Source: Agapetus fuscipes
Lineage: Eukaryota > Arthropoda > Insecta > Trichoptera > Glossosomatidae
Direction: 5' to 3'
Length of the DNA: 64,000 nt
Assembly (NCBI GenBank): GCA_951799405.1
Contig: OX637339.1
Location: 20,398,001 to 20,462,000 of the forward strand
The notes below the pieces were generated by a model, which saw nothing but the letters and a program-made list of their open reading frames with translations, did not search any database and was not told the origin of the DNA. Position numbers and translations under genes: made by a program. Of this stretch, positions 1 to 64,000 are shown piece by piece (within the stretch, counting starts at the first letter, position 1; the number at the start of each line of letters is the position of its first letter).

Positions 1-1253
1 TAAGAAGAGTTAACACAATGTTTGGAGAGCGTGCCACATCATGTGAGAGAGCTAGAGGACCATGGAAAGTTCCGGAGTGCACTGAAGACAAGCAAATCTC
101 TGGCATTTGCACAAGCGCCCTTGGAGTGACTACATCACGAAACGCTATAAAGAAATCATCTTGAACTCATCATCATCATCATAACACTGGGCTCACTGTA
201 GATGTATTGAAGCTTTTTGTTGTACGACTACCCTAGAAATAAATAAAATAAGATAATGCTGTAGTTGTATTATTGTTCAACGTCTTTGCTTCTTGCAATG
301 TTCATAGTTTGTTTTTTCTTTCCAGATATACTTTATGCTGCTCTGCACCTTCCTGCATCTGGATGGCTGTTAGTGATTATGATTTCTATAAAGGATTTCT
401 GCTAGACGACTAGACGGCTAGACATCTGGGCTTCTGGACGTCTGGACGCCTGAATGTCTAGACGTCTAGACTAAATTTCTCCCCACTACTTCCCACTATA
501 TTCGCTAGAGAGCTAGATCACAAAACACCTCATTCTCTATGTCTACGAAATATAACTTTAATAATATAATCTTTATTATATAAAGAACATACATTGTGCT
601 GGCAAAATGTATGCTTGTAAAACTAAGTGTCGATAGATGTTTTCATATGATAACAAAGGGATCCCAAATGACTGCCCATGAACAGCTGATTGGGCAGTCA
701 AATATGTTCCATACAAATTGTATGAAGCATATTTACATATAGTCACACGACCGGGTTGTTGAGAAGAAGGATAAATGATTCATATAGAAAATGAAATTCT
801 CTGTGGTTTCCATATATTTATCTAGATTGCTGCCTTTGGTTCTATCCGACTCGTGTAAATCCTGGCGATCGTTTGCTAAGAACCCAAGTGACATTGACCC
901 ACTAAACAAAATCTAATTTGGAACATCTGCTCCGAGTCTGTTGACGGTTGTAACTGTAACATTTTGCCAGCACAGTGATATTATATCTTCTACAAGCTTA
1001 ATTGTTTTTTGTCACAAAATTGAACAAATCAACCAAATGACATATATTTACTTATTTACTCGTATTTTTAAAAATCTTACAATTTTACAAGGATACATTT
1101 ATTCATCATACTTTTACAAACAAAACTGGAAAGCCAACTCTACTCAGGGTGTGTTGTTTCAAAGGCTGTGCTTGGGAAGCTCACTATAAGCCCTGTCAGC
1201 GGAGAGCATATTTAAAAACAACAAAAAAGTGCTCTGCCCGGAATCAATCATGA
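1..1253. other. No gene seen; possible LINE tail at the left edge
   Basis: 1-200 has short open frames ending in a (TCA)n run, like a LINE 3' end, but no motif I can name. The rest is AT-rich unique-looking sequence; the 82-codon frame at 941 has no recognisable content. Confidence 0.3.
402..472. repeat. Short CTAGACG-rich tandem repeat
   Basis: Degenerate units of CTAGACGNN / CTGGACGTN, ending in the palindrome TCTAGACGTCTAGA. Confidence 0.7.
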
Positions 1254-1261
1254 GTCTAAAG

Positions 1262-1460
1262 CAACGGTTTCCAAACTTTATGCTACCTTGCCTCCCTAAA
1301 ATTTTTTTTAGTTGTCTCCCTAAAAATATTTTTTTTTCGCGCCTCCCTTTCTACGTCCTATTTTTTAATTTGCATACTAATACTACACATTTTTGACACC
1401 TCCCCATGCCATAGCTTACGTTTCCCCTGGGAGGCGCGCCCCCCAGTTTGGAAACCGCTG
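1262..1460. mobile_element. hAT-type MITE, 199 bp
   Basis: Ends CAACGGTTTCCAAACT and its inverse AGTTTGGAAACCGCTG, with a perfect 8-bp target duplication GTCTAAAG (1254-1261 and 1461-1468). The 8-bp duplication and the CAGnGGTTnCCAAACT-like ends are marks of the hAT superfamily. No coding capacity. Confidence 0.85.
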
Positions 1461-1519
1461 GTCTAAAGTGTTAATCACTAGACTACGGACCAGGATGTCG
1501 GAATATTTTGCTATGAACA

Positions 1520-1790
1520 AAGTGACTGGTCTTTATTCTAGTGGTAAACGCTTCAGAATCGTAATCAAAAGGTCATTGGTTTGATTCCTGGCGGTGCACA
1601 AAAAATATATCATTCATATTTTCAAATATGCTCATCACTTGGTTGAAAAATTCATATACCTTTACCAAAGTCTGGTCACCAAAGGTCCATCTAGCCTTAC
1701 AGCAACTGGGTCTTGTTTGAGAACTGGCACTCACTATAGCGACAACCGATCTCGCAGAGGGCTCTTGGGGTGTGAACAAACGCACGGAAA
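1520..1790 (+). repeat. SINE A copy (tRNA-derived)
   Basis: tRNA-like head (TTCTAGTGGT...GGTTTGATTCC), then the A-family body with ACAGCAACTGGGTCTTG and CTCGCAGAGGGCTCTTG. Diverged. Confidence 0.75.
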
Positions 1791-2068
1791 GCAAAGCATT
1801 ATGTGACTTTAAAATGAACAAAAGATCTGCTACACATTGTGTGTATGGTTGTCCTCTTCATCAGTATTATGTCACTAAGCTATTGTTGAAACAACACCCT
1901 GCAAGAGCTGGTCTTACAGAAATTATAATGACAGATACTGCGCTATGTCTGGTCTGCGATCTAAGCTGCAACAATTATTTTGCCTTAAAAATGTGATAGA
2001 TACTCATTCTCGTTTAGTGCCAGTGATATCAAAAAAGTATGAGAATCTATTTATTATCTACAATGTGT

Positions 2069-2260
2069 AATCCAAGTTGAAAAGATATATTATTAACATT
2101 TAAGATTCATATTATATGCAAGACACGTGTAAGTATACGCTTACACATGCTGCATATGCACTCACAAAATAAAAACCAAATGTCAAATGAACATAGACCC
2201 TGCAACCCGAAAATAGCGGCAAATTGAACATTTTTTTACAGTATGGATGGTAAGTCTCAG
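2069..2260 (-). repeat. SINE B copy, diverged
   Basis: Inverse of the B family: GTAAGTATACGCTTACACATGC and ACATAGACCCTGCAACC. Confidence 0.7.
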
Positions 2261-2666
2261 TCAATTATAAAGTGGCGTGCTCAGACATAGTTCTGTATCT
2301 GTTGGCATTGCAGCTTTACGCTAATGTAATTATCTTTCCTAGGAGCTCCTGTGTATACAGCTGTCCCTCCGTAATCTCACAGGTAGGAGACCGAGGTGGT
2401 GTCAGATTGTTAAAAATGGCTGCTTTTCTGTGATGTATTGGAGCGAGATGAGCTGAGCATTATTATGTATACAGTAACGTATTGTATTAATAAACATTAA
2501 CCTCCAGGGTGCCAGAAGGCGGATCCACGCTCATAGTGCTTATTGCAATTATTTTCATAACTAAAAATATACTTCGTTTACATTACAAAGCTTCCCTACT
2601 CTTCGACATTTATGTACCTGCCTGGCTTACGTGTCCATTCATGATAATGACATTACGCTGCCTTTG

Positions 2667-2928
2667 TTCCTTGACTTATAGGTTGTTATGCGGCTGACCA
2701 CCCATACTGTAAAAAAATTGGTTCACTTTGCCAATGTCACCCCTGTTTCAGGGAAGGACGGCAAGAGTTGCAAGGCTTATGTTCATTTGAGATTGGGTTT
2801 TTATATTGTAGGTCCACATGCGGCATGTGTTAGCGCGAAATTATACATATCTGCTTGTGGGAATGCATTTAATATAAATCTTAAATGATATATATCTTTG
2901 CAGCTTAGATTAGATTAGATTAGATTAG
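2667..2928 (+). repeat. SINE B copy, full length
   Basis: Starts TTCCTTGACTTATAGGTTG; ends in a short (TTAGA)n run. The family has a conserved body (CACCCCTGTTTCAGGGAAGG, GGTCCACATGCGGCATGTG). No clear tRNA boxes, so its origin is uncertain. Confidence 0.8.
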
Positions 2929-3487
2929 TTCTTGTTTGTCGTATGGACCATTAAGCTAATTTTACATGAGCAATGTTTGAATGTGTACTGGACCAATGTG
3001 TCTTATGAAAACAGGAAATTGATTTAAAAAAAAATTAAAACAACTCTCACATTATCGAGTTTTACGGTTTTTCTTAGCTCAGATTGTGCAGAATTTGATT
3101 CTTAAGACAACTGCATCAAAAAGTCATATTTGACAAAATTGGTCTATACGGTAAACAAGAACTGAGGGAGCGATATGTCTATTTTTAGAACACAATGTTT
3201 TTTTAGAAATCATAATATTATGCGGCAGTGCAGTAAATTCGTCACTCATGACGTTTTACTAAATTGTGCATTAAAAAAAGTTGATTTCACTGTCTTTTGA
3301 GATGAAAAACGGATATGAGATATGTTTTGTATCTTTAGATATATTTCAAATCAAAACCAAGAGTTTGGTAGCTGGATAATGGTTAAAAATCACCGGCACA
3401 CTAGAGGTTAAATACTTGGGACAATTTAAAACACACAATGAGGTTAACAATATTTAATTTATGGACAGATACATATTAGGGATCTTG

Positions 3488-3797
3488 GACCGGTCCGTAG
3501 TCCAGTGGCAACACTTCGGACTCGTAAATGGAAGGTTGTGGATTCGAATCCCGGCGGAGCACAAAAAATATACCATTTATATTTCCAAATGTGCTCTTCG
3601 CTGGGTTGAAAAAATCATAAACCTTTACCAAAGACCGGTCACTGAAAGGTCCATCCAACCTTACAACAACTGGGTCTTGCTTCAGAATTCGCGCTTTCTA
3701 CAGTGACGACCAAGCTCGCACAGCGCTCTTGAGGTGTGATACACACAAAAACAGCGCTCACCAAATAAATCATCTTAATATTATTATTATTATTAGG
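3488..3797 (+). repeat. SINE A copy, near full length
   Basis: Head GGTCCGTAGTCCAGTGG (box A-like) and GGATTCGAATCCC (box B), body, and an (ATT)n tail. A good reference copy for the family. Confidence 0.85.
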
Positions 3798-3969
3798 GCC
3801 TGTACAATGTTGGCCTAAGATTTCAAAAAATCCCGTTGCACCACGGAGGATTTTGGATTTCAAAGTGTTGGATTGCCGAGGGTCAGCTGTGTTATGTAAT
3901 AACAATAATGTAATCCTCGGGTACTGTGTATATAGCTGTTAAGGTATTTATACATACATACATAAGTAG

Positions 3970-4055
3970 CCAAGTCACAAGTTGAGAGGGCCCTTGAGGT
4001 GTGACACACACAAAAACGGCGCTCTTCAATTATGTGTACATTAAATAAATTATCC
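3970..4055 (+). repeat. SINE A 3' fragment
   Basis: GAGGGCCCTTGAGGTGTGAC and ACACAAAAACGGCGCTC match the 3' part of SINE A. An AT dinucleotide run follows (4056-4102). Confidence 0.6.
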
Positions 4056-4480
4056 TTATATATATTATATATATATATATATAAGTGTATATGTATATAT
4101 GTGTTGAAGGTCAAACCGTCCCTGAGCGAGAGGACACGCATGTTCACAGACAATGCTAAGACAAGTGATCTTTTGGATCTATGATTGTACATTTGAAATA
4201 AACACCAAAATGGAAAATCATTTCTGACACCCTTGCTATGAATCAAACCTTGGTTCCTGACTTAGAATTCAAGCATTCTACAAGTAAAACTGATGCGCTA
4301 TTCTGCTAAATTCCTTACTACTTTAAAGCGACGAGCTGGCGATTTGTGTCCGAAACAAGTCAGGAGTGCTAGCGCTTGCGAAAGAACTCTATAGATAAAA
4401 AACACTGTACATCTTATTTTTGGAGATGAATCACCAGCTCGTCGCCTTGGGTCGTAAGGAATTTAGCAGAATAGTGCTTC

Positions 4481-4715
4481 TGGTCGGTAGTCTAGTGTTT
4501 AATGCTGCAGACTCGTAAACAATAGGTAGTGAGTTTGTTTCCCTGCATAGCAAAAAAATATCATTTAACCTTTCAAATATGCTCTTTGCTGTGTTGAAAA
4601 ATTCATATACATTTACTGGCTGGTCACAGGTTTACAGATGCTTGCAACATTTCTGCTGACTAGTGCCTAACAAGTATGCAGAGGGCTCATGAGGTGTGAT
4701 GCACGCAGAAACAGC
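4481..4715 (+). repeat. SINE A copy, diverged
   Basis: GGTCGGTAGTCTAGTG head, then the body up to GCAGAGGGCTCATGAGGTGTG. Confidence 0.7.
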
Positions 4716-5096
4716 GCTATTTTATTCTGTAACTGAGCTTTTATAATATACCTGACGGAACTGTCCTAGCACTGGGAGTTCTCATAGCGTTGTACGTGAA
4801 CATGGGTGTGATCTTGTCTCCTGACTGCGCTAGATCAATGAGCCTTATTGTTTCAGTTCTGACGAAGGAAATGTAAAGAGGAAACACCATATCATACAGG
4901 AAGAAGTCTGAAAAAAATGTACAGTATTATTATATGATACAAACCATGACGTAGAGAAGAACAGGTTTCACAACATGTAGAAGTCGTGTCAGACGTCATC
5001 AGGAGACGTGTCTTCTATGAAAATTACTTTGAATTTTTTCCTAAACCTCTGTTACATCACTACAATACTGAATTGTCAATTACGAGTATCATCAAC

Positions 5097-5340
5097 CTGT
5101 CCGTAGTCTAGTGGTTTACGCTACTAACTGATAATCGGAAGGTTGTGTGTTTAATTCCCAGCGGAGCACAAAAAAAAAAAAATTGCAAGTATGCTCCTCG
5201 CTGGGTTGAAAATTAATCTGCCTTTACCCAAAGATCGATCACCAAAGGTCCATCTGGCTTTACAGCAGTTGGGTCTTGCTTGAAAATTGGAAGCTCGTGA
5301 GGTGTGATTCACACAAAAACAGAGCTCACCAAATAAAGGA
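5097..5340 (+). repeat. SINE A copy followed by SINE C
   Basis: GTCCGTAGTCTAGTGG head, body shortened near CTCGTGAGGTGTGATTC, then directly a SINE C. Confidence 0.75.
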
Positions 5341-5347
5341 TCTGTGA

Positions 5348-5620
5348 ATGAAGGTTGATATCTCAATTAATAGAATGCTTGCATTCCATGCCGTGAGCAA
5401 ATGTTCGATCTCAAAGGTTTACTCAGCATCAATTCACAAGAAATAAGAATCAGCCCCCCCCGGAAGCTAGGAAACCCCCACTTCAACTGAAAGTGGTTGG
5501 TGTGAGGCCGGCCCCCTTACCTGTAAAAATAAATAGGTCCCGAAGCGCCACATGCGACCCCTTCGGGGATAACGCAGGCAAGAAGTTACACTATATGTGT
5601 AGCTTAGTTGTGTTTTTTTT
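5348..5620 (+). repeat. SINE C copy (tRNA-derived)
   Basis: AGGTTGATATCTCAATTAATAG head with TTCGATCTC, then CACTTCAACTGAAAGTGGTTGG and CCCCTTCGGGGATAACGCAGG hairpin motifs. Confidence 0.75.
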
Positions 5621-6161
5621 ATTGTCCTATTTTGAGAGCAGACTTCTTCCTGTATGAAGCAGCATGTAAGTGGGAAGACCTCGTAGTAATTAGATTGTAT
5701 GGAACGGTTTGTGATAATGCTGAATCAATTGGAATTCCAAATTCCCGAAGGAAGATTGTTTATAATGTGTTTAATCAATTTTAGCCTGAGATCTAAAGTT
5801 TTGTATATTTTTTGTTAAAATTAATTTTAAGACTATCTTTACAATTTAACATCATATTCATTTTCCAAGTACAAAGATTACTAAGTGAGGGAGTAACTTA
5901 TTATTCCTAATTTTGTATGAGAAGTCTTTGTGGCGCCGTTTGATTTTCATACATATTTGGGATACTCACTTACTTTCTTATTTGGTGCAAGCTCGTACTT
6001 GGGGGGGAGAAAACAAACATAATATAATATTAGCTTTTGGATATCCTGATTTTTGTAATTTATTTTAACAAACTGATAAAAATTGTAATGACATTAAATG
6101 ATGCAACCATCTGTTGGAGAATAGTGAAAGCTTCATTTGAATAGTTCAATTTTCATGTACA

Positions 6162-6311
6162 AGGTCCATCCAGCTTTACAGCAACTGGGTCTTGCTTGAG
6201 AATTGGTGCTTTCTTCAGCGACGACCAAGCTCGCAGAGGGCTCGTTGAGGTGTGATGTACACAAAAACAGCGCTAACCAAATTAATCATCCTAATATTAT
6301 TATTATAACTA
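6162..6311 (+). repeat. SINE A, 5'-truncated
   Basis: Begins in the body at GGTCCATCCAGCTTTACAGC and ends with an (ATT)n tail. Confidence 0.75.
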
Positions 6312-6384
6312 TATTGACAGACCCTGAGGGGCTCAGCACAGTGGGGAGACTCATGATGATGGTGATGAGCCAGCTGATAATTTC

Positions 6385-6805
6385 CATTGGCGCCGTTCCA
6401 TGAAATTGTCCCTACCAAAAGATTTGGTGAACAGATCAGTCTTTAGACGTCTCTTGAAGTGACTGCCGTAAGCATTCTCTCCAACCACTTGTGGCAGTCG
6501 GTTTCATGTCCTTGGAGCAGCCACTGCAAAAGCAAGCTCACCAAGCACTGTTGCAGACTTGCGCAAAGACTCATTAACCAATGCTCTGGCTACACTTTCC
6601 GCAGAGCTAATAGTCAATTGTTTGCTTGATGAGTTATGTGAGGAACAGTGGTGTCCTCCCATAGAGTGCCCCATGTGGCGTTGCTTTTTACTCAATGCTC
6701 TGAGGAAGACAAAGCTAATGCAGCTCACGCCACAGTGGTGCTGAGCATGAGGACTTGAGCTCCTTATAAGTCCTGCAGCTGTATTCAGGAGTGCACCCAG
6801 AACAA
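6385..6805 (-). pseudogene. Non-LTR retrotransposon C-terminal fragment
   Basis: Minus-strand frames with ALVNESLRKSATVLGELAFAVAAPRT and then, after a stop, NRLPQVVGENAYGSHFKRRLKTDLF, the LWN-xLP...FK-x-x-LKT-x-LF tail seen in many LINEs. Broken by a stop. Confidence 0.55.
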
Positions 6806-6820
6806 GGTTTAATATTGTAT

Positions 6821-7070
6821 TTCCTTGACTTATAGGTTGGTATGACGCTGACCACCCATACTGTAAAAAATGGATCACTTTGCCAATGTCACCCCTGTTT
6901 CAGGGAAGGTCGGCAAGAGTTGCAGGGCTTATATTCATTTGAGATTAGGTTTTTATGTTGTAATTCCACCGGCAGTATGTGTAAGCGCGAACTTATAAAT
7001 GTCTGCTTGTGGGAATGCATTTAATATGAATCTCAAATGTAATATATCTTTGCAACTTAGATTATGGATT
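6821..7070 (+). repeat. SINE B copy
   Basis: TTCCTTGACTTATAGGTTGG to CTTTGCAACTTAGATTATGG. Confidence 0.8.
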
Positions 7071-7667
7071 ATGGAGTTAAGTAAATTACAAATAAGCTTT
7101 TAGTGTTTCCCAACAGATGTCAGTGTCATTGATTGTGGTATTGTTGCGTAACTTTGATTTGCCCATCACGCACGCGTCAGGTAGGTAGCGTAACGTAAGT
7201 CTAGGATTGTAAGTGTGGCTTTAGCGTTAGTTAGAACAATGAATGGTACTATAAGTGCAGCCTTATTGACTTCCTGGGAGTCCACTTTGATGTTTTCTTG
7301 TGATTTTTGAATTAGAAACATTTACGTAGCTTTAATGTGTAAGACAACCTAGTTGTTGCGTCACTCCAGCATCCACTACCACAGTTGCTAACTTTTACCA
7401 ACATAGGAAAGATAGTAAGACCCCCATATTCACTAATTCTACTAACGCTTCCCTTAGGCTTCACTAATGCTTAGATTAGTTGTTATTCATGTTAATAGTG
7501 CATAAATAAAAACCAATCTTAGTGCTAGCGTGGTCTAAGGTAAGTGTTAGTGGGATTGGTGAATACAGGGGATAAAGTTTCCCTAATTTTTGTTGACAAT
7601 ACAAATGATACGGCCGAACAATAAGGAGGCCGGCCTTGCGCCAACCATTTCAATTGAAGTGCGGGTA

Positions 7668-8165
7668 TCCCGGTCCGTAGTTCAGTGGTAACACTTCGGA
7701 CTCTGAATGTAAGGTTGTGGGTCGAATCCCGGCGGAGCACTAAAAATATAACATTTATATTTTCAAATTTGCTTTACGCTGGGTTGAAAAATTCATAAAC
7801 CTTTACCAATGACCGGTCACCAAAGGTCCATCCAGCCTTACAGCAACTGGGTCTTGCTTGAAAATTGGCACTTTGTAGCGACGACGACCAAGTTCGTAAA
7901 AAGGTCGATAGCTCAATTGTTAGAATGCTCGCATTCCATGCCGAGAGCAAGGGTTCGATCTCAAGGTTTACTCAGTCTTCACAAGAAATGAGAACCAGCC
8001 CCTCCGGGAGCTGGGAGCCCCCACTTCAACTGAAAGTGGTTGGTGTGAGGCCGGCCCCCTTACCTGTAACAATAAATAGGTTCCGAATCGTCACAAGCAA
8101 CCCCTTCGGGGATAATGCAGGCAAGAAGTTATGCTATATGTGTAGCTTAGTTGCGTTTTTGCGGG
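7668..8165 (+). repeat. SINE A-SINE C composite
   Basis: SINE A (7668-7896) ends ACGACCAAGTTCGTAAAAA and is joined directly to the SINE C head GGTCGATAGCTCAATTG (7903 onward). The same junction recurs, inverted, at about 53590-53625. Confidence 0.8.
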
Positions 8166-8211
8166 TTTCCCAGCTTGGCTTGAAGTATATTCTTTTTCCA
8201 TTATGATGTAC

Positions 8212-8320
8212 ACACCATGATGGGAAATCCCTTCTGACACCCTTGGTGGCCATAGAACCTCAGCCCTCTAGCATGAAATGCATGTATTCTACCAGCTGAG
8301 CTTTCAGCCACACCTATGAT
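8212..8320 (-). repeat. SINE C head fragment
   Basis: Reverse reading of a tRNA-like head (CTACCAGCTGAGCTTTCAGCC) with CTTCTGACACCCTTGGTGG. Confidence 0.55.
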
Positions 8321-8635
8321 GTGGCGCCTTTAGAACTATCCATACAAAATTAGGAGAACTCACTTACTTTGTTACTTAGGGAGAGTTTGTACTTGTGTAC
8401 TGGACGCATGCTAGAACAGAGAGTGAAGTTGTGGCATCTGACGGCCGGGCAGGTCCTCCTCGTCATGAACAACTTCAGCGTAGAACATCATCTGTAAATA
8501 TATAAATATACTGCTCAGCAGCCTCATCTCCCGCACTGCTGGTAGTCTCATTTCCCGGCACCAGAGAAGTGTTGGAATTAAATTCAAGTTACCCAAGTAA
8601 TTATAGTTAAGATTATATTGCAGGCAAGCCTACAG

Positions 8636-8690
8636 CAGCTCTGGCCACCCCTAGCGGAGTGGCGACAGAGTAACAGTTACAGTTATTGTT
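8636..8690 (+). repeat. LINE 3' tail only
   Basis: CTCTGGCCACCCCTAGCGGAGTGGCGACAGAGTAAC matches the tail following the 62.4-kb LINE fragment. Extreme 5' truncation. Confidence 0.65.
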
Positions 8691-9708
8691 GATTGACATG
8701 TAGGGAAAGTGTTTTTTAAGATATAGCAACATTATTTAATCCGGCAACTAACTAAAACGCAACTAAGCTTCACATACAGTGTATATTCTTGTCGCATTCT
8801 CCCCGTAGGTAGTAATTAACACAGCCCTCTGAAAGTGGTGACAATTGTGTATCAAACCTGTTTATTTTTACAGGTAAACAGTCTTGTCTTACTTCAACCA
8901 CATGACTTTCTCATTTCTTCTTAAGGCCTTGCTGGTACAATGACCTTAGTTGAAATCATGACCCTTTCGTCTACAATGCGGCAAGGAATCGCCCTATATA
9001 TGCGGCTGAGTTGTGTGTTTTTTACGTCTGACACTGTTGGCCTTGAACCCAAGCCTATTCACTTTGCAAATGCGTGCTCTATCAACTGAGCTACTGGCAA
9101 CAAATCTATTACAATATCAGTGCTGCCATTTCTCTTTTCTGATTTCCTTTTACATGAACTCCAAGTGAATGCTTCTCCTGCCAGTCATTCCCACGCATTT
9201 TGCACATTGACTTCCAACATAAATTGTTTTACTATATTTTTTAATTACTAATTAAAATTAATTTAAAAATTAATTACACTTTTCGGATATTTGACAAACC
9301 TTTTGTTTCTTGGCCAATGTCATCAGGAGGCACCCTTTCTGCACGACGATTAAGGATGTACTGATTCTCTTACATAACAATTTCTTAATATTATTTTGTA
9401 TTTACAAGAAGATGTTTTGATTATGATTGAAAGTCCAACAATTATTTACAATGTTTTTGTATTTGATTTGAGTCAATCTCGATGAACAGCAGGTGCTATA
9501 TTTCTCAAACATACTGAGCTGCTTGCATCCTTCCTACGCTAACAAAACTTTGAGAATAATATAAGGTCTTCTTCGACGGTTCGTCAGATATCCAAGAAGC
9601 ACAATTAATGTCTTAAGATAAAATTAATTTTGAATTGTCCAGTTTAAATTTGACCTGTGTTTTATGTGATTCTCTAAAACACAAACAGGGCTTTTTAGTT
9701 GTCGGTTG
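8691..9708. other. No gene seen
   Basis: AT-rich sequence with one decayed tRNA-like SINE head (9005-9105) and an ATTAATTAAAATTAATT-type run near 9240-9275. Confidence 0.4.
9005..9105 (-). repeat. tRNA-like SINE head fragment
   Basis: Contains TTGAACCCAAGCC and CTATCAACTGAGCTACTGGC, the inverse of boxes B and A. Too decayed for a functional tRNA. Confidence 0.5.
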
Positions 9709-9915
9709 AGCTCACCCTTTGACAAACTAATGATGCCTGGCCTGAATGTTTCATCACCACGGTCATTCTTACCTACCGAATATCGGTAATATTTGAATGA
9801 AAACTAATAAGCTGTTCGCTTGCGGCCATCTTGGATTGACAGGTCTTCATACAAATGCATCATTAGTTTGTCAAAGCGTGGGCTCAACGGGCGACTAAAA
9901 TGTCTAAGAATAGCC
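9709..9915. mobile_element. Fold-back MITE, hairpin family 2
   Basis: Inverted ends built on TTTTAGTCGTCAGTTGAGC and TTTGACAAACTAATGATGC. The inner core is related to family 1 (CATCACCACGGTCATTCTTACC). The left end has lost about a dozen bases present in the 10.5-kb copy. Confidence 0.75.
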
Positions 9916-10511
9916 CCGTAAGAAAACAAAATATAAAGCATATTATGGTTATCACAGTTGTATTACAGATAGAAGAACAGATGATGGATATTTTTACCAA
10001 GTTAATGCTAAATAACTATTTTTGTCTACTCCAGAAATGTAATGTAGCCCCAGACTCTCCACCGCTGCCATTTTCTTTAAAGTCACATGTTTTCCAGTAC
10101 ATTTCAGCGGCACAAAGCTTTTAAAACTTGTTTTGAATAAAATAGCCTGGGCGGCTTAATAAAAGAGATCGGCAGCCAGTCATGAAGGCTTTGAGAACAG
10201 TGTTTCATACTTTTTTTTTATTTGTCAATTGTAAGCTAAGGATTGTTTATAACGCAGGCTGTATACCAATCAATAATAAAACAGAAGCCCGAGTATACAA
10301 CATTAGGTAAACAATCAGCCATCACGTTAACAGAAAAAATGTAGGAAAGTTAACGCACCCACTAGAGGCGCTGTTGTGTCAGCCATACATTTTATGTTAA
10401 GGTTGAGTTATGCAGTTTGGTTCTATTTGCCAATGTGAATTCTTTTTCAATATTAAATAACTTCAATGCGACTTAATTTGTTGAAAGAACTTTTTACTTG
10501 TAAACTCATTC

Positions 10512-10751
10512 AGGGCTATTCTTAGACATTTTAGTCGTCAGTTGAGCCCACGCTTTGACAAACTTATGATGCCTGGCCTGAAAGTTTTATCGCCACAGTT
10601 ATTCTTACCTACCAAATTTGGTAATACTTGGATGAAGACAAATCAGCTGTTCACTTGCGGCCATCTTAGATTGACAGGTCTTCATACAAATGCATTATTA
10701 GTTTGTCAAAGAGTGGGCTCAACCGACGACTAAAATGTCTAAGAATAGCTC
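10512..10751. mobile_element. Fold-back MITE, hairpin family 2
   Basis: Ends GGGCTATTCTTAGACATTTT and the inverse AAAATGTCTAAGAATAGCTC. The arms are about 60 bp. Same orientation as the copy 800 bp upstream. Confidence 0.75.
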
Positions 10752-12962
10752 CGATGGAAACCATGTGAGTTGGATTTTGGAAATTTAAAAAGTAGCTCAA
10801 TATCACGGATGGTGAATGACAACTTGTATCTGTAAAATGTATGGTGGAGATGTGAGCTGCATAAACAAGTTACTCTCTTGATTTTTGTACAAAAATCTGA
10901 TAAATATCTAACATTTTTTCTCTCTTTGACCACGTTTTTGACTCGGCCATTGATTTACGCAATGTTGTATTATGGAGGCACTGTCTCTAGATGCCCCAAT
11001 ATTGCTCTGCATGCTGAGGCCCCACTAGGATTAAGGTTTTAATAAATTGCCAAGGGTACCTAACGTATATTTTATTATAGGGAAACTTTAGGGATTAGGG
11101 CTTAAAGCAAACCAACCTGTATATACTAACACCACATGGCCTCTTCATACAGGGAAGAAGTCACCAACATTGTTCCTAATTTTTTTTTTGTCCACAACAG
11201 GTTTCTCTAGTTACAGTGCACCCTCACAGCCATCAACACGCTATTGCTAGATTTTTAAATCTTAATAAATAAATAATTCTTCAAAATGTCTATATTAGAC
11301 TTAGTTAAGAGCTTTAAACTCCTAATCACAGGGTGTTGCGCCACGACATCAGTACGGCTTTTTGGTACATGAAGTAAGTCATATCCTAGCCTACGGGTGT
11401 ACATGAAGTAAGTCGTCAGGCGCATACAATCTGTAGGTCTCCAACAGGGTGGGACTGTCAATTCAGCCGTTGATGACTTGATACAATGGATATTGTACAG
11501 GAGTTGTAGTCTCACACGGCCGGGGGTTGAAAACTAGAGATTTACTTTCCGGGATCTGTTGCTTTAGCTTCAATAGATCACAGCAACAGATCCCTGAAAA
11601 AAAAACATCCTTCTTCTTCTTGGATGGCTCTACAGCTCTTTCTCATATAATGAGCTGGTACTCATTTCTTGTGAGGACTAAGTGAACCTTGCCGGCGTTT
11701 ATTTCAGATTTAAAATATATACCGAAACAGGAAATCATTTCTGACTCCCTCGGTGGGATTCTAGGCATGAAATGCAAGCTCTCTACCAACTGAGCTAGCG
11801 ACCGGACCTTGATTCCATTGATACAATGTTGAGTAGTCAATAATCCCGTGTTCCTGTATGAAGACGTCGTGTAGCCTGTGTGCATATACATTGTCCTGGC
11901 GTGTTCTCTCTTAGAGCGAGGAATAGAATAAGTTCACCACGCTGTGCTATAGGTTATACATCTAGGAGTTTGGGAGAAGCAGATCAAATTAGGCTAACAT
12001 GGGACTTTATATTTTATTTCCCTTCATCTAAATGTATATCATGTACTTAGTTGTAAATTTCCATGAAGATCAGTGATTGTTTTAGCTATTTTTACTTTTA
12101 ATTGTACAGCTTTAAATTGGGATTTGGTGCTTTTATTAACCATTGTGAGATGATATTTTAAATGTTATCAAGCGTAAAATCCCAACAAGTTACGCTACAA
12201 TAAAAAAAATGTATTGTTTTAATCCTGAAGTAGCGTAAATTGAATTTTACGCTTTAAAATGTTTATGTAATAAAAAGGCATTAAATGCTTCTTTCCTATC
12301 CGTTGACGCTGTTTTGTTTGAAAATGACGCGTGTTTAAGTATTCCAGTGTAGGAATATTGAAGAGGAATGTTCCGTTGACGACAATACTTATTTTCTTAA
12401 GTATGTATCTTTACTTATTGTGCTCGTCCTTAACTCGGGTTACGGTCCAATCCAGAAGAGAGCAGGTAACTTGGCGTGCAAGTAGCTTTCTGTAATCTTT
12501 CATGTAAATAAATAAATCTAGAAGAAAAATAACGACGAAAGATAATTGCTGTATTTGTTGAAACCCACTATCTCATTCAGTGGTTTTTAATTTTTAGAAA
12601 AAAAATCTGAAGGTTGTAAACATAAGATAATTGACTTGGTGCAAATTCCATACACAAAATGTGATGTCACCTGGTTGCGTTTCTAGGGACCAACTAATAT
12701 TTTGTTATTGGTTACTGAGGACCCTGGTTACATCAACCTGTGACGTTCCTATGATTTTTTTAAATTGTAAACTCTGCATCGAGTCTATTGTACAAAAATG
12801 TTTTTTTTTTAAGTTAAATGAAAGATGAAATTCAAAGGAGCATATTTTTTAAATCGTAAGCGGTGTGAACATAAAACAAAATATTAATAGACAAAATAAT
12901 AGAAAAAATGATCTTTCATAGTTTACCTGTAACTTTGGCCATTTTTTTGATAAAAAATAAAA
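10752..12962. other. No gene seen; small inverted repeats
   Basis: Holds a SINE C piece (11640-11815), a hairpin GGGATCTGTTGCT/AGCAACAGATCCC (11550-11600), a short direct repeat ACATGAAGTAAGTC (11370 and 11401), and an inverted pair AAGCGTAAAAT/ATTTTACGCTT (12168-12264). Confidence 0.45.
11640..11815 (-). repeat. SINE C copy, partial
   Basis: GCTGGTACTCATTTCTTGTGAGGAC ... CACTCGGTGGGATTC-like and CTACCAACTGAGCTAGCGACCGG, inverse of the SINE C head. Confidence 0.7.
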
Positions 12963-13230
12963 ACCGTACCCCGAGTACGAGTTGCATGTTTAGCAAAACT
13001 TGAGTAAAGTAAAAGTTTAAGGAAATATTTAAACTAGGGTTTCAGTACCCTGAGTACGAGTTGCATATTTAAAGTTGGAAAGTTGTTTAAAGTTGCGTGT
13101 TGGAAAGTATTTAAAAGTATGCTAAACATGCAACTCGTACTCGGGGTACTGAAACCGAAGTTTAAATATTTCTGTAAACTTTTACTCTACTCAAGTTTTG
13201 CTAAACATGCCACTCGTACTCGGGGTACAG
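12963..13230. mobile_element. Long imperfect palindrome (MITE-like)
   Basis: About 110-bp arms beginning GTACCCCGAGTACGAGTTGC, with the inverse ending CACTCGTACTCGGGGTAC. The motif GTACGAGTTGCAT occurs twice per arm. Fragments of the end motif also occur near 21460 and 52500. No coding capacity. Confidence 0.7.
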
Positions 13231-14189
13231 ATGGAGTCACAACAACCTGGACAAGTCATTTTTCAGTGTGTTGTTTTCTTCTGGATTACATATGACAGCT
13301 ATGTGCATGCTAAATTACATGCTTTCTTTCGGATGAGACCGTAGCCTCATACATTTGTGAGCTAAGGACTGGTACTAGTAAACCTATTTTTGTTAACATA
13401 ATGAAATTATGGTATTTTTTATATGTAACATTATTAATATGGGATGTATAATAGAAATATTGAAAATGTATTTGGACATAAGAAGTGCACGGTATGTTAA
13501 ATGAAAGGAATCGAAATCCAAGCAACGCATGTATTTTATTGTCACTCAAAATCATTAGGGAATAAATAATATACTGTATTTGTAAATGTTATTTTTCAAA
13601 ACTCTTTTTGAATCAATTTATTTTCAACAAAATATTTTTCTTACATAGAATGAAAGAATGTAACATAGCAAAGCCTAAAAATCATTTACTTTAGTCTGTT
13701 TTTGTCTATGGGCCGTGTGAATACAATATCTGTTTAGAATGGAGTCTGCACATTCAAAGTGGGGCAAAATGTGACATCACCTGGCTGGGTAGTTCTGAAA
13801 CTGACCATTACCATCCAAGGCGCTGGGATCCATACAAAGCCCTTTGCCACTGACAGCTCATTTAAAGGTTAAAAAGTTTTGTTGTGGTTTTTAATACAAA
13901 ATGTGATAACTACACCTACTGTTTGAGGTAGATTTGTCTATGGGCCACAGAACATTAAATTCCTTTCTCCTTTAGCCATTTATTAGTCTTTTCCATCCTG
14001 ATTACCTTCTCATCATGTTACAGCGCCCCAGTGTGAGGCTCAGGGCAGATATCATCTGCAGCGTTGAAACGCCGTAATATTGCGTGCATTGTGTTTGAAT
14101 GGCTTCAACCTTATTCAATTCTTTGTTTTAGTTCAATTATTCATTTCAGTTTTTTGCAACTTCAGAATGCTGGAGAATAAAAGTAGGTT

Positions 14190-14640
14190 TTTTTTAAGGA
14201 ATCCTGTGCGGGAGGCTCCCCAATTCTTGAAAGTCTTGGGGGTCTATGTCACCCTGGAAGGGTGCCGCAGAGGTGTTGCTTGTGTTGTTGCTTCTGTAGT
14301 GAGGCGTTGCAAGGAAGTGGCGATTGATGTTGGTTTTGAATAAAACCGGATTAAATTGGGAAGGGAATGCAGATACTGGTAGATCATTCCATAAACGGGC
14401 AGTTTGGCAAAGGAATGAGTCATGAAAACGCCAAGTTCTCATAGTTTTGAGATCGACTGCAAAGAGATGGATGAGTGTCGTCCTACGAGTTTCCTTTTCT
14501 GAAATGCGAGGGGGAGGTATTAATGAATGGAGCTCATTAGAACAAACTCAGTGGTAATATCGATGAAAAAGACTGAGTATTCCAACTTTTCTTCTGTGCC
14601 GGAGCGGCTGCAGATCGGATGTCAGAGAAGATCCCTGATT
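14190..14640 (-). pseudogene. Non-LTR retrotransposon C-terminal fragment
   Basis: Minus strand encodes RTWRFHDSFLCQTARLWNDLP...FKTNINRHF, the standard C-terminal motif of CR1/Jockey-like reverse transcriptases, preceded by a readable upstream part. 5'-truncated. A second piece of the same lineage is in intron 2 of gene 1. Confidence 0.7.
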
Positions 14641-14993
14641 ATTGGGAATCCAAGTTTCTATTTACTGTAGGTGACTTCACATACATGAGGAATATTTTGT
14701 TTGTGCAGACTCCATTGTAAAGTATGAATCTATTTTTAAAACCTATACCAATCCCTCATTTACCATTAGCTATATATTAATTGATGACGCCTATGTATAC
14801 ATTAAGTATAAATCTTCATTATACAGGAGGAGTTACCTAGAAACCAAGTGTGCGATGCTCAGGAGAGACATTTAACTGTTTTTATTCTCTTGTATGCAGT
14901 GTGCAGTTGGTCAATTTTTAACATCCAAAATCTTACAATGTGACTCAGAGAGTTTTCAAACCCCACACGTTAAGGTTAACTCTAGATGAAACT

Positions 14994-15228
14994 ACAAGTA
15001 AGTTTGTTCTTACACATGCTGCATGTGCAGTCGCAAAGAAAACTTAGAGCTTAAATGAACGTAAACTCAGCAACTCTTGCGGCATCGCGATGTGAACCAA
15101 TTTTCACAGTATGGGTCGTCAATTTATTGCCAATCTATAAGCCAAGGAGTGTATCAACTTCTTAAAAATATGTAGTACAATACCGACTTCTTAAACAGGG
15201 GTGACATTGGTAAAGTGAATTTAATTGT
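14994..15228 (-). repeat. SINE B copies, decayed
   Basis: Inverse B sequence (TTCTTACACATGCTGCATGTG, GCAACTCTTGCGGCATC) with a second short inverse piece at 15186-15226 (AACAGGGGTGACATTGG). Confidence 0.6.
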
Positions 15229-16467
15229 GTAACTCCTTCCTGCATGGTGAGGGTGTGTTTTGGGGGATTGGCCATAATGTGATGTGTCAGTTGAGCCATA
15301 ATCGTGCTACCTTATTTACAACTTTTGCTACCTTTACTTTAATTATTCATAAATGATATACATTATGTTGTAGTCATGGTGTGTCCCTGCACTCACTGTT
15401 CCGCTCATGAAGGACAAAGTATGTGACATCTGCTTCTTCTACTAACATTTCTCTCAAAGATCGATGGATCATCATTCATCTTATATTATTGTCTTTTAAA
15501 GTTTTCTTTGATTGATTTTAAGTGTTTTTATCATGTGGTTTCCCATGGCCTTCCTGATCCCTGCCGTTGACCATCTTGAGTATTACTTCAACCACATTCA
15601 GAGATTTCAAAAATCTATTAGACTGAAACAATGAAGAGTTGTATCAAAAATAATTGTTTTCTTTCGAGCAATAGATGGCATCAGCTTTCTAAAATGTGGA
15701 GACATTAGACAGATTTTCAATAATTCAAGAACTGTAAACATAATAATTTTGTTTCTTTATTGGTCACACCACATTATTGTGTATTTTTTTACTATTTTTA
15801 TCGTTTATTGTCCTCGCACCATCATCAGTACCGTAGTATATTTTTTTTACATAAAATTTCCTCGATTGTTTAAATCGAAAATGTATAAAATTTACCACAG
15901 CGCTCCTCGTGAGTGATCTAGTTTTCATCCATTTTCTCGGAATTGAGAAGAGTTTACGAAATGCTTTCTACTCAGTGAACAGGTACCGTTACATAATTTG
16001 ATGGTTTGAGGAAAAGTTGCTTTAGTAATTACTTTACAATAAACTAGCGCATATTTTGTCCTTGCTTTGTGCACTGTGGGTTCTCGGGCGTTATTGTACG
16101 GCCAGGTTGTGATGCTAGATAGCTCTATATATAATAATAAGCTTCATGTTACTGTGCTATGGTTACTGTACTACGGTGTGCTAGCTAGCAGGAGCATGAT
16201 CTACCATTATATTTATTATTATGAGAAATATATGTTCTGTTAAAAATTATGCATGTTTTATTTCACTAACTATCCTTTCTCCACAGGTATTCTGCGTACT
16301 TCCCTCATTAGACAGTGTAAGCACAGCTAGTGTGTAACGGAGTTGCCATTACCAGCCTACAACAAGAATGTGATCAAGTGAGTCATGATGTAATTCCGAC
16401 GAGTAGTTTTTACCTACATGCTTGAAATAAAAACAACGCTGGCTAGATTCTCATTAGGCCCGTTGAT
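15229..16467. other. No gene seen
   Basis: AT-rich, no repeat copy or open frame that I recognise. Confidence 0.4.
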
Positions 16468-16812
16468 GATAACTTTGACCATAACGCAAACGCAACTAAG
16501 GTACACATATAGTGTAACTTCTTTCCGCGTTATCCCCGAAGGGGTCGCATGTAGAGAGTTGAACCTATTTATTTTTACATGTAAGGGGACCGGCCTTACG
16601 CCAACCACTTCGGTTGAAGTGGGGGTTTCCCAGCTCCCGAGGGGGCTGGTACTCATTTCTTGTGAAGGCTGAGTAAACCTTGCCGGTATTTTATTTTGGG
16701 GTTTGAAATAAACACCAATATGGGAAATCATTTCTGACACCCTCGGTGGGATTCGAACCCGAGCTCACGGCATGGAATGCAAGCACTCTACCAACTGAGC
16801 TATCGACCGGAC
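16468..16812 (-). repeat. SINE C copy, near full length
   Basis: Minus strand has head GGTCGATAGCTCAGTTGG and box B GGTTCGAATCCC, ending in ACGCAAACGCAACT-type sequence on the plus strand. The best copy of family C. Confidence 0.85.
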
Positions 16813-18009
16813 TATACCCTAAAGGTAAAAGTGAATAAAGCTAACTTGGGTTTCTCAGATAAATGCACCTTTTCCCCTAATTTCCACGAGAGAAAACACT
16901 AAAAAGTGTGAAAATCCTGTAGGTTAGAAGTTTTTCATTGTTCAATAATATAAATATATATAAATAAAATTGTCAGTAGAATAAAACTGATTTGTTTTCA
17001 TGTTTTTTCTTTAAATCAATGTTCCTACAAAGTTTCCTCTGAAACATTTCATACAAAGTAAGCAGATTTTAATAAGGTAGGGGACGGGCTAGAAAGAGAC
17101 CTTTCGAAGTAGTATGCAAATATATGGATGTGGTTTGTGGGTTTTTATTGCTTCAGCTGCAGATTACTATTCCCTGACCCCTGTATATGTATGTACACTG
17201 AAATTAGACAAAGTAAATAAATCCACAATGAGAAGACAGTTTATAATAAGCAGAGTGCATGTCAACAGTATGTCTGCTATAAAAACAATGTGTAAATTCC
17301 CCACTGTCGAGTAAATAGAAAACATGTGTGAAAACTAAATCACTCACCAGAGGTGCTGTTGTATCTTCAATACATTTTATTTATTTATGCGGTGGTGGGT
17401 TCTTTATACTCAGAGGACTGTTTTCTCTCCACGTTAAGTAAATGAGATAACATTCCATATCTCTGTTATGGAATCTTGATGATATCATTTATTAACTTGA
17501 TCAAACACGTTGTGCTGTACCCGCTGGTGGTTTCAGTATTTTCCTCACTACTATAAGATACCAGCAACGTACAGGGAGAAGTGAGCAGCTGACAACATGT
17601 AACATGCGTGCCTTCCTACCCAACTTTCAGATGCCTAGCCTTGTGCTGCCAGGTGCTGAAGTGTGGCTGTTAAATGGTGAACCAGAGTATTTCTGCAGCA
17701 AGTATCCAGCCACGCCCCATTTGTTGCTAAAGCAATAAATAGATTACAATAATGCAGATTCAATCAGAAGGCAGCAGAGCTCCAGGGAAGTTACTCACAG
17801 CATAGCCATGAAATGTGAGCAAAAAAAAAGAAATAGGAAGAGAAAATAGCAATGGACCATGGTCAAGACCTGGAAGAACAATTTCAATGTCCAGGAGAGC
17901 TGGTCGATTATATATTCTCCCTCCTAGAAGTCAGGCTGTGGTGGGAGGATGATGAGGAGAGATACCACACAGCTTCTCCAAACCAAAGTAATACAGCACT
18001 CAATTAGAT
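16813..18009. other. No gene seen
   Basis: AT-rich unique-looking sequence apart from the dispersed palindromic element at 17290. Confidence 0.4.
17290..17395. repeat. Dispersed palindromic element, diverged copy
   Basis: CACTCACCAGAGGTGCTGTTG then TATCTTCAATACATTT. Same family as the elements at 50.6 and 61.8 kb. Confidence 0.45.
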
Positions 18010-18345
18010 CTTTTTTAGCGACATCTTTGAAGGAAAAATCTTGAGAAGACAAGCAAGAGGTCGCCCAAGAACTTCGTACTTCCAGCAATTGAAGTGACTC
18101 ATGGATGTCTCCTCCTATACGCATCTCAAGAGGATGGCAATTAATAGAGACAGATGACTGGCACAACAAAACACTACCTTTACAAGAGGATGGCAACTAA
18201 TAGAGGCGGATGACTGGCACAAGGCACTACCTTTACAAGAGGATGGCAACTAATAGAGGCGGATGACTGGCACAAGGCACTGCCTTTACAAGAGGATGGC
18301 AACTAATAGAGACGGATGCTTGGGGCAACAAGGGACTGCCTTAAG
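18010..18345 (+). pseudogene. LINE 3' end remnant with ~55-bp internal tandem repeats
   Basis: Interrupted reading RGRPRTSYFQQLK...LMDVSSYTHLKRMA matches the C-terminus of non-LTR reverse transcriptases. Its last part, AAGAGGATGGCAACTAATAGAG..., is repeated about four times. Same LINE lineage as the minus-strand piece at 23.95-24.17 kb. Confidence 0.65.
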
Positions 18346-18719
18346 AAGTTAATGATGATATATTTAAGGATTAAACTTTTTCCAACTCGTCATTACATCA
18401 TTCTGGTTGGGCCTTGGCTGAATCCAGGATTCTCCTCCACTCTCGCCTGTCCATCGCCTTTGCTCTCCAGCCACCCCAGATAGCAGGTCAGTTTGCTGCA
18501 AGTTTGATTTGTTCTTGAATTTATATTGTCATGTCAAATATGACAAAATAAGTTTATTGCAATATTGCTGCAACGTTATGCTTACAAGTTGTGCTTACAG
18601 CATTATATTTTTTCTTTATGTTTCCTGCCTGCATTTTAACCGCCATAACGTCTGTCAACTGTCAAGCCGGCTTGCGTTTCAACTCTGACATTCTTCCCCT
18701 CGAAATCGTCAATTTTCAA

Positions 18720-18905
18720 GGTTGTCGTCAATCACAATCGGACGGCGGACAGTGAGAAGACCACGTTCAAGATGGCTGGATGGAGTGGTGGCGGATAGCC
18801 GTGCAGTGGGAATGTGGGACTGGAGGAGGAAGACGTTGGATAGACAGCGCTGGCAGCGGTTGCTGAGGGAGGTCGTGCCAATGATGATGATGATGTGACT
18901 ATTCT
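18720..18905 (+). pseudogene. LINE C-terminal fragment ending in (ATG)n
   Basis: Reads RRPRSRWLDGVVADSRAVGMWDWRRKTLDRQRWQRLLREV, a known LINE tail motif, then ATGATGATGATG. A second, more decayed copy is at about 53160-53340. Confidence 0.6.
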
Positions 18906-19289
18906 AAAACTTTGTTACTACTATAAGCAAACTGTAAATAAAATAAAATAAAAATATTTCATCTTTTTATTTTAATTGTTTTTTTAAATATTATAATAAT
19001 ACTAGGGGCGTTGCCCCTGGCTGCTACGCAGCCCAACCCCTTAACATTTGTGAAATGTTTATATTGCACATAGTTTCCTCGCGTTAAACTTCGTAGTATT
19101 AAAAAACATGTAAAATAAAAACACGCAGTTTTTGTAAAAGAACATTTACTTAGATTTGTTAGGCTTTGATAAAATAAATTTATGAAAATCCGCCATTACA
19201 AAAAAATACTGGGAATATCCCGTACTGTAAACGGTTATACCTTAATATAATAAATACATCGATAGTGTATGCAAATATTAAATTTTTTT

Positions 19290-19339
19290 ACTCAAATGAA
19301 CATAAGTGCAAAAAGAGTTGCACTTATGTTCATTTGAGT
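19290..19339. repeat. Perfect 22-bp inverted repeat at the SINE B array border
   Basis: ACTCAAATGAACATAAGTGC is followed after a six-base loop by its inverse. The right arm is the middle of a plus-strand SINE B; the left arm is the same piece inverted. Confidence 0.85.
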
Positions 19340-20155
19340 TGGGTGTTTATGTTGTAAGTCCACATGCAGCATGTGTAAGCGTGAACTTTTACGAGTCTGC
19401 TAGTGTACTTGTGTTATGTCACTGTGATTTTTGGTTAAAGTGCTGTTCTATCACTGTGCTGTTTTGACACTGTGCTGATTTGTCACTGTGCTGTTTTGTC
19501 ACTGTGCTGTTTTGTCACTGTGCTGTTTTGTTACCGTGTTGTTTTGTCACCGTTTTGTTGTGTCACTGTGCTGTTCTTTCACTGTGCTTTTTTGTCTCCG
19601 TGTTGTTTTGTCACTATGCTGTTTTGTCAACGTGCTGCTTTGTCACTGTGCTGTTTTGTTACTGTGGTGTTTTGTCACCGTGTAGTTTGGTCACTGTGCT
19701 GATTTATCACTGTGTTGTTTTGTCACCGTCATTTTTTTTCACTGTGCTGTTTTGTCACTGTGCTGTTATGTCACTGTGATGTTTTGTCACCGTGCTTTTT
19801 TGTCAATATGCCGTTTTGTCACTGTGCTGTTATATCACTGTGCTGTTTTGTCACCGTGCTGTTTTGTCACTGTGCTGTTATGTCACTGTGCTGTTTTGTC
19901 ACCGTGCTTTTTTGTCAATGTGCCGTTTTGACACTGTGCTGTTAGATCACTGTGCTGTTTTATCACCGTGCTGTTTTGTCACTGTGCTGTTATGTCACTG
20001 TGCTATTTTGTCACCTTCCTGTTTTTTCACTGTTTATTTGTCCCCGTGCTTTTTTTGTCACTGTGCTGTTTTGTTACTTTGTTATTTGGTCATGTATCGT
20101 TTTGTCACTGTTATATAACTATGTAATATAGCTTTGCAACTTAGATTACAGATTA
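19313..20155 (+). repeat. SINE B copy interrupted by a 16-bp minisatellite
   Basis: SINE B sequence runs from TTGCACTTATGTTCATTTGAG to about 19404 and resumes at about 20118 with TTTGCAACTTAGATTACAGATT. Between them is a minisatellite of unit CTGTTTTGTCACTGTG (16 bp, roughly 40 copies, variable). All three forward frames stay open because the unit is free of stops; this is not coding. Confidence 0.85.
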
Positions 20156-20960
20156 TAAAGAATAGAAATCAAAATAATTTCCTTGTCTTATAGGTTGGTA
20201 TGAGGCTGACCACCCATACTGTAAAAATGGTTCACTTTGCCAACGTCACCCCTGTTTGAGGGAAGATGGGCAAGAGTTGCAGAGCTTATGTTCATTAGAG
20301 ATTGTGTTTTTATGTTGTAAGGACACATGCAGCATGTGTAAGCGCGAACTTATAAGTGTGTGCTTGAGGGAATGCATTTAATATGAATCTCAAATGGTAT
20401 GTATCTTTGCAACTTAGATTTTAGAACTAAACAAAATAATTTCCTTGACTAAAAGGTTAGTATGTGGCTGACCACCCATACTGTAAGCAATGGTTCACCA
20501 TGCAAATTTTATCTCTGTTTGAGGAAAAGTCGGCAAGAGTTGCAGGGCTTATGTTCATTTGAGATTAGGTTTTTTGTTGTAAGTCCACATGGGGCATTTG
20601 TAAGCGCGAACTTTTACCTGTCTGCTTGTGGGAATGCATTTAATATGAATCTCAAATGGTATGTATCTTTGCAACTTAGATTATGTAAAGAAATACACAA
20701 AATAATTTCGTTGACTTATAGGTTGGTATGAGGCTGACCACCCATACTTAAAAAAATGGTTTACTTTGCAAATTTCACCTTTGTTTCAGGGAAGGTTGGC
20801 AATAGTTGCAGGGCTTATGTTCATTTGGAATGGGTTGTTATGTTGTAAGTACACATGCAGCATATGTAAGCGCGAACTTATACATGTCTGCTTGTAAGAA
20901 TGCATGTAATATGAATCTCAAATGTTATATGTATATGTTTGCAACTTAGATTACAGATTG
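20156..20960 (+). repeat. Three further SINE B copies in tandem
   Basis: Heads at about 20182, 20442 and 20709 (period about 260-267 bp). Each is preceded by the same AAATAATTTC spacer, so the block grew by tandem duplication and not by three separate insertions. Confidence 0.8.
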
Positions 20961-21323
20961 AAATCCATTTTTATTTGGCTTTTTTTTTTTTTTTAATTTG
21001 CATGAAATAAAAGAAAATGTAAAAAAAACTTTCACGTTTTGCCGCTAGATGTCAATATTGTTCCATACATTTTCAGTATGAACAAACAGATGAATTGCTA
21101 AAAGTTTTCATACATTTGTAAACACACACGCGAAAGCTCGCAGCATTGCAGCATATATACAAAAATTAATTTGCCATAGGTCATGAATGTGTTTCATCTG
21201 CTGTGATGGCATTGGTTTTGAAAATCGAAACTCGACGACGAAAGACGACGACGAAGGGCAATATAATAAAGGATAAAAATATATATATAATTTGCAGGAG
21301 CAAACATTTTGCAATTTTGTCAT

Positions 21324-21371
21324 AACAAGCTTGCAGGAACTTTGTTATGACAAAGTTCCTGCAAGCTTGTT
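21324..21371. repeat. Perfect 48-bp palindrome with 21-bp arms
   Basis: AACAAGCTTGCAGGAACTTTG, a six-base centre TTATGA, then its exact inverse. The right half plus centre is copied again at about 21550-21593. Confidence 0.9.
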
Positions 21372-21795
21372 GCCATTGCCAATGGTTGTTGCTTATTGCC
21401 AATTTTTTTTCGTGATTACCAGTTTGAATGGTTTTTAGTTTTTACGTTTTCCAAAGGAACCGTACCCCGAGAATAAAAAAATACTGTTGATTCCCTTCGA
21501 TCGCGTAAATCTAAAAAAACTCTTTGAATTTTGTGTACTTTTTTCTATTTACTTACGGGAACTTTGTTATGACAAAGTTCCTGCAAGCTTGTTGCTGGGA
21601 AACTAGAAAGTTTGATTAAAACTTGCCTCAAGTGTATATACTTGCCATGGTGAACTTGCAGCAAGCCTTCACTTTTGACACATCAAACTTGTTGCAAGTC
21701 AGATCCAAGTTTAAAATGCTATCTGGGACCTTTGTACCCCTTCGCTGCATCTGCATTGGCACCGTCCATCCACCTCATTTTTGGCCTTCCTGGGT

Positions 21796-21957
21796 TGGAA
21801 GTCTCATCACCACGGTAATTCTTACCTACCAATTTAATATTTGTATGAAGACCTGTCAATCCAAGATAGCCGCAAGTGAACAGCTGATTAGTCTTCATAC
21901 AAATATTACCGATATTCGGTAGGTAAGAATTACTGTGGTGATGAGACTTCCAGATGT
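21796..21957. mobile_element. Fold-back MITE, hairpin family 1
   Basis: Almost entirely self-complementary, with arms beginning TGGAAGTCTCATCACCACGG. The loop region holds CCAAGATAGCCGCAAGTGAACAGCTG, shared with hairpin family 2 at 9.7 and 10.5 kb. Confidence 0.8.
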
Positions 21958-22442
21958 ACTTAGGTGACATGGAGCTCCTTGTTGTACCGACGCCGTCAAC
22001 CATTTTTATACCTCACCAATCCGTAGATGTGTAGTTCTAAGAATCCTCCTTTCAAATGTTGCTATCGAGGTCTTAGTGTTTTTAGTCCAAGCCCAGGCCT
22101 CAGACAAACCTCAAGACTGTCATTGCATCAGTGCAACAGTCTGAAACACTTTTATGAAAAGAAATGCACTTGTTCACTTCAGAAGACGTGATCTTGCATT
22201 GCACTAAATAATGCAGATGGCGGAAGATAAAGAATATCTCACCCAGCACAGAACAGTGGAGGGAGGAGCGGGGAGTAGAGGGGAGAGCTCAGTACAGATG
22301 GAAAGATACAACAAGTAGTCGCTGGGCAAGCAAGTTCAGCGCAGAGGTGGAACATGGAGCGCTTATTAACAGATATTTCTGTTTTTTTTTTTTTCATGAA
22401 CAGGCTCTGCGTGAATTAGAAAAATAAAATCTCGGCATGTAA

Positions 22443-22568
22443 ACATCACAAGTCTATGTGACTAGGTTTGTTTGTCTTTTCCATAGCAACCTGGCCTGGT
22501 GACATCACAAGTCTATGTGACTAGGTTTGTTTGTCTTTTCCATAGCAACCTGGCCTGGTGACATCACA
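22443..22568 (+). repeat. Two 59-bp tandem repeats with the CGGCC-GGTGACATCACA motif
   Basis: ACATCACAAGTCTATGTGAC... recurs after exactly 59 bp (22443, 22502, partial 22561). Contains a dispersed motif CATAGCAACCTGGCCTGGTG seen at several other places in the window. Confidence 0.8.
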
Positions 22569-22636
22569 ATGTTGTTGTCTTGAACCATTCGAACTGTGTG
22601 AATAATATTATGTAGTTTTTTTTTAATATTAGTTTT

Positions 22637-22892
22637 ACCTTGACTTTTAGGTTGGTATAAGGCTGATCACCCTTACTGTAAAAATTGGTTCATTTTACCA
22701 GTGTTACCTCTGTTTTAGAGAAATTTGGCCAAAGGTGCAGGGTTTATGTTCATTTGAGGTTTTTGATTTTAATTTGTAAGTACACATGCAGCATTTGTAG
22801 GCGCAAATTTACACGTGTCTGTTTGTGGGCATGCATTTAATATGAATTTTGAATGTTAATTTAGCTTCGCAACTTAGATTACAGATTATATA
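22637..22892 (+). repeat. SINE B copy, diverged
   Basis: CCTTGACTTTTAGGTTGG to GCAACTTAGATTACAGATT. Confidence 0.75.
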
Positions 22893-23309
22893 GTTGCCAG
22901 CTAACATCGGTCAATTTAAGAAAAATCTTTTCTCTTGATTGGCATTTAGTGCTCAAAAAGTTCCTAAATTTGTATATTTGGCTTTTATTAAAAAAATATA
23001 TGTATGCACATATTCTAAAATCTATACTTTTGTGTTCCCCAAGTTCTTACAATGTTGACAATCACGTGACGCTGAGATTCTCTTGCCTCGGGCAGCAAGT
23101 AAGAACTCATTCACAGTTCTTAACCGCCCATTTTCATGGCAAAGCTAGGGAAGCTTCTCTATTCTTGTACCTACGCCACTGCTCTGTGTTCCTTCAGCAA
23201 ATCTGTGTTTTCAAGTTCACACTGAGCACACCAGCATGTAGTGCTGTGAGTGTACTGACACCGGAGCTGTGCGGGAGGAAGTGGATGCCAGACGCGATGT
23301 GGTGCTAGC

Positions 23310-26300
23310 ATGGAGTGCAGTGGAAACATGGACAAGGCCACAGGCAAGGAGCAGCAGCTGGCTTACAGCAGAGTAGCGAGCAATAAACAAGAGAGGAGAC
23401 TCCAGGGGACAAATGTATTTGTGCAGTATCTGGCCGCAGGGACCTGTGAGATATGCAATGTTACTCTATTTCAAATTCAAAACTGATCACTTCAACTTGT
23501 GAATGACTTTTTATCCATCAATAAATACAGTCGCTGGTTTCCAATATCCGTTGTCTCCTCTTTCAGTGAAAATTAAGTTGTTTTATAGTTTTGCCAAGGG
23601 ATGCGCCCAGACTTGATGCATGTGATTTTTTTTTGTCTGCTACTTATATGTCAACTGAAAACAATAAGTTTGTGTGGTTATTTACAAATTCCGCCATAGC
23701 TGGCACGAAAAATGTTTATTACTGAAAATCAGTTGCTGGTGGAGATAGCTGGCTTTGGAAACAGAAGAAATTCAAATACATGGTAGGTTTGAGTGGTTTT
23801 CCAAAGTGGTACAATGAACAAATCAGAGAATACAACAGCAATATGTCAAACAGAAATGCAAGCAACTAACGTGCGTCCACCTTGGTAACATCTGAATAAC
23901 ATATAAATAATAAATAAAGCATGTAACTAGAATATTCTGTCATAACTATCATCTAAAGGCAGCGCCTTGGTGTGTCAGCCATTTGTCTCTGTCTGTTGCC
24001 ATCCTCTCGAGATGTGAATAGGAGGAGACATCCATGAGCCGCTTCACATCCTTGAAGTGTGAAGTTCTTGGGCGAGCTCTTGTTCGTCCTCCCAAGATTT
24101 TGCCTTCGAAGATGTTGTTAAGAAAGGTGCTACGTGTAATCGAATGCTTTATTAGCTTGGCTTTCCTCTTCAAAATGTGACTAATAAGCCCTTATTTCTC
24201 TTATACTTCCCGCAACACCTCTTCTAGTGGTCTAGTGGTCAACACTTCTGACTCGTAATGAAAGGTTGTAGGCTCGAATCCCGGTGGAGAACAAAAAATA
24301 TACCATTTATACTTTCAAATATGCTCTTCGCTGGGTGAAAATTTCATAAACCTTTACTAAAGACTGGTCACTAAAGGTTCATCCAGCCTTACAGCAACTG
24401 GGTCTTGCTTGAGAATTGGCACTTTCTACAGCAATGACCAAACTCACAGAGGGCTCTTAAGGTGTGATTCACACAAAAACAGCAGTCACCAAATAAATCA
24501 GCCTAATATTATTATTATTATTCCAGGCTGCTTGCTGGCCCTGATGTACGGAGAAGCTGTAGGCTGGAGCTCCTCTGGCCTGCCGCAGCTGGTAGAGCTG
24601 CACGGGCAGGGCAGCTGGGAGGGCTGGGTGGGGGGCTGCCTGTGCCTGGGCGCCCTGGCCTCCGCCCCCCTGCATGGCCCCCTGGCTGACAGCAAGGGCA
24701 GGAAGGTGGCGGGGTACGCGGTGGTTATCAGCTTCCTGGTAACTAGCTGTGTTGTATTGTTTCTCTTTTCATAGATGCCGCCATATTCATTTCTTTAAAG
24801 ATTTTATTATACTTCTCTTTTGTCTTATTCTAATTGGAGTGGGAACACAGATACTAGTTACTCGTTCCATAAGTGGGCAGTTTGGCAAATTAATGAGTCG
24901 TGAAAACACCAAGTTCTCATAGTTTTGATGTCGACTGCAAAAGAGTGAATTAGAATTATTCTTGTTGCCCTTTTAATGAGAGGAGGAGATTTCATCAGAA
25001 CAGAAGATTGGATGCTCTTCTTTGCACAGAATCAAGTTGGTCACACTTTGGTATACCGGACCAGAGAAGACTGTTGTGTTAATAACGGGGCGGATTTGAT
25101 TGATCATTAAATTTTGTCTTCCTGCATTCACAATCTTGTGTTTCTGTTTGTTTCAGATCCACTGGATCCTGCTGGTGTCATCCACTGACATCTGGGTGGT
25201 GCTGCTGGCGCGTGCCTGTGGAGGAGTGGGGGCCGCGGGCTCCATCACTGTGGGCTCCCTGTACAGTAGCGAGGTGGCTGACCCACACCTGCGTGCAGCT
25301 CTAGGTAGCCAATACCTCAAGATGTAGCTAAGATACAGAGCGAGGACATGCACTCACATTATCATTCACCATTATCACACTGGCGCATCAACGGGATATG
25401 TCTTGGCCTCCGGGATCAATCCCAGCCAGCAAATCCTTTTTTCAATCGTATACTCCTACCGCATGGCTGTCACCTTGCTCTGGATCTTCCCGCTGCCCTG
25501 TGTCCTTCAAGAACTGTTATGACGGCTGTCCTCACACTCCTGCTCTGTAACCTGGAGGACTTCTTGCCTGAAAATGAGAGAGGAGTAACTTTTCAACGAC
25601 ACAGGGATGTTGTGTGCTTGGCAAACTGAAGAATCTAAACAATTCATGATGTTACCTTGTTGTAGGAGGTCTGATGGCGCTGCTCTACACCATGGGTATC
25701 CTGCTGGGCTTCGCCCTAGGCGCCTGGACCTCCTACCTCACCGCGGCCTGCATCCACCTCAGCATCTGCGTGGTCTTCCTGCCTGCCTGGTGGTTTGCCC
25801 CGGAGTCTCCGGCTTACCTTGTGCTGCAGGGAAAGGATGAAGTATGAAATGTCTTTTTGATTGTAATGGAGCATATTTCTCGGCACTTATATGGGTTAAC
25901 AGTTCTTAGTAACTATGCCAGTTAGTAACTACACAGTAACTCGCAAGGAATAATGCATGGACTGACCTTCCCTTCCAGTTGGCGCTGCGCTCCCTGAAGA
26001 GTTTCCAGGGAGCCCACAACGCTGCAGCCGCCCTGCAGCTCCTCAAGGAGGACCAGGCGGGGGCGGAGAAGCCCGCCACACTCAGGCAGTTCTGTAAGGA
26101 TGATACTCTTGTGGATTTGATTCATTGATTAATCTGATAAGATTAAAGATTTATAAAGCCTTGATATTAATCCAACGTTAAAAATAAGAATTCATTTAGA
26201 CTTTGGATATGACGTGATAAATCCTATTTGGATATTTTCACTTGACCAGTCCATAGTCCAATGGTAACACTTTGGACTCGTAAATGGAAGGTTGTGGGTT

Positions 26301-29185
26301 TGAATCCCGTCAGAACACAAAAAAATAATTCCATTTATATTATCAAGTATGTTCTTCGCTGGGTTGAAAAGATCATAAAACCTTTACCAAAGACCGGTCG
26401 CTAAAGGTCTATCCAGTCTTACAGCAACTATACTGTAAAAGATGGGTCACTTTGCCAATGTCACCTCTGCTTCAGGGAAGGTCGGCAAGAGTTGCAGGGC
26501 TTATGTTCATTTGAGATTGGGTTTTTTATATTTTAGGTCCACATGCGGCATGTGTAAGCGCGAAATTATGCGTGTCTGTTTATGGGAATGCATTTAATAT
26601 GAATCTCAAATGATACATATCTTTGCAGCTTAGATTTAGATTTAGATTTAGATGAAAGTAGGAGGTGACTGTGTGTTATAGTGGATGTTAGAATTATGTG
26701 AGCTTCTTATGAAAGATGAAGTGATCATAAATATAAGTTGAGATTTGCTTTTACCAAAATATCATACAGAGGTATTTACTAAGCTTTGTCATTGCAGAAT
26801 GATTCAGTGTCATGACCTTTAGTCCTTGATGTTGTAGTCCAGGAGCCGGCAGCCCGCCGCGGCCTGGTGCTGGGCTGCGTGCTGGTGAGCGTGCAGACCT
26901 TCAGCGGCATCTTCGCCGTGCACTCGTACGCGGCCACCATATTCGCCCGGGCAGGAGGAGCCCTGTCCCCCACGGCCAGCACCATGCTTTACGGGGGACT
27001 CATGGTGGTGGGGGCCGTGGGGCCTCCTCTGCTGGCTGACAGGGCGCCCAGGAAGGTATACACTTACTTTGCTAGATTTCTTCTTGTGGAGTTTTCTTAA
27101 GTTGCAGGTTTATGCAAATAAACTGCAAACCATACATACCATAGCCGAGTCCAGCTTGATTTATGCACTAGAATCATGGAAAATTGGACATTTTGTATGC
27201 GCCCCACCCAGAGCGGCTGGTTGAAGCTGGGTGCAGTAGAATGTTATATTCCCTACAAAATATTATTGATAGACCTTTAACAAAACCAAAAATCGAGGAT
27301 ACCTCACACACACTTTGTTTTACTTAAGTTTAAAGACGGGTTGAAAGACCGTTGGTGTAAAAACACTTTTAAAAGTGACTGTGTTCCACTATCATAGTTA
27401 AAGGAACAAATGGAACTGATGTTTGTTATTTTAGAATGGACATTTTTCTAGGTTCTCACCAGTTAAAGAAATATTAGGAGTTCTTTTAATATCCTCCCTA
27501 AGAACTTGAAGGTCTATTTTTTATGCAGGACTGCCATGTGGCACTAGATTTACCAGATGCTGTCAGATCATTCTTGATTGTCCACCCTTAGTTCCCCAGG
27601 CGCTGATGAGCTTGTAGTGTGGGCTGCTGTCGCTGGGCTTGCTGGGACCAGATGTGGACCCTGATGACATGCCCACCTTCCTGGGCCTCCTGCTCCTCTC
27701 CATCAGAATGTTTGTCTACTCCCTTGGTGTTCCAGGTGCTGATGAGCTTGTCGTGTGGTCTGCTGTCGCTGGGCATGTGTGTGCTGGGCGCACAGATGCT
27801 GGTGGTGCAGGTGTGCCAGCTGGACCCTGATGACATGCCCACCTTCCTGGGCCTCCTGCCCGCCCTGGCTCTCTCCGTCAGCGTGTTTGTCTACTACCTG
27901 GGCCTCGGCTCTGTCACCTACATCATCATGGCTGAACTCTTCACTGATCAGGTATTTCTTTTTACTATCTGATGGATCTGTTGCTGGCTCTGACTACCAG
28001 AGTAGTCCACCACAGGAGACAGAAGTGGATTCGCTTCTTTTTGAGAGTCTTCTTGGAGGTTTTCTTCCAATTGACTGGTCCGTAGTCTTGTCTAGAAGGT
28101 TAATCAAAAGGTCAGGAGTTTGATTACCGGCAGAAGGCAAAAAAATATATAGGTACTTGCAAAAAATTATATTTGCGATGTTGAAAATTCATTGCCTTTA
28201 CCAAAGGCCACAAAAAGTCTGGTCGATAGCTCATTAGTAGAATGGTTGCATTCAATCCTGACAGCTAGGATTCCATTCCCACCAATGGTGTCAGAAATGA
28301 TTTCCTGTTTCTGTGTTTATTTCAAACCAATAATAAAATAATGGCAAGGTTTACTCAGCAATTTTTTTAAAAAACTATGATGGGTTGTTCAAATAGAAAT
28401 ACTTTGTCAGAGCTCATGTACCTACAAACATTTCTACAAAACCAAGTCCATCCTGCATTAGAATTTTGGAAAACGTTATTTGTATAGCTGGATTTTAATT
28501 TTATTAAAAATCAATAAATGTTGTTATGTTTTGTAGATGCGAGGTGTGGCCAACGCCTTCATGTCAGCGACCATCTGGGCCACTTCCTTCCTTCTTGTCC
28601 TATTCTTCGGAGCAGCGTGTGAAGTAAGCATGAGCAGAGCATCCCAATCTTTATTTAAAAACAGACAGGGTTCTGTTCAAGCTGCAATTAATAATAGTGA
28701 CAATTTGTGAAATTTTAATAATCTGTGACTGTGGAGACAATAATAAAAATGGGAAGAAAACATTCCAAAAGGGTGTTCAGCTTCCCTGATATGAACGTCT
28801 TCTGCGATACTTCTCCAAGCTTGTTTATCCTTTAACCAATCCAAAATCACAAACATTATTTAAAAACAAAAAATAGCCAAATGTGTTCAGCCATTCTTGA
28901 GTGACGCGCTTACCAACAAACAGAATTTCATTTTTAATCTGTTGCTTCTTGCTGTTGACTTGCTGTTGACTTGCTGTTGACTTGCATGCACTCACGCATT
29001 GATTGCTTGATGACTTGCAGGCATTTGGAGACCACTCTGTCTTCTTCTTCTTCGCCCTGGTCTGCCTGGCTGGCACTGTGTTCTGCCTGGTGTGTCTCCC
29101 GGAGACCAGAGGCCGCTCCCAGCAGGAGGTGGTGGCTCTGCTGACGAGGAGGAGGGAAGATAAGCCAGTCAAGCTCCCTGCCTAA
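23310..29185 (+). CDS. Sugar transporter-like protein (MFS, Tret1-like), gene 1, nine exons
   Basis: Multi-pass plasma-membrane carrier of the MFS sugar-transporter family. I assembled it as join(23310..23445, 24527..24738, 25157..25304, 25666..25841, 25979..26093, 26838..27055, 27736..27951, 28537..28623, 29021..29185). Every junction is GT-AG, the phases are consistent, and the total is 1473 nt or 490 aa, normal for insect Tret1-type carriers. Family marks seen are the loop motif DSKGRK after TM2, SSEVADPHLRAAL, APESPAYL at the end of TM6, and the terminal PETRG. Atypical points: the TM7 region reads VQTFSG where family members usually have QQ-x-SG, and the TM10 region reads GSVTY instead of the usual GPLPW, so the substrate may not be trehalose or glucose. 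The start is the first ATG of a 45-codon soluble N-terminus; M7 is an alternative. It lies 1.3 kb upstream of a paralog in the same orientation. Family assignment is strong; substrate is unknown. Confidence 0.9.
23949..24173 (-). pseudogene. LINE reverse transcriptase C-terminal remnant (intron 1, gene 1)
   Basis: Open frame of 74 codons with GGRTRARPRTSHFKDVKRLM and YSHLERMATDRDKWLTHQG, typical of the tail of arthropod non-LTR elements. 5'-truncated. Confidence 0.65.
24220..24523 (+). repeat. SINE A copy abutting exon 2 of transporter gene 1
   Basis: Full copy whose (ATT)n tail ends at 24523, directly in the 3' splice site TTCCAG of exon 2 (exon from 24527). Confidence 0.85.
24845..25085 (-). 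pseudogene. Non-LTR fragment in intron 2 of gene 1
   Basis: Closely resembles the 14.2-14.6 kb fragment at DNA level (GGGCAGTTTGGCAAA, CATGAAAACGCCAAGTTCTC-like), but its frame is broken. Confidence 0.6.
26243..26653 (+). repeat. SINE A joined to SINE B in intron 5 of gene 1
   Basis: SINE A (26243-26429) breaks off at CAGCAACTA and continues as SINE B from TACTGTAAAA to a (TTTAGA)n tail. Confidence 0.75.
27600..27722 (+). pseudogene. Decoy partial duplicate of gene 1 exon 7
   Basis: This stretch repeats the start of the real exon 7 (27736 onward) and keeps its own 3' splice site (AG at 27598-27599). In the exon frame it has a TAG at 27615-27617 and an internal deletion of several tens of bases relative to the real exon, and it lacks a splice donor. 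The copy runs almost directly into the acceptor of the real exon, so it looks like a tandem duplication of acceptor plus exon that then decayed. Use of its acceptor would truncate the transporter. Confidence 0.8.
28072..28345 (+). repeat. SINE A fragment plus SINE C fragment in intron 7 of gene 1
   Basis: Head GACTGGTCCGTAGTC, shortened body, then GGTCGATAGCTCATTAGTAG of SINE C. Confidence 0.65.
28955..28987 (+). repeat. TTGCTGTTGAC tandem repeat
   Basis: About three units of 11-12 bp shortly before exon 9 of gene 1. Confidence 0.7.
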
Positions 29186-29277
29186 TGCAGGAATACCACC
29201 AGCACTGCGGAAACATTGATGTGCAGCCTTTTGTATATATTTATTTTATATTGTACTGTTTGTATACTTGAGCTTAT

Positions 29278-29297
29278 AATAAATGTACTTGAATAAA
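29278..29297 (+). terminator. Poly(A) signals of transporter gene 1
   Basis: Two AATAAA hexamers (29278-29283 and 29292-29297) lie about 95-110 bases after the stop codon. They are followed by a T/G-rich stretch, as expected for 3' end processing. Confidence 0.6.
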
Positions 29298-30516
29298 ACC
29301 GTGCTTATTTGTTGTAACTGAATGGTCAAGTTGTAACTGAATTGATTAAAATCCTGGATGGACTGCGATGCTTTGAAACTTTTGCAACAGCAGCTCAACT
29401 CCCCAGTGCTTGTTTGGCTTTTCTACCATTTGATTTAAAGATGACCTTTCAATGAAATTGGCTTCTACACAATCTGAGCTAACAAAAAAATGTAAAACAC
29501 CATAATGTGAGAGTTGTTGTAAATATTTTAGTAATCAATTGCCACTTTTCATAAAACACATTGGTCCAGTACACATACAAATATTGCTCATGTGAAACTA
29601 CCTCTGATGCACATAGGGCAAACAAGCACTAATGGGACAAACTGTATGGCTGCTGCCATACAGCTGAGCGGGAGTCAACAATTTAAAATTTGGACTGAAT
29701 GACAAAACCAAAAGTGCACTAAAATTAACTGTATTAAGTAAAAATTGAGTGAATGCCGGACTAGGACTGGAGGAAGGCAGTCATTGTTACCGTTTGCAAC
29801 GGTGAAGGGGACTAATAAGACTGTCAGAACTTAAGACCAATCAGTATACCAGGGAATGTTCTTTGTAAGGTGATTATTAAGAATGTTTAATACAAAAAGT
29901 AAAGTAAGTAAGTAATATGAAAAGAGACAATTGGAAAACATTTCTATTGCATCAGTTGTACAATGCCTATGTTATATGTGTGTAAACTTGAGATTTGCGT
30001 GCCTGCCTCCAGAAATACACCGTGTTATCTTGTTGACTGACTGATATATCTGGTGATTTATGTTGCTTGTGAAGGGAGAGGACAAGTGACACCTGTTTGT
30101 AGAGCAGAGCAGCCTCCGACATGGCCCCTCTAAGCTCTAGCCAAACATTCCAGTACATCTCTCCTCTGGGGACGCTATCTCACTGGAGAGAGAAGCTTCA
30201 TTCTTAGTTAACAAGCAGACATTTTAATGAAAACCTTACTTAAACATTAAATTTGGATTGAATAATAATAAATTTGTAATCAGGTGATGATAATAATAGA
30301 TTGACTATGGGCTCAGGGTGTGTTGTTTCATCGTGAGCTTATGTGACTGAAAAATACTGATAAGTTTATCCTTTTCATTCAGCTTAAAGTGGCTAAGCAA
30401 AGTTTGACTTGTGAGAGTTCAACAGTTGTTATAATATAAGGTGTTGATCCACAAAACTTGTGAGTTAACTTGGAGTAAGTCAGGGAAGTGGTGAAGCAAG
30501 AAGAAGAAGAAGTGTC
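29298..30516. promoter_or_regulatory. Intergenic region between the two transporter genes
   Basis: About 1.2 kb without repeats I recognise. It must hold the promoter of gene 2 if that gene is separately transcribed. No clear TATA box within 60 bp of the first exon; the start codon follows a GAAGAAGAAGAAG purine run. Confidence 0.4.
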
Positions 30517-33500
30517 ATGGCTGCTGAAGAGGGAGATGGAGAGCCCAAGAAGGAAAACAAATCCAGCCTGCAGAACCAGATCATAGCATGCTTCATCTGT
30601 AAGTAGACAGAATACTGCCAGAGAAGTAACAACCATTTGATTGTCATTTGACATTGAGACGTTCAATTCTTAATAATCCAGAGTTAACACACAATCTGTC
30701 CTGTACCAGATTGAAAGTACTGTAGTGTATGGGGATGTATGTTAGCTTTTAAGAGGTTTGTTTGTTCACCAAATTTTTTTTGCTTGGCCAGAAACAGGTA
30801 CTTTCATCATCTCAAGTTATTATTCAATTAATAATTCAATGCATGTATTTTGCTTTGGAATCCTTGATGATTCCTATATTCTTTGCTGCTGACTGCAAAG
30901 AACAGAACCCTGAGTATAAAATGTGGGAATATGAAAGGGTCACCACTTGTCGGACTAAGGAGCACTTAGTCATTAGCTCTGCTCTGATGGATGTCGTGCA
31001 CTGTGATGTTCCAGGCAACATGGGCAGCTTCAGCTTTGGCTCGGCCATGAGCTGGTTGTCCCCCGTGACGCAGCAGCTGCGCGCCATGCAGGGCGGCCCC
31101 CTGTCCTCACCCCTCACTGAAGCGCAGCTGGGCTGGGCAGGGGCCCTGGTGACCCTGGGGGCGCTGCTGGGGCAGCCCTTAGTGGCTGTGGTGGCCAACA
31201 CCAAGGGGAGGAAGCCTGCAGCTTATCTGGCTGGGGTGCCACTGGCGGTGAGGTCATTATTCATTAACTCCTAGAACTGATAGTGTACAATTTTGAGGGA
31301 GGCCCGAGATTTTTTCCGCACCAGAGGGGCTAATCCAAGCCTGTTTATAGATGTATTAGGTTGTAATGTAGATCACATTAAGCACCCTGTGAGGCCTTCT
31401 CCTGACTTCTCCATGTCTCCCAACTTTATTCAGCTTCCTGTATTTGTGATCTTTATTGAGGTTTCACCTCTTTTCTTTGAACTATTGTGCAATCTTTGTC
31501 CACTCTTATATTACTCATATGAGCGCTGCTTCTGTTACAGTTGGGTTTCATCCTGAAGTACTTTGCGCGCTCAGCCTATGTGCTGCTGTGTGCTCGCCTG
31601 CTGTGTGGGGTGGGGGGCGCCGCCTCCCTGGCCCTGCCCCCGCTTTACTGTGGAGAGGTGGCGTCCCCCCGGGCGCGCGGGGCCCTGGTGGCCTTGTCCC
31701 CGCTGCTGTACTCCCTGGGCGCCCTCAGCACGCACCTGCTGGCCTCCGCTGTGTCCTACCGCACCCTGACCCTCCTGCTGGCCCTGCCCCCGCTGCTGTT
31801 CATGCTGGCCTTCTGGTTTGTGCCGGAGTCCCCCATGTTTAGGATGCGCCAGGGGAAGGAAGAGGTAAACAATAAAGTGCATTCCTTAGCATCTTGGAGA
31901 AGTTGGTGTGTACAACAATTGTCATATTTTTTCAGTTTGACCAGCATGGTCATTAGTGCCCTTTTTAAATCAACCATTCATATATTATACCTTTTTTCCA
32001 ATCATCAAAATTCCTTGACTTATAGGTTGGTATGAGGCTGACCACCCATACTGTAATAAATGGTTCACTTTGCCAATGGCACCCCTGTTTCAGGGAAGGT
32101 CGGCAAGAGTTGCAGGGCTTATGTTCATTTGAGATTGGGTTTTTATATTGTAGGTCCACATGCGGCATGTGTGAGCGTGAAATTACACGTGTCTGCTTGT
32201 GGAAATGCATTTAATATGAACCTCAAATGATACGTATTATCTTTGTAACTTAAATTTAGATTTTAGATGTGAGGGAATCATGCTAGGGAAAACAAACTGA
32301 GGTGTCGTCAGGAAGCAGATCTCATGTTCTGTAACAGCAGGTGATCGCTATTTGACAGTTGTCTATGTAACTGGCTGTGTTGCTGTCCAGGAAGCTGCCC
32401 GTGCTGTGGCCTGGCTGCACAAGCTGCCGCTGAATGGAGTGCAGGTGCGGGTGGAGCTCATAAGGATGGCCAGGCAGCTGAGGGCTGCGCACTCACAGGA
32501 AGGTAAACAAAATACATGCAACATGCACTGTGGGAAACTAGCTCACTACTGACACGCCTGTTAAGTAAAAGTGATCGGTTTCTTCTTCTTCCTGTTTAGC
32601 CTTTCTTAGTCCACTCCTGCACCCAGGCTCCTCTAATCTTCTCCAGGTCTTTCAAATACTGTATTCAATTTTTTTACATACACATGTGGCATGCACTTGA
32701 TGAATAAAAACTCAAATCTCAAATGATTTCTCACTGATCTACCCTGAAAACAAAGTGAACATTCGTTCTGCAGTATACCCATAGAGCCAGCCGCATACCA
32801 TCCTATAGGAACAGGAACATGTGACTACAAATCCTGTTACAGGTGTACACGTCTTTAAATGAATTTAGATGCCAGCTAAATAAGGGCGCTGTTACAACTT
32901 TAGAGCCTTCAAACTGCCATAATAAATGTTTAATAGTTTTTGTTTCTTCAACAAAAAACTTCTTAAATTTAAGCAATTCAAAACCTCAAGTTGAACTATC
33001 AAAAGTGACTTAATACAAGATGGTGGCGTCAATTCCTATTTCCATCACATTCATTTGAAGTGTTGTAGCCGTGTGTCTGTACGTGATAGGTCCTGTTCAG
33101 CGTGCCTTCATAGAGAGGGAATCTCCTTTTCCCCAGGTGTTTCATCTTTTCACAGAATTGATTGTGAGAATGTTTCAGAGGAGATGTGTGAGCCCACCAA
33201 GGAGAACCTGACCCGGGAGATGGAGTGGCTGAGGCACGGGGAGGGCACCAAGAAAACCCTGCACAGGCCGTCTCCGTGGAGGATGCTGTGTGGGTCTACA
33301 CTAATATAGCTATCTCACGCCTACTTATTTGTTGCTGAGTTTGGTTTGTGTATTAACACTGAAAATTCATATTAAAATTTGATCTCTACTAAATTTTATA
33401 GAACCAAAACAATTCTGTGTTTACAAAACAGTGTTTACACTGTTTTTTTTTTCATTTCATGTATTAATTTAATTTTTAATATACAAAAACGTTTTCAATC

Positions 33501-36500
33501 TCTCAATCATCTTCAGGTACAATCAATTAATGAAAACGTTTGTATAGATTAATTAAAATAAAATTAATGAATTAAGTGAAAATAAAACAGTGTTGACTTA
33601 CTTAATTAGAATTGTGTTAGTCTTATAAAATTTAATTGAAATCACAACCTTCTGTTTATGAGACTGATACGTTAACCCTACAGTCTCGTTACACTACAAA
33701 GTAATCAATGCTACTGAACATCATGATGTCTTTATACGCGCCATGTCATGACTTCTATCCCAGCAAAGGGAGTTTCTATTGTAAGTAGTGAGTCCTCATT
33801 TCCTGGTTGGGCGCATTAACAGATTTCTTGTCTCACAACTTGAGGCTTTTCATTCTACATGGCACAAGACCCAGGCCCGCCATGATCTGTGGGCCCAACA
33901 CCTGTGACTACATTTTGCTTTCTGTTTTACAGCCCAATGCCAAATGCCTCCCCTCCTGTTATCTCACAGACCTCAAGATTTAGTCCCAAGATTACAAAAT
34001 GAGAATACACCATTTGGGAATATCTACCTAAACATTTACAGTGTAAGAACTTATTTTCAAATAGCAAAGCCATGGCTCAGTCGCCTTCAGGCCCTGTGCC
34101 TGTGCCTCTTGAGCAGCCAGTCCCTGCTGGGCGTGCTGGCCATCTCCTGACTAACTGTATGTAACTATGTTGTCAGTTCATCGCCGCGTGGGCCTGCTGG
34201 CCATCTCCTGACTAACTGCATATCATTATGTTGCCAGTTTGTCGCCGTGTGGGCCTGCTAGGCTTCGGCCTGTGCCTGTGTCTCTTCAGCAGCCAGTCCC
34301 TGCTGGGCCTGCTGGCCATCTCCTGACTAACTGCATATCATTATGTTGCCAGTTTGTCGCCGTGTGGGCCTGCTAGGCTTCGGCCTGTGCCTGTGTCTCT
34401 TCAGCAGCCAGTCCCTGCTTGGCGTGCTGGCCATCTCGGTGTACACGGGCCCCATCTTCCAGGCCGCCGGCAGCCAGCTGTCTCCCTCCGTGTGTGCCAT
34501 GGCCTACTGCGGGGTCATGGTGCTGGGCTCCCTGGCGGCTTCCCTGCTCATGGACAAGGCGGGGAGGAGGGTGAGTGCAACATTATGCCATCTTCTGCTG
34601 GCCAGACATGCTGCTAGACAGGCCAATCTGTACAGGCAAGATGAAAAATCAACCTGTGTGTGTGTGTGTGTGTATGCACTCCGATCCCCTGCACAGGCAG
34701 GGGCATTTTAAGCTATTTTGGGTAGGGTCCAACGCTGCTCATGCCCCCCCCCCTCCAAATAAGTAGGTAATGACATTTTTTTAAACACAATTTAATGACA
34801 ATCGAAAAACCTACGCAAAAATGCTAGGCTGGTTTGTAATTGGTTTGGTTTGGCGTGCAGCGTGGCACGGCTTGGCTTTTTTTATAGTGAAGAATTATTT
34901 CTCATGTTTTTAAATTATTTTTTTCAAGAGGAGCTAAATACTGTAAAAAAATTAACCCAAAAGGGCCCCCGCGGGGCCCTGTCCGCTGCGGGTACTGCGG
35001 ACCCCCCTTAAACTGGCACTGTGCACAGGCAGATGGTAACTATTATGGACAGCATAAATAACAATAAATATGCAATTCTTCTTCTTCTTCTTCTTCTTCT
35101 TGTGCCACTTCTAACGAAGATCGGCGATCATCATAGCTATTTTGAGTTTTGATGCAATTCTTCTAAGTGCTTAAATAAAATTTTAAGCTTCCACTTTAAT
35201 GGTTGATGTTAGATGACAAAGTTGTTCTCAGGTGAGATCATGCAGTAATTTTGTCTGCCGACTGCGACGTTTCATTCCCTCGAGCAGGATAATATTACTG
35301 CAAATAGAACATTTAACTCGAGGAACATTATGTATTAAAACATGCTGTTTAGTAAATTCACAAGAAGGGCACTGCAGAGCCTTAGCATCTCCTGCACTCT
35401 CAATGTAAAGCATTCACAAGAAGGGCGCTGCAGAGCCTTAGCTTCTCCTGCACTCTCAATGTAAAGCATTCACAAGAAGGGCGCTGCAGAGCCTTAGCTT
35501 CTCCTGCACTCTCAATGTAAAGCATTCACAAGAAGGGCGCTGCAGAGCCTTAGCTTCTCCTGCACTCTCAATGTAAAGCATTCACAAGAAGGGCGCTGCA
35601 GAGCCTTAGCTTCTCCTGCACTCTCAATGTAAAGCATTCACAAGAAGGGCGCTGCAGAGCCTTAGCTTCTCCTGCACTCTCAATGTAAAGCATTCACAAG
35701 AAGGGCGCTGCAGAGCCTTAGCATCTCCTGCACTCTCAATGTAAAGCATTCACATAAACTCCCCCAGATCGCTTAAATCAACGGTTTCCAAACTTTATGC
35801 TACCATGCCTCCCTAAAAAGTTTTTTTTTTTCGGGCCTCCCTTTGTACGTTTTATTTTTTTTCGCGCCTCCCTTTCATATTAATTCATACTACTTAATAC
35901 TAGTTCTTGTATCTGATTCGGCAGTAGAATTGCAAACAATGCTCTCTAGATTGAACGAGTCTCTGCTAGGTAATTATTTGAAATTGAATGCAAGTAAGAC
36001 GAAAGGCTTGATTTTTGAAAGAAATGAAGAAAATACAAACTATGAATTTAGAATAAACAGAATGAATGTTGATGTGGTACTTACATGAGTTTGTATACTT
36101 GGAAAGTATGTTTGAAAAGATGGAAGAATGACAGGTGAACTTGAAAGAAGAGTAATGAAGGGCAGGTGTGTATTGGGTGCCACAGCTTGTATCGCCAAAA
36201 ATCAAAGCATATCTAAAAATGCTCGATTGGCGGTACACAGTGGCATACTTTTACCCACCTTGATGTATGGAAGCGAAGCCTGGACGGTGAATGAAAGTGA
36301 AATTAGCAAAGTCCATACTGTTGAAATGGACTTTCTAAGAAGTATGATTGGGAAAAAACGGAGTGACAGGGTGAGGAATGATTTTGTAAGAGAAGTATGT
36401 GGTGCAAGAGAAAGTGTGAAAGTGAAGATTAAAAGAAGTTTGTTAAGATGGTTTGGGCATATGGAGAGAATGAATGAGGAAAGACTGACGAAGAAAGTAT

Positions 36501-39500
36501 ATGTTGGTAGAATAGATGGATGTCGTGGTAGAGGAAGACCAAGAAAGGTATGGATGGACCAAATATCCAAAATTGCGAATGAATGGAATATCCAGAGTCA
36601 TAATAAAAGAAGAGCTTGTATGAAGAAGGTTATGACTCTGGAGGAAATGAAAGAAGTATGTAAGGATAGAAAGAAATGGCGGTTGATCTGTAATGTTGGC
36701 GGCTAGGGTTTATTAAAGTGAAATTGGTTTTATGATATAGTTTTTTTTTTAATGTCCATGTATATATTATTGTTTATTGATTTAAAAAAATGTAATTTGT
36801 CATGTATGTTCCTTGACTTATAGGTTGGTATGCGGCTGACCACCCATACTGTAAAAAATGGTTCACTTTGCCAATGTCACCCCTGTTTCGGGGAAGGACG
36901 GCAAGAGTTGCAGGGCTTATTTTCATTTGAGATTGGGTTTTTATATTGTAGGCCCACATGCGGCATGTGTTAGCGCAAAATTATACATGTCTGCTTGTGG
37001 GAATGCATTTAATATAAATCCTTAATGATATATATCTTTGCAGCTTAGATTAGATTAGATTAGAAACTACGATGGACACATTTTTGGCGCCTCCCTTAGA
37101 CATAGCTCGCGCCTCCCTTAGACATAGCTCGCGCCTCCCTTAGACATAGCTCGCGCCTCCCAGGGGAGGCGCGCCCCCCAGTTTGGAAACCGCTGGCTTA
37201 AATGAAGATAAAATAAAATGAATTTTTAGATATGCTTAAATGAAGAAAAAAAATAATGAAGGCTTAATCACTCGCTAAGGATGCTGCTGTTACTCTCATT
37301 CATTTTTTCTATTAACGCAATGAGGTTGGAACATTTTGAATTTGTAACTTTTTTCTCGGCGAGCAAACGGGACTGTCTTGGACCTGGCAAACAGGACATG
37401 TCGCACGTTTAATAATAAAGAGAAATAACTCGAAAATTGGGAAAATCGAGATTTTGTAATAAAACGCAAGAACAATGCGAGAAGAATAGGTAGAATGCGA
37501 CAGCCGTTCAATTTGGACGAATATGACGGAGATAAAACATCGGCCGTCTTTTTCATCCCATACAAGTTGTACTGGTTGTCTGAACTTCAAACGTGATTTC
37601 CCAACATTTATGTTTTTTGAGTTATTGCTCTTTATTATTAAACGTGCGATGTCTTGTATGGCACTGCCATCGTTCGCAACCAGTAAAAGAATATTTGTTT
37701 GCATTTTCCCTAGCAACCTGGCCGGGTGACGTTAATTTTTGCGCCCTTGTCAATGTTCCGACCTTCCGAGGAGTTTGTGTGATATTTTGTAGTCATTTTT
37801 AAGCTGAGTGAAGAATTCAAATTTGGAACTTATTTACTCAAAATTTAAACCCATTAAGGTGCTGCCAACATTTTAAATTCCTGAGTCACTAATGTGTTGC
37901 AGGTCCTGCAGATCAGTACATGTCTGATAGTGGGGGGCAGCCAGGCCCTGCTGGCGTGGTACATGCAGGCTATCGGGGTGACGGCTGGCGTGGAGCTGGG
38001 CACCTCAGGAGCCCTGCCCCCCATGGGCACCTCGGAGGCACCGGGGCCCCTGTGGCTGGCGAACCTGACATGGCTGCCACTGGCCATGCTGGCTGTCACT
38101 GTGTTCTTCTTTAATGTGGGCGCAGGGAACATGCCCTTCATCATTGTGTCGGAGATATTCTCGGCAGAGGTAAACAAGCACACCATTTCGTTGTGCCATT
38201 GCTTCTTACTTCACGGAAAAGCCTGCCGCCACTTGAGAAAATATACAGCTCTATATGAGTGTCTATGTGCGTCTATGTGCTGTGTGTCAGTCTGACACAT
38301 ACCTATACAGGATAAGTATGAGGAGGGTTTGAGCATACACCGTGTATTACAAATAGTTTTTGAGACCATTTTCTATTGGCAGCTTTTCTATCTGCTGTCA
38401 TTTTGCTTTCACGTGCAGAGAGCATTCTCAAGGCTGGTAACCATGATTTTTAATTTTTATCAAATCCATCAAAAAAATACATAATTAACACTGCATTTTA
38501 CTTACTTACTTTACTTTACTTTTCGTATGGCCGGCAAGCACAGCAAATCACTTGGCCGTTGGGCCGCGTCAGAGGCGAAGATCCAAGCCCTCCATCCACT
38601 TTATTGTTTGTTTTAAGGAAAGCATTGTTGTAGACTTCTCTATTACTTAAATTTGTAAATATTTGAGGAATAAATACATCTAGGATGGTGTCGTCTAATA
38701 TGACCTAAGCAATTAAAATTGCAAAGTTTTTCAGTTGTTATTCACAAGCTTGTGTATACAAAATTAGCATTAATCGGCAGATGATCATGGCTTGAATATT
38801 TGTGAATAACACTGATAGTATTTTAGCTATGGCTGGCAAAATACACTTGGGTGTATAACTTGTAATAACTGCTTCAATACTAAAAGGATGGAATTGAGAT
38901 GAGGACAGTCTCCGTTTTCATGCGCATGACACATCTTCATGGGTAATATGTAGCCCCGTTCACTGAAAATAAAATAAAATTCTCTTTATCTCTTCAAAAA
39001 TAATTTACTGACGAGAATCATTTTAGATGCCGAGTCAGGCCACTTCAAATGATTTTTAATTTATTTTTCAAAGTGATTTTTTACACCGAACTCTTTTTTT
39101 TTTCTCAGAGGACAAAATGTCACACACCTATGGGCTAGCCCTAGCTTCCTCTCAGGTACCAATCAATCACAAAATATTTCTACGTCTTTTCCTAACAACC
39201 CGGCCGGGTGACAACACAAAATTGTCTATGCCAATTCACATGCGGACCTCATTATACTCCTCTTCACAAATTGACTAAAAAAAATGTTCTGTGTTGTTCA
39301 GGTCCGCGACCTGGCCACCAGCCTGTCTTTATCCTACATGTGGCTTATCAGCTCCTTGCTGCTGCAGCTCTTCCCGCCGGCCGTCAGCGCCGTGGGCCTC
39401 CACAAGGTCTTCTACTTCTTCGCCACGATGTGCGTCTTCTCCGCCCTTCTCTTTCACTTCATCCTGCCGGAGACCAAGGGCAAAACTCAGGAGGAAATCC

Positions 39501-39583
39501 TCAAGCTCCTAGAGTCAAAGAAACATCATCAAAATGCAAAGATAGATGACAATAATGAGCAGGAAATGCATCTTAAATCATAA
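30517..39583 (+). CDS. Sugar transporter-like protein (MFS, Tret1-like), gene 2, eight exons
   Basis: Paralog of the upstream carrier and also a predicted 12-TM MFS membrane transporter. Assembled as join(30517..30598, 31015..31247, 31541..31864, 32391..32502, 33137..33289, 34353..34570, 37903..38169, 39302..39583): 1671 nt, 556 aa, all GT-AG and phase-consistent. Family marks are NTKGRKPAAY, GEVASPRARGAL, VPESPMF, DKAGRR and PETKGKTQEE. The longer size comes partly from an extended loop before TM7 and a hydrophilic C-tail rich in K, N and E. The TM7 motif is SQSLLG and the TM10 motif GNMPF, both unlike classical sugar carriers. Exon 3 equals gene 1 exons 3+4 and exon 8 equals gene 1 exons 8+9, so introns were lost or gained since duplication. 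The exon 5 acceptor was chosen for its pyrimidine tract; an in-frame alternative acceptor lies at about 33178. The 3.3-kb intron 6 is packed with repeats. Confidence 0.88.
32011..32268 (+). repeat. SINE B copy in intron 3 of transporter gene 2
   Basis: TTCCTTGACTTATAGGTTGG to a TTTAGATTTTAGAT tail. Confidence 0.8.
34078..34352 (+). pseudogene. Serial decoy copies of gene 2 exon 6
   Basis: Two to three truncated copies of the beginning of exon 6 precede the real exon at 34353. The clearest has its acceptor AG at 34236-34237 and coding-like sequence from 34238, exactly 115 bases before the real exon. Another has an acceptor near 34173. Each copy ends in the same junction, where the codons after the LLAIS-type stretch meet TGACTAACT, which gives an in-frame TGA. 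None has a donor site. They look like stepwise tandem duplications of acceptor plus exon start. Confidence 0.8.
34698..35021. mobile_element. hAT-type MITE, second family, 324 bp
   Basis: Starts CAGGGGCATTTTAAG and ends CTTAAACTGGCACTG, with a perfect 8-bp duplication TGCACAGG (34690-34697 and 35022-35029). GC-rich near the right end (GGGCCCCCGCGGGGCCC). Lies in intron 6 of transporter gene 2. Confidence 0.8.
35228..35413 (-). other. Short minus-strand frame with two CxxC pairs, unknown
   Basis: About 61 residues, with ALQCPSCEF and, 18 residues later, VKCSICSNI, which would fit a zinc ribbon. It overlaps the first unit of the 56-bp array, which apparently expanded from its 5' end. It could be a relic exon of an inserted gene or retrocopy. 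I do not recognise the protein. Confidence 0.25.
35356..35755 (+). repeat. Seven tandem 56-bp repeats
   Basis: Unit starts ATTCACAAGAAGGGCGCTGC and repeats at exactly 56 bp from 35356 to about 35748, nearly identical. Lies in intron 6 of transporter gene 2. On the minus strand the leftmost unit is continuous with a short frame holding two CxxC pairs (35228-35413). Confidence 0.9.
35903..36714 (+). pseudogene. 5'-truncated LINE, reverse transcriptase C-terminal half
   Basis: Begins within the palm domain (LVLVSDSAVELQTMLSRLN...LKLNASKTK). Then, after a break, it continues as a 192-codon open frame from 36128: GILLPTLMYGSEAWTVNESEIS, LLRWFGHMERMNEERLTKKVY, GRGRPRKVWMDQI, WRLICNVGG, stop at 36706. 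The long clean frame suggests a fairly young insertion. Nested in an hAT MITE and followed by a SINE B. Related pieces are at 50.1 and 62.4 kb. Confidence 0.75.
36809..37063 (+). repeat. SINE B copy nested in the hAT MITE
   Basis: TTCCTTGACTTATAGG to (TTAGA)n; follows the LINE fragment inside the MITE. Confidence 0.8.
37383..37672. mobile_element. Palindromic element in intron 6 of transporter gene 2
   Basis: Arms of about 42 bp around CGCACGTTTAATAATAAAGAG and the inverse CTCTTTATTATTAAACGTGCG, separated by about 150 bp with weaker further pairing. Open frames on both strands here are by-products of the symmetry. Confidence 0.7.
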
Positions 39584-39687
39584 ATGCCAAAGAATAGGGT
39601 AGGATAAAATTAACCATAAAACATATTTATTATTATTCCTGTTGATTATTGATAGTTTTCTTTATTTATTTAATACTGAAAAGAAAT

Positions 39688-39693
39688 AATAAA
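39688..39693 (+). terminator. Poly(A) signal of transporter gene 2
   Basis: AATAAA about 105 bases after the stop codon of the second transporter gene. The surrounding sequence is AT-rich, so chance matches are common and other hexamers nearby are possible. Confidence 0.4.
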
Positions 39694-40278
39694 ATTGATG
39701 CTCAGAAAAATGCATTTAAGAGGGTACTTTTATTTCAAAATTAAAAAATTTCAAATAAAAAACAAATATAGGTACTTATATAAGTAATATGTTAATTCAT
39801 GAAAAAGAAAAATAAATTAAACTAAGATAATTTCAATTTCAAAGCTCCACTGATGCAGCTTTTATAATTTTAATGAAGATAAAAGTATAATAATATTATA
39901 CATTACAGCGATATTTATTACTTTTCAGTTGAGTTGCGCGAAATTTCCCTACTGGTTGGCAGCACCGCATCGTCCACAGGTTGGGGCTGCCATGTTATAG
40001 AAAATGACATATCTCGGGAATTGTTATTTTCCCTTCAAAAAGAACAAAGTAAAAAAAAAAATGTACTTTCAAATAAGAATAGTCATGACATTTAAAAAGT
40101 CTAAAAATTTACAAGGCATATTTTATTATCAGCTTTTGCAAATTATGTTTGTCCCAAAGCAATTTTTTTTTTAATTCGTAGTAAGAATGTATTGACTTTT
40201 TTATAATTTATCCACGTTTTAATTATACTATGATATAAAGGAAATTTTAGCGTCAAGCTTGTAGACGTTTGAAAATCA
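39694..40278. other. No gene seen
   Basis: Strongly AT-rich sequence after the second transporter gene. Confidence 0.4.
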
Positions 40279-40449
40279 GCAAGAGTTGCAGGTTTTATGT
40301 TCATTTGAGGTATCGGTCTTATTTTTTAAGTAGACATGTAGCATGTGTAAGCGCGAGCTACACGTGTTTGTTTGTGGACATGTATTTTGAAAATATGAAT
40401 CTAAAATGTAAAATATGAATATAATATTTTTGCAACATAGATTATAGAT
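40279..40449 (+). repeat. SINE B, 5'-truncated
   Basis: AAGAGTTGCAGGTTTTATG to a GCAACATAGATTATAGAT tail. Confidence 0.6.
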
Positions 40450-40672
40450 GTGGGGATTTTGGGTTATGCGGTATGTCCCTCCCGTAGGTTTTGTTGTTTT
40501 CCCACTTGGAGGCTGTCACTCACTCGTACGGGTGTATCTGCGCTCCTCCAATAATCGCAACTGAAATATTTAAATAAAACACAATAAACTAAAACAAACA
40601 ACCAATGCAGACATTAACAATGAGCGCGTGTGCCTTGTGAGGAAGTGCGCGAGTGCGTTTCAGTGAGAAAAC

Positions 40673-40796
40673 ATGGCAAACATGCTATGGATGCTGCTGC
40701 CCATAGCGGCCTTCACGGTCCTCTCCTCTCTCGTGAGATGCGAGGATGCTGCGAACAAGGATTACACACAGCCAGAAACCAACTCCACAGCTGCAG
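40673..40796 (+). CDS. First coding exon of an unknown secreted protein (partial)
   Basis: From an ATG at 40673 the sequence encodes 41 residues. They begin with a textbook signal peptide: a short N-terminus, a hydrophobic core MLWMLLPIAAFTVLSSL, and a small-residue region ending near RC. A short acidic, Thr/Asn-rich stretch follows. It ends at CAG|GT (40796/40797), a possible phase-1 donor, although GTTAAT is a weak donor; read through, it stops at once. GC content is higher than in the flanks. I found no continuation downstream in the window, so the rest of the gene may lie beyond a large intron, or the exon is an orphan. No family can be assigned. Confidence 0.45.
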
Positions 40797-41589
40797 GTTA
40801 ATGCTAAACCCTGTATTCTATAATCCAAACATGTTTTAATACATAAACCGTTCATTGTTTATTTAATCTGTGTTGAGATGAATGATTTCGTCTTGCGAGA
40901 TGAAAGGATGCTGTAGTACATTTAAGGATGTACACAACAAGAAACAAAACCGAAAACTTTATGTTGAGACTGTTAAATAATGTATTTCCGAAGACAGTTA
41001 TGTTTCTCCTGCATAAGACGCTTATGATTTTCTGGAATAAAAATGCAAAGAACCTAAATGCCTGCACAAGGTTCATACACAACAAGAAACAAACTGACTA
41101 AGCAGGTTAATGTTTCCGATGCGAGGATATTTTCGTACAAAATCCTAGATTTTTTCTAATCGTGGTTTCATAAGCAAAACGTTAATAAATAATAATAGAC
41201 TCTAAAAAAATACCATCGATAAAAAAATGTGATATCACATGGCCGGATTGCTAGAGCACACCAAACATTTTTGTTTTGGTTTTTCTTTTTAATAGATCTG
41301 TGAAGAGGAAAGCAATTCACCAACCTATTCTGCCTGGCCAGAAACAGGTATTAATATCATCAATTAATAATTCATTATTGTTTATATTATGAATTATAAA
41401 TTAATAATTACCCAATTACATCTGTTGAACCAGGGTCAAAGTTAAAGTCAAGTGACCCAAGCGGGGATCGAACCAACGTTATTCTATAATATACGCTAGA
41501 AAGATCGGACACTTGCCCCCCTCGGCCATAACACCGACGTTTGTTTGTGATAATATGTTTTGTTATTATTGCTAAGGATCAAAGTTTCG

Positions 41590-41795
41590 CCCATACTGTA
41601 AAAAATGGTTCACTTTGCCAATGTCACCCCTGTTTCAGGGAAGTTCGGCAAGATGTTCATTTGAGATTGGTTTTTATATTTTAGGTCCACATGCGGTCTG
41701 TGTGAGCGCGAAATTATGCGTGTCTGCTTGTGGGAATGCATTTAATATGAATCTCAAATGATACATATCTTTGCAACTTAGATTTAGATTTTGGA
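41590..41795 (+). repeat. SINE B, 5'-truncated
   Basis: CCCATACTGTAAAAAATGG to TTAGATTTAGATT. Confidence 0.75.
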
Positions 41796-41917
41796 TCAAA
41801 GTCATATAAAGGTGGGACGTTTGTCCGTTGAGAAAATGAAAGATGATAAGAATTGATCTCACAAATCACTAATTGTTTACAATCCTGTTAAAATAAACAA
41901 AACAATGATTGTAGAAC

Positions 41918-42082
41918 TAAAGTCGATGTCTCAGTTCGTAGAATAAGTACATGCACACCTATTCCATGCCGAGAGCTTCACAAGAAATGAGAACCAGCCC
42001 GCTTGGAAGCTGGGAAACCCCCACTTCAACTGAAGTGGTTGGCGTAAGAACGGTATCCTAACTTGTGAAAACAAATAGTTTC
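41918..42082 (+). repeat. SINE C fragment left of the ISL2EU element
   Basis: AAGTCGATGTCTCAGTTCG head remnant and CACTTCAACTGAAGTGGTTGG hairpin. Confidence 0.6.
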
Positions 42083-42094
42083 CGGATTTTATAA

Positions 42095-42170
42095 CGCGCC
42101 ATCTGTAATCTTTGTAGCAACGATGTGTTAACATTTGGGATTCATATTGAGTGCATGCCCACAACTTCAC
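42095..42170 (-). repeat. SINE B 3' piece at the left border of the ISL2EU element
   Basis: Inverse of the B 3' end (TTAACATTTGGGATTCATATTG). Stops just before the transposon end. Confidence 0.6.
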
Positions 42171-42176
42171 AAGTAA

Positions 42177-42190
42177 ACAATAGGGTAATT
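42177..42190 (+). repeat. Left terminal inverted repeat of the ISL2EU element
   Basis: ACAATAGGGTAATT, perfectly inverted at the right end. The inner GGGTAATT belongs to the element; TA at 42181-42182 is the probable target duplication; the outer ACAA match may be chance or part of target preference. Confidence 0.75.
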
Positions 42191-42360
42191 GCAATGGTGA
42201 GCAATATGGTTAAAAACGATATTTTTGTGTAGATTATAAGTCAAGGATCTCAACTATATTTTTTTTAAGTGGTAAAATTGGGCTTTTCATTTTTAATTTT
42301 GTAAAATAAAATGCCGACAAATCGAGTCCAATTCAAACGCGACGCTATTGGCTGGAGCTC

Positions 42361-42379
42361 GTGTGACGTCATTGGATCC
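42361..42379 (+). promoter_or_regulatory. Left subterminal TGACGTC-TGGATC motif
   Basis: A stretch reading TGTGACGTCATTGGATC lies 178 bp inside the left end. The same motif, nearly identical, occurs inverted about 169 bp inside the right end. It also lies just upstream of the transposase gene. It could be a transposase (THAP) binding site, a CRE-like promoter element, or both. Confidence 0.5.
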
Positions 42380-42502
42380 AAGTGGCGTGAGTGACGTGTG
42401 TTGGTAGTATTAGAAAGCCGGCTGTCAGTGTGAAAATACGTGCTATTATCAAGCTTCCGAGATCCGACAAACATAATATAAACTCACAACAAACCTTGAA
42501 AA

Positions 42503-44681
42503 ATGTCTTCGAAGTATCATAAATATTGTGTAGTTCCGATGTGTACAAATACGTCACGTGCAACACCGGATAAAAAGTTTTTGCGGATGCCCCGCGATCC
42601 AGCTATCCACAAAAAATGGTGTCTTGTGATGAAGCGAGACGAACTTCTGTCTTCCAAATCTACCCGCTTCATTTGCGAAGACCATTTTAATGTAAGTTAT
42701 AGTATTTTGTTGTTATTTAATTGCATACCTATTTATAAAATGTTATTTCTACATGCCTTCGTAAATAAATCACGTGGCTCAAGAAATGGCATGTGAAAAC
42801 GCTGTCAAACGTGTCAAAATTAAAATCGATTTGTTTTTAACAAATTGATTAGAAACTCATAGTTTTTTTGTCAGTAATGATCAAAAACATCCTCAAATAT
42901 TGTTTGATTCCGTAATTTATAAAAAAACAAGTGTTAACATAGCAAAGTTTTTGTACTTGTTTCTTTAGGAAGGCAGCAATGGACTGGAATGTAAATATAA
43001 TATTTTCTCATCGGCCAAAGGTCACAGGTCTATGGGACTAGACCCCTTAGCAACTTATAATAAAATATAAGCTTGCCTTTGCCCTGACAACCCGGCTGTG
43101 TGACATCACAACTTTTTTATCCTAGAAGTTTGTGTGCATACTTAATAATAATATATTGTCATGTACTAATGTGTCTAACCTACCTTTTTACTTTTTGTTG
43201 TAGTAGTTGTGTGAACTACATGCTCTCATATTATGTTATTTATATTTTTACAGCTCCAGGACGACTTGGAAAACTTTATGATGGGCAGATTGATGGGAAG
43301 CAATATGCGCCTGAAGAAAGGAGTTTTGCCGCACAAATTTGAGTGCCAAAAAGCTAAAAAGACTGTGAATAGGAAAACCGGCGAGATTAGAAAAAGAAAA
43401 ATGCTAGTGATGGAACTTTTAAGAGAAGCAAGTCTGAACGCTACAAACTCTGAAGCATCCGTTGATGTGGATGCATCCACATCAACTGATGTGGATGCAT
43501 CCACATCAACTGATGTGGATGCTGTGGAGCAGTCAACGCATCTGACTTCTGCTCCATTGGATAAAGCAGTGCAGGTGAATATGGTACCCACCTACAGGAG
43601 CAAAGCAACCAACACCTTGAATGTGAGACCCCCGACCACTCACAGTAGCTGCTCACCGATCAAGGGGAAACCTGTGGAATCTCCTCTGGAAAAATTGAAT
43701 GTGGAAGCTGTCTATGCATCTTCCAGTTCAGACCCTGAAGATAGTGATTCTGATCTTTTTGTTGACTATGGTAGTGGCTCGGATTTTGAAGACAACAATA
43801 TGGAAATGGACGCGCTTAACGTTGAGATGAAAAGAGGTTATATTTTGCTTGTGCAACGCCAACCTCAACTGTATTTAGGCATTCCAAAAGAAATGTACCA
43901 TGTATTGGCTATTCTGCAAGATACAGTTTGTGCACCTATTATAGATATAATGATTTGCCTAAAGAAAATTAGGTTGAATTTTTCATATAAAGTAATAGGT
44001 GCACATTTTGGAATGTCAGATTCCTCTATATGTCGCATTTTTAAGAAAACGATTCCCATTTTATCAGGGGTACTCAAAGAGTTGATTATATGGCCATCTG
44101 CAAAACTCATAAGGTTGGAATTGCCCATTGCATTTCGAGCTCGATATAGGAACGTCCGTTCCATTATTGATTGTCTTGAAATTCAAATTGAGAAACCAGG
44201 CAACTCGCTGCACCAATCATTAACGTGGTCTGAATACAAGGCCTGTAATACGGTAAAATATCTAATTTCTTGCACTCCAGATGGTCTCATTAATTTCTTA
44301 TCATGTGGGTATGGAGGCCGAGCAACCGACTCTACTATTGCTCAGGACTGTGGCTATTTCGACAACATCGCCACAGGAACATGGGTGATGGCAGATCGGG
44401 GGTTTAAGAATATTTCCCATGTTTTAGAGGAAAAGGGTGCTCACCTTGTTCGCCCTCCAAGCGTGCTGCAGAAAAGTACCCTTAGCCAAAACGAAGTTAA
44501 GGAAGCAAAGCGAATTGCCGCTTTACGTATTCACGTAGAGCGTGTGATAAGCAGAGTGAGAGAATTTCATATGCTCACTATGCATTCAACTATCGACCAC
44601 AACCTCGTGAATCGCTTGGATGAAATTATTGTGATTGCTTGTGGTCTGATCAACTTACAAAAATCATTGATCAAAGTTTAG
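42503..44681 (+). CDS. THAP-domain DDE transposase of the ISL2EU element
   Basis: Assembled as join(42503..42691, 43254..44681), 538 aa, phase-0 intron of 562 bp with GT-AG ends. Exon 1 is a THAP zinc-coordinating DNA-binding domain: C9, C14, C58 and H61 fit the C2CH pattern, and a GVLPHKF motif near the exon 2 start matches the THAP AVPxxF box. An acidic, low-complexity linker follows (43450-43820), including an in-frame 24-bp repeat that gives VDASTSTD units. Next come a helix-turn-helix (SYKVIGAHFGMSDSSICRIF) and a DDE_Tnp_4 nuclease core, with likely catalytic D369 (IIDCLEI), D422 (ATDSTI) and E492 (HVERVI), plus the conserved ADRGF at 443-447. It cuts and rejoins the element ends in the nucleus. 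No stop or frameshift was seen, so it may still be functional. Confidence 0.85.
43452..43525 (+). repeat. In-frame 24-bp tandem repeat in the transposase linker
   Basis: About three units containing GATGTGGATGCATCCACATC. Each unit adds eight residues (VDASTSTD). The unit is itself palindromic at DNA level. It sits in the disordered linker between the THAP and DDE domains. Confidence 0.75.
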
Positions 44682-44764
44682 AAGGGTTAGCCACCCTTAG
44701 ACATTACTTTTAAAATTAAATTTTTATTTTCAGTACTTATATTTAACCTTTATGCTTTTGAGCT

Positions 44765-45040
44765 TATGACTGATATTACTTTTTAAATCTCAAGTGTTTT
44801 TATTTACCTTGGTCGCTTTTATCTATTTTACACCATTCAACTCTTCATTTCACTTGTATGACTGAGATTATTTTTGAAATCTCATGTGTTTTTATTTAAC
44901 TTGGTGGCTTTTATCTATTTTTTGCCATTCAACTCTTCATTTCACTTGTATGACTGAGATTATTTTTAAATCTTAATGTGTTTTAATTTACCTTGATAGC
45001 TTTTATCTAATTTTTACTATTCAACTCTTCATTTCACATG
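44765..45040 (+). repeat. Three 92-bp tandem repeats after the transposase gene
   Basis: The phrase TATGACTGA(G/T)ATT recurs at 44765, 44857 and 44949, an exact 92-bp spacing. Each unit ends in the same ATTCAACTCTTCATTTCAC stretch. The array lies in the probable 3' UTR of the transposase. Confidence 0.8.
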
Positions 45041-45291
45041 TTGCTTACTAAGTTACATTTACTATTCTGGTCAATTTTTCTGAATCTCACTTTACATCTG
45101 TTGCAACATGTACATAATGAGTATTAATGTTTGTATTAATAATGGAAAGCCTTTTTTATTAATAAAGTACACTTCAATCAACAACTTCTTTATTTTTATT
45201 AGAAAAACCAACAGAAAGATGATACCTACATAATAAGAACATATGAAAAACTCCAATACCAGGTATTGTTAAGTAGTGCATTTTTACATTA

Positions 45292-45505
45292 TAATCTAAA
45301 TGGTAAAGATACACATGACTTTATGATTCATATTAAATACATTTCTATAAGCAGGCATATTGTGTAAGTTAACGTTTACATAATATGCTGCATGTTCATT
45401 AACAAAATAAAGACCCAAATTTAAACTGAATGCACAAGCCCTTAAACTTGACGCTCTTCCCTGGAACAGAGGTAATATTGGCAAGTGAACCTTTTGTTAA
45501 CAAAG
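45292..45505 (-). repeat. SINE B inside the ISL2EU element
   Basis: Inverse B sequence, diverged (CTTTATGATTCATATTAAATAC, ACATAATATGCTGCATG). Confidence 0.65.
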
Positions 45506-45674
45506 TAGTTATCACATATATCAAATATAAAAAAGTAGTTAAGAAACAGCAATTATAAAATACATAAATAACTATACTTTAAAATTGTTAGACTTTGGTA
45601 AATATGCATTAAAACACCTTATAGCTATACTTTTCAAAGTACCCACAGTGTAATACATAAAGTCTAATGTAATC

Positions 45675-45912
45675 TAGGTTGAAAATATACATAAACATTT
45701 AAAGTTCCTATTAAATACACACCCACAAACAGACAAGTGTAAGTTCTCGCTTACAAATGCTGCATGTGTACTTACAATTCAAAAATCATATTATAAATGA
45801 ATACTCAAATGAACAAAAGCCCAGCAACTTTTGCCGTCCTTTTATTGGCAAAGTGAACCATTTTTTACAGCATGGGTGTTCAGCGTCATACCAACCTATA
45901 AGTCAAGGGATA
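45675..45912 (-). repeat. SINE B inside the ISL2EU element
   Basis: Inverse B sequence ending ACCAACCTATAAGTCAAGG, near the 3' end of the YqaJ gene. Confidence 0.75.
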
Positions 45913-46025
45913 CAAACAATAAATAACATTCTCAAGTATATAATTATTCAGAATGTTGAGAGAATAAGAACAAGAATAGCAGATCAACATTACAGATAAA
46001 AATTAATTCATATAAAATAAAACAT

Positions 46026-48199
46026 TTATTGAAATAATCTAAAAAATAATGTTTTAGTCCAAAATTCACATGCTTTTTCCATTAAATCTAAACAATAATT
46101 TTCATCATACTCCACAGTGCATTCAACGGTCTCACAACTCTTTTCAAAATCCGGTTTGGCAACACAGAATATTCCTCTTTTCTTTTTTGTAAAATGCATT
46201 TGCATTTGGATTTGTGCAAAGAACTTCGGAGTGGGTTTGTCGTTGACAAAATATTTCTCCATCCATTTTTCGGTGCTTGGACATTTTATCTCAAGTACAT
46301 ATTCTTGAGATACTCCATCAGGAGAAGCTCCAAAAAATGGATAATGCTTGGATAGCAATAATCCACATTTTTTCAGATCGGGATATTGCTTTTTGATTTT
46401 TTTGAAAACCAACTCTTCCAGTTTTCGGCCACGTGTCACAGCTGCCGTCTCAAAAATTTTTCCTCCCAACAGCTGCTCCACAAGAGAGCCATCAGGAGTG
46501 TGACAGCGTGACGCTTCATGGATCTTGGATGCTGTGATTCTCCCATACCTCAACTCGTACCAAAGAGTGCAATCAGCCTGCTCCAGAGTTTCCTTGGCTG
46601 CCTCGTTGCACGCCTCAACACTCATTCTATTTTCACAGTGTGTTTGAAATTGCTGAGGGGTCGTGCCTTTTCCATCGTCTATAAATTCCTCCATTAATCT
46701 ATGGATGCTAAGGGATTCTATAGGATTGCCCTCCTTAAAATACTTCATAAGGAGGACATCCTTGACGTCAGCTTCCTTCGTTGCTTTAACGACGGATGCC
46801 AAAAACTTTCCGTTACTCGAAGGCCCAGCTGTGAAAGTTTTAAGTTCTCCTAAATCCCTACATTTTATGAATTTCACAGCTGAGCCTATCTCTGCCATCT
46901 TTGACCGCTTCCAGTAACATTTCACTTCTGTCTTTGCTGGCTCTTCGCTGCGACGATGCACCCATGACAGAAAGGCTACTGCATGCTTGCAACCTCCTGT
47001 AAGAGAGTAAAAATAAAAAAATGTTTCATTTTGAATAATACAGATGCAAATAATGTAGACCTCTGCTTTAATACTTTATATATTGATGAATTAACAAAAG
47101 ATATTCACTTATTTTGTTGACATAAATTTTAAGTAAAAATTAGAATATTTTTTCACAAAATATTGTTTTTTTTAGAAAAATAATGAAATTAAAAAGAAAA
47201 AATATTTGCAGTCAGCAAGGCCATAATGTTGGCCAATGGATTGATATGAGTCTGACCGCCCACACTATAAAATATGTTTCACTTTGCCAATGTCGCCCGT
47301 TTCAGGGAAGGTCGGCACCAGTAGCAGGATGTATGTTCGTTTGAAGATTGGATTTTAATTTGTAAGTAGGTACACATACAGAATTCGTAAGCGCGAACTT
47401 ACACATGTCCGTTTGTGGGCATGAATCTTAAATGTTAACATATCTTTGCATCTTAGATTACAGATAGCAATTATTTGGTGAGCCGAGCCTGCTAATTAGA
47501 TCTCTTACATTTTATTGCTTTTACAAAGGAATCATGACACCTCGTGAATCTAATATTCATTACTGACCTTGAGATGCTGGACAATCTTCACAGACACATG
47601 ATTCAACAGTGCCTTGTTCCTCATCGGTGATCAAGGTTACCGCGTATGCTTTTGTACGGACTTTGTGTTCTGGTGTTATACGGGCCTTAACAGTGCAAAT
47701 GGCTCCATCGCGTTTCACTTGCACATAGCCAATGGCATTGTCTCCGTAACTTTCTCTCGAAGATCTAAAAACAAACAAACGGAATAAGGGTTAGGATATA
47801 TTGCAAGTGCACAACCCTTGACTGGTGTAAAGTAAGGTTATGTGATTACAAACAACTTTTAATGATGTAATAAAGGAAGTAAGCTTTATAAACAATTAAT
47901 TTAGCCTTTATATTAAGATTTAGAAGCTATGACATGGCAGTATTGCAATTTGAATAAGTAAGGTTACAGAATTTGTAAAGGAAAGATGTTTGCATGAAAA
48001 CGTATAATATCTGGAGAATTTATGAATCTAAATGAACTTTGACACATAAACAGAACTATTTTTCTTACCTTGAAGCTTTTACTCCACGTAATTCTGAACT
48101 TATGAAGTCCTTGTTCTTCGAGAAATACACATACATCATCATAGCATCGACCTCCGGTAAATTGTCAGATTGAGCCTTTTCAAAGCCCTTTTCAGTCAT
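46026..48199 (-). CDS. YqaJ-type exonuclease of the ISL2EU element
   Basis: Assembled on the minus strand as join of 48199..48069, 47764..47568 and 46996..46026: 1299 nt, 432 aa, two GT-AG introns, phases consistent. The N-terminal third has a short SWIM-like cysteine/histidine pattern across the second splice junction (CVCEDC...GGCKH). The C-terminal part is a YqaJ/lambda-exonuclease-like PD-(D/E)XK nuclease: LWYELRYGRITASKIHE, a GASPDG motif and YVLEIKCPS supply the acidic and lysine residues expected of the fold, and FAQIQMQMHFT is the conserved glutamine helix. The family is known from phage recombinases and from ISL2EU transposons, where its exact role is unsettled. It lies tail-to-tail with the transposase gene. 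The start is the first ATG, 347 bp from the right end. Confidence 0.85.
47228..47465 (+). repeat. SINE B in the second intron of the YqaJ gene
   Basis: TTTCACTTTGCCAATGTCGCCC to GCATCTTAGATTACAGAT. Confidence 0.7.
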
Positions 48200-48359
48200 C
48201 TTTGATGATTACACCAATTCAATTATACTTTATACACGGCACAACTAACTTTAAAGTGCAAATAATAGTTGAAATTGATGAAAATAGATATACTCGTCAA
48301 ATGTAAACAAATCCGCCATACAAAAATACACACGACTGAATGACAGCTGAGCCGAATGA

Positions 48360-48377
48360 GATCCATCGACGTCACAT
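48360..48377 (-). promoter_or_regulatory. Right subterminal TGACGTC-TGGATC motif
   Basis: Inverted counterpart of the left motif (minus strand reads ATGTGACGTCGATGGATC), placed upstream of the YqaJ gene. The symmetry in position and sequence suggests a shared binding site for transposition or transcription. Confidence 0.5.
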
Positions 48378-48538
48378 CCGCCCAAATGCAAAAAATGGGC
48401 CGTTTCACCGGAAATGGAAAAATGACAAATTTAAAAGCGCCCTAATTAAAAAAATACGCATTATTAAAAAAAAAAAAAAACGGGAGACTATTTTAATAAC
48501 TTAAATCTATCAATTTACGAAAGAAAAAAAAAGTGTGA

Positions 48539-48552
48539 AATTACCCTATTGT
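48539..48552 (-). repeat. Right terminal inverted repeat of the ISL2EU element
   Basis: AATTACCCTATTGT, the exact reverse complement of the left end. TA at 48547-48548 is the matching target duplication. Confidence 0.75.
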
Positions 48553-48559
48553 CAGTTCG

Positions 48560-48716
48560 CGCTTGCGGTGTAGGTATGTTCATTTGAGATTTGGGTTTTT
48601 ATGTTGTAGGTTCACATGCGGCGTGCGCAAGCGCGAACTTGTACGTGTCTGTGTCTGCTTGTGAGAATTCATGTAATGTGAATCCCCAATGTTACATATC
48701 TTTGCAACTTTGATTG
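48560..48716 (+). repeat. SINE B piece at the right border of the ISL2EU element
   Basis: Begins in the middle of B (CGCTTGCGGTGTAGGTATGTTC) and continues to GCAACTTTGATT. Confidence 0.65.
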
Positions 48717-48984
48717 ACCACGATAGTTGCCGATCTCCAATAGTAGTGGTAGGGGAAGATGAAGTATTCATGAGGAAACCCTGGGCGCAAAATCCAGTAG
48801 AGAGTCGAGTCATTGACTTGTCCGCTGATAAGCTGTTCTTTATTCAATAACAATAATATTGTGGCCTATCTTTAGACGTAAGGACTGTACGTCCCATAAA
48901 CCATAATACAGCCAGTGTGCATGCTGAATCATCATCTAGCCGTACACAATGGCATGTTGATTAAAAGAAATAATTAAATTAGGC

Positions 48985-49121
48985 TCATTTATTTGGTGTG
49001 CGCTGTTTTTGTGTGTAACATACCTCAAGTGCCCTCTGCCAGCTTGGTCGTCGCTGTAGAAAGCGTCAATTCTCAAGCAAGACCCAGTTGCTCTAAGGCT
49101 GGATGGATCTTTTGATGACCG
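48985..49121 (-). repeat. SINE A fragment
   Basis: Inverse of the SINE A 3' body (GCGCTGTTTTTGTGTG, CTCTGCCAGCTTGGTCG). Joined to a minus-strand SINE B at 49122. Confidence 0.7.
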
Positions 49122-49355
49122 ATTAAGTTGCAAAGATATGTAACATTTAAGATTCACATTTTCACAAGCAGACACGTACAAGTTTGCGCTTGCACATGCC
49201 ACATCTGAACCTACAACATAAAAACCAAATCTCAAATGGACATACACCTTGCAACTCTTGCCGTCCTTCCCTGAACAGGGGTGACATCGGCAAAGTGAAC
49301 CATTTTTACAGCATGGGTGGTCAGCCGCATAGGTACCAACCTATAAGTCAAGGAT
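49122..49355 (-). repeat. SINE B copy, near full length
   Basis: AAGTTGCAAAGATATGTAAC to ACCAACCTATAAGTCAAGGA. Confidence 0.8.
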
Positions 49356-49440
49356 TTTTTCAACCCAGCGAGAATCATCCGATCAGCATCCTCACACCTC
49401 ACGCTTCCGATCTGGAACCGGATTAAAAAGAACTTGGCAG

Positions 49441-49690
49441 TGAAGGTTGTGGATAAGAATCCCGGCGGAGCACGACAATATACTTCCAAATGTGCTCTTC
49501 GCTGGGTTGAAAAAATCATAAAATCTTTACCATAGGCCGGTCACTGAAAGGTCCATCCAATCTTATAAGAGTCTTGCTTGAGAATTGGCGCTTTCTACAG
49601 CGACGACCAAGCTGGCAGAGGGCTCTTGAGGTGTGATACACACAAAAACAGCGCTAACCAAATAAATCATCCTAATATTAATATTATTAT
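49441..49690 (+). repeat. SINE A, 5'-truncated
   Basis: Starts at GAAGGTTGTGGATAAG, with body and an (ATT)n-like tail. Confidence 0.75.
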
Positions 49691-50105
49691 TTGCAACTTA
49701 GATTAGATTAGAAATAAACTAGAGTAGAGACATGGACTCATCTGGTAGCGTAGATTTAAATATCCAGGTTAAAAGCAATTTCCATCATGTTTGGTTGACG
49801 TCTGCCTGTATGGATGCTCGTCCCTGGTGTACATTATATTCGCTTTCTAAGAAACTGGAACGTCTGTTGATATTTCGCACATAAATAGAAATCGAGTGTT
49901 ATCAGTGTTGTTAATTAACAAATGAATTAGTGATTTAATTACCCTGCGTGCTATGAGCCAGAGCAAACACTGATAAACATGCTGTGTGACAGGGACAAGG
50001 CGGAGTCCCGACAGACAGGTGGGGTCGCGCATCAACACGTTACATAACTGCATCTTAGCCTACCAGGGGTAGAACTATACTGTTCTATATCCTGCCGCCG
50101 TTCTA

Positions 50106-50446
50106 CTAGGCGTGGCCGGTACCTCCGCAGATGCGTCTCCACTTTTTTCTGTGCTTGCATACCTCTTTCATCTCTTCAACATTCCTCACTTTCTTCATAC
50201 ATACTCTTCTCTTATTCTCACTCTGCAGGTTCCATTCTTTCGCAGTCTCACCTATTTGGTCTATCCATTCCTTCCTCGATCTTCCCCTTCCACGCTTTCC
50301 TCTGACAGTTCCTCTATACACTTTCTTCGTGATTCGTTCATCATCCATTCTTTCAAGATGTCCGAACCATCTCATTGTGTTTTTTTGTACTTTCGCTTTT
50401 AAATCCTCTTTTATATCACACTCGTTCATCCCCCAATCATTGTGAT
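50106..50446 (-). pseudogene. LINE C-terminal fragment
   Basis: Minus strand encodes MRWFGHLERMDDERITKKVY...RGRGRSRKEWIDQIGETAKEW, the same lineage as the 36-kb copy. Strongly 5'-truncated; overlaps a hairpin element at its 5' side. Confidence 0.7.
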
Positions 50447-50556
50447 AAGATAGGACAAAATAAAACATGGTGGCGTATCAACAGCTGATACATCTTTGTA
50501 TGGAACCAAGATCAGCTGTTCATGCACGGCCATGTTTTGTTCCGTCCTATCTTCAA
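50447..50556. mobile_element. Short hairpin element
   Basis: AAGATAGGACAAAATAAAACATGG is inverted as CCATGTTTTGTTCCGTCCTATCTT with a 60-bp spacer that also pairs (CAGCTGAT/ATCAGCTG). It lies 5' of the minus-strand LINE fragment at 50.1-50.4 kb. Confidence 0.65.
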
Positions 50557-50644
50557 ATAGGCCGAGACTTCCACCTCGGAGGAGACTTGGAGGACGTCCT
50601 GGCAACAACCAGTACCTTGAGGATGAAACATTACGTGAATTCTC

Positions 50645-50775
50645 CTCGATCGCGGAAATCTAACAAATGTATGAAAACTATCTCACTCACTAGGAGTGCT
50701 ATAGTATCTTCCATACATTTATTTTACTTTCTAAAGGCCGAAAAATAAAGTATTTATTTACGCGATCGATGGGAG
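50645..50775. repeat. Dispersed palindromic element with CGATCGCG ends
   Basis: Ends near CTCGATCGCGGAAAT and ATTTACGCGATCGA, with core ACTCACTAGGAGTGCTATAGTATCTTCCATACATTT. Related cores occur at about 10350, 17336, 37266 and 61843. Confidence 0.55.
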
Positions 50776-50778
50776 GAG

Positions 50779-50990
50779 TTCCTTGACTAATAGGTTCGTA
50801 TGAGGCGGACCTCCCATGCTGTAACAGTGTAAACACTTGGTTCACTGTTGCCAATGCCACCCCGGTTTCAGGGAAAGACTGCAGGATTTGCAAGGTTTAT
50901 GTTCGCGTGAGGTTTAGTTTTATTTTGTAAGTACGCGTGTGTCGGCTTGTGAGCATGCATTAAATATGGATATATTTGCAGCTTAGATTA
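50779..50990 (+). repeat. SINE B copy, shortened
   Basis: TTCCTTGACTAATAGGTTCG to GCAGCTTAGATTATG; internal deletion after AAGTACGCGTGTG. Confidence 0.7.
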
Positions 50991-51039
50991 TGTTATGGAT
51001 GTTGTGGCATATCTTCATACTTGTTCTTTGACACACAAC

Positions 51040-51439
51040 CAGGCCCGGATCAAGGGCGGTTCGAGCGGTGTGACCGAACCAGGGCTCCGCGTCCTAGGGG
51101 GCCCTAAACGTGTTCAAATTCATTTCAAATAATATGTACAATAAGTAAATGGTTGACAGGATTCAGCCTTCAGTACTCAGATTAGTTTAAGTTGTAGACC
51201 AGGGCTGGAAGTCTCATCACCACGGTAATTCTTACCTAACCGAATATCGGTAATATTTGTATGAAGACCCGTCAATACAAGATGTTGCAAGTGAACAGCT
51301 GATTAGTCTTCATACAAATATTACCGATATTCGGTAGGCAAGAATTACCGTGGGATGAGACTTCTAGCTCAGGATAAGGAGAGGAGAGGAGAAGGAAATT
51401 GGCCCCCCCAGGGCCCCCAGTGATCCTTATGCGGGCCTG
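51040..51439. mobile_element. hAT-type MITE, third family, with a nested hairpin MITE
   Basis: Ends CAGGCCCGGATCAAGGG and, inverted, CAGGCCCGCATAAGGATC. The flanking octamers CACACAAC (51032-51039) and CACATAAC (51440-51447) match at seven of eight. A 165-bp hairpin element sits inside (51206-51369). Confidence 0.7.
51206..51369. mobile_element. Fold-back MITE, hairpin family 1
   Basis: TGGAAGTCTCATCACCACGG... inverted at the other end. The arms are about 60 bp and include the palindromic ACCGAATATCGGTAATATTTGTATGAAGAC. A close copy lies at 21796-21957. Confidence 0.8.
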
Positions 51440-51567
51440 CACATAACTATGCAGGCATTTCATGACTGAACTTTCCTCGCAGGTGGCGTTAGGGAGGCCC
51501 GGGGCCCGAGGTGCCCCAACTTTCTAATTACGAATCTTCAGGTCAATTCTTCAACACGTCGTGCAGG

Positions 51568-51765
51568 GTGTGAATCACACCTCAAGAGCCCTCTGCAGTC
51601 TGCAAGTGTGTACGTCGCTAGCGAGCCTAGTTCCTGTGAGGTTGGATGGTCACTTTTAGTGAAGGCTTATGAATTTTTCAACCTTGCGAAAAGTATATTT
51701 GTAATGAAATCGAACCAGCTTCCTTTCGTTTCCTACTAGTCACTAGACTACGGACCGGTCAACTA
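51568..51765 (-). repeat. SINE A copy, diverged
   Basis: Inverse of body and head, ending CACTAGACTACGGACCGGTC. Confidence 0.75.
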
Positions 51766-51810
51766 ACCTCTACTAGTCTGTTCTAAGTTAGTACTTTTAA
51801 CTTGTACTGT

Positions 51811-52086
51811 TTTATTTGGTGAACGCGGTTTTTGTGTGTATCACACTTCAAGAGCCCTTTGCGAGCTTGGTCGAGATATAGATGGGCCAATTCTCAAGCA
51901 AGACGCACTTTCTGTAAGGCTGTGTGGACCTTTGGTGACCGGTCTTCGGTAAAGGCAGATTCACTTTTCAACCCAGCGAATAGGAAATTTGAAAAATTAA
52001 ATATTTTTCGTGCTCCGCCGGAATTCGAACCCGCTACCTTTCAATCATTAGTCCGAAGTGTAACCACTAGACTATGGACCGGTCAG
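51811..52086 (-). repeat. SINE A copy
   Basis: Inverse full copy ending GTAACCACTAGACTATGGACC; second SINE A in a row, same orientation. Confidence 0.8.
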
Positions 52087-53159
52087 TCTGTTTTGAGTAT
52101 TATATTTATGTATTTATGATCTCGTTGGGATTTCTAGTTTGGCCGCATGCACACATAAACGTATTATATGAGTCTTACAGATCAAACGCAGCAATCTAGG
52201 ATTTTTTCTTAAATTAGATATATATACAGAAACACTGGAAATCGTGTTCTCATCATTTCTATATATTTCAGTCACATTGGAAATACATAGTAGATCGCCG
52301 CCTTTGTTCTTGAGTGCAAGTCTGCATGGAGTTGTGATGGCAAAAAATCGTCAGAGCGTTGATCCCCAACTACTCATTACCTGGAGATTAACTATCTGCT
52401 CACTCGGCTCAGCGTTTGCCTAGAAATGTGTGCAGATTGGAGCAGCGCTGCTGTGAGCGTTTCAGCTTACATGCATTTGTTGTAAAGCTGTGAGACGTTG
52501 TTTTATACTCGGGGTACAGATAATAGACAGCAGAGTGTGGACCTACCTGACCTAGCATCACTTTGGGTTTTCACGTTGGCAATCTATATTATTTATTTTG
52601 TATGGATATTGTTTTGCTAACACATTCCTTGACTTATACGTTGTTATAAGGCTGACCACGCATACAGTAAAAAATAGTTCACTTTTCCAATGTCATTAGG
52701 GAAGGTCGTCAAAAGTTGCAGGGTTTTTATGTTTACTTGAGATTTGTATTTTTTTTTGTACAAGCGCCTTTAGGACAAAAAAGTCCAAAATCTTGTCGGT
52801 TACACCAAAACCATACTTCGAAAACGCAATGGTTTGCTTGGGCATAAACAACACAAAAATCATCGTAGAGCTATGGGAGTTAGCGCATTAGAAAGAGCGG
52901 AATTTTTTGAGTAGGATAGCATTCATAACTCATTTTTGACCAAAACGCCGCTTATGCTCTAGGTACTTCATTTTAACCGTCGTTATACATTTGCATCTAA
53001 GATAAGGATTAGGTCCTTACATATATACTTCCAAAACCTGAACACTGACGGAGCATGACAAAAGCTCTCTCAACATCTTTGATAGGAAAATATTCTCCGC
53101 GACATTCTCGATGCGAGAAATGACGAAGAAGATACAGCTCTGAGCTAAACGCCCTGTAC
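52087..53159. other. No gene seen
   Basis: Apart from a truncated SINE B (52625-52765), unique-looking sequence with no recognisable open frame. Confidence 0.4.
52625..52765 (+). repeat. SINE B, 3'-truncated
   Basis: TTCCTTGACTTATACGTTG to about GAGATTTGTATTTTTTTTTG. Confidence 0.65.
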
Positions 53160-53340
53160 CAAGACGTTCATGTGGTACGGTCAGTAAAAGTCAGCAGACT
53201 GCATTGGCTGCGTCACATCCACCCAGATTAAGGCAGATTGCCTTGCAGCAGGAGCATAGGAATGGAAGAGGAAGGCGTTGGACAGGCAGCGGTGGCTGTG
53301 TTTGATCAAGGAGACCCGGACCCACTCCGAGCTGTCATGC
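53160..53340 (+). pseudogene. LINE C-terminal fragment, decayed
   Basis: Shares GGAAGAGGAAGGCGTTGGACAG and the following GGCAGCGGT with the 18.7-kb fragment; frame broken. Confidence 0.5.
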
Positions 53341-53347
53341 TATTGAC

Positions 53348-53606
53348 GATAATGACGTACACACAAACGCAACTACGCTACACATATAGTGTAACTTCTT
53401 GCATGCGCATGTGGCGATTCGAGACCTATTTATCTTTACGGGTAACGGGGCCGGCCTCGCACCAACCACTTTCAGTTGAAGTGGGGGTTTCCCAGCTCCC
53501 GGGGGGCTGGTTCTCATTTCTTGTGAAGGCTGAGTAAACCTTGAGATCGAACCATTGCTCTCGGCATGGAATGTAAGCATTCTACCAATTGAGCCATCAA
53601 CCTTTT
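53348..53606 (-). repeat. SINE C copy (tRNA-derived)
   Basis: Reads in reverse from ACGCAACTACGCTACACATATAG to a tRNA-like head whose box A is TAGCTCAATTGG-like. It is joined head-first to SINE A. Internal sequence between the head and the CTCAGCCTTCACAAG stretch is shorter than in the 16.5-kb copy. Confidence 0.8.
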
Positions 53607-53607
53607 T

Positions 53608-53739
53608 ACGAGCTTGGTCGTCGTCTCAAGCAAGACCCAGTTGCTGTAAGGCTGAATGGACCTTTGGTGACCGGTCATTGGTAAAGGTTTATGAATTTTT
53701 CAACCCAGCGAAGAGCAAATTTGAAAATATAAATAGTAT
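53608..53739 (-). repeat. SINE A, 3' part, split by the gypsy insertion
   Basis: Minus-strand SINE A sequence ending exactly at the gypsy target site. Its 5' part resumes at 60922. At its left it is joined to a minus-strand SINE C with the same junction as the A-C pair at 7.9 kb. Confidence 0.85.
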
Positions 53740-54211
53740 TGTTATGTAAATATAAATATTGAAATAAGTATGGGTAGTTATAGTTATAAGAATCCTCAAA
53801 AGTATTGGTAGGTAAGATCGATAATTATGTATAAGTGTAGAATTCTCTAGGCTAAGTAGGTACTTGTTATAATTATAGGAATTCTGTATTACATTTGTAG
53901 GTAGGATTTTGGTTGTGTCTAGGTAGTACGTGAAACATCGAGAAGTAATAATTACTCTGGAACCGTCTGGCGACTTTAGTTCTAGATCATACTGCTCTAC
54001 AGAGTATAAAGGTGCGAATGGCCTGCAGAGCGGGCCAGTATCATAGAGACTTACAAACACATCGAAGTCATCTGATCAGTGAACCAAAACCAAGTGGAAT
54101 AATCGAGAAAGTAGTGTGAAAATAAATTTTGTAACTGTGTAAAATAAATAACTATTGAAGAAGACCTGTGTATTTTTAATTTGAAGACAATTGAACCCTA
54201 ATTTCGTAACA
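53740..54211 (+). repeat. 5' LTR of the gypsy element
   Basis: 472 bp, from TGTTATG to CGTAACA with a 5-bp terminal inverted repeat TGTTA/TAACA. It contains a possible TATA-like box (GAGTATAAAG near 54000) followed by an AGT-type initiator region. Confidence 0.95.
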
Positions 54212-54888
54212 ATTGGCGTCAGGTGCGGAATTGTCAAGAAAAATTAAGATCTTCTGTCTAAAAATAAATAAAATAAATTAAATAGTGTTAAAATGAACTT
54301 TATTCAAATTGAACTTTGTGTGAACTGACTTTTGTGAAAACAAGTGTTTAAATAAATTTTTGTTAAAAGAAAAGACGCAAAAGCAAGTTGCTTATAAATT
54401 CTGGAACATCATATGGAACATAATTCTGGACATAATTCTGGACATAACATAATGACTATTTTACCGCATTGAGAAAGTCATCAAATTGGACCATAGTTTT
54501 TTTATTATTGTGTGTGATTAAAAAAATAAAATAAATAAATAAAAATCTTGAAAAATATTACAAAAGAACGTTCCAGATTCATCGAGAAAAAAGTTTTTGA
54601 ATAACTATCCTTTGTTTACAAGTGTGTGAATGTACATTAAGTACCTACCTGTGTGTTTGAAAGATTTGAGACGAAATAAATAATTATGTACTATCAGACA
54701 TTATTATGTAAAAAAATATTGGTGAATTAAAAATAAATATTAAAAGACAGTACCTACTCACAGTGTAATCAGATAAATTATTATTTTGCTAAAGTACGTA
54801 TTCAAAACAGCTATATATATAAAACTCAAAACTTGTATTAAATAAATTTGAAAATATTTTTGTTTTGACGTAAATTTTGAAAAAAAAA
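54212..54888 (+). other. Untranslated leader of the gypsy element
   Basis: About 680 bp of AT-rich sequence between the 5' LTR and gag, with no open frame of note. It should hold the packaging signal. Short direct repeats of CTGGACATAATT occur near 54420-54450. Confidence 0.6.
54214..54231 (+). other. Primer-binding site
   Basis: TGGCGTCAGGTGCGGAAT begins two bases after the 5' LTR. TGG at this spot matches the complement of a tRNA CCA end. I cannot tell which tRNA it matches. Confidence 0.7.
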
Positions 54889-56256
54889 ATGGCAACTAAA
54901 GTGAACGTCAAGGACCTCAAAGTCACTGAGCTTAAAAATGAGCTTCTGGAGAGGGACCTGGAGACCTCAGGAGGAAAGGCAGCCTTACAAGCACGCCTCA
55001 TAGAGGCCTTGGAACAGTCAGGCGAAGACCCGGCATATTTTGTCATGGCGTCTGGAGGGGACCGCGCCTTGGACGAGCTAAATATCAGCATCAACAGTAA
55101 CCTGACAGGACTGAAGACTGAGATGGCTGACAACGCCAAGACCCTGGAGGAGAAGATGGCTGACAACGCCAAGACCATGGAGGAGAAGATGACCAGTAAC
55201 CTGACAGGACTGAAAGTGGAGATGGCTGACAACGCCAAGACCCTGAAGGAGGACCTGGCAACCATGGAGGAGAAGATGACCAGCAACCTGACCGGGCTGG
55301 AGGAGAAGATGACTGGGCTGGAGGAAAAGATGACCAGCAACCTAGCCGGGCTGGAGAAGAAAGTGGCAGAAAGCTCGCGAGCAATGTCGGAGATTGAGGC
55401 CCGTGTGGCAAGCCTGGAGGATCGTCTGCGTGCCGAGCTGGCTGACAAGTGCCAGATGGAGTCCACCAGAATATCCCCCAAAGGCGGCCTTCACGACGAG
55501 ACCGACCAGGGATGCTCAACTCCAACCAGGGTCACTAGAGGGGATGACGACCCTTCGCTGTCGAAGCACAACCTTCCGACCTTCGACGGGAAGACGTCGT
55601 GGGAGGAGTATTTGACCCTCTTTGAGACGGCAGCCATGATGGGAGCCTGGAGCCAGCAGAAGAAGGCTTCGGTTCTCAGCCTGTCGCTCCGAGGAGACGC
55701 TCTCAGGGTTCTGCAGGCCATACCCCTGGACAACCGTGGTGACTTTGGGCAGCTGAAGCAGCGCTTGGATATGCGCTATGGCCACAAGTGCCTGGAGCAG
55801 CTGTACAAGTCGCAGCTGAACACAAGGGTGCAGAAGCCCAACGAGAGCCTCCAGGAGTTTGAAATGGACATCGCCCGCCTGGTACGAGACGCTTACCCGA
55901 CAGCCTCCGACGACATCTGTGAGAGCTTGGCAGTGGACAAGTTCCTAAATGGATTGCGGGAATGGGAGACGCAACAAGCCGTAAAACTGGCCCATCCCAA
56001 GGCTTTGAACGAGGCGCTCAGCCAAGCTCTCGAGTTTGAGGCTGTCAAACAGTCCATCAGGGGCCACGCCAGGGTTCGTGCAGTCGAGGCAGAGGAGGTC
56101 AAGCTACCTACAACCGAGGAGCTAATTGAAAAAGTGCTGGAACGTCTGAGACCTCGAAGACGAGACCCACGCTGCTGGAACTGCGGACAGCTGGGCCACC
56201 TTAGCACCAAGTGTCCCAAGCCTCAGAAACCCAGAAAACAGGCTGCGGAAAACTAG
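54889..56256 (+). CDS. gag: Gag polyprotein of the gypsy element
   Basis: Structural capsid/nucleocapsid protein, 455 aa from the first ATG (54889, in an A-rich context). Residues about 9-45 match a SAP motif (KVTELKNELLERDLETSGGK...LQARLIEALE), a DNA-binding helix pair uncommon at the start of a Gag. Residues about 60-175 are a coiled-coil made of imperfect 11-residue units (MADNAKTLEEK, MTSNLTGLEEK). Then comes a retrotransposon Gag core (WEEYLTLFETAAMMGAW ... LRGDALRVL ... ESLQEFEMDIARLV). Near the C-terminus a CCHC zinc knuckle (CWNCGQLGHLSTKC, C-x2-C-x4-H-x4-C) binds RNA. It ends at TAG 56254-56256 and overlaps the pol frame. Confidence 0.92.
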   Translation: MATKVNVKDLKVTELKNELLERDLETSGGKAALQARLIEALEQSGEDPAYFVMASGGDRALDELNISINSNLTGLKTEMADNAKTLEEKMADNAKTMEEKMTSNLTGLKVEMADNAKTLKEDLATMEEKMTSNLTGLEEKMTGLEEKMTSNLAGLEKKVAESSRAMSEIEARVASLEDRLRAELADKCQMESTRISPKGGLHDETDQGCSTPTRVTRGDDDPSLSKHNLPTFDGKTSWEEYLTLFETAAMMGAWSQQKKASVLSLSLRGDALRVLQAIPLDNRGDFGQLKQRLDMRYGHKCLEQLYKSQLNTRVQKPNESLQEFEMDIARLVRDAYPTASDDICESLAVDKFLNGLREWETQQAVKLAHPKALNEALSQALEFEAVKQSIRGHARVRAVEAEEVKLPTTEELIEKVLERLRPRRRDPRCWNCGQLGHLSTKCPKPQKPRKQAAEN

Positions 56257-59200
56257 AAAGGGTTAATGGGAAGGGGCAACCGTTGACCCACGCTGGAGAG
56301 GCCCTGAAATCTGCTGCTACTGTCGCAACCGTGAGAGGAAAAGCCAGCAGCATTTTTATCAATGGCATAATAGATGGAGTAACTCGTGAACTACTGGTGG
56401 ACACGGGAGCAACCAGGACAATTCTGAGACGCGACATAGTGGCACGAGGTAAGCAGATTGCACCAACAAAGTGGTCTCTGCACACCGCCACGGGAGAGTC
56501 AGCACAGGTGTATGGGGAGACGATTGCCACCTTCCAAATTGGCAGCACCACTTTTGATCATCGGACGTTGGTGGCCAACATTGAAGAAGACGTTATATTG
56601 GGAATGGACATACTGGACAGATTTGGGTGCAGTTTAAATTTAAAGAAAGGGTCCATTAAAATTGGAAATGAAGAAGTCATCCTGCAAAGACGGAAAGAAC
56701 TGGCTGCACGTGTTATCCTAGCCAAGAATACCGAAGTGAAGGGGCGATCCGAGATGATAGTGAGTGCCCGCCTGGATTCCAGTAGTACAAATGACCAAAT
56801 CTGTATGATAGAACCGGAGAACATGGACAATGTTAACAAAGGAGTCATGGTGGCAAGAACAGTGATTCGCGCAAAGGAGACCATTCCTGTCAAGATCATG
56901 AATGTGAACAGCTACCCAGTTAAAATGAATGAAGGTTTTGTTTTGGGCAGATGTGAGAGGATAACTTCCATTGTGCAACAGATGACAAACATGTCATGCG
57001 AAGGAAACAAATTGTCAACACAATTGGAAGCCCTGGTCCACGACGCTTCCCAAGGTCTAACCGAGGAAAACAAACGGAGAGTGAGGAGTTTGATCTGCCG
57101 CTACCAGAATATTTTCGAGGACTCTAATGGCCGTCTGGGAAGAACCAAGGTAGTGCGACATAGCATAGACACCGGAGAAGCGAGACCAATAAAACAGGCT
57201 CCAAGAAGACTTCCCTTTGCAAAGCGGGAAGAAGCTGACAAGATCATCAAAGACATGAGCAAGGATGGCATCATAGAACCATCAAGTAGCCCTTGGACAT
57301 CCCCGGTGGTACTGGTGAAAAAGAAGGATGGTACCACGAGATTTTGTGTGGACTACAGACTGCTCAACGATGTTACGAAAAAGGATAGTTACCCTCTGCC
57401 AAGGATTGACGACACCTTGGACACATTGGCAGGATGCACCATTTTTTCCACATTGGACCTGAAAAGTGGCTACTGGCAAGTTGAATTGGATGCCAAAGAT
57501 AAGGAGAAAACTGCATTCTCGACTGGATCTGGACTTTGGCAGTTCACCGTGATGCCATTTGGCTTATGCAATGCCCCCGCCACGTTTGAAAGGCTGATGG
57601 AGAATGTGCTGCGAGGACTGTCATGGGAAACCTGCCTGGTATACTTGGATGACATAATCATCCTGGGAAAGGACTTCAACCATCAGTTGAGAAATCTGGA
57701 GCAAGTTTTCGGGCGACTACAAGACGCTGGACTGAAGCTCAACCCGAAAAAGTGTAACCTGTTCAAGAAACAAGTAAATTACCTGGGACACATAGTTTCT
57801 CAACGTGGAGTTGAAGTTGACCCTGCCAAAATCAAGGCAGTAAGAGACTGGCCCGTGCTGAAGGACAAACATGAAACTAGGAGTTTCCTGGGGCTGTGCA
57901 CTTATTACAGGAGGTTTGTGCCAAGATTTGCGGACATTGCAAAACCGCTCACCAAGCTTACGGAAGAAAACACTCGCTTCCATTGGAGTGATTCCTGCGC
58001 ACAAGCATTTGAAGAGCTTAAGGGAAGATTAACAAGTGCCCCCATCTTGAGCTACCCACGAAAAGATGGAAAGTTCATCCTGGATACCGACGCTAGTAAT
58101 GTGGGGATAGGAGGCGTCCTTTCCCAAATACAGGATGGGCATGAGACTGTTCTGGGTTACTTCAGTAAAGTGCTTTCCAAGCCAGAACGAAATTATTGCG
58201 TGACCAGACGAGAGCTTCTTGCCGTGATAAAATCAGTGGAACACTTCCGCAAATACTTGTACGGGAGAAAATTCACACTACGGACTGATCATGCTGCACT
58301 GGTTTGGCTTCTGAAATTCAAAAACCCAGAAGGGCAAGTGGCTAGATGGATTGAAAGGCTCCAGGAGTATGATTATGACTCCGAACATAGACCTGGCACG
58401 CTTCATCGAAATGCGGATGCATTATCCAGACGACCATGCGCCAGTGACTGCAAACATTGCAGCAAGATGGAGGACAAGGTAGCAATTGTCCAAAGGACGA
58501 CCACCGAAGATGAGGACTGGCAAGATGAAAAATTGGCGCAAGACCAACTGAATGATCCGGACTTGAAGTATGTGATGGAATGGGCGCGAGAAGGAGAAAG
58601 GCCAACCTGGGAAAAACTCGCCCCCTTATCACCAACTGTCAAGGCTTATTGGGCTCAATGGGGATCCATAGTGATAGAAGGAGGGTTTCTGAAACGAAAG
58701 ATCGAGAAGGAAGACGGCACACTTAGAAGAAAGCAAACCCTCGTTCCGAGGAGCCGAGTACCGGAAATCCTTGGACTGCTGCATGGAGGAACTTCTGGAG
58801 GACATCTAGGCGTTAAGAAGACGCTGGAGAAAGTGAAAGAGCGATTTTACTGGATCAACTGCAGCGAAGACGTCAAAGATTGGTGTCGAAAATGTGTAAC
58901 CTGTGCAACGGCCAATGGACCGCAAAGGAAAAGGCGAGCACCAATGCGTCAGTACAATGTTGGCAGCCCCTTTGAAAGAATTGCCATCGACATAGCTGGC
59001 CCATTTCCTACAACTGAGAAGGGTAACAAGTACATCATGGTGGTGATGGATTACTTCAGCAAGTGGGTGGAAGCTTACTCAATCCCTAACCAAGAGGCCG
59101 TAACCGTGACTGAAGTTCTAGTTACCGAATTTATCAGCAGGTTTGGCGTACCCCTGGAATTACATTCTGATCAGGGAAGGAACTTTGAAGCTGCTATCTT

Positions 59201-60449
59201 CCAGCAAATGTGTGAGCGGCTAGGGATCTACAAGACCAGGACCACTGCGCTACATCCACAGTCTGATGGAATGGTGGAAAGGATGAACCGTACCGTGGGG
59301 AGGTACTTAGCCAAAGTAGTGTCCAGCCATCAGCGGGACTGGGACCGACATCTGCCTTTGTTCTTATTGGCTTACCGGTCGGCTGTTCAGGAAACGACGA
59401 AGAAGACTCCCAGCAGCATACTGTTTGATCTCAAATTTGGCTGCAAACCAGGTGAAGACCTAGCCGGAGAAGACTATGTGACAGACCTTCGCAGGAGGCT
59501 GGATGACATCCATGATCAGGTCCGCATGAACATCGGGGAAGCCAGCGATCAAATGAAGGAGCGCTATGACACCAGAGCTGACAGCATGGGGTACAAAGCT
59601 GGTGACTGGGTGTGGCTTTTTGACCCCAAGAGGCGCCAAGGATACTGTCCGAAACTTCAGCGTTCCTGGGACGGGCCGTACGAGATCTTGGAGCGCATCA
59701 ACGATGTGGTCTACCGCATAAAAAAGAGACCAAACGGAAAACCAAGGGTCGTGCACTACAATCGCCTCTCACCATACCTAGGCGATAATGATGACCAACC
59801 AGCCCAAAAAGTACGACAGTGCGTCGCATCCGAAAGATCACCAGCCTTTGAGACGTTTTGGGAGAACGCGAAGGCAGGGCAGAAGTTTCGCCATGGAGTG
59901 ACCACAGAAGTCCACAAGGACTTATTTGAGGTCACTAGGGACCACACACTGGCATGCAGTGTACCGGAAGATCTAGATATGTCTAGAGGAATTGCACGGG
60001 TCTTCCGATACAAATTCGGAGAACCGCAACCCTCGAGCAGCCCGCAAGGAAGAGCTCTGAGACTACCGAAGGGGCGTCAACAAGCATACTGCCTGGTTGT
60101 CCCGGATTCCAGCAACCTGGAAGAGGACTACAAGGCATTGTGGGACGGCCTTGTTGAGCTGCGTGACTACATGTTGGAGGATCAGCAGGCGCGTCTGGCA
60201 ATACCGAAGATGGGTGGCGGCCGCGCTAATCGAGACTGGCGGATAATCCGGAGTATGATTGAAGCAGTGTTCTCGGGAGTCGGCATCAGCGTCATGGTGT
60301 GCTGCGAGCAAGCGCAGCCGAGAGCCAGTGGGGAGAAATCCGTGGACTGCCACTTCTTCCTGACCACAGGGTGTCGACGTGGATCAGCATGCCCCTACCT
60401 ACACAGAGTCAAGACTGTTCCGGGACGAAACAGTCTAGGTGGGGGGTAG
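56211..60449 (+). CDS. pol: Pol polyprotein with macro-like and CCCH C-terminal domains
   Basis: Open frame of about 1412 codons in the -1 frame relative to gag. It has no ATG at its start (GTG at 56211), so it is probably made by frameshifting. Domains by position: protease DTGA (about 56400), reverse transcriptase with YLDD (57642-57653), RNase H DTDAS (about 58085), integrase HHCC (58780-58915), integrase D-D-E core (IDIAGPF 58985, HSDQGRNFE 59164, VERMN 59275) and a GPY module (about 59666-59780). Beyond the usual Pol end lies about 210 residues more. 59892-60310 matches a macro domain of the OARD1/TARG1 type (DLFEVTRDHTLA, MSRGIARVFRYKFG, LAIPKMGGG...DW, IEAVFSGVGISVMV). It is followed by a CCCH finger (C-x7-C-x5-C-x3-H, about 60345-60405). 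No internal stops. Confidence 0.92.
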   Translation: MSQASETQKTGCGKLERVNGKGQPLTHAGEALKSAATVATVRGKASSIFINGIIDGVTRELLVDTGATRTILRRDIVARGKQIAPTKWSLHTATGESAQVYGETIATFQIGSTTFDHRTLVANIEEDVILGMDILDRFGCSLNLKKGSIKIGNEEVILQRRKELAARVILAKNTEVKGRSEMIVSARLDSSSTNDQICMIEPENMDNVNKGVMVARTVIRAKETIPVKIMNVNSYPVKMNEGFVLGRCERITSIVQQMTNMSCEGNKLSTQLEALVHDASQGLTEENKRRVRSLICRYQNIFEDSNGRLGRTKVVRHSIDTGEARPIKQAPRRLPFAKREEADKIIKDMSKDGIIEPSSSPWTSPVVLVKKKDGTTRFCVDYRLLNDVTKKDSYPLPRIDDTLDTLAGCTIFSTLDLKSGYWQVELDAKDKEKTAFSTGSGLWQFTVMPFGLCNAPATFERLMENVLRGLSWETCLVYLDDIIILGKDFNHQLRNLEQVFGRLQDAGLKLNPKKCNLFKKQVNYLGHIVSQRGVEVDPAKIKAVRDWPVLKDKHETRSFLGLCTYYRRFVPRFADIAKPLTKLTEENTRFHWSDSCAQAFEELKGRLTSAPILSYPRKDGKFILDTDASNVGIGGVLSQIQDGHETVLGYFSKVLSKPERNYCVTRRELLAVIKSVEHFRKYLYGRKFTLRTDHAALVWLLKFKNPEGQVARWIERLQEYDYDSEHRPGTLHRNADALSRRPCASDCKHCSKMEDKVAIVQRTTTEDEDWQDEKLAQDQLNDPDLKYVMEWAREGERPTWEKLAPLSPTVKAYWAQWGSIVIEGGFLKRKIEKEDGTLRRKQTLVPRSRVPEILGLLHGGTSGGHLGVKKTLEKVKERFYWINCSEDVKDWCRKCVTCATANGPQRKRRAPMRQYNVGSPFERIAIDIAGPFPTTEKGNKYIMVVMDYFSKWVEAYSIPNQEAVTVTEVLVTEFISRFGVPLELHSDQGRNFEAAIFQQMCERLGIYKTRTTALHPQSDGMVERMNRTVGRYLAKVVSSHQRDWDRHLPLFLLAYRSAVQETTKKTPSSILFDLKFGCKPGEDLAGEDYVTDLRRRLDDIHDQVRMNIGEASDQMKERYDTRADSMGYKAGDWVWLFDPKRRQGYCPKLQRSWDGPYEILERINDVVYRIKKRPNGKPRVVHYNRLSPYLGDNDDQPAQKVRQCVASERSPAFETFWENAKAGQKFRHGVTTEVHKDLFEVTRDHTLACSVPEDLDMSRGIARVFRYKFGEPQPSSSPQGRALRLPKGRQQAYCLVVPDSSNLEEDYKALWDGLVELRDYMLEDQQARLAIPKMGGGRANRDWRIIRSMIEAVFSGVGISVMVCCEQAQPRASGEKSVDCHFFLTTGCRRGSACPYLHRVKTVPGRNSLGGG
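56246..56256 (+). promoter_or_regulatory. Candidate -1 ribosomal frameshift site
   Basis: In gag frame the last codons read GCG GAA AAC TAG. G-GAA-AAC is a near-consensus slippery heptamer, with YYY=AAA and Z=C but a non-uniform XXX, and the gag stop follows at once. Slipping back one base here enters the pol frame. A downstream stem was not worked out. Confidence 0.5.
59892..60310 (+). other. Macro-like domain coding segment within pol
   Basis: About 140 residues following the integrase C-terminus. The order of motifs is the family order for OARD1/TARG1-like macro domains: a strand with DLF, the Leu-Ala-x-x-V phosphate-loop region, M-x-x-GIA-x-x-F-x-x-x-FG, a Tyr-rich strand (QAYCLVV), the helix YKALWDGLVELRDYM, then LAIPKMGGG with a later DW, and a closing strand ISVMV. 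From memory of the family, the catalytic Lys (after the Tyr strand) and the Asp (in the IGCGLD-type loop) appear replaced (VVPD and GGGRA), so it may bind ADP-ribose or RNA rather than hydrolyse. Confidence 0.75.
60438..60449 (+). other. Polypurine tract
   Basis: A purine-rich run, AGGTGGGGGGTAG, directly precedes the 3' LTR, as needed to prime plus-strand DNA synthesis. It overlaps the last codons of pol. Confidence 0.65.
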
Positions 60450-60921
60450 TGTTATGTAAATATAAATATTGAAATAAGTATGGGTAGTTATAGTTATAAG
60501 AATCCTCAAAAGTATTGGTAGGTAAGATCGATAATTATGTATAAGTGTAGAATTCTCTAGGCTAAGTAGGTACTTGTTATAATTATAGGAATTCTGTATT
60601 ACATTTGTAGGTAGGATTTTGGTTGTGTCTAGGTAGTACGTGAAACATCGAGAAGTAATAATTACTCTGGAACCGTCTGGCGACTTTAGTTTTAGATCAT
60701 ACTGCTCTACAGAGTATAAAGGTGCGAATGGCCTGCAGAGCGGGCCAGTATCATAGAGACTTACAAACACATCGAAGTCATCTGATCAGTGAACCAAAAC
60801 CAAGTGGAATAATCGAGAAAGTAGTGTGAAAATAAATTTTGTAACTGTGTAAAATAAATAACTATTGAAGAAGACCTGTGTATTTTTAATTTGAAGACAA
60901 TTGAACCCTAATTTCGTAACA
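60450..60921 (+). repeat. 3' LTR of the gypsy element
   Basis: Same length as the 5' LTR and identical except for one transition (60692). The pol stop codon lies directly at its upstream border. Confidence 0.95.
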
Positions 60922-61008
60922 GTATATTTTTTGTGCTCCGCCGGGATTCGAACTCACAACCCTCCATTTAGAGTCCGAAGTGTTACCACTGAACTACGGA
61001 CCGTACGG
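60922..61008 (-). repeat. SINE A, 5' (tRNA-like) part, split by the gypsy insertion
   Basis: Minus-strand tRNA-like head with box B (GGATTCGAACT on the plus strand reading) and box A (CCACTGAACTACGGACC). It completes the copy interrupted at 53739. Confidence 0.85.
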
Positions 61009-61291
61009 ACGTATTTTTTGTTATTACTAATCTCTTTTCTCTAATCCCTCCATCACCTCCGACATGTTGATTAAACTAGGCGCAGCTGCCACCAGTGCGG
61101 TGCTCTCTCATTACGTCATCAATGGATTGCTATACAGTTCCACCCTGTTGGAGGGTTTCAGGTTGTTTGTAACCAATAGGGGGCGAGGTCATGATCTGTG
61201 TCATGTACCAATGAGGCGCACCGATGTCATCCTTTAACTCGGATTTGCAAACTCATTAACGAGTCAAAAATTTACACACATCAATGTAACT

Positions 61292-61538
61292 TGACCGGTC
61301 TGTAGTCCAGTGGCAACACTTCGGACTTGTAAATGGAAGGTTGTGGTTTCGAATCTGAAAAAATATCTGTACTGTACTCTGAAAAATATGCCATTTATAT
61401 TTTCAAATTTTCTCTTCGCTAGGTTGAAAAATTCAGAAAACCTTTACCGAAGACCGGTCACTAAAGGTGCATCCAGCCTTACAGCAACTGGGTCTTGCTT
61501 GAGTACTGGTGCTTTGTAGCGACGACCAAGCTCGTAAA
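61292..61538 (+). repeat. SINE A copy
   Basis: GACCGGTCTGTAGTCCAGTGG head, body, ending ACGACCAAGCTCGTAAA like the A part of the A-C composites. Confidence 0.75.
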
Positions 61539-62149
61539 TACCTCTGCGCCACTACAACCATCTTTCCAGGCCCTGATGAGCCATCCCTGGAGGTGCCCCA
61601 GCCAATGATATCCACGGACTTTGACTGACCGGACAGCATCAGCGTCTGTGACCTCTAGCTCAGAAAAACCGGCATTATTTTTTTATTTTCTTTGTCCATT
61701 TTTTATACAAAGACGTCATATTGTAGATTGATAAGCAAATAGTTGAGGAGATTTTTTGTCTGGATATTTTCCTCGTGGTTTTGTAGTTTATACTAAATAT
61801 CCCCAGTAAATTCCCCACCGTCTCGTAATTAGAAATAATGTATGAAAGCTTAATCACTCACTAGGGGTGCTGGCGTATTTTCGATACATTTTTCTATTTA
61901 CGTTGTGGTAATTAATGACGCGATTGTTTATACTAGGGTTACTATAATTTTAATATTGTCTTTTTGTGGGACTGGCCAATCCATCCACTTAATAGGTCTT
62001 TGGTCTCTCACACTTACAGCGCTAGTCAAAGTCATTGCTGTGACTTCCTCAGGGGCGTGCATCCCATACAGGCACATGCGCCTAATAGGTAGGCAATATA
62101 TGGTAAAAAACGCGTTTAAGCTTGATATTCAGATTTCAAAAAGTCAAGG
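61539..62149. other. No gene seen
   Basis: A GC-richer patch (61540-61670) might be an old element fragment. The rest is AT-rich with one dispersed palindromic element. Confidence 0.35.
61805..61915. repeat. Dispersed palindromic element, diverged copy
   Basis: Core CACTCACTAGGGGTGCTGGCG followed by TATTTTCGATACATTT, as in the 50.6-kb copy, with degenerate ends. Confidence 0.45.
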
Positions 62150-62403
62150 TTCCTTGACTTATATGTTGGTATGCGGCTGACCACCCAGACTGTGAAAAAA
62201 TGGTTCACTTTGCCTATGTCACCCTGTCTCAGGGAAGGACGGCAAGAGTTGCAGGGCTTATGTTTATTTGAGATGGGTTCTTATAATGTAGGTCCACATG
62301 CGGCATGTGTTAGCGCGAAATTATACATGTCTGCTTGTGGGAATGCATTTAATGTAAATCTTAAATGGTATATATCCTTGCAGCTTAGATTAGATTAGAT
62401 TAG
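62150..62403 (+). repeat. SINE B copy followed by a LINE fragment
   Basis: TTCCTTGACTTATATGTTGG to (TTAGA)n, directly adjoining the LINE at 62404. Confidence 0.8.
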
Positions 62404-63025
62404 AAGGTAACTTGGAATAGGGCGTGTTAGGGAAAGCAAGTGGTCGGTGCAATAGGAAGAATAGCAAAGAACAAGCGATTGACGATGGATCTGAGAATGG
62501 CTGTACACAATGGTATATTTTTACCGACTTTGATGTATGGAAGTGAAGCATGGACAGTGAATGATAGCGAAATAAGTAAAGTATGTACGGTGGAAATGAA
62601 GCATTTGAGAAGCATGACGGGAAAAACTCTGAAGGATAGAGTTAGGGATGAATGGGTAAAGAAAGAATGTCATTTGAAAGAGAATGAATGTGAAAGTTAA
62701 GGTACAAAATAATGTGATGAGATGGTTTGGGCATGTGGAAAGAATGAATGATGATAGACTGACAAAGTATGTATACAAAGAAAGTGTGAAAGAAAAAAGA
62801 GTGAAGGGACGACTGAGAAAAGTATGGAATGATCAGATTGAGGAGATTGTGAAAGAATGGGATATACAAAGTGAGCGTAAAAGAAGAAAATGCATGAAAA
62901 ATGTGATGGATATGAATGAATTGAAAGAGGTGATGTCAGGATAGGAAAAAATGGAGGCAGCTCTGCAGAGGCTCTGGCCACCCCTATCGGAATGGCGACA
63001 GAGTAACAGCCATTACAGCTATAAA
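62404..63025 (+). pseudogene. LINE C-terminal fragment with a frameshift
   Basis: Frame 62440-62700 (NGIFLPTLMYGSEAWTVNDSEIS) and then frame 62684-62944 (VMRWFGHVERMNDDRLTKYVY) belong together, joined by a frameshift near 62690. The tail CTCTGGCCACCCCTATCGGAATGGCGACAGAGTAAC is shared with 8636-8690. Confidence 0.7.
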
Positions 63026-63320
63026 ATTCAAAATGTAAGTTCGATTGGAGCCCTCGTTAGCACTTAGTCAATTGCAACCCCTAGTTAGTACCAAGGTCAC
63101 CAGTGTTTGCTCAATTTGCTCTCTGAAACCTTTGTAACTACAGCAGTGTTAGTTAATAGAAGTTTTCTGTATGCAGCTGTTTGTGGACCATGTATTGTAT
63201 GTGACCGAAATGTGATTGACCAAAAAGTCGTGTGGACGAACTGTCGCGTGACCAATTTGTCGATGGACGAGCTATCTTTGACCGATTTGTCGTGACACGA
63301 TGTTTTATACTTACAACACT

Positions 63321-63556
63321 AAATCTAAGTTGCAAAGATATGTATCATTTGAGATTCATATTAAATGCATTCTCACAAGCAGACACGCATACTTGCGCGC
63401 TAACACATGCCGCATGTGGACCTACAATATAAAAAACCCAATCTTAAATGAACAAAAGCCCTGCAACTCCTGCCGACCTTCCCTGAAACACGGGTTGACA
63501 TTGGCCAAGTGAACCAGTTTTTACAGTTGGGTGGTCAGCCTCATACCAACCTATAG
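63321..63556 (-). repeat. SINE B copy
   Basis: AATCTAAGTTGCAAAGATATG to TCATACCAACCTATAG. Confidence 0.8.
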
Positions 63557-63564
63557 TTACTATA

Positions 63565-63965
63565 CACGTCTTACTTATACACACCCTCACTCAGGGATCA
63601 GCTTCATTGGCTGAAAATAAAGGAGAGGGTGGAGTACAAGGTCTGCTTAACTGTATTTAAGTCCTCGCAGAACATTGCGCCACTGTATGTCTCAGAGCTA
63701 TGTGTGGGTGACACAGTAGAGGGTAGGCGCGGAACTTTGAGATCTGCATTCAGCACTGCTGTGAATAGACTCAGGGTTCCCTGCATAAGCAACATGGCCA
63801 ATTATTTAGATCATGCCTTTTGCATTGCCGGCACTCTGCTGTGGAATGCCTTACCACACGAGCTGACAGCTGTGGAGAGTGCAAATGCTTTTAAGTGTCA
63901 GGATTGAAGACATATTTTTTCAGGAGGGGCCATGGCTCTGCAGTGCCCTTGCGGTGAACTCACAA
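63565..63965 (+). pseudogene. Non-LTR (CR1/L2-like) C-terminal fragment
   Basis: LHWLKIKERVEYKVCLTVFKSSQNIAPLYVSEL... and AGTLLWNALPHELTAVESANAFK match the reverse transcriptase C-terminus of CR1/L2-type LINEs. A stop (TGA 63905) interrupts the last part; the window ends in an ATT tail. Confidence 0.7.
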
Positions 63966-64000
63966 AACGGCACTAAAAATATAGTCAAATTATTATTATT

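Follow-up and report, generated by a model that had tools for sequence, protein, structure and literature searches.

In the LTR retrotransposon read here, the Pol frame runs on for about 220 codons past the integrase GPY-type module and its stop abuts the 3′ LTR. What this tail encodes, and what use it could be to the element, is the question raised by the locus. A preliminary description of the window (the whole stretch of DNA analysed, 64,000 nt) had read in it a macro domain like that of TARG1 (OARD1, C6orf130), followed by a CCCH zinc finger.

Organization of the element

The features of a Ty3/gypsy element, LTRs, Gag and a Pol of the order PR-RT-RH-IN, are all present (Table 1), and the assignment was made on domain order and Pfam families rather than on an RT tree with named references. 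The two LTRs differ at 1 of 472 positions. In Gag, Pfam recognized SAP (E 3.9e-08), Retrotrans_gag (3.2e-05) and zf-CCHC (1.7e-05); the SAP domain lies at the Gag start (54907-55014) and in-frame repeats come next. A candidate frameshift site is the heptanucleotide GGAAAAC (56247-56253): Gag ends right after it at TAG (56254-56256), and the −1 frame, that of Pol, is open here. At its other end the Pol frame is G-rich, which is likely to represent a polypurine tract within the coding sequence. No env of the kind that errantiviruses have follows pol in this element, the abutting stop and 3′ LTR leaving no room for one.

Table 1. Features of the element in window coordinates.
Feature	Position	Strand	Remarks
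5′ LTR	53740..54211	+	472 bp, GTAT just upstream
Gag frame	54877..56256	+	SAP, repeated coiled-coil, Retrotrans_gag, CCHC knuckle
Pol open frame	56211..60449	+	−1 relative to Gag; PR, RT, RNase H, IN, macro, CCCH
Integrase C-terminal GPY-type module	59673..59774	+	Pfam PF22938 at 2.9e-12, Pol residues 1155-1188
Linker	59775..59894	+	low conservation; two sister-family sequences share 0.38-0.44 identity with it
Macro domain, TARG1/OARD1-type	59895..60311	+	Pro (60102-60104) and Ala (60225-60227) at the family's Lys and Asp
CCCH zinc finger, C-x7-C-x5-C-x3-H	60348..60404	+	Pfam zf-CCCH 2.2e-04
G-rich end of the Pol frame, including the stop	60437..60449	+	abuts the 3′ LTR
3′ LTR	60450..60921	+	GTAT just downstream

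The Pol frame of the window copy has 1414 codons, as against 1422 in the commonest copy, and, aligned with two sister-family sequences (described below), its integrase C-terminal part shows 8 gap columns (window about 59425). Thus the window copy seems to be 8 codons short in this region; longer open frames than its own exist elsewhere in the genome. Directly downstream of the 3′ LTR, 16 of the 18 readable flanks among 20 copies (L001-L020) have four bases that fit RTAY. A tRNA-like repeat, recognized by eye, adjoins the 3′ end of the element (60922-61010). A similar repeat was seen by eye in one of the 18 readable flanks (L001), and targeting of tRNA genes was dropped as an idea, ARAGORN finding no tRNA gene in 60000-62500. 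The arthropod-type telomere repeat (CCTAA)n begins one of three contig ends examined, which makes an insect-like host likely.

Identity of the Pol tail

Against PDB sequences, phmmer matched residues 31-162 of the tail to human TARG1/C6orf130 at E 7e-11, and the tail of a diverged sister-family element (L063) matched TARG1 at 2.5e-19, which upholds the macro domain of the preliminary description. The Pfam Macro model did not detect the window domain. More weakly, the tail matched a phage family that is annotated as phosphatase (8.9e-09) and, at a score well short of the cut-off, NCBIfam DarG (1.3e-05), and phage proteins reached 4e-9 by tblastn; a profile built from the window and three phage sequences retrieved 1404 proteins at E ≤0.001 among 3084 candidates. 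The CCCH finger announced after the macro domain also held: zf-CCCH gave 21.5 bits (cut-off 20.5) for the last 229 residues and 17.5 in the whole protein, and the spacing is identical in the sister family, where the profile score is 17.0 bits, below the cut-off. The E-values, the diverged sister family and the CCCH spacing together rule out a chance match or a frame artefact for the tail.

AlphaFold2, run on the window sequence and 86 further rows (P0002 and 85 TARG1-like relatives; 87 rows in all), predicted a confident macro fold. Its top structural match by Foldseek and VIA-align was TARG1, and viral macro domains were among the matches; in the same prediction no confident structure was obtained for the CCCH part. 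A control with three rows, all from retroelements, gave neither a confident model nor a match. The macro-fold model therefore depends on the TARG1 rows, and it is the sequence evidence that counts.

No relative of the Pol end was found in the protein collection at E 0.01 among 480 candidates, while the macro part alone (11 candidates) retrieved one protein of 99% identity, from a 996-base record. Viral contigs yielded no relatives of the tail, in a search that may omit records close to the window's genome. Since the eukaryote content of these collections is uncertain, such absences say little.

Catalytic residues and pocket

The catalytic Lys and Asp, which we take to be K84 and D125 of human TARG1, are each present in 79 of 85 relatives. 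They had been suspected of being substituted, and indeed Pro and Ala occupy these columns in the window, Arg and Ala in the sister family. Accordingly, hydrolysis by the TARG1 mechanism is unlikely in the window lineage, and we file the domain as TARG1-derived, not as a TARG1 enzyme. Other positions have changed as well. In the first pocket loop, His-Cys (85/85 each in the relatives) became Cys-Ser and Gly-Ala (85/85 and 79/85) became Ser-Arg, and a near-invariant Asn of the TARG1 family is Cys. With several near-invariant residues changed besides Lys and Asp, the pocket may have no ligand or a different one.

The two loops most alike between window and sister families are presumably those that line the ADP-ribose pocket in TARG1. 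There, 21 of 28 positions are identical, while the rest of the macro domain has 50 of 110 (Fisher p 0.006). This is weak functional evidence, because the same loops are the best conserved ones in TARG1 proteins generally.

Age of the window family and constraint on the tail

Copies were sought in the window's own genome (618 Mb, 148 contigs), the one eukaryotic genome searched. The tail (211 residues) is 100% identical in all 150 copies scored, the best of 1409 candidates, the unscored remainder of which includes other families; by hand count, 123 of these 150 belong to frames no shorter than 1400 codons. At the DNA level, the tails of 20 copies fetched from among them show 0 or 1 differences from the window. 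Similarly, a search with the RT segment gave 651 candidates, and the 40 scored were all 100% identical. The window family is thus very young and large.

The sister family (L063, L064, L066) has the same Pol with macro domain and CCCH finger. It occupies at least 57 places at 84-100% identity, 10 of the 57 with an internal stop (hand count; best 150 scored). The segment is hence present in related elements with open pol frames, in the sister family as well as in copies of the window's own family. Neither of the two outcomes that would have overturned the preliminary description, a lack of any structural match to macro domains or an absence from all related elements, was observed. Compared with the window, L063 and L064 are 87-94% identical in RT-RH, 80% in IN and 50-51% in the macro domain, the macro part evolving faster than RT and IN.

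Selection on the segment could be gauged between the two families, L063 and L064 being compared in full and L066 for two segments only; no dS was obtained where pS exceeded 0.745, and resamples that lacked a dS were left out of the bootstrap. Over 137 macro codons, window and L063 share an amino-acid identity of 0.52, with pN (0.33) far under pS (0.73). The resulting macro dN/dS is 0.16 (bootstrap 0.12-0.35) against L063, a rough ratio as dS is saturated, and 0.185 (0.13-0.36) against L064, where dS is saturated too. For L063 the RT gave 0.012 and the linker 0.21. Within young families, in contrast, the differences are too few for purifying selection to be measured.

A Gag-macro derivative without integrase

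In the search that gave the 57 sister-family places, the other 93 of the best 150 scored match at 50-51% and lie in frames of fewer than 830 codons; 84 of the 93 have frames of 700-830 codons (hand count), all but 4 places being judged by frame length alone. In one of them, L073, the LTRs are 99.8% alike and GTAT stands on either side; its single ORF of 795 codons is composed of Gag, a new coiled coil, the macro domain and the CCCH finger. L073 lacks what corresponds to positions 2466-6051 of the window element and with it the whole of PR, RT, RNase H and IN. The same layout was found in all four copies read, the three others having 775-792 codons; the Gag repeat following SAP varies among the four.

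The coiled coil between Gag and macro (L073:2619-3011) matches the Pfam myosin tail at 4.5e-12 and, weakly, Myosin-10 in the PDB (8e-4), which makes a captured piece of host myosin (non-muscle tail-like) plausible. This segment has 237 candidates in the genome, and the 40 scored are at least 99% alike.

In the macro domain (137 codons), L073 and the window show 0 synonymous and 2 non-synonymous differences, whereas the linker is strongly diverged and the LTRs are 3.6-3.8% apart. The near-identity of the block against the divergence of its surroundings indicates that macro and CCCH recently moved between L073 and the window family by recombination, an exchange that co-packaged RNAs would allow. 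Owing to this recent exchange, the block could be a hitchhiker in L073. Derivative tails differ from one another by 0 synonymous and 1-4 non-synonymous codons per pair (4 copies), which reflects youth and not constraint.

Other macro domains in the same genome

The Pfam Macro model marked 7 places in the genome: 3 host TARG1-like exons, the element L027, and L024, L025 and L026, which stand outside the group assignments used here. The host TARG1-like gene carries an N-terminal extension (L071:2606-2974 and 3939-4775, minus strand) and has a first exon. Second exons like that of L071 also occur elsewhere on contig C31 and on C52; on C52 no first exon lies beside it in the 7 kb read.

The element L027 is of gypsy type and carries its macro domain (L027:1450-1869) between RNase H and integrase. 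A search with this domain gave 77 matches among 150 scored places, including 9 that we call group A, the host exons, the sister family and a further set, group C. In group A (L061, L062 and L027, 3 of 9 places read) the TARG1-like domain lies between RNase H and IN; in L061 (positions 3972-4376) it matches TARG1 at E 1.3e-22. Catalytic Lys and Asp are kept in all three places read of the nine. For the single pair L061/L062, macro dN/dS was 0.091 (0.05-0.18) and that of IN 0.082, where the bootstrap used 239 of 300 resamples for macro and 298 of 300 for IN, and RT-RH yielded no dS. By this measure the group A domain is constrained like integrase. It is probably still a hydrolase, and is a better candidate for an active one than the window family. 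In this respect the preliminary description was incomplete: besides the window family, other lineages with macro domains share the genome, and one of them retains the catalytic residues in the copies read.

Group C (L065, L067, L068) has a degenerate domain at the RNase H-IN position (L065:3674-4204). In a BLAST comparison of 34 sequences this domain resembled that of group A; against PDB sequences it gave no match at E 10. A baculovirus F-like env follows pol, with Pfam Baculo_F at 2e-43 in L062 and 1.6e-41 in the env frame of L067, the sole env tested of groups A and C, respectively. An errantivirus-like env is therefore found in both groups, in these two frames.

Window and group A are 43-46% identical in RT-RH and 31-33% in IN, which separates them as lineages. 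The different positions of the domain in Pol suggest two capture events, though the trees are compatible with either one or two: a single origin of both macro placements had an AU p of 0.26, and grouping of the element macro domains with host TARG1-like rows 0.19-0.27, so that neither was rejected. The tree behind these values contained neither C_L065, a long branch with a degenerate domain, nor two rows of phage type.

What the tail may do

The reading we favour, with a probability of roughly 45%, takes the captured TARG1-type macro domain and CCCH finger for a particle-borne, non-hydrolysing binder of ADP-ribose. A Ty3/gypsy lineage would have acquired the two as an in-frame C-terminal extension of Gag-Pol, occupying the place where env would otherwise stand. 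The module would travel with the particle or ribonucleoprotein; its macro pocket may hold ADP-ribose, or an ADP-ribosylated protein or nucleic-acid end, without hydrolysing it, and its finger may hold RNA. The particle could thereby attach to, or shield, ADP-ribosylated targets of the host. Binding rather than hydrolysis is favoured by the loss of Lys and Asp together with the conservation of the pocket loops, and a role in the particle or ribonucleoprotein by the Gag-macro derivative without integrase. The module would then not be tied to integrase function.

The same derivative bears on the proposal that the macro domain tethers the pre-integration complex to ADP-ribosylated chromatin, as a chromodomain would. 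The domain does sit directly after the GPY-type module, where chromoviruses have their chromodomain, and lost catalytic residues would suit a reader; yet an integrase-less derivative retains the module on Gag, and insertion sites prefer a short sequence (RTAY, 16/18). We regard such an integrase-linked reader as unlikely. Chromatin targeting, put forward in the preliminary description, is weakened in the version that makes it the sole role. Nor does it seem probable that the tail is a counter-defence enzyme, removing or masking ADP-ribose put by host PARPs on retroelement components. Macro domains are tools of RNA viruses against PARP-based defence, and the structural matches of the window domain include viral ones; moreover, group A keeps Lys and Asp in the places read (3 of 9) and its domain is constrained like integrase. 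The window family, however, is without both residues, which makes TARG1-mechanism hydrolysis unlikely there. Finally, a former enzyme might by now be a structural or RNA-binding spacer, with the CCCH finger and a changed macro surface binding element RNA or Gag. Several near-invariant pocket residues are changed in the window domain, and the strongly degenerate RNase H-IN domain of group C indicates that decay without loss of the segment happens. But conservation between window and sister families is highest in the pocket loops, and we hold this last explanation to be quite unlikely.

Apart from the favoured particle-borne binder, we tentatively consider, and with some doubt, that ADP-ribose handling is a recurrent and selected trait of insect Ty3/gypsy elements, taken up by at least two lineages at different places in Pol (a reader after integrase, an active hydrolase between RNase H and integrase), with a non-autonomous parasite of the first that would have kept Gag plus macro-CCCH as its sole coding capacity. 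If true, this would place ADP-ribosylation in the conflict between host and retroelement in insects. Constrained TARG1-type domains in Gag-Pol, with the catalytic residues kept in one group, make a restraint of insect retroelements by ADP-ribosylation testable with purified domains, and the Gag-macro derivative is a natural domain-deletion experiment, setting dispensable parts of the element against those still carried.

Comparison with known systems

Our literature search, with most subscription papers and preprints outside its scope, found no Ty3/gypsy element whose Pol or Gag contains a macro domain. Capture of a macro domain by a retroelement is, however, already known: according to a passage in PMC4977317 (citing Basta et al. 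2009), endogenous retroviral sequences of ray-finned fish occasionally carry additional ORFs for CNPase or macro domain proteins. These teleost epsilon-like endogenous retroviruses are likewise reverse-transcribing elements with a captured macro domain, but there it stands in a separate additional ORF, whereas it is in frame with Pol in the window element and with Gag in the derivative. From TARG1/OARD1 (C6orf130) itself, the window domain differs in being part of a Pol or Gag protein together with a CCCH finger, in having Pro (Arg in the sister family) and Ala for Lys and Asp, and in other near-invariant residues.

Chromoviruses carry a chromodomain for methylated histone after the integrase GPY module. 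Both they and the window element thus have a reader-type domain in this position, a macro domain with CCCH finger instead of a chromodomain in our case; but the window-type module is also found without integrase. In non-primate lentiviruses a dUTPase lies between RNase H and integrase. Groups A and C likewise have an extra domain at the RNase H-IN junction, which is however a macro domain and not a dUTPase, in a gypsy-type element. The TR-GAG elements of plants are non-autonomous LTR elements with Gag only, in need of another element's enzymes. The derivative is Gag-only in the same sense, but its Gag is fused to a myosin-tail-like coiled coil, the macro domain and the CCCH finger.
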